Source: a virus. Taken from it: 21,069 nucleotides of DNA. The position numbers and the translations under genes were made by a program. The DNA is taken from IMG/VR virus record IMGVR_UViG_3300012950_000927, positions 1 to 21,069 of that record. The stretch is one strand, 5' to 3'. Below, piece after piece: positions 1-21,069 of this stretch (position 1 is the first letter of the stretch; each line of letters starts with the position of its first letter). Under the pieces are notes generated by a model. It saw only the letters and a list, made by a program, of their open reading frames with translations, searched no databases and was not told the origin of the DNA.

Positions 1-126
1 ACACCTAGACTTGTTGCTTTTAGAAACAAAGATGGACATTTCGAAATTCTCGGAAGAGAAGAATTTGATGACTTTTTCGGAGCAAGTGGGAAATACGTAG
101 AACAATACTGGCGAGAAAACCAATGA
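1..126 (+). CDS. C-terminal fragment of an unrecognised protein
   Basis: An open frame runs from base 1 to a TGA at 124-126 and encodes the last 41 residues of a protein that begins outside the window. The tail is charged, with a FRNKDGHFEILGREEF segment followed by an aromatic end (YVEQYWRENQ). It lies just upstream of the capsid gene, where head proteases, portal or scaffold genes often sit, but the fragment carries no motif that identifies it. Its stop overlaps the next small reading frame in an ATGA arrangement, which supports it as a real, translationally coupled gene end. Confidence 0.6.
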   Translation, partial: TPRLVAFRNKDGHFEILGREEFDDFFGASGKYVEQYWRENQ

Positions 127-197
127 AAATAGCGCCTATTCTCACCGCATTAATAGTTGTATCCGCTGTTATTTGGAAATATTGGGTAAAACACTAA
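123..197 (+). CDS. 24-residue single-pass membrane peptide
   Basis: ATG at 123 overlaps the stop of the upstream gene (ATGA). It encodes 24 residues: a short start (MK), one hydrophobic stretch of about 16 residues (IAPILTALIVVSAVIW) and a basic tail (KYWVKH). That pattern fits one transmembrane helix. Small membrane peptides of this sort are frequent in phages, but the function here is unknown and a chance reading frame cannot be excluded. The ATGA coupling and the non-random hydrophobic composition are the only support. Confidence 0.45.
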   Translation: MKIAPILTALIVVSAVIWKYWVKH

Positions 198-219
198 CCC
201 CACAAAAACACCCGAATAT

Positions 220-248
220 TTGACACTCCTACACTACAGGTATAGCTA
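220..248 (+). promoter_or_regulatory. Candidate promoter of the capsid gene
   Basis: A consensus -35 TTGACA at 220-225 is followed by A/T-rich sequence with TATAGC (241-246, 15-base spacing) or TAGCTA (243-248, 17-base spacing) as possible -10 elements. The segment CACTACAGGTATAG resembles the motif found at 1762-1782 and 12451-12471. The transcript would have a leader of about 90 bases before the capsid start. The -35 is convincing; the -10 is ambiguous. Confidence 0.5.
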
Positions 249-291
249 TCAGTAGTATCCTATTACTTGTACCGACTCGGGTGCTTACCTT

Positions 292-333
292 GGGATCGGA
301 CGACATAATTATCAAACACGTCCAATTAATCCC
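292..333 (+). promoter_or_regulatory. Leader stem-loop before the capsid ribosome binding site
   Basis: Two nested complementary pairs, GGGAT (292-296) with ATCCC (329-333) and GGACG (298-302) with CGTCC (319-323), enclose an A/T-rich loop. The hairpin ends one or two bases before the Shine-Dalgarno sequence AGGAGG (335-340). It could stabilise the highly expressed capsid mRNA or tune its translation; this is inferred from the pairing alone. Confidence 0.4.
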
Positions 334-345
334 GAGGAGGGAAAT

Positions 346-1674
346 ATGAGCGAGGACACCTCCCGTCTAAACGAATTGCAATCTGCAATGCGTACAAAGA
401 TGGATCAAAACAAGGAGATCGCCGATTCTTTCGAAATCGAAGATGGCGTTGTCCAGGTCGATGCAGAACAAAAATCTGCATTTGATTCAAACATGAAAGA
501 CATCAAAGAGATCAAAGGTCTCATTGATGGCATCCAAGAGATGGAAAAAACTCGTGAATGGGGTTCAACACCTCAGACCGAGTCCGTCGCCGCAGAAGCT
601 GCAGCCGAATGGGCAAATAGCAGTGAAGTCAAAGAGGCTGTTAGGCAATACCAAACTGTTGGTGAAGCCTTCCTAGACTCAGCTGAGTTCAAAGCTCTTG
701 CTAATGGCGCTGCAGGAGCAAACATGCCTGCTCCGTTCCAGGTACCAGGAAGCCTTGCTTCTAAAGACCTTTACGGACAGAAAGATGTTTACTCTTCACT
801 TCCTTCAGGCACACCCGGTTCTTTTGGAACTATCCAGCGTGACCCAATCGTCATGCCTCCACAGCGTACAAAACGAGTTCGTGACTTGTTCCCAACTCGC
901 ACAACCAACGCTGCTGTAATTGAGTACTTCCGGATGTCCGGCTTTACCAACAATGCTGCTGCTGTGTCAGAGCGTTCAGGTTCTCCTGCTACGTTCACCG
1001 CAAAGCCACAGTCAACGTTGGCATTCGTCGGCGAGCAAGCACCAGTACGCACCCTTGCGCACTGGGAAGCCGCTCACCGTAACGTACTAGCAGACGAGCC
1101 ACAGCTTCGGTCGATTATCGACAATGAGCTTCTTTACGGCCTTCGTTTGCAAGAAGATGCACAGATTATCAGTGGTGCTGGTACCGGTGAAAACCTCACA
1201 GGTATCACAGTAGCCTCTGGTATTCAGACTTACGCATGGTCTGCTGGTGCCACCACTCCGGTGAAGGACACCAAAGCAGATGCAATTCGTCGTGCAGCTA
1301 CCCTTTCATTCCTTGCATACTACGAGCCAACCGGCATCGTAATGCATCCAAATGACTGGGAAGATGTCGAGTTAACTAAAGATTCAAACGGCCAGTACTT
1401 GGTCGCTGTTTCAGTAGCACTCGGCGGCGAACCACGCGTTTGGCGACTTCCAGTCGTAGAGACTCCAGCGATCGCAGAAGGCACTTGTGTCGTCGGCGCA
1501 TTCGGAACTGGTGCACAGCTCTATGATCGTGAAGAAGCAAGCATCCGAATCAGCGAACAGCACAGTGACTTCTTCATCCGGAACGCAATTGTCGTACTGG
1601 CTGAACAGCGCTTGGCTCTCGCCATCAAACGTCCAGAAGCATTCGTCAAAGTCACCTTCGACGCTGCTCCTTAA
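346..1674 (+). CDS. Major capsid protein, HK97 fold
   Basis: 442-residue protein that would form the icosahedral head shell. Residues 1-75 are charged and helical (an internal scaffold or delta-domain-like coiled coil). The rest matches the phage capsid (HK97-type) family layout: a segment around residues 180-205 (RDLFPTRTTNAAVIEYFRM), a central block with FVGEQAP and a helix with RSIIDNELLYGLRLQEDAQI, then GAGTGENLTGI, the hallmark loop before the A-domain. A C-terminal stretch resembles the family's RNAIVVLAEQRLALAIKRPEAFV ending. The start is fixed by a strong ribosome binding site, AGGAGGG, 5 bases before ATG. It is followed at once by a strong terminator, so it is probably a single highly expressed transcript. 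The length is normal for a capsid precursor with an N-terminal scaffold domain. Whether that domain is cleaved off by a protease cannot be seen here. Confidence 0.93.
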   Translation: MSEDTSRLNELQSAMRTKMDQNKEIADSFEIEDGVVQVDAEQKSAFDSNMKDIKEIKGLIDGIQEMEKTREWGSTPQTESVAAEAAAEWANSSEVKEAVRQYQTVGEAFLDSAEFKALANGAAGANMPAPFQVPGSLASKDLYGQKDVYSSLPSGTPGSFGTIQRDPIVMPPQRTKRVRDLFPTRTTNAAVIEYFRMSGFTNNAAAVSERSGSPATFTAKPQSTLAFVGEQAPVRTLAHWEAAHRNVLADEPQLRSIIDNELLYGLRLQEDAQIISGAGTGENLTGITVASGIQTYAWSAGATTPVKDTKADAIRRAATLSFLAYYEPTGIVMHPNDWEDVELTKDSNGQYLVAVSVALGGEPRVWRLPVVETPAIAEGTCVVGAFGTGAQLYDREEASIRISEQHSDFFIRNAIVVLAEQRLALAIKRPEAFVKVTFDAAP

Positions 1675-1716
1675 ATAATAGGGAGTGAGTAGGTAAAACT
1701 GCTCAGAGGACAACTG

Positions 1717-1748
1717 AAAACCCCCGGTCTGAAAGGGCCGGGGGTTTT
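1717..1748 (+). terminator. Rho-independent terminator after the capsid gene
   Basis: A perfect 11-base-pair stem pairs AAAACCCCCGG (1717-1727) with CCGGGGGTTTT (1738-1748) around a 10-base loop; the T tract forms the end of the 3' arm. It lies 42 bases after the capsid stop. The stem is symmetric enough to stop transcription from either side, but the only gene ending here is the capsid gene. Confidence 0.9.
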
Positions 1749-1755
1749 CTAGTTC

Positions 1756-1784
1756 TACTATGTACTCATTACAGGTAGTAAGCT
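1756..1784 (+). promoter_or_regulatory. Candidate leaderless promoter and shared motif before the early operon
   Basis: TAAGCT (1779-1784) fits an actinobacterial -10 (TANNNT) and lies 6 bases before the GTG at 1791, so transcription would begin at the start codon. TACTAT (1756-1761) at 17-base spacing is only a weak -35. Between them lies GTACTCATTACAGGTAGTAA (1762-1781), which recurs with two differences in front of the tRNA at 12451. The conserved block may be the real recognition element for a phage-controlled promoter. Confidence 0.45.
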
Positions 1785-1790
1785 TTAGTC

Positions 1791-1961
1791 GTGGCCAAAA
1801 ATGCAAATGCAGACAACGACTACTGGGAAGAATACAAAAAACTTGGTAAAGGGTTCAAAGGAACTTTTGAAGAGTTTGAAGACTTAGTCGTCGAAGAAGA
1901 ACATCCGCGAGCCATTAGGAAAAAACGGGCTGATGGCACAAAGTTCACCCAATATGATTAA
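1791..1961 (+). CDS. Small charged hypothetical protein (56 aa)
   Basis: GTG start at 1791, TAA at 1959-1961. The 56 residues begin MAKNANADNDYWEEYKK and are strongly charged and aromatic: an acidic middle (FEEFEDLVVEEEH) and a basic end (RAIRKKRADGTKFTQYD). No family is recognised. There is no ribosome binding site, but a -10-like TAAGCT ends 6 bases before the GTG, so a leaderless mRNA is likely. It is the first gene of the plus-strand operon that runs to 6426 and is 11 bases upstream of the nuclease gene. Evidence for reality: the dense packing, the promoter spacing and a sensible amino-acid composition. Confidence 0.62.
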   Translation: MAKNANADNDYWEEYKKLGKGFKGTFEEFEDLVVEEEHPRAIRKKRADGTKFTQYD

Positions 1962-1972
1962 AGAGGTCTTTT

Positions 1973-2374
1973 ATGGAATGTAACTGTGATCCCAGTTGTG
2001 AATGTAGAACAGCGAATAAATACTTTTATGCTGCGAAAGTTCTACGAGTAGTTGACGGAGACACTATCGATGCGATGATTGATGTCGGTTTCGACATTCA
2101 TCACAAAGCTCGGATTCGTCTACTTGGTGTGAATACCCCTGAGACCCGTACCAAGGATCTCGTTGAGAAAGAGGCGGGTATGGCTGCAAAGGCGTTTGCC
2201 AGTGATTGGCTTGATGGTCATGAGACGATTTACATTCAAACTCACAAAGACAAGAGCGGCAAGTTCGGACGTATATTGGGCGACATTTATTCTGACGAGA
2301 ATAAGACCGCTTGGCTAAATGAGGATTTACTTGAGGGCGGTCACGCCACGGCTTATTTTGGCGGTAAGCGCTAG
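1973..2374 (+). CDS. Staphylococcal-nuclease-like (SNase/thermonuclease) protein
   Basis: 133 residues. The SNase (TNase) fold is recognised by VVDGDTID (26-33), RIRLLGVNTPE (47-57) and KFGRILGDIY (97-106). By comparison with staphylococcal nuclease, R49, T55, E57 and R100 correspond to catalytic or calcium-site residues, and D30 to the first calcium ligand, while the second Asp of the family (in the DTPE motif) is Asn54 here. A Cys-rich N-terminus (C3, C5, C9, C11) precedes the domain and could bind metal. No signal peptide is present, so it would act in the cytoplasm, for example on host DNA or in nucleotide scavenging. AGAGG before ATG supports the start. Phage SNase-like proteins are common; activity is not proven. 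Confidence 0.85.
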   Translation: MECNCDPSCECRTANKYFYAAKVLRVVDGDTIDAMIDVGFDIHHKARIRLLGVNTPETRTKDLVEKEAGMAAKAFASDWLDGHETIYIQTHKDKSGKFGRILGDIYSDENKTAWLNEDLLEGGHATAYFGGKR

Positions 2375-2445
2375 TACTGGTGTCCATGAAGCAAGTTTAG
2401 ATGAATGGGCACCACCAGTCAAGATCTTTGTGATTCAATATAAGC

Positions 2446-2871
2446 ATGACAACGGAACACCGAAAATCTCCCAGACGTTCCGTTGAGCGAATCGAGAGAA
2501 TCGGCAATTGGGGTACGGTCAAGTATCACCATCACCTTGAATGCGGGCACATAGAGATTCGCCCAAGAGCATCCACAGCACCCAAGATTGCTTGTGTCTG
2601 GTGCCTGAAAGCAACTGAAAGAGATGCTGAATGGAAAAATCCTGGTGCAATTGATAAAAATTCCGTGGCAAGTCTTGACTATGACCTGGATATGGGGCAA
2701 GATGAAATACGCATCGAAGGGACTCGTGCCGCACTCTCTAGAGAGCTATCTATTCCGCCTGATGCAATAGACATAGTTGCCGTTGACGCAGGGGGAACCT
2801 TAGAAATCCAATCTGCGCTTGTATTTTTATCATCGGACGACGTAAAGCGGATTACTAGACGAAAGGCATAG
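2446..2871 (+). CDS. Hypothetical zinc-binding protein
   Basis: 141 residues with no family I can name. The N-terminal part is basic (HRKSPRRSVERIERIG). Residues 26-55 hold a likely zinc site: HHHLECGH followed by CVWC, i.e. a C-x2-H ... C-x2-C arrangement as in short zinc ribbons. The C-terminal half (about 75-141) is acidic then mixed, with DIVAVDAGGTLEIQSALVF reading like a beta-rich domain. A stop codon lies just upstream in frame, so ATG at 2446 is the first usable start; no ribosome binding site is visible. It sits between the nuclease and WhiB genes, ending one base before the WhiB start codon, so it belongs to the operon. Confidence 0.75.
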   Translation: MTTEHRKSPRRSVERIERIGNWGTVKYHHHLECGHIEIRPRASTAPKIACVWCLKATERDAEWKNPGAIDKNSVASLDYDLDMGQDEIRIEGTRAALSRELSIPPDAIDIVAVDAGGTLEIQSALVFLSSDDVKRITRRKA

Positions 2872-2872
2872 C

Positions 2873-3223
2873 GTGCTAAAAAAAGAGCCCCCGACACTCC
2901 CACCAGAAAAGGGGGCTTGCACTGGCCACCCAACCGAATGGTGGTTTCCTGTAAAACTGCGAGGACAAAAAGGCAAATCAATAGGTCGATTGCGTGAAAA
3001 TAGTATGAAGGCTAAAGCCATCTGTAGCGCATGCGATTTTAAAGAAGAGTGTTTGGAATACTCGCTCCACCATGAGCCTCTCGGCATTTGGGGTGGGTTA
3101 GAGGAAGGTGATCGTGCCTTGATTCGACGCCGTCAAAACATCTACGCAGATCGTAGTGCAAGAGTTTTTTTACCTACTTCTGATTATGGTAGAGGTAGAA
3201 CTAGATCGTCTAATCCTTCATGA
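2873..3223 (+). CDS. WhiB-family Fe-S transcription regulator (first copy)
   Basis: 116 residues. Four cysteines in the WhiB pattern, C16, C51-x2-C54-x5-C60, would ligate a [4Fe-4S] cluster, and the family turn GIWGG is at 71-75, followed by a basic C-terminal tail (RRRQ, GRGRTRS) that would bind DNA or RNA polymerase. WhiB proteins act with the actinobacterial housekeeping sigma factor; phage copies (such as the one in mycobacteriophage TM4) can interfere with host WhiB regulation. The spacing between C16 and C51 is longer than in the second copy of this window because of an inserted KLRGQKGKSIGR segment. GTG start with AAAGG about 7 bases upstream. Its stop overlaps the next start (ATGA), so it is coupled to the primase-helicase. 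Confidence 0.92.
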   Translation: MLKKEPPTLPPEKGACTGHPTEWWFPVKLRGQKGKSIGRLRENSMKAKAICSACDFKEECLEYSLHHEPLGIWGGLEEGDRALIRRRQNIYADRSARVFLPTSDYGRGRTRSSNPS

Positions 3224-5004
3224 GATATAGCCATACCGCCGACTTCTTAAACCGTTTAAATGGTGTTACCGAATCCAGTAATGGATGGGAAGCACGCTGT
3301 CCTTGTAGGCAAGACGACAACAACCCCTCATTGTCTGTCCATGAAAAAGATGATGGTCAGATACTTGTTCATTGTCATCGATCCGGAGGCGCTTGTGGGG
3401 CGGCAGAAATAGTTAGTTCTATGGGTCTTTCTTTATCGGATCTTCGACCTGACAGTAAGAAAACATCAACTGATTTTGATCCACCTAAATACGATAAAGC
3501 GAAAGCTCCAAAACTTACGTTTGTAAGCAAATACGAATACAAAGATGCAGATGGGGTTCTTCTTTTCGAAAAAGTTCGTTTTTCCGAACCTGATGGTAAG
3601 AAAACTTTCCGCCAACGACGCCCTGATGGTTCTGGAGGTTGGACCTACAAACTGGGGAGCACGCCAAAAGTCCTATACAACTTACCTTTAGTAAACAAAG
3701 CAATTGAAAATAAAGAATCAATTTTTGTTGTAGAGGGTGAAAAGGATTGCGACACGCTCACTCAAATGGGTGCCTGCGCTACAACTATGCCGGGTGGGGC
3801 AGGGAAGTGGCTTGAATTACACACCGAAGCTCTCAGGGGGGCAACCGTAGACATTGTTACCGATAACGATGAGGTCGGAAGAAAACATGCCCTTCACGTC
3901 TATGAGGAGCTTAAAAAGGTTGAATGTGACGTCGAAATCTTTAAATGCCCCGAAGCAAAGGACATAACTGACCATATAGAGGCAGGGGGTTCAACTACTG
4001 AACTCATAAAAGTTGAGTCAACCACACTCAAGTCTGAATTTGAAGGACAAGAAACACAAGAAGAGATAGAGGAATTACCCGAAGAAGAACTTCCTCCTCC
4101 CACACGCGAAGAACTTGCCCTAGAGCAAATTCGCCAATTGCTAAATGATCCTGACAAATCTCCTGCACAAATACTCAACAGAACACAACAATTAGCTCAA
4201 ACTACCGATGCTGTGGGCATTAGAGATGAAGGGCGTTTAGTTGTATGGGATGAGTTCCTACAGGAAGCCGTTAGTGACGCATACGATTGGCTAATACCTG
4301 GACTTTTGGAACGCAGAGAGCGTGTAATGGTCGTAGCCGCAGAAGGTGTAGGTAAAACTATGCTTGCACGACAAGTAGCAATTTGTGCCGGTTTAGGAGT
4401 AAACCCTTTCACCTTCCAACAAATGAAACCCATCAGAACACTTACCGTTGACTTAGAGAACCCTGAGCGAATCATCCGACGCACTTCTAGAAAAATCGTA
4501 GGAGCGGCAAAGTCAATGGGCTATGCAGACAAAATGCAAGCCCATTTGTTTATCAAGCCAGATGGCTTGGACCTACTCAACGCCAATGATCGAATATTAC
4601 TTGAACAACACATAGAAGAAACTAAACCAGATCTACTAGTTATGGGTCCGCTGTATAAGGCATTTCTAGATCCTGGTACTCGTACTTCAGAAGCCGTAGC
4701 TATTGAAGTTGCCAAATATTTAGACACTATTAGAGCGGTCTACGGAGTTGCTCTTTGGTTGGAGCATCACGCACCTCTAGGAACCTCCATGACTAGTCGT
4801 GAACTGCGACCTTTTGGTTCCGCTGTATGGTCTCGATGGCCTGAATTTGGGCTTGCTTTACAACCAGACCCCACTGCTATGGGAGAATATGTATATGAAG
4901 TTAACCATTTTAGAGGCGCAAGGGATCTAAGGTATTGGCCACTACAGATGAAACGTGGCGTAAAGTTTCCCTTTGAAGTAACCGAGTTTATGGATGTTAG
5001 TTAA
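3220..5004 (+). CDS. Bifunctional primase-helicase (zinc, TOPRIM, RepA-like ATPase)
   Basis: 594 residues in three parts. Residues 20-60 form a CHC2-like zinc finger of DnaG-type primases (C27, C29, C52, C59; GWEARCPC and ILVHCH). Residues 168-235 are a TOPRIM domain with the invariant Glu in VEGEKD (171-176) and the metal-binding pair in DNDEVG (215-220). An acidic, proline-rich linker (about 275-300) leads to a RecA/RepA-type ATPase: Walker A AAEGVGKT (373-380), a strand ending DLEN (411-414), a Walker-B-like DLLVMGPLYKAF (471-482), and the EHHAPLG segment (515-521) typical of RepA-like and phage primase-helicases. It would unwind and prime DNA at the fork. The start overlaps the WhiB stop (ATGA). 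The zinc spacing C27-x-C29 is shorter than usual. Confidence 0.9.
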   Translation: MRYSHTADFLNRLNGVTESSNGWEARCPCRQDDNNPSLSVHEKDDGQILVHCHRSGGACGAAEIVSSMGLSLSDLRPDSKKTSTDFDPPKYDKAKAPKLTFVSKYEYKDADGVLLFEKVRFSEPDGKKTFRQRRPDGSGGWTYKLGSTPKVLYNLPLVNKAIENKESIFVVEGEKDCDTLTQMGACATTMPGGAGKWLELHTEALRGATVDIVTDNDEVGRKHALHVYEELKKVECDVEIFKCPEAKDITDHIEAGGSTTELIKVESTTLKSEFEGQETQEEIEELPEEELPPPTREELALEQIRQLLNDPDKSPAQILNRTQQLAQTTDAVGIRDEGRLVVWDEFLQEAVSDAYDWLIPGLLERRERVMVVAAEGVGKTMLARQVAICAGLGVNPFTFQQMKPIRTLTVDLENPERIIRRTSRKIVGAAKSMGYADKMQAHLFIKPDGLDLLNANDRILLEQHIEETKPDLLVMGPLYKAFLDPGTRTSEAVAIEVAKYLDTIRAVYGVALWLEHHAPLGTSMTSRELRPFGSAVWSRWPEFGLALQPDPTAMGEYVYEVNHFRGARDLRYWPLQMKRGVKFPFEVTEFMDVS

Positions 5005-5006
5005 AT

Positions 5007-5648
5007 ATGTCAGAAGAAACCAGTAAAGCCCTATCAAGAGAGTTCTTAGCGGAACGTGACCTACGCATATTCAAAATGCGTCAAGGTGGCGTTGCCGTCA
5101 ATGAGATCGGTCGTCGTTTTGGTATATCGACTTCTGTAGTTTCAAAAGCGATTGGTCGCCAGTTAGAGCGACTCAACCGTGAAGCCCTTATGGCCTACCC
5201 CGAAGTTCTCAGAATGGAATTAGAACGACTTGACTCCCTACAGGCGGCTATATGGCCATTGACTCAACATCGTAGAGTGTCGTTAGACGACGGAACAGAA
5301 ATACAAGTAGAACCTGACATGAAAGCGATTCAGCAAGTTTTATCCATAATGGACAGACGTTCAAAGCTTTTGGGCATGGAAAGCAATAATCTTTCAATTC
5401 AAATGGATGTTTCCAGTAATCTTTCTGACCCTATACGTGTCTCAATGATTGGCGAGAATGATGCTGCACCCATAAACAAGTTCTCCCCTGAAGAAGAAGC
5501 AAGAGAATTGCTTGAATTAATGGCTAAAAGTGGTGTTCTGCCCGAAGAAGAGGTTAATAAAATGCTTGGAGAAATAGGCGAAGAAAACATCGTAGACGCC
5601 GAAGTTATAGAACTTCCCCTACCAGACGACGAAAACAGCATAGACTGA
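5007..5648 (+). CDS. HTH DNA-binding protein, terminase-small-subunit-like
   Basis: 213 residues. Residues 20-53 form a helix-turn-helix (MRQGGVAVNEIGRRFGIST and then VVSKAIGRQ), the pattern of sigma-region-4/resolvase type helices. The following helical part (EVLRMELERLDSLQAAIWP, and later PDMKAIQQVLSIMDRRSKLLGM) looks like the central region of many phage small terminase subunits, which recognise packaging sites. The C-terminal third is acidic (about 160-213). It begins 2 bases after the primase-helicase stop, so it is expressed with replication genes rather than next to a large terminase, which leaves open whether it packages DNA or acts as a regulator or replication accessory protein. Confidence 0.72.
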   Translation: MSEETSKALSREFLAERDLRIFKMRQGGVAVNEIGRRFGISTSVVSKAIGRQLERLNREALMAYPEVLRMELERLDSLQAAIWPLTQHRRVSLDDGTEIQVEPDMKAIQQVLSIMDRRSKLLGMESNNLSIQMDVSSNLSDPIRVSMIGENDAAPINKFSPEEEARELLELMAKSGVLPEEEVNKMLGEIGEENIVDAEVIELPLPDDENSID

Positions 5649-5653
5649 TATAC

Positions 5654-6280
5654 ATGAGTGACGAATCGACAGAAATCCCAACAACACAGTACCTTCCACC
5701 AGAGGGTAGTCAAGTAGAAGAAAAGTCTGAAGCGGAGATTGAAGAAGAATCTACGGAAGAAGAAACAGAACCAGTTTCCTTAGACGACTTAGATGGATTT
5801 TTGGCTGAAATGGAAGAAATTGAAGCTTCAATGGAAGCAGAACCAGAACCTAAACCTGAACCCGCAGTTCAGCATGACCCTATGGTTGCTGCGGCTGAAT
5901 TAGCACAAAAGATCCATCAGCAAGAAGCAGACGACGCCCAAAAAGAGATAGATAACGTCGAAGCCGCAATGGACAAAGTGGCTGAAACTTTAGATCACAC
6001 AATCTCTTCCAAAATCAGCGATGATGACGGACCTGCGGACAAACAGATTCTTATCCGTTCGACTGTACGAGACCACGAACGCTGGAAGTTAGCAGCAGAG
6101 CGTGAAGGTAAATCCCTATCAGCATTTGTTAGAGATCTTGTCAATGTGAGCGTCACAGAAATTCTAGATTGTTCACATCCTGCCGAATACCGACAGGCTT
6201 ATCCATGGTCTGAGACATGCCTCAAATGTGGCACTCGACTTTGGGAAAAAGGCGACACGCACCTAACGAATCCACGATGA
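5654..6280 (+). CDS. Acidic protein with RHH-like and zinc-ribbon C-terminus
   Basis: 208 residues. Residues 1-75 are very rich in Glu/Pro (EEESTEEETEP and repeated EPEPKPEP), probably disordered. Residues 76-125 are helical. Residues 130-170 look like a ribbon-helix-helix/Arc-type DNA-binding unit: a beta-like ILIRSTVR followed by DHERWKLAAEREGKSLSAFV and RDLVN. The end (about 173-200) has CSHP and CLKCG, a C-x-H / C-x2-C possible zinc site. It starts 5 bases after the HTH gene and its stop overlaps the following zinc-ribbon gene (ATGA). A regulator of the operon or a DNA-binding accessory protein is a fair guess; no specific family is certain. Confidence 0.72.
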   Translation: MSDESTEIPTTQYLPPEGSQVEEKSEAEIEEESTEEETEPVSLDDLDGFLAEMEEIEASMEAEPEPKPEPAVQHDPMVAAAELAQKIHQQEADDAQKEIDNVEAAMDKVAETLDHTISSKISDDDGPADKQILIRSTVRDHERWKLAAEREGKSLSAFVRDLVNVSVTEILDCSHPAEYRQAYPWSETCLKCGTRLWEKGDTHLTNPR

Positions 6281-6426
6281 CCGAACTCCGTCCTGCGGAG
6301 AAATACGCGCACTGTCTTGAATGTGATCGCTTTAGACGAGTATCTAAACGCTGCAAAGAATGTGGTTGCTTTATGCCCTTAAAGGTTCGAGTTCCAGGTC
6401 TCCACTGTCCCATAGAGAAGTGGTAG
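6277..6426 (+). CDS. 49-residue zinc-ribbon protein
   Basis: ATG at 6277 overlaps the preceding stop (ATGA). The 49 residues contain CLEC (13-16), CKECGC (26-31) and one more Cys near the end (LHCPIEKW), a compact zinc-ribbon arrangement with basic residues between the pairs (RFRRVSKR). A longer in-frame extension upstream exists but overlaps the previous gene by more than 60 bases; the coupled ATG is preferred. It is the last gene of the plus-strand operon; its stop directly abuts the end of a convergent gene with no space for a terminator. Function unknown. Confidence 0.7.
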   Translation: MTELRPAEKYAHCLECDRFRRVSKRCKECGCFMPLKVRVPGLHCPIEKW

Positions 6427-6567
6427 TTAAGAAGCCTCGTTGAGACTTTTCTCTCTAAGATCTAAAAGTAAGTCTTGAACTTCATCGGCGGAAAATAGTT
6501 CTCTATTAGCTGTCAATTCTAAAAAAGATTCTATTTCTTGTATTAGTGTGGTTTCTGTATCTGTCAT
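6427..6567 (-). CDS. 46-residue acidic protein downstream of RNR
   Basis: Minus-strand ATG at 6565-6567, TAA at 6427-6429. The protein (MTDTETTLIQEIESFLELTA then NRELFSADEVQDLL and so on) is acidic and predicted fully helical, with a leucine-rich face. It follows the ribonucleotide reductase gene by 39 bases on the same strand and ends exactly where the convergent zinc-ribbon gene ends. An AAAGGA lies about 12 bases before the ATG. No family is recognised; possible roles (small binding partner of RNR or another protein) are guesses. Confidence 0.6.
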   Translation of the reverse strand: MTDTETTLIQEIESFLELTANRELFSADEVQDLLLDLREKSLNEAS

Positions 6568-6606
6568 ACAACCAGCATATCCTTTCCGGTTTTAATCAGC
6601 CACCCT

Positions 6607-8532
6607 TTACTTAATTGGGCATGCGCCGCCTTCACAATCGTCTATTTCAACTTCGTGATTACCATTTTCTTGGGTCAACGGAACTGAAAAATCAATCTTC
6701 GATAACATTGTCTCATACTCTTCTTCCGTGCATTCCTCGTATGGAGGGAGAGGAAAGTTGTGATCTGTGTGAAGCAGGAAAGACACTGATTTAACTGATT
6801 TAGTGTAATTTTCTTTCAGCCATTCTTTAATATCGCCCATTTCTTCTTTGCGATAATAAACAGTCACAGATACACAGTTGTCAGCCCAATCTGTTTGCAT
6901 ACGCTTGACCCATTCAAGCTGATCTATAGCTGTCATGTCTCCCGCTAACGTCGCCCCTTCTGGTGACTTACATGGGAACTCGACAACATATGAAGTGTAA
7001 TCCTCGCGTCCATCCAGCCCAACGTCATATTGAACATGGTGACCACGTTTACGACATGCTTCCACTAGCGGATCAGTCGAACGGAAGCGCACACGACGAA
7101 TGTAATGCTGCGCAAAACCCGGATGAACGCCTGGTGTCATACCTGGAAGTAAAGATAAAGTTCCTGAAGGTTGAATTGTCGTAAGCCGTACAGACTCTGG
7201 CAAACCCTCTTTAGCGGAATGCTCTTTATCAATTCCTTCAAGATATTCATAAATAGTTGGAAGCCAACTCAATTGTTTTTCAGATGACTGCAAAACACCT
7301 GTAATCGATTGCCCCAAACGGGCATTCTTCCTTACGATATTTGTAGTTTTTTCGAATGGATAATCAAGTTGAGTAACTTGTTTTTGACATTTATACAGCA
7401 AAGTAGAAATGTCTCGAAAGTCTTTTAACGATTCAATATTCGGGAGAAAAACTGTCGCAAGGTTGCAACTCTCTCCGTCACCGAGCGCGATCTCCGCACA
7501 GGGGTTAAACCCCTCAATCGATGTATCCGATTTTGCCGTTCCAAGACGACCAGCTCTTCTAGCGAGCTTCCTGTTAACAAGTCCATATGGCTCTCCACTT
7601 CCATCATACCCCTTCCAAAATTCGGGCATTATTTCATCAAATGAATCGGCATAAATTGAATTATTACTACTTGAGCGCCATGCGGGGATCTTTCCAGTTC
7701 CCCAGTTTTTAGCTCTCAAAAATAAAACATCGTCAGGATCTCCCATCGCGATCTGCGCTGAACGGCGAGAAGAACCTGAAACAACAATTCTGCCAATAAT
7801 ATTGCAAATGTCTAAGACATCTACGCTTCGGAGTTTCTTACCAGCACGGTTGTCCATGACAGAACAAATGTCTGCCAAACCGTCGATAAGTGCTCCCGGT
7901 CCAGAGGCAGTTCCTCCGAACGTTTTTAACTTTGCCCCAAATTCTCTAATTAGAATCGTGGAATAAGAAAAAGATTTACCTGTATGCAAATAGGATTTAA
8001 GGGTTGAATGAAGCATCCGCGACCAACCCTGTCGTGAATCTGGAACGATAATGTCTGCATCATTTGTTCGTTCATGTGTAATTGACACGCCTGTCTTTAC
8101 TTTAGGAAGTTCATGGATCTTTGCCCGTTCAACCGAGTATCCAACGCCTCCTCCGAGCATCAGCATGTCGAATAAGAATTCGAAGTCTTCAATGGTCTCA
8201 ATGTTCACGTAGTAACAATTATTGAGACTCGCTCCATTTAGTTTTTGAACTAACGGAGTGCCCAACTGCCACAAGGCACGACCAGAAAATGAGCAACGCA
8301 AATTAAACATGTGGTCGAAAAGACGTTCCGCTTCAGCTTTTGTGTAATCAACTCCGATTTCACCAGCACCATTTATGACACGCTGTAGAGTCTCAGGCCA
8401 CGTCTCAATTGTGCCGTCACCTTTTGACCTGCTATAAGTTCGTAAATACACGACTTCTCCCATTCCACCAAATCCCCATGGGGGTGTCTTATGGGCGTAA
8501 GTATCTACAAATTCTTGTGTTAGCAGGGTCAT
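6607..8532 (-). CDS. nrdJ: Adenosylcobalamin-dependent ribonucleoside-triphosphate reductase (class II)
   Basis: 641 residues, close to the monomeric class II RTPR of Lactobacillus type in length and ending. It converts ribonucleotides to deoxyribonucleotides using coenzyme B12, supplying dNTPs for phage replication without oxygen or a second subunit. Visible residues: NNCYYV (C106) and C356 for the redox-active disulfide pair, NPCAEIALG with C345 as the thiyl-radical cysteine and E347, and a C-terminal CEGGACPIK with C633/C638 as the swinging-arm thiols. Other family blocks are LGGGVGYSVE (126-135), SGSSRRSAQIAMGD and TIQPSGTLSLLPG. No thioredoxin, glutaredoxin or NrdI-like gene is nearby, so the host must supply reductant and B12. 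It is the first of this function in the block; the next upstream gene ends 71 bases away. No B12 riboswitch is apparent in that gap. Confidence 0.95.
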   Translation of the reverse strand: MTLLTQEFVDTYAHKTPPWGFGGMGEVVYLRTYSRSKGDGTIETWPETLQRVINGAGEIGVDYTKAEAERLFDHMFNLRCSFSGRALWQLGTPLVQKLNGASLNNCYYVNIETIEDFEFLFDMLMLGGGVGYSVERAKIHELPKVKTGVSITHERTNDADIIVPDSRQGWSRMLHSTLKSYLHTGKSFSYSTILIREFGAKLKTFGGTASGPGALIDGLADICSVMDNRAGKKLRSVDVLDICNIIGRIVVSGSSRRSAQIAMGDPDDVLFLRAKNWGTGKIPAWRSSSNNSIYADSFDEIMPEFWKGYDGSGEPYGLVNRKLARRAGRLGTAKSDTSIEGFNPCAEIALGDGESCNLATVFLPNIESLKDFRDISTLLYKCQKQVTQLDYPFEKTTNIVRKNARLGQSITGVLQSSEKQLSWLPTIYEYLEGIDKEHSAKEGLPESVRLTTIQPSGTLSLLPGMTPGVHPGFAQHYIRRVRFRSTDPLVEACRKRGHHVQYDVGLDGREDYTSYVVEFPCKSPEGATLAGDMTAIDQLEWVKRMQTDWADNCVSVTVYYRKEEMGDIKEWLKENYTKSVKSVSFLLHTDHNFPLPPYEECTEEEYETMLSKIDFSVPLTQENGNHEVEIDDCEGGACPIK

Positions 8533-8603
8533 GGCTTACCATCTCTCGGGCTTTATATTCTTTTAGTGTTCTGATTGTATCGAATCAGAAATTGCGGAAA
8601 CTG

Positions 8604-8924
8604 TCAAATTAATCCTAAGTTTCTAGCTTCCTCTAAAGAGATGAGTTTTCCCTTAGCGTGCTTTAAGACAGTTATGGTTATGTCACCCGCCAACGTGCGT
8701 TCTTCTGTTATATCTTCTTCAACTAGATGCGTCTGCCCATCGCCGATACCAGCGATGTGATCCGGACCTGCCTCTCCCTCCACGGGGGTGCAGTTACCTG
8801 TCGGATCACCGCACACAGGACAAGCTATAGGGGCGGCGCGGAGCACCTCTACGTTGTATCCACCAATACGCATCGTTTCAGACATGCGTTGTTCATATGC
8901 ACTATCAGGGGGGTAACCAACCAT
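8604..8924 (-). CDS. Hypothetical protein with a Cys cluster
   Basis: 106 residues. The middle has CPVCGDPTGNC, a C-x2-C-x6-C cluster that could hold zinc, followed by an acidic, Gly-rich segment with HIAGIGDGQTH. The end (GDITITVLKHAKGKLISLEEARNLGLI) reads like a short beta strand and helix. It resembles small virion-associated or hypothetical phage proteins but I cannot name a family. The first ATG follows a G-rich stretch (GTTGGGGG) directly before it, and an ATG 13 codons later (MSETMRIGG) is an alternative start. It begins 14 bases after the upstream gene on the same strand. Confidence 0.65.
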   Translation of the reverse strand: MVGYPPDSAYEQRMSETMRIGGYNVEVLRAAPIACPVCGDPTGNCTPVEGEAGPDHIAGIGDGQTHLVEEDITEERTLAGDITITVLKHAKGKLISLEEARNLGLI

Positions 8925-8938
8925 CCCCCAACTCTACA

Positions 8939-9826
8939 TCAGAGACCGGACTCCCAGATGCGGTCCAACTGACCAATCATTCCGCCTTCACGAAGAAATT
9001 CAATGGCGACAGATAATCTAAAATGAAATCGGTTAGGAGTGTTCGGAGGATACCGTTCTTCAAGTAAAAGAAGGGTTTCGTAAAAAGGCCATCCTTCAAA
9101 TTCAGCATCCCATAAGTCATATTCAGATGACAAGGGTTCACTTTCCCAAACAACTGGTGCTTTCTCGGGAGTAGGAATTGGTGCCTCTTCGGGAACATCT
9201 TCAAGAGTGGGAGTTGCAAGAACAGGGATTGTTGCCACAACTGGCGGAGCAGTTGTAGTTACTGGTGGAGCAGTTGTCGTCGTTGAAGGAACATTGGAAG
9301 TCCAATGGCCATCTTCATTGATTTCAAACATCGGAATTGAATATCCGAGATTAGCCATACATAGAGACTGCCAAACAGTGAACGATGGTGAAAGTGGGTT
9401 TGCTTGCATCCAGTAAGGATCATCAAACCGTCTCACTTGTTTGTTGGCATCTAATTGCCATTCAGCCACAAGCCCGCTGTCGAACATGAGTTGTTCTAAT
9501 TCGGGATGCTCACCGCTTGCCCAATTACCTAAAGAAAGTATTTGACCTTCTTCTAAATGTCTCGCCCAGACACGTCGGGGATCTTCGTTACCTTTTCCAC
9601 CGTCACGCTCTTCGTTATATCTTGAGATCATGCCCGCAGGTATTGTGCCGTCTTGCTCCATTATCGAAATGCGAGCCGACACCTCCTCAAAGGACATATG
9701 GACATGACCTGTAGTGGTATCACAAGGTGTGTAAATCTTGTCATGGTGTGCAGTAGCAGGTCCTGCGAATACCAGAATCCCTGCAATAACTGCTGTTGTA
9801 GTAGCCAGCAATATTAATTTTTTCAT
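8939..9826 (-). CDS. Secreted protein with Thr/Pro-rich linker
   Basis: 295 residues. A Sec signal peptide is clear: MKK, a hydrophobic core LILLATTTAVIAGILVFAG, and a likely cleavage after ATA at residue 26. The mature N-terminal domain (27-175, with C34 and a later Cys in LCMANLG) contains Trp-rich segments and ends near residue 180. A Thr/Pro linker follows (TTTTAPPVTTTAPPV, then an EEAPIPTPEKAP stretch). The last 65 residues (YDLWDAEFEGWPFYETLLLLEE, SVAIEFLREGG) are a helical region with aromatic residues. The architecture, exported domain plus linker plus small domain, suggests action at the host envelope, for example wall binding or superinfection exclusion. No enzyme motif is recognised. 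It overlaps no neighbour and is followed by the small Cys protein gene. Confidence 0.75.
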   Translation of the reverse strand: MKKLILLATTTAVIAGILVFAGPATAHHDKIYTPCDTTTGHVHMSFEEVSARISIMEQDGTIPAGMISRYNEERDGGKGNEDPRRVWARHLEEGQILSLGNWASGEHPELEQLMFDSGLVAEWQLDANKQVRRFDDPYWMQANPLSPSFTVWQSLCMANLGYSIPMFEINEDGHWTSNVPSTTTTAPPVTTTAPPVVATIPVLATPTLEDVPEEAPIPTPEKAPVVWESEPLSSEYDLWDAEFEGWPFYETLLLLEERYPPNTPNRFHFRLSVAIEFLREGGMIGQLDRIWESGL

Positions 9827-9836
9827 TTATGTTCTC

Positions 9837-10133
9837 TTAATGCGCCTTATTATTCCTACGACCTTCTAGTGCTTGTCGTAGTCGCGCCTCGATTAATAGG
9901 TGTACCGTCAGGATACCCCAGAGTGACTGGAGAACAAACCCGCCATAAGACGTTTTACTGAGCCTCCAGAAACTCCTTGTAAGAGTCTCTACTTTTTGTG
10001 TCCTTATTGCCCATATATCCCAAATTAAAACAAATAAACCAAGAAACACCCATGCCATAACACCAGTTTTACGTTCGCCTTTTTCTAAATCTATTGGCCC
10101 TAAATATCCCTTAATGAACTCTTGTCGGTTCAT
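9837..10133 (-). CDS. Two-TM small membrane protein
   Basis: 98 residues with two hydrophobic segments, about 25-43 (GVMAWVFLGLFVLIWDIW) and about 64-80 (GGFVLQSLWGILTVHLL), separated by a basic loop, and a basic tail (RLRQALEGRRNNKAH). Two-TM small proteins next to wall-active genes can be holins, but this one sits beside a secreted protein of unknown role and not beside the endolysin, so the assignment stays open. The start overlaps the upstream stop (ATGA at 10130-10133) and AGGAATTCC provides a ribosome binding site. It is 10 bases before the secreted-protein gene; coexpression is expected. Confidence 0.72.
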   Translation of the reverse strand: MNRQEFIKGYLGPIDLEKGERKTGVMAWVFLGLFVLIWDIWAIRTQKVETLTRSFWRLSKTSYGGFVLQSLWGILTVHLLIEARLRQALEGRRNNKAH

Positions 10134-10762
10134 TGGAATTCCTGCACATTAAACCCACTCTCTGTAAGAACACTCATGATTCGATCCAAATCTTCCCCAT
10201 AAATTTCTGTATTTGGACTTTCAGAAATACACTTCGCTATTGTCGAAGGAATCTTGGCGTTAGTCAGAACCCCTCCAACACCCCTCTCGAACCCTAAAGC
10301 TTCACCCCAAACAACGTGCCTGCCTAATAGATATTGATATGGCACACTGACGAGCGTCGCCATCGGGTTATCGAACTCGTCTATTTCAACGTGTGTGGCT
10401 GTTAACACTTCTTCAATCTCTGAACTCTTGTCAACGAAAGCTTGGAAAATATCGGTTCCTTTGAGCATTTCTGGCGTTTTTGACTGAAACCCTTCTGCCA
10501 CAAGAGTGATCTCATCACAATGCCAATACTCACGCATTGCCCCTATAGCATGTTCGCATTTCTCCAAACGTGCCGCCGCAGGCATGTCCATATCAGCCTT
10601 AGAACACTGAATTATCAACAATAATTCGTTTTCGCACCATCCAAAGAAGTTGAAAGGCAAATCCTCACCCACTCCCAATTCATCAACAAGCGATTCTTTA
10701 GCCTGTTGAGCCGCAGTCATGGAAAGGGCTAGTTTTGAGTATGTGTCCGGGTAAGTCTCCAT
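10130..10762 (-). CDS. Hypothetical protein, 210 aa, soluble and acidic
   Basis: No recognised family. The protein is helical and acidic, with four cysteines scattered (WCENELL, IIQCSKAD, KCEHAIG, KCISESP) and no transmembrane segment. The ending SNVL-like motif is absent; its last residues (ESGFNVQEFQ) overlap the start of the membrane-protein gene. ATG at 10762 lies at the edge of a 50-base divergent intergenic region; there is no Shine-Dalgarno sequence, but TAGTCT, a TANNNT -10-like element, lies 8 bases before the ATG, so the mRNA may be leaderless or nearly so. It is the first gene of the minus block. It might be a structural or regulatory protein; I cannot say more. Confidence 0.68.
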   Translation of the reverse strand: METYPDTYSKLALSMTAAQQAKESLVDELGVGEDLPFNFFGWCENELLLIIQCSKADMDMPAAARLEKCEHAIGAMREYWHCDEITLVAEGFQSKTPEMLKGTDIFQAFVDKSSEIEEVLTATHVEIDEFDNPMATLVSVPYQYLLGRHVVWGEALGFERGVGGVLTNAKIPSTIAKCISESPNTEIYGEDLDRIMSVLTESGFNVQEFQ

Positions 10763-10789
10763 TGTTATGTAGACTACACAAGGTACACA
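10762..10789 (+). promoter_or_regulatory. Divergent promoter with palindrome TGTAGACTACA
   Basis: For the plus strand, TTGTTA (10762-10767) and TACACA (10784-10789) are 16 bases apart, followed by GAGGG about 10 bases before ATG 10813. The spacer contains a perfect palindrome TGTAGACTACA (10768-10778), which could be an operator for both divergent genes. The elements are modest but well spaced. Confidence 0.45.
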
Positions 10790-10812
10790 GACAACAGAGG
10801 GAACCCCTAGAT

Positions 10813-11130
10813 ATGGCTGAAAAGAAAAAACCAGCAGCTAAAAAGGCTCCAGCTAAAAAACCGGCAGCTAAAAAGCCCGCAGCTAAAAAACCTGCAGCAA
10901 AAAAAGCTACCGCTCAAACGAATAAAGCTGGAACTCGCGCCACTACACCGCCACGCAACCCTGCGGCGAAAGAGCGTGCTGCAACACCTAAGAAAAAAGC
11001 TCCTGCAAAGAAACCAGTTGCCAAAAAAGCTGAAGCCCCTAAAACGGAAACGGTTATGGAACGTCACGAAGTGATTTTAGAGAAGCCAACTTTCTTCTCT
11101 AGGCTCGTGTTCTGGCGTCGCCGTCCTTGA
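10813..11130 (+). CDS. Histone-H1-like Lys/Ala/Pro-rich basic protein
   Basis: 105 residues. The first 80 residues are low-complexity KKPAA repeats (MAEKKKPAAKKAPAKKPAAK) with later KKKAPAKKPVAKKAEAP, like the C-terminal tails of histone H1, mycobacterial HU/HupB and other bacterial AKKPA proteins. The last 25 residues (VMERHEVILEKPTFFSRL then VFWRRRP) are a distinct hydrophobic and basic tail. No folded HU domain is present, so it would bind DNA or acidic surfaces by charge. The start at ATG 10813 is chosen because the sequence before it reads as a poor, Cys-containing extension and the divergent promoter lies there. Its stop overlaps the next start (TTGA). Possible roles: genome compaction, host nucleoid binding or cell-envelope contact. 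Confidence 0.8.
   Translation: MAEKKKPAAKKAPAKKPAAKKPAAKKPAAKKATAQTNKAGTRATTPPRNPAAKERAATPKKKAPAKKPVAKKAEAPKTETVMERHEVILEKPTFFSRLVFWRRRP
10828..10902 (+). repeat. Five tandem 15-base units in the Lys/Ala/Pro gene
   Basis: Five consecutive 15-base units of the type AAACCNGCAGCTAAA encode K(K/A)PAAK repeats. Units differ at a few bases (CCA, GCT, CCG, CCC, CCT in one codon position), so the repeat is a degenerate minisatellite able to expand or contract by recombination or slippage. Confidence 0.8.
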
Positions 11131-12038
11131 GTATCCTTGTCCACGAGAACTTCTCACACGGTTGGGAAGACTCTTGGGAAGGAAAAATTCATTCTGCTTC
11201 GAGAATAACTTCTGGATGGCATGGCGATAGCCTGAAATTGTTGTTCCCTGAAGGCTCCCACTACGGCAGTGCTCTCTATAAAGAGATACCACCTTGTCGT
11301 CATGTAAAAGTTTCTTACATGGTGAAAATCAACGGAGATTGGGAATCACACAGCACTGGAAAGACTCTTGGCTTTGCCGATCTTCGCTACAAAAACAGCA
11401 AAGGTCAATCCAACGGACACGGGAATCGACGCCCAGATCCTGACGGTTTCTCTTTCCGTACATGGTTCGGGAAAACCAAAGATGGTTACATGCCTATCGG
11501 AATGTACGTTTATCATCTAGGACAAAAACCAAGATGGGGAGATTCAATCAAAATTGGTCAAGTTCCAGTCGGTGGACCACCCACTTCGTTTGAATGTGAA
11601 GCAGACTTTGATGAAGGTTTCATTCGTGCCCGTATAGGTGATGGCGACTGGGTTAGACATAACATTGTTGTAACTGACAAAACTGCTGTCACTTGGGCAT
11701 GGTTAGATGCATACTATGGCGGACCCGCTGTATCTCCTAAAAACATGGCATGGGAAGTAGCTGATTACAAACTAGAGAATCTTGGCCCAGACATCTCTGA
11801 TCCAAAAATCGATTGGGACGCAATAGCCAAACTTGTAGCAGCAAAAGAAGAAGCAGAGAAAGAAACTGCAGAATCTGAAGTGTTGATGCCGGAACCTCCA
11901 AAAGAACCAGAACCGGAAACAGAAGAAACCATTTCCAAAGTTCTTTTAGAAACCTCTGCCAAACTTGTTACTACAGATCTTGACCATGCGAAAACCATCT
12001 ACGGTATTGCATTGGATCTTGTCCAAAAAGGGCGATAA
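11127..12038 (+). CDS. Polysaccharide-lyase-like (PL14-type jelly roll) protein
   Basis: 303 residues. Residues about 1-215 look like the beta-jelly-roll of PL14/alginate-lyase-type proteins: a strand with SYMVKINGDWE, the hallmark block GKTLGFADLRY, DPDGFSFRTWFG, MYVYHLGQ, GDSIKIGQVP, a strand FECEADFDEGFIRARIGDG, and WLDAYYGG. Catalytic residues cannot be fixed by eye. From 220 to 303 a charged helical region (AKEEAEKETAESE, EPEPETEETI) may form a coiled coil for oligomerisation. It would be a virion or free glycan-degrading protein acting on host capsule or wall polysaccharide. The TTG start overlaps the previous stop in a TTGA arrangement, a common coupled start; no ribosome binding site is obvious beyond that. 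Confidence 0.6.
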   Translation: MSILVHENFSHGWEDSWEGKIHSASRITSGWHGDSLKLLFPEGSHYGSALYKEIPPCRHVKVSYMVKINGDWESHSTGKTLGFADLRYKNSKGQSNGHGNRRPDPDGFSFRTWFGKTKDGYMPIGMYVYHLGQKPRWGDSIKIGQVPVGGPPTSFECEADFDEGFIRARIGDGDWVRHNIVVTDKTAVTWAWLDAYYGGPAVSPKNMAWEVADYKLENLGPDISDPKIDWDAIAKLVAAKEEAEKETAESEVLMPEPPKEPEPETEETISKVLLETSAKLVTTDLDHAKTIYGIALDLVQKGR

Positions 12039-12047
12039 AGTTCATTC

Positions 12048-12200
12048 GTGGCTAGAGAAAAATATAATCCCCATCAGAATCTGGAGAACTTAAAAGATCC
12101 TGCCATGTGGATTCATTGGACTGATTCCAACGGTGAGATACACCACACACCTCGTTCCCTTGCGGCTATCATCCCAGATGAAGCAAATATAGTAAGGTAA
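12048..12200 (+). CDS. Small hypothetical protein (50 aa)
   Basis: GTG start at 12048, TAA at 12198-12200. The 50 residues include an N-terminal basic stretch (MAREKYNPHQNLE), WIHWTD and a segment NGEIHHTPRSLAAIIPDEA. No motif is recognised. It lies 9 bases after the lyase-like gene and 5 bases before the next small gene, on the same strand, with codon use like its neighbours. Short length makes chance possible, but the tight packing favours a real gene. A ribosome binding site is not evident. Confidence 0.5.
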   Translation: MAREKYNPHQNLENLKDPAMWIHWTDSNGEIHHTPRSLAAIIPDEANIVR

Positions 12201-12205
12201 AAATT

Positions 12206-12388
12206 ATGCCTTACTCAATAGTTGCAGAAAAAGTTCAAATTGCTTGCTGGGAAGCATGTCTCGAATTGGAGAAACTCAATTTAGGCGACAAAGCAAAAAC
12301 CCAAATAGACATCATCAAAGATGCAGTCAAGGAACCCACGAATCGCGAATATAAAACTGGCGATCACGGACAACACTGGCACGGATAA
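12206..12388 (+). CDS. Small hypothetical protein (60 aa)
   Basis: 60 residues, mostly helical (VAEKVQIACWEACLELEKLNLGDKAK split into two helices), ending in a Gly/His-rich tail (TGDHGQHWHG). The tail is typical of short phage proteins but has no assigned role. AAGG about 9 bases before ATG 12206 is a weak ribosome binding site. It is the last gene of the 10813-12388 operon. Confidence 0.6.
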   Translation: MPYSIVAEKVQIACWEACLELEKLNLGDKAKTQIDIIKDAVKEPTNREYKTGDHGQHWHG

Positions 12389-12450
12389 AGACCGCTAATT
12401 CCCTTCCACAGCCCCACAGAGCGCCTCTAAGCGCTTCTTAGCCTTATTAG

Positions 12451-12471
12451 GTACTTATTACAGGTGGTAAA
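12451..12471 (+). promoter_or_regulatory. Shared motif upstream of the tRNA
   Basis: GTACTTATTACAGGTGGTAA ends 6 bases before the first base of tRNA-Lys. It matches GTACTCATTACAGGTAGTAA at 1762-1781 with two differences, including the short dyad TTAC/GTAA. Because the tRNA needs a promoter and none of standard form is seen here, this motif is likely to be the promoter or the site for an activator. TTATTA at 12444-12449 is a possible -35-like element. Confidence 0.5.
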
Positions 12472-12475
12472 AGAC

Positions 12476-12547
12476 GGGAGTGTAGCCAAGCGGTAAGGCA
12501 GCGGACTTTTAATCCGAAGATCGCGGGTTCGATTCCCGCCACTCCTA
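12476..12547 (+). tRNA. tRNA-Lys (anticodon TTT)
   Basis: 72 bases fold as a complete cloverleaf: acceptor GGGAGTG with CACTCCT (one G-T pair at the end), D arm GCC...GGC around AAGCGGTAA, anticodon arm GCGGA/TCCGA (outermost pair mismatched) with loop CTTTTAA, variable AGATC, T arm GCGGG/CCCGC with loop TTCGATT, discriminator A. The anticodon TTT reads AAA/AAG. No CCA is encoded. It ends two bases before the end of a convergent gene. Lysine-rich phage products such as the 10813 gene could benefit. Confidence 0.93.
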
Positions 12548-12548
12548 C

Positions 12549-12779
12549 TTACTCAGAAATTTTTTGTAAATCTTCAAGCCAAGATTCAAATTTTTCTCGC
12601 ATCGCAGCTAAACGTATACGACGAAGAACAATTCCCCAGTGAGGTAGTCTTTCCGCTGTTTTAAAGAAGTCATCAACCAAAGTTTTTGCCTCAGCTATTA
12701 ATTCATCTAACGAAGAATCAGCCTTCGACACCCTTGGTTGAAGCTCCCATGATGTATCTGGAATTGACTCAGGTGTCAT
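12549..12779 (-). CDS. Hypothetical helical protein (76 aa)
   Basis: Minus-strand gene ending two bases after the tRNA. The protein begins MTPESIPDTSWELQPR and continues with helical segments (SLDELIAEAKTLVDDFFKTAE, IRLAAMREKFESWLEDLQ). No family is recognised. ATG at 12779 is preferred to an upstream TTG that would overlap the divergent gene; an ATTGTA -10-like element lies just before it, which would give a leaderless or very short leader mRNA. Confidence 0.6.
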   Translation of the reverse strand: MTPESIPDTSWELQPRVSKADSSLDELIAEAKTLVDDFFKTAERLPHWGIVLRRIRLAAMREKFESWLEDLQKISE

Positions 12780-12791
12780 ATCCTGTACAAT
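12764..12791 (+). promoter_or_regulatory. Leaderless promoter for the 57-residue protein
   Basis: TTGACT (12764-12769), 16 bases, TACAAT (12786-12791). The ATG at 12798 begins 6 bases after the -10, so the expected transcription start coincides with the start codon. TACAAT is the reverse complement of ATTGTA, so the same bases may serve the divergent minus gene. Confidence 0.65.
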
Positions 12792-12797
12792 AGTCGA

Positions 12798-12971
12798 ATG
12801 ACCGCCTGGGACGGGGAACTGCAAGAAATAGAGGCGCTTCTCGGCGCACTCAGAGACACGGTAGATGATCTTAGACGTCGCATGTCCTATATTGAAGGAA
12901 AAATTGTGACACTAGAACAGCAACAGCATCTCATATTAAAAGACACAGCCTCTAAACGAAGAAAAATTTAG
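12798..12971 (+). CDS. Coiled-coil small protein (57 aa)
   Basis: ATG 12798 to TAG 12971, 57 residues. The whole sequence is helical with a heptad-like pattern (LQEIEALLGALRDTVDDLRRR, then IEGKIVTLEQQQ) and a basic end (KDTASKRRKI), so a coiled coil is likely. It may be a spanin-, scaffold- or adaptor-like small protein; no firm family. It has a good leaderless promoter, lies just beside the convergent endolysin and starts 18 bases from the divergent minus gene. The endolysin ends 8 bases beyond its stop. Confidence 0.65.
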   Translation: MTAWDGELQEIEALLGALRDTVDDLRRRMSYIEGKIVTLEQQQHLILKDTASKRRKI

Positions 12972-12979
12972 TTAATGCA

Positions 12980-13756
12980 TTAGTTGATTAGTTCTTCCCA
13001 AGTGGCAGGCCCTACAATGCCGTCACGACTAAGGCTTTCATTTCTTTGGAACTGTTTAACCGCACGTTCAGTGCCGCTTCCGAAAATTCCGTCGATACCT
13101 TTACCATCAAGAGTTCTACTTGAATTACGTGCCGTTCCAATACCTTGTTTCTCTAAAAGTAACTGAAGAAACTTCACAGCCTCACCACGAGAACCCTTGC
13201 GTAAAACCTGACGACGAGCGCGACCAATAGCCTCAGCAAGCACCTCAAGAGGATGCTTGGCTTTAGCCAATTCTTGATCTTTTGAACGAACAGCCTTGTC
13301 AGCTTTCTCGCCCTTCAACGCAGGAGCGTCAAACCAGCCCCAAGTTCCATCAGTTCTACGCCCATAAGGCTGATGATGCCACCATTCACTACTCACTGTA
13401 GGGTATATACCATACTGCTTAGCAATATTGTTGACTTCCCAAGTCGCTAAACCCTTGCCAGTTATCCTGAAATCCACGGCGAACCCATAGTCGTCAAAGG
13501 CAGGCTGGGCCATATGCCAGCTACCCTGAAAACCGTTGCCAAACCGGCGGGCCGGATTCGCGGCGAGATTCCCTCGTCCACTTTTATATTTGTCATACAG
13601 TGCCTGCTGTGCAGCCATTGTTCTTACACCGGAGACAATTGAAACTCGACCACTAATGGCAGAGTCATCAAAAAAAGCTCCTAAACGAAATTTAAACCGA
13701 GGATGCAACTCATCTAAGCGCACCCAACGGGAAGTTACTGGAAGATCGATATCCAC
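12980..13756 (-). CDS. Endolysin: M15-type zinc peptidase with PG-binding domain
   Basis: 258 residues. N-terminal peptidase of the M15 (VanY / D-Ala-D-Ala carboxypeptidase or L-Ala-D-Glu peptidase) type: SGVRTMAAQQALYD (42-55), GSWH (H81) followed by GFAVDF (D95), and EWWHHQ (124-129, H127), giving the His-Asp-His zinc ligands. A charged linker (KGEKADKAVRSKDQELAKA, about 148-166) leads to a PG_binding_1 domain near residues 190-258 (KGSRGEAVKFLQLLLE, GIDGIFGSGTERAVKQFQ, DGIVGPATWEEL). It would cut peptide cross-links of the host wall at the end of infection. GTG start with AGAGGTGAT as a ribosome binding site. No holin gene is adjacent. No signal peptide is present. Confidence 0.92.
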   Translation of the reverse strand: MDIDLPVTSRWVRLDELHPRFKFRLGAFFDDSAISGRVSIVSGVRTMAAQQALYDKYKSGRGNLAANPARRFGNGFQGSWHMAQPAFDDYGFAVDFRITGKGLATWEVNNIAKQYGIYPTVSSEWWHHQPYGRRTDGTWGWFDAPALKGEKADKAVRSKDQELAKAKHPLEVLAEAIGRARRQVLRKGSRGEAVKFLQLLLEKQGIGTARNSSRTLDGKGIDGIFGSGTERAVKQFQRNESLSRDGIVGPATWEELIN

Positions 13757-13803
13757 GCACTATCACCTCTAACTTTGGTAGAACACCAGACTATCAGTTG
13801 GGG

Positions 13804-13832
13804 TTTACACTGTGGCGTAAAGCTGTTATCGT
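13804..13832 (+). promoter_or_regulatory. Leaderless promoter of the methyltransferase operon
   Basis: TTTACA (13804-13809), 17 bases, TATCGT (13827-13832, TANNNT). ATG 13840 begins after exactly 7 bases, so the start codon is at the expected +1. There is no ribosome binding site. This makes 13840 the likely start of the gene in preference to the in-frame TTG at 13798. Confidence 0.65.
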
Positions 13833-13839
13833 TACAACT

Positions 13840-14238
13840 ATGGATAGAATCTTGAAAGATACTAACGCAGAGATCGCCAAAATGCAGCTCAGATTCCTAG
13901 AACGGGCAAAAGCAATCACCAAAGCGCAAATGCCTCCACTAGAAGGAGAAATGCGGCGCGAATGGATCAATCAAAAAGAAGCCGACTACCAAGACTTCCT
14001 AATGATCGCAGACTGCAACGTTAAATTCGAAGACGGCGTGCTTAGCCTCACACTCGACCTACGGCCTAAAATCTGTGACGCCACACTACGAGAGCAGGGA
14101 ATAGTGAAAGACAACGAAACCGAAACACGAGTCGCAATAGAAAAAATCGCGGCGGCTCCACCAAAAGAAAAAGAACTCAAAACCAAAATAGGATTATCCG
14201 GATACAACCCATACTTCGAATACGGTGGAGAAGGCTAA
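13840..14238 (+). CDS. Hypothetical helical protein (132 aa)
   Basis: 132 residues. The first 60 are helical and charged (MDRILKDTNAEIAKMQLRFLE, EGEMRREWINQKEADYQ), the centre has strands (NVKFEDGVLSLTLDLR), and the end carries Ala/Pro and Gly/Tyr residues (AAAPPKEKELK, GYNPYFEYGGEG). No family is recognised. It is the first gene of an operon with a DNA methyltransferase, and its 3' end supplies the ribosome binding site (GGAGAAGG) of that gene. Coding strand is unusually A/C-rich compared with genes on either side. Confidence 0.68.
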   Translation: MDRILKDTNAEIAKMQLRFLERAKAITKAQMPPLEGEMRREWINQKEADYQDFLMIADCNVKFEDGVLSLTLDLRPKICDATLREQGIVKDNETETRVAIEKIAAAPPKEKELKTKIGLSGYNPYFEYGGEG

Positions 14239-14244
14239 CCAAGC

Positions 14245-15069
14245 ATGGAGCTAAACAAGATCTACCACGAGGACTGTCTGACAACCCTCAAAAGAATGGA
14301 AGACAACTCCATAGATCTTGTAGTCACCTCCCCTCCGTACAACATGAACCTACGGATCAGAAGAAAAAAAGGCAGAGGCAAATACGAAGACGGCGCATGG
14401 GGAGAATACACCTCACGGCAAATCGTTAAAGAATTCTCCTCCAAATACGAACAATTCGACGACAACCTCCCCATAGACGAATACAACGCCCTACACACCG
14501 AAATACTCAACGAACTACTCAGAGTCTCCCCACTCATTTTCTACAACATCAGCATCGTCACAGGCTCCAAACGATCAGTGTTCAAAATGATCGGCGACTT
14601 CAACGAACAACTCAAAGACATCATCATCTGGGACAAAGGACACGGACAACCCGCAATGGCGGAACACGTCCTAAACCGCAGAACAGAACTCATACTCGTA
14701 TTCGACAAACACGACGCCATCAGCCGACAATTCCTCGAAAAAGGCAGATTCCAACGCGGCACCCTCGAAGACATATGGCTCGTAAAAAGACAACGAAGCA
14801 AACTCAAAGGACACGGAGCCGTATTCCCCGAAGAACTCGTTGAAAAAGTACTGGAAAACTTCACCGACGAAAACGACACCATATACGACCCATTCATAGG
14901 CACAGGAACAACAGCAGTCGTCGCCCAAAACCTCAACCGCAACTACATCGGAAGCGAAATATCCGAAAAATACTTAACCGTCGCACAAGACAGACTACGC
15001 AACCCCCAAGAACAGCTATTCACAACAACAAAAGAAAACCGACCCTCAAAAAAATTTTTACAGAAATAG
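14245..15069 (+). CDS. DNA methyltransferase (N6-adenine or N4-cytosine, beta-class order)
   Basis: 274 residues. Catalytic motif IV TSPPYN is at 28-33; the AdoMet-binding motif I DPFIGTGTT is at 215-223, after the catalytic motif, the order of the beta class of amino-methyltransferases. A variable target-recognition region lies between (about 40-185). The methyl group would go to adenine N6 or cytosine N4; the TSPPY form does not tell which. It may protect phage DNA from host restriction. No cognate restriction gene is nearby, so it looks like an orphan enzyme. Codons end largely in C or A and T is scarce, unlike most of the window. A GGAGAAGG is placed upstream of ATG 14245. Confidence 0.93.
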   Translation: MELNKIYHEDCLTTLKRMEDNSIDLVVTSPPYNMNLRIRRKKGRGKYEDGAWGEYTSRQIVKEFSSKYEQFDDNLPIDEYNALHTEILNELLRVSPLIFYNISIVTGSKRSVFKMIGDFNEQLKDIIIWDKGHGQPAMAEHVLNRRTELILVFDKHDAISRQFLEKGRFQRGTLEDIWLVKRQRSKLKGHGAVFPEELVEKVLENFTDENDTIYDPFIGTGTTAVVAQNLNRNYIGSEISEKYLTVAQDRLRNPQEQLFTTTKENRPSKKFLQK

Positions 15070-15072
15070 AAA

Positions 15073-15438
15073 ATGCACCCCTCAGAACAACCCACACCCC
15101 CCCAAAAAAAAGGCCCTACGGGAAACGGACAAGACACCCTCTACGACTCACTAGCAAAATATATCCACGAACTCGGCCACTACTCCTTCAACGAAAAACC
15201 CAACGACTACATACGCATAAACAAACTCATCGAAGACCTCATGGAAATCCTCCTAAACAGCCACAGCATCGAAATGAACGGAGGACTAATAATAGACGCA
15301 GACGAACTCACCAAAGACGCCTACAAAAAAGGCATCAAACTCTACAACAAGAAAAAAGCAGAACTCCACAGACGATGGACACTCACACTAATAACCATCG
15401 CAACACTCACAACCATCCTCTACTCCATACTCTCCTGA
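15073..15438 (+). CDS. Hypothetical protein with C-terminal membrane segment
   Basis: 121 residues. The start is Pro/Gln-rich (HPSEQPTPPQKKGPTGNG). The middle is helical (RINKLIEDLMEILLNSHSIE, DELTKDAYKKGIKLYNKKKAEL). The last 22 residues (WTLTLITIATLTTILYSILS) form one membrane helix after a basic HRR, so it is a tail-anchored membrane protein with a cytoplasmic N-terminus. A run of seven C and eight A (15097-15111) near the start is a slippage-prone tract. It is 3 bases after the methyltransferase stop and shares its A/C-rich codon use; function unknown. Confidence 0.7.
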   Translation: MHPSEQPTPPQKKGPTGNGQDTLYDSLAKYIHELGHYSFNEKPNDYIRINKLIEDLMEILLNSHSIEMNGGLIIDADELTKDAYKKGIKLYNKKKAELHRRWTLTLITIATLTTILYSILS

Positions 15439-15490
15439 ATTCAACCAGAGAAGTATAAGACTCAAAATTGTGTACAGGGCTGCCCCCGGC

Positions 15491-15506
15491 CCGAACGTGT
15501 GTTCGA
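15491..15506. promoter_or_regulatory. LexA/SOS-box-like site (CCGAACGTGTGTTCGA)
   Basis: Contains CGAAC-GTGT-GTTCG, a full match to the Gram-positive LexA consensus CGAACRNRYGTTCG and an 11-of-12 match to the mycobacterial TCGAACNNNNGTTCGA (only the first T is C). It lies in the intergenic region downstream of the methyltransferase operon and 248 bases before the LysM-WhiB-HNH operon. Confidence 0.65.
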
Positions 15507-15527
15507 AAAGTTTGCGGGGCTATTGAG

Positions 15528-15653
15528 CTATGAGAGTGTGTTTGTACGTTTTGGTGTGTTCGGTGTGCTCATGGATTGTCTCACGGTTTGTTTTGGGTGT
15601 GTCGTTGTCTTTGTGTGCTGTGCGGGGCTGAGTTTTACCTGGTGGTGATGCAT
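15528..15653 (-). CDS. Possible 41-residue basic His/Thr-rich protein
   Basis: Minus-strand ATG 15653 to TAG 15528. The sequence starts MHHHQVKLSPAQHTK and is rich in Thr, His, Pro and Lys; its codons are A/C-rich just like the plus-strand genes at 13840-15438. No domain and no ribosome binding site are seen. It may be a chance product of the G/T-rich plus strand, so the confidence is low. Confidence 0.2.
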   Translation of the reverse strand: MHHHQVKLSPAQHTKTTTHPKQTVRQSMSTPNTPKRTNTLS

Positions 15654-15662
15654 GGTTTTGCT

Positions 15663-15684
15663 TCACGTCTTTGCTCACGTCTTT
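15663..15684. repeat. Two direct copies of TCACGTCTTT, 12-base period
   Basis: TCACGTCTTT occurs at 15663-15672 and 15675-15684. Repeats with near-helical-turn spacing in an intergenic, skewed region are compatible with protein binding, such as iterons or a regulator. Only two copies are present. Confidence 0.5.
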
Positions 15685-15717
15685 TCTTGGCTTTTTTTAG
15701 AAATCGTTTGTTGCATG

Positions 15718-15746
15718 TTGCTTTTGTGTTGCTTAATAAGTAGGCT
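15718..15746 (+). promoter_or_regulatory. Leaderless promoter of the LysM-WhiB-HNH operon
   Basis: TTGCTT (15718-15723), 17 bases, TAGGCT (15741-15746, TANNNT); ATG at 15754 follows after 7 bases, so the expected +1 is the start codon. No ribosome binding site precedes the ATG. This supports 15754 as the start rather than an upstream in-frame ATG. Confidence 0.62.
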
Positions 15747-15753
15747 TGTAACT

Positions 15754-16032
15754 ATGACAGGGATACTGAAACGATTAGCGAAGATTGGTGCAGGTGTACT
15801 CGCAGTAGTACTTGCTGTATGGATATTCGCTATGGTCAACGACGAACATGCACAGTTCACCTGCGACGGAACACCTCACGTCGCTACTCACGGTGACACA
15901 ATATGGAACATCGCCATCGCTCAATGCGAAGGCAACTTAGAGAATGCGGTGTATCACATACGTGAACTCAATGGTGGTTCGATGATCCGAGTCGGTCAAA
16001 AAGTTTTGGTGCCTACGGGTGATACCCAATGA
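15754..16032 (+). CDS. Membrane-anchored LysM domain protein
   Basis: 92 residues. A basic start (MTGILKRLAK) precedes one membrane segment (about 11-28, IGAGVLAVVLAVWIFAMV), and the rest (about 30-92) lies outside the membrane. It carries a single LysM domain, HVATHGDTIWNIAIAQC (42-58) to IRVGQKVLVPTGD (about 78-90), which binds peptidoglycan or chitin glycan chains. C37 and C58 could form a disulfide. It may hold the membrane close to the wall, alter the host surface or help lysis. ATG 15754 is chosen because of a well-spaced leaderless promoter; an upstream extension reads as a Cys/Leu-rich stretch in G/T-rich DNA. Its stop overlaps the next start (ATGA), so WhiB is translationally coupled. 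Confidence 0.83.
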   Translation: MTGILKRLAKIGAGVLAVVLAVWIFAMVNDEHAQFTCDGTPHVATHGDTIWNIAIAQCEGNLENAVYHIRELNGGSMIRVGQKVLVPTGDTQ

Positions 16033-16328
16033 CTCGTAACATATGGAGACAACACGCAGAGTGTGAAGGTGTTGATCCTTCTATCTTCTTCGCAGAGAGG
16101 GGAGCCAACACTCGTGCCCCTGCCCTTGCCTACTGTAACAAATGTTCAGTTCAAGACTCATGCCTAGCAGAAGCAGTAGTCATCCCTGACCTAACAGGAA
16201 TCTGGGGAGGTAAGACATTCAGAGAACGTAGACGTATACGTCAATCATTGAAGCTATCTAATGAGATGCCCTTCGATGAGGTCGTCATCGCTTTGAGATC
16301 ACGACGCTCTATAGGCGGTCTTAACTAA
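16029..16328 (+). CDS. WhiB-family Fe-S transcription regulator (second copy)
   Basis: 99 residues. Cluster ligands C12, C36-x2-C39-x5-C45 and the GIWGG turn at 57-61 are all present, followed by a basic segment (FRERRRIRQ) typical for WhiB C-termini. It differs from the copy at 2873 in its N-terminal domain (IWRQHAECEGVDPSIFF here) and has normal spacing between C12 and C36, so it is probably a separate acquisition rather than a recent duplicate. It would reprogramme transcription with the actinobacterial sigma factor or antagonise a host WhiB. It starts on the LysM stop (ATGA) and its TAA overlaps the ATG of the HNH gene (TAATG). Confidence 0.93.
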   Translation: MTRNIWRQHAECEGVDPSIFFAERGANTRAPALAYCNKCSVQDSCLAEAVVIPDLTGIWGGKTFRERRRIRQSLKLSNEMPFDEVVIALRSRRSIGGLN

Positions 16329-17581
16329 TGGCTAAGTGTAAGAAGGACTGCACCTGTAACCGTCATTCAAAGAAGAAGGTATTCTGCAAGGTCACCAACT
16401 CTGAAGGTGTTCGCTGTAATCGCAAGATTGGTAGAGGTCATCGTGATGGTCTGAACCATGACGGTAACACTAAGGAAGAACTGTGTGGCACACATGCGGT
16501 TCGCAAAAGCACACATGGTGATGTCCAAGCAGATATCCCTATACAGATAGTGCATGGTGTAGATGTTAAACGCCCACCTTGTCCTGTACCTGATTGTGAT
16601 AAAGATGCAAGAGGTTGGCAAGGGCTTGCCATTTACTGTGACACCCACGGGCAACGAATGCAAGATCATGGTTCTACAGATGCCAGAAAGGGAGCACATA
16701 TCAACATGGGCAAGACGTGTTCAATTGATGGCTGTGAGAAGGATGCAGTATGGAAAGAAATGTGTAACTCTCATGCCAGCGCTATGCACAACAGAGGAAC
16801 TGTTGAGGAAACCGAATGGCATAAGGCTAGACGAAGTGAACCTAAAGAACCCTGTTCAGTACCCAACTGCGAAAACTTGCGCACGGGTAGAAAGGAGTAT
16901 TGTAAGCCACACGTAACGAGACTCAGGAAGACGGGAGACTTGGGACTGAACAAGCCTTGGCGTCACAAGAGTGGAGAGTCCAACGACATCTGTATTGTTC
17001 CCTTAGAGGATGGCTCCCCTTGTGGCAACGCCGCACGCACTCACCCTCTTGCAGAACGAAACAATCCTGACTGGAAGTGGGGACGAATATGTCAAGCTCA
17101 CTATGGTCGTTACAATAATCACGGGCATGTTCGGGCAGGCGAAAAGATTAGGAAGAGGTACCTATCCGACTTGCCTCTTAGTGAGCGGATACCTATCTGG
17201 CTCGACCCTGACAACGGATACGTCACAGTTACAGACAACGAATGTTTGGCATGGGAGGGCGCTCTTAGCGCCAATGGTCAAGGGTACGCCGTCGTTCCTG
17301 TTTCGAAGATTGATGACACCACACGAACATCACCGTGGTTAGTCCATCGACTCGTATGGGAACACTTCAATGGGCCTATCCCCACGGGTAATCATGTCCA
17401 TCACATCTGTGGTACTCGTAGGTGCATCAACCCTGAGCACCTCGAATGTATCGGTGCGGTCGAGAACACCTCTGAAGCTTCTCGTATCAAACAGTTCCGT
17501 GACAAAGTCAACGAAGAAGGTATAACTATTGAAGAACTCAGGGAATGGATCGTAGAAACCACGGAGCTTCAACATGCCTAA
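16328..17581 (+). CDS. HNH endonuclease with five N-terminal zinc-finger repeats
   Basis: 417 residues. Five successive Cys/His units of the form C-x(4-10)-C-x(n)-C-x2-H occupy residues 20-56 (C20, C30, C53, H56), 85-107 (C85, C90, C104, H107), 131-149 (C131, C136, C146, H149), 176-195 (C176, C181, C192, H195) and 222-258 (C222, C232, C255, H258), each followed by a short helix ending HG/NRG/KTG. The C-terminal domain (about 290-380) is HNH: LVWEHFNGPIP, HVHHICGTRRC and NPEHLEC supply H359, N368 and H371 with C361 and C366 as metal ligands. Architecture is that of a free-standing homing endonuclease whose fingers read DNA. ATG is overlapped by the WhiB stop (TAATG). It ends in a region holding a partial copy of the next gene. 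Confidence 0.9.
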   Translation: MAKCKKDCTCNRHSKKKVFCKVTNSEGVRCNRKIGRGHRDGLNHDGNTKEELCGTHAVRKSTHGDVQADIPIQIVHGVDVKRPPCPVPDCDKDARGWQGLAIYCDTHGQRMQDHGSTDARKGAHINMGKTCSIDGCEKDAVWKEMCNSHASAMHNRGTVEETEWHKARRSEPKEPCSVPNCENLRTGRKEYCKPHVTRLRKTGDLGLNKPWRHKSGESNDICIVPLEDGSPCGNAARTHPLAERNNPDWKWGRICQAHYGRYNNHGHVRAGEKIRKRYLSDLPLSERIPIWLDPDNGYVTVTDNECLAWEGALSANGQGYAVVPVSKIDDTTRTSPWLVHRLVWEHFNGPIPTGNHVHHICGTRRCINPEHLECIGAVENTSEASRIKQFRDKVNEEGITIEELREWIVETTELQHA

Positions 17582-17612
17582 GTACCAATACCGATGCAAC
17601 ACATTAAGATAG
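17574..17612 (+). pseudogene. Truncated 5' copy of the downstream FmdB-type gene
   Basis: ATG CCT AAG at 17574 begins inside the last codons of the HNH gene (whose TAA overlaps the frame). It encodes MPKYQYRCNT, then LR and TAG. The true gene at 17617 begins MPKYQYRCNTCG. Over the first 30 bases the two agree at 26, and all four differences are synonymous (TAC/TAT, CAA/CAG, CGA/AGA, TGC/TGT). Thus the fragment is the start of a diverged, once functional homologue, cut off after ten codons. Confidence 0.85.
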
Positions 17613-17616
17613 TCAC

Positions 17617-17844
17617 ATGCCTAAGTATCAGTACAGATGTAACACATGCGGAGAAGAGTTCGAGATGAACCAGTCAATGATGGATGACACACTAAAGATC
17701 ATCGAACACTCGACATGCTCAGGCGAGGTCAGTAAAGTGTACTCACCAGCAGGGATAACGTTCGGATCTGATGGCTTCTATCGCACAGATAACGACAAGA
17801 GCCGGAAGAATGACAAAGACTGGTCAGGAGGCAAACCTGAATGA
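17617..17844 (+). CDS. FmdB-type small zinc-ribbon regulatory protein
   Basis: 75 residues. The N-terminal MPKYQYRCNTCGEEFEMNQS is the FmdB/CxxC-CxxC ribbon start (C8, C11), a region after it has HSTC instead of the usual second CxxC (H31 and C34 may complete the metal site), and SDGFYRTDN (about 51-58) is a conserved family stretch. The charged end (DKSRKNDKDWSGGKPE) is presumably disordered. Such proteins are presumed regulatory or metal-binding; phage copies are common and untested. It follows the HNH gene after the truncated copy of its own start. It is followed by a terminator at 18054. Confidence 0.82.
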   Translation: MPKYQYRCNTCGEEFEMNQSMMDDTLKIIEHSTCSGEVSKVYSPAGITFGSDGFYRTDNDKSRKNDKDWSGGKPE

Positions 17845-18053
17845 AGATCTGATGGGCTACGTCACTCCTTTCTTGACTTATGGTGCACCTGCGGGACTGC
17901 TAACAGTTCACTAGCTCCTTGAGAATCCGAGCTAAGTTGAACAGCGGTTTCGTCAAAGCGGTCTCGGCTCCATCATCCATATGGAGATGTTAAACGAGGT
18001 GGTAGTTTGTATTCCACATATTGCCGTTAAAGGTGCACCGCCCATCACCTTTT

Positions 18054-18089
18054 GGAACCCTCAGCCTCCCTGTCTTGGCTGGGGGTTCC
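18054..18089 (+). terminator. Terminator between convergent genes
   Basis: GGAACCCTCAGCC (18054-18066) pairs with GGCTGGGGGTTCC (18077-18089), 13 base pairs with one G-T wobble, loop of 10, followed by ATCTTTTA. It ends the fmdB-side transcript and probably also blocks the convergent minus gene, which ends 6 bases further on. The 210 bases between the FmdB stop and this hairpin hold no gene I can support. Confidence 0.85.
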
Positions 18090-18094
18090 ATCTT

Positions 18095-19126
18095 TTAGTA
18101 CATGTAGATGCGCCAGTTGGCCAAACGGTTACGGGTGTTATCCATGAGGTATCGAGCCATACGTAGGTTGCAATCCACGTCTAAAAGCATCGTCTCTAAG
18201 CTGTATCCGTCACATACCCTAAATACCGCACGGGAATGTATCGAATTGATCTGTACAAGCCCATAATCGACTGAACCATCACTATTTAGAGTGTCGTTGA
18301 TGATTGATGGGCGACATCGGCTCTCTTTCCAAGCCACATATGACCAAACGTCAACTGGGACGAGTCCATACGCTAAAAACGTTTCTTCCCACTCAGGACA
18401 GCGCTTTTCTTCATCCATTGGATAGTCATAGCCACCAGTACCTGCTATTTCATTAAGACTGTACGAAACATCGATGGGTTGCCACTGTCCAAGCCTCACG
18501 AGTGCTTTTACGTGCTCTCCACGAGTGATCGGTCCATATACGCCATCAGTCTCTACACCTAAGTAGTACTGCAACACCCTCACGTCTTCATCGAACCTCA
18601 AGAATGTGTATTCGTCTGTGATGATCTCCATAGCCAATTCATTGACGACTAGATCGCTGATATCTGAGATCAAGGTAGTCGGCACGAAATATGTAGCCAT
18701 TATCTCGTATTCATCACGATAGAACTCTGGCGTGTGGTTATCAGGGGGACACTCTGGGTAACTGTTCATGTCACCCCAATCCTCATTCCAACTAGGGAGT
18801 GGATATTCCCAATCATCAGGTATCTCACTGAATACCACGCAATCAGGAGGTGCTTCTGACGCTAATCGAGCCTCTGGTGGTATAGACAACGTCGTAGTAG
18901 TCGTGGTAGTCGTAGTAGATGACACGGTCGTTACCAACGTGGTTGTTGTTGATGTGTCATACATGTACGTATGGAGAGGCACCCCTGAGATGCCGCTTTC
19001 ACGGATCAACTCGATTGGCGGTTCTGCCACACGGGTGCTACCCATGACTGTGACTCCCCAAATACTAAGAACAATTGCTGTGAATATTGATAAAGCCTTG
19101 ACGCGACTGCGGATGTCGTATCTCAT
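18095..19126 (-). CDS. Membrane-anchored lytic-transglycosylase-like protein
   Basis: 343 residues. Residues 11-29 form an uncleaved membrane anchor or signal segment (LSIFTAIVLSIWGVTVM) after a basic start. A Thr/Ser-rich linker (about 58-80, including TTTTTTTTTL) follows, then an acidic, Cys-containing segment. Residues 165-215 resemble a peptidoglycan-binding fold (DEDVRVLQYYLGVETDGVYG). The end (about 245-343) has the lysozyme/SLT pattern: VAWKESRC with E268 as the probable acid catalyst, VDYGLVQINSIH (286-297) and a helix with NLRMARYLMDN. It would cleave or bind the glycan strand at the envelope. AAGGGGAG just before ATG is a strong ribosome binding site. Its gene follows the small acidic gene at 19138 on the same strand after 11 bases. 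Confidence 0.83.
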   Translation of the reverse strand: MRYDIRSRVKALSIFTAIVLSIWGVTVMGSTRVAEPPIELIRESGISGVPLHTYMYDTSTTTTLVTTVSSTTTTTTTTTLSIPPEARLASEAPPDCVVFSEIPDDWEYPLPSWNEDWGDMNSYPECPPDNHTPEFYRDEYEIMATYFVPTTLISDISDLVVNELAMEIITDEYTFLRFDEDVRVLQYYLGVETDGVYGPITRGEHVKALVRLGQWQPIDVSYSLNEIAGTGGYDYPMDEEKRCPEWEETFLAYGLVPVDVWSYVAWKESRCRPSIINDTLNSDGSVDYGLVQINSIHSRAVFRVCDGYSLETMLLDVDCNLRMARYLMDNTRNRLANWRIYMY

Positions 19127-19137
19127 CTTCTCCCCTT

Positions 19138-19416
19138 CTATTCTAAGTTATCGGCTACCACATACTCCTCAGCCTTAGCGTCCAAGAACGCTTCTATATC
19201 TTCGAGCTTTAAGGTTGCCGTAATAGTTTCTCCTGTTGTGTCTGTAATAGTGAACCCTATGGATTCCAACAGTAAGTCTGCCCACTCCTCCGCATCATTA
19301 TACTGTGTTTCTAATTCTGCATCTGTCATATCCTCATCATTATCAGAGATAATAAGAAGCATTTCAGTAACATGCTTTAGAATCTTCAGTCTTTTATCTG
19401 CGTTTTTCGTGGTCAT
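19138..19416 (-). CDS. Small acidic hypothetical protein (92 aa)
   Basis: 92 residues. The N-terminal third is basic and helical (MTTKNADKRLKILKHVTEML), the middle acidic (SDNDEDMTDAELETQYND), and the end has strand-like ESIGFTITDTTGE and ITATLKLEDIEAFLDAKAEE. No family is recognised. The ATG at 19416 is preferred to one 15 codons upstream, because a leaderless promoter is placed exactly for it. It precedes the transglycosylase-like gene in the same transcript and is divergent from SSB. Confidence 0.65.
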   Translation of the reverse strand: MTTKNADKRLKILKHVTEMLLIISDNDEDMTDAELETQYNDAEEWADLLLESIGFTITDTTGETITATLKLEDIEAFLDAKAEEYVVADNLE

Positions 19417-19423
19417 AGGTTTC

Positions 19424-19453
19424 AGGGTATCGGAGAACCTGCTAAGGTTGCAA
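19424..19453 (-). promoter_or_regulatory. Leaderless promoter for the 92-residue protein
   Basis: On the minus strand TTGCAA (19453-19448), 18 bases, TACCCT (19429-19424, TANNNT), then 7 bases to ATG 19416. The spacing places the +1 at the start codon, and there is no ribosome binding site. Confidence 0.6.
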
Positions 19454-19466
19454 CTTGACATACCGA

Positions 19467-19482
19467 TAAGGGCTTGCCCTTA
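19467..19482. promoter_or_regulatory. Palindrome TAAGGGCTTGCCCTTA between divergent genes
   Basis: TAAGGGC and GCCCTTA are perfect inverted repeats with a two-base centre. The site lies between the 92-residue protein gene and SSB; a TTGACA for the SSB direction is at 19455-19460 and a TAACCT -10-like element at 19481-19486, so a bound repressor would cover the spacer of that promoter. Confidence 0.55.
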
Positions 19483-19507
19483 ACCTAAGAGAAAGAGGTT
19501 CATACAT

Positions 19508-19927
19508 ATGAACAATTCTGCAATAACCGTCTGCGGGAACATTACGCAAGACCCTGAGATGACTTTTACCGATTCAAACATCGCTAAACTTCGCTTCAGC
19601 GTAGCGTGTAACCGCAGTTACAAAAAAGGCGACGAATGGGTCGAAGAAACATCATTCTTCAACTGTGTCGCTTGGCGTAAACTCGCCGAAGACTCTGGAG
19701 ACGTATTAGAGAAGGGTGTTGGCGTTATCGTCAATGGTCGTCTTGAACAACGCTCTTGGGAAGACAAAGAGGGCAACAAGCGCTCAACCGTCGAAGTCGT
19801 AGCAGACAATGTTGCGATTCAGACTCGAAGCATTTCCGACTTCACCCGCAAACGCGGTGGCGAAGGCGGGGCTGGACAAACAGCAGCTTCACCACGTAGT
19901 CAGGAACTCGAAAAAGATCCTTTCTAG
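19508..19927 (+). CDS. ssb: Single-stranded DNA-binding protein
   Basis: 139 residues. OB-fold of the SSB type: N-terminal strand AITVCGNITQDPEM, RFSVACNRSYKK, SFFNCVAWRKLAED (residues about 50-63), VIVNGRLEQRSWEDKEGNKRS and VEVVADNVA. The C-terminal part (about 112-139) is Gly-rich and ends EKDPF, the acidic tip that recruits partner proteins in SSBs. It protects single strands during replication and recombination. It starts at ATG 19508 with AGAGG about 10 bases upstream, after a palindrome that likely regulates the divergent pair. Length is slightly short of host SSBs, as in many phages. Confidence 0.95.
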   Translation: MNNSAITVCGNITQDPEMTFTDSNIAKLRFSVACNRSYKKGDEWVEETSFFNCVAWRKLAEDSGDVLEKGVGVIVNGRLEQRSWEDKEGNKRSTVEVVADNVAIQTRSISDFTRKRGGEGGAGQTAASPRSQELEKDPF

Positions 19928-20003
19928 GTCGCGCGTCAGTCGCGGAACACGACGTGTGAATTAAGGGCCTCATTTGGCATTAGTCGGTACAGAGATGCAT
20001 GAC

Positions 20004-20049
20004 TGACCTGAATGGGGTCCTTTTCACGCACGGGTGACCTTATGGGGTC
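20004..20049. repeat. Two direct repeats TGACCT(N)ATGGGGTC
   Basis: TGACCTGAATGGGGTC (20004-20019) and TGACCTTATGGGGTC (20035-20049) share the outer blocks TGACCT and TGGGGTC and differ only in the middle. Each is a weak inverted repeat (GACC/GGTC). The starts are 31 bases apart, about three helical turns. They overlap the 3' end of the minus gene. Confidence 0.5.
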
Positions 20050-20492
20050 AACGATGACGCGGAATATCCCACACGCCTTCGAAGGCGATTGGAAATACGG
20101 TTCCAGTACCTCTGACAAAGCAGAATACTGCTATAGCGCATCCCTGTTTTGCCTTGCTTAAGGAGAAACAACTCCTTCCATATGGTCTCAAGAGACTTTC
20201 TGCTAGGGGCAACCTGAAGGCATAGATCTTGCACCGCTTGGATAAGCAGTTCCGTCATATAATCGGGGATACGATCAGGATGATGTTCTGAGACATAAGC
20301 AATCTCTTCCCACACATCCCCACCATAAGATGGGTTGCATTGCAAATAATCCCATCCAATACCTTCTTGGTGTAACCAAAAATAAACTGAGAGCCCGATA
20401 TCGAACCTGATCTCCTGAATCTCTTTGCATAAGGTTTCTTCACGAAGAGCAAACTCTACTCTGTCGTCTTTTATTTCATTATTATTACTCAT
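20040..20492 (-). CDS. Hypothetical protein (150 aa)
   Basis: 150 residues, hydrophilic and helical with many aromatics (VYFWLHQEGIGWDYLQ, WEEIAYVSEHHPDR), and a very basic end (NRISNRLRRRVGYSASSLTP). No family is recognised. A perfect ribosome binding site (GGGAGG, 7 bases before ATG 20492) supports it. It is alone on the minus strand between SSB and DUF932 genes, so it may have a regulatory or early role. Basic C-terminal residues suggest nucleic-acid contact; this is a guess. Confidence 0.72.
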   Translation of the reverse strand: MSNNNEIKDDRVEFALREETLCKEIQEIRFDIGLSVYFWLHQEGIGWDYLQCNPSYGGDVWEEIAYVSEHHPDRIPDYMTELLIQAVQDLCLQVAPSRKSLETIWKELFLLKQGKTGMRYSSILLCQRYWNRISNRLRRRVGYSASSLTP

Positions 20493-20526
20493 AAAATAAC
20501 CTCCCGGTTACTAGTTATCTGTCACT

Positions 20527-20541
20527 ACTCCTATATGGAGT
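20527..20541. promoter_or_regulatory. Palindrome ACTCCTATATGGAGT in divergent intergenic region
   Basis: ACTCC and GGAGT are inverted around TATAT. It is located 35 bases upstream of the minus gene and 186 bases upstream of the DUF932 gene. It is likely to be an operator, or part of the minus-gene promoter. Confidence 0.4.
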
Positions 20542-20636
20542 TAGGTAACAGCGAGGGCTATTTTCCCTCTAAATTACTTATGTGAGTTTGGGACAGGGAG
20601 TGGACACTATTTCTAAACTTTTTTACCCCTCTAAAA

Positions 20637-20652
20637 TCGAACACCTGTTCGA
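20637..20652. promoter_or_regulatory. LexA/SOS box TCGAACACCTGTTCGA
   Basis: A perfect match to the mycobacterial SOS box TCGAAC-N4-GTTCGA, with all twelve conserved bases. It lies in the divergent region, 15 bases before the -35 TTGTCA of the DUF932 promoter and directly before a TTGACA at 20653-20658. Binding of the host LexA would couple the neighbouring phage genes to DNA damage. Confidence reflects the exactness of the match. Confidence 0.8.
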
Positions 20653-20666
20653 TTGACAGCAGTAGG

Positions 20667-20695
20667 TTGTCATCTGCACTGCGCACGGGTACACT
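20667..20695 (+). promoter_or_regulatory. Promoter of the DUF932 gene
   Basis: TTGTCA (20667-20672) and TACACT (20690-20695) are separated by 17 bases. The expected start (about 20702) gives a leader of about 25 bases that contains the AGGAGA ribosome binding site before ATG 20727. The LexA box lies 15 bases upstream. Confidence 0.65.
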
Positions 20696-20726
20696 TGCAA
20701 CATCAGTTAGATTCAGGAGAATACAT

Positions 20727-21069
20727 ATGAGTCACGACCTAGAAATCAAAACAGACGGCAACGCTAAATTCGCCTATGCAAAACGAGAGATTCCATGGCA
20801 TCGTTTAGGTGTCCCAATGGATGGACTCCAAACAGCTGAAGCAATGCTCGAAGCAGCTGAAGCCGACTACGACGTAGTCCTCACTAAAGTCGCCGCAGTG
20901 GACGATAACGGTAATCTCATCCAAAACCCGGACGGCAGCTACGTACTCGTTGAAGACTCAAGGGCCACTCTCCGTCAGAACACAGATGGGACCTTTAACG
21001 GGTTAGCTACAGTAGGAACTCGGTACATCGTTCAGCAGAACAGAGACTGCCTGCAGTATGCACTCGACA
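20727..21069 (+). CDS. DUF932-type phage/plasmid protein (partial)
   Basis: ATG 20727, open to the window edge (114 complete codons). The N-terminal part has the family hallmark IPWHRLGVPMD followed by helical AEAMLEAAEADYDVVL, a strand region with DGSYVLVEDSRATLR and TVGTRYIVQQNRDCLQYAL. DUF932 / TIGR03299 proteins are frequent in phages and plasmids, function unproven, perhaps replication or DNA-related. AGGAGA 7 bases before ATG is a good ribosome binding site. It is preceded by a LexA box and a promoter. Confidence 0.88.
   Translation, partial: MSHDLEIKTDGNAKFAYAKREIPWHRLGVPMDGLQTAEAMLEAAEADYDVVLTKVAAVDDNGNLIQNPDGSYVLVEDSRATLRQNTDGTFNGLATVGTRYIVQQNRDCLQYALD

Follow-up and report, generated by a model that had tools for sequence, protein, structure and literature searches.

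Free-standing HNH homing endonuclease genes of the HNH_3 type (PF13392) occur in phages at sites between conserved genes. Homologous repair usually leaves no scar, and the junction scars of free-standing endonuclease transfers are therefore rarely readable. Illegitimate repair of endonuclease-made breaks, with junctions at microhomologies, has nevertheless been described for phages in T4 intron homing, and T4 also provides the overlap of the endonuclease gene mobE with nrdA; for T4 endonuclease genes, translational coupling and short-range restart have been proposed (PMC2988022). Work from 1999, as cited in the same article, predicts ectopic joins that rely on a short homology, or on none, at one side of the endonuclease gene.

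The locus studied here lies in a metagenomic virus record from an uncultured phage, IMGVR_UViG_3300012950_000927, and the window analysed is the whole of this stretch (21,069 bases). On the plus strand, a whiB-like gene, an HNH endonuclease gene, a truncated fmdB start (the stub) and an intact fmdB follow one another (Table 1). As in the described phage genes, the endonuclease carries an HNH_3 domain and is encoded between conserved genes, and, reminiscent of mobE and nrdA, its gene overlaps the upstream stop codon TAA by one base (TAATG, 16326-16330). The N-terminal part of the protein is rich in Cys and His, and the HNH_3 domain is C-terminal (residues 338-379; 53 bits against a cut-off of 24.8). 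The downstream product was assigned to the FmdB-type zinc ribbons (Zn_ribbon_8) by a profile score above the cut-off and by the start MPxYxYxCxxCG. In contrast to the described free-standing genes, the HNH gene of the window, for which homing is putative, carries at its 3' end a diverged, truncated version of the downstream gene's start. Although the 1999 prediction concerns the same type of join, in the present case the join is read from a scar in an uncultured phage, without parental alleles.

Table 1. Positions of the genes and sequence elements around the HNH-fmdB boundary of the window
Feature	Position	Strand	Remarks
WhiB-like gene	16029..16328	+	PF02467, E=8e-18
HNH endonuclease gene, 417 aa	16328..17581	+	PF13392, E=2.5e-14; PHROG HNH families
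GGAG, Shine-Dalgarno-like, within the HNH 3' end	17563..17566	+	7 nt before the stub ATG; duplex energy -5.8 kcal/mol
33-nt direct repeat, left copy	17572..17604	+	29/33 identical to 17615-17647
Stub frame, MPKYQYRCNTLR-stop, 12 codons	17574..17612	+	codons 1-10 repeat the fmdB start in diverged form
10-nt spacer TAAGATAGTC, which would hold or border the recombination junction	17605..17614	+	matches neither copy's corresponding flank (3/10, 0/10)
33-nt direct repeat, right copy (start of the intact gene)	17615..17647	+	
FmdB-type zinc-ribbon gene (intact), 75 aa	17617..17844	+	PF09723, 39.3 bits (cut-off 34.4)
Lysozyme-like gene, convergent with fmdB	18095..19126	-	

The last bases of the HNH gene, CATGCCTAA, include an ATG at 17574 that can be read directly from the sequence, and the HNH stop overlaps this start (ATGCCTAA). 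The initial annotation had placed a truncated fmdB start inside the end of the HNH gene; the stub is real, but only eight of its bases lie within that gene and the remainder is downstream. Its first ten codons encode the same residues as the first ten of the intact fmdB, which opens with MPKYQYRCNTCG. Direct reading of the two copies (17574-17603 and 17617-17646) also bore out the earlier statement that they differ at four of 30 bases and that every difference is synonymous (Tyr TAC/TAT, Gln CAA/CAG, Arg CGA/AGA, Cys TGC/TGT).

For comparison, 109 viral fmdB starts were retrieved from IMG/VR by a pattern search. Within 300 nt upstream of these controls, no ungapped copy of their first 30 bases exceeded 18/30 identity, against 26/30 in the window, and a chance match of the stub and the fmdB start was rejected on this basis, although these residues are conserved at the start of FmdB proteins. 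None of 120 HNH_3 genes sampled from IMG/VR had a truncated version of the downstream gene's start. The top-scoring repeat among these 120 genes, in record L162, contained no stub: it is an exact 19-nt repeat, CCGGGAGACGAGCATGAAG (654-672 and 818-836), made up of the ribosome-binding site and start common to two intact, consecutive genes after the HNH gene.

A second phage would be unnecessary if the fmdB start had been duplicated locally together with 10 nt of filler DNA, the silent divergence that followed being due to chance or to purifying selection acting on the intact gene. Some support for this explanation comes from T6, where the endonuclease SegB stimulates local tandem amplification (PMC13096335). 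In its simplest form, a tandem duplication by slippage, it was rejected, as the copies are not alike over the full 43-nt unit: outside the 33 nt (88% alike), the remaining 10 nt match at 3/10 or 0/10 under the two choices of unit, and against the 88% expected under tandem duplication these mismatching flanks have P values of about 3e-5 and 7e-10. With filler DNA added, a local origin still has to account for flanks unlike those of a clean tandem duplication and for synonymous sites that are near saturation (4/9 degenerate codons differ), yet without any amino-acid-changing difference in the stub, although no separate protein is encoded there. Under copying followed by drift, four silent differences out of four have a P of 0.0006-0.003, rising to 0.005-0.022 if the intact copy was under purifying selection; with such selection and with transitions favoured, the outcome reaches 1-2%. 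We thus regard a local duplication as rather improbable. In comparison, two independent codings of the decapeptide would share on average 24.3 of 30 bases, with P=0.22 for 26 (the observed value) or more, so that the identity is at the level of two long-separated genes under selection. Because the differences are only silent, the identity is that of independent codings and the flanks do not match, the stub is best read, from the ten codons that bear on the question, as derived from another functional fmdB, two diverged and selected genes having been joined end to end.

As the record is metagenomic, the two genes could also stem from different phages of one sample, joined in silico at the stub/fmdB boundary. 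However, because the spacer is unique and mismatches between the copies occur every few bases, no shared k-mer spans the join, and the assembler therefore had nothing to join on unless the reads themselves contain the junction. An assembly chimera is thus considered highly improbable. The initial annotation had concluded that the stub must come from a functional homologue in another phage. Our analyses support two diverged fmdB genes, but the wording was too strong, since a duplication with filler and a chimera both retain a small probability.

On balance, the stub is probably a recombination scar at which two distantly related phage lineages were joined. One lineage would have contributed the HNH gene together with 31 bases from the start of fmdB, and these would have been joined to another lineage just upstream of its resident fmdB, through a non-homologous or microhomology-type join at about 17604-17615, and the donor fmdB would have had a ATGCCTAAGTACCAATACCGATGCAACACATG-like start running on into an intact gene behind the HNH gene. 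The event would most likely have been driven by the repair of an HNH-made break at or close to fmdB, in which the right end was joined illegitimately. Such one-sided repair may have used homology or gene-end joining on the whiB side, the join on the other side falling about ten bases upstream of the resident fmdB, and the HNH gene would be the incoming part. The junction may fit ordinary illegitimate recombination as well as an HNH-driven transfer. Composition was uninformative as a sign of foreign origin, as the G + C content of the HNH gene (0.489; other genes 0.42-0.51) is not clearly foreign.

The junction itself shows only that the sequences on its two sides are of different origin. The direction could thus be reversed, the HNH gene and its own overlapping fmdB being resident and an incoming fmdB with downstream DNA having replaced the old one except for its first ten codons. 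The stub keeps an operon-style start, with GGAG and the stop overlap, and the GC3 of fmdB is higher than that of the HNH gene (0.553 versus 0.459, the former from 75 codons only), both of which are in keeping with this order of events. However, HNH genes are of a mobile kind, and an HNH gene has been gained or lost beside a fixed fmdB in the pair of phages described below; we therefore consider the reversed direction unlikely.

The start of the HNH gene, ATGGCTAAGT (16328-16337), matches the fmdB start ATGCCTAAGT at 9/10 positions. Among phage gene starts, two would agree at this level by chance in about 0.2-0.4% of cases, a figure to be read with the fact that the resemblance was noticed afterwards, and ATGSCTAAG occurs on the plus strand of the window only at 16328, at 17574 and in fmdB. 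One speculative and very doubtful idea is that the endonuclease targets the conserved fmdB start and uses it twice, so that its gene would carry fmdB-derived sequence at the start (ATGGCTAAGT, 16328) as well as at the 3' end (ATGCCTAAGT, 17574). If true, insertion of the HNH gene would capture the coupled start codon that follows whiB, and a start with a ribosome-binding site would be regenerated at the other end of the gene.

Returning to the proposed scar, a pattern scan for HNH motifs with an fmdB start 110-140 nt downstream yielded one true case, in IMGVR_UViG_3300048583_000181 (L126; 10249-11026, minus strand), where an HNH gene lies between the portal gene and fmdB. This gene encodes 128 aa and is linked to the preceding portal gene by a TGATG overlap; its own stop lies 20 nt into fmdB, and the relative frame of the HNH gene and fmdB is the one found in the studied window. 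In the closest GenBank relative, MW202489.1, the portal gene lies 18 nt before fmdB with no HNH gene. Because the two phages differ in this way, HNH_3 genes can evidently be gained or lost directly before fmdB, with their 3' ends running into it. As the HNH proteins of L126 and of the window share only the domain, L126 is an analogue and not the donor: the HNH gene directly upstream of fmdB and the HNH stop inside the fmdB start are as proposed for the donor, but there is no duplicated start, the HNH protein is distantly related and the other neighbouring genes differ. An allele lacking the HNH_3 gene at the same site was seen only for this analogous pair. A further record, L128, was a false lead, as its portal gene overlaps fmdB.

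The layout that the initial annotation postulated for the donor, an overlap between the HNH stop and the start of fmdB, is thus present in an unrelated phage that has an HNH-less relative, but neither a donor with an intact fmdB after the HNH gene of the studied phage (DNA and protein searches) nor an empty-site, HNH-less allele or close relative of that phage was found in IMG/VR, GTDB genomes and GenBank phages. In the stretches fetched around the HNH_3 genes of 6 of 48 fmdB-bearing records, no fmdB start was found near HNH_3. In other phages bearing whiB and fmdB, both genes lie in one cluster without HNH, and fmdB frequently has both a GGAG site and a start on the upstream stop (TGATG). An 11-nt overlap between a related HNH gene and the gene that follows it, SSB, is present in Arthrobacter phage Colucci.

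The GGAG and stop-overlap context that is frequent at the relatives' fmdB is still present at the stub but no longer at the intact fmdB. The latter has no recognisable Shine-Dalgarno site, with its ATG 4 nt after the stub stop, and its duplex energy with the anti-Shine-Dalgarno sequence (-0.1 kcal/mol, against -5.8 for the stub start) is weaker than the median of random sites (-2.2). The stub is now probably a 12-codon leader or mini-cistron that couples fmdB translation: after loading at the former donor site, or coming in from the HNH gene, ribosomes would translate twelve codons, stop, and restart at fmdB. The dependence of fmdB on the stub is a prediction, because several other genes of the window also have no clear Shine-Dalgarno site. 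An RNA hairpin controlling fmdB was not supported, with no structure beyond that of shuffled sequences (z=+1.1).

The event is ordinary in kind, a mobile endonuclease in a mosaic phage genome, and the scar is unusually legible. The silently diverged piece of the donor would reveal both the donor layout and the join, and the scar suggests how the downstream gene survives, by translation restart behind the remnant. The weight of these observations is modest, as they concern a single case with no parents in hand.

Several other repeats were observed in the window. An inverted repeat (GGAACC...GGTTCC, followed by ATCTTTT; 18054-18089) between the convergent fmdB and lysozyme-like genes looks like a terminator common to both. 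The two copies of a 26-nt direct repeat (1756-1781 and 12445-12470; 85%), with a TATTACAGGTRGTAA-like core, lie where no gene is evident; the second is just 5' of a tRNA-Lys gene (12476-12548), and the repeat is possibly a phage promoter or operator. In addition, a 15-nt repeat array (10825-11052) encodes KKPAA units, rich in lysine, alanine and proline, in a small basic protein resembling histone H1.
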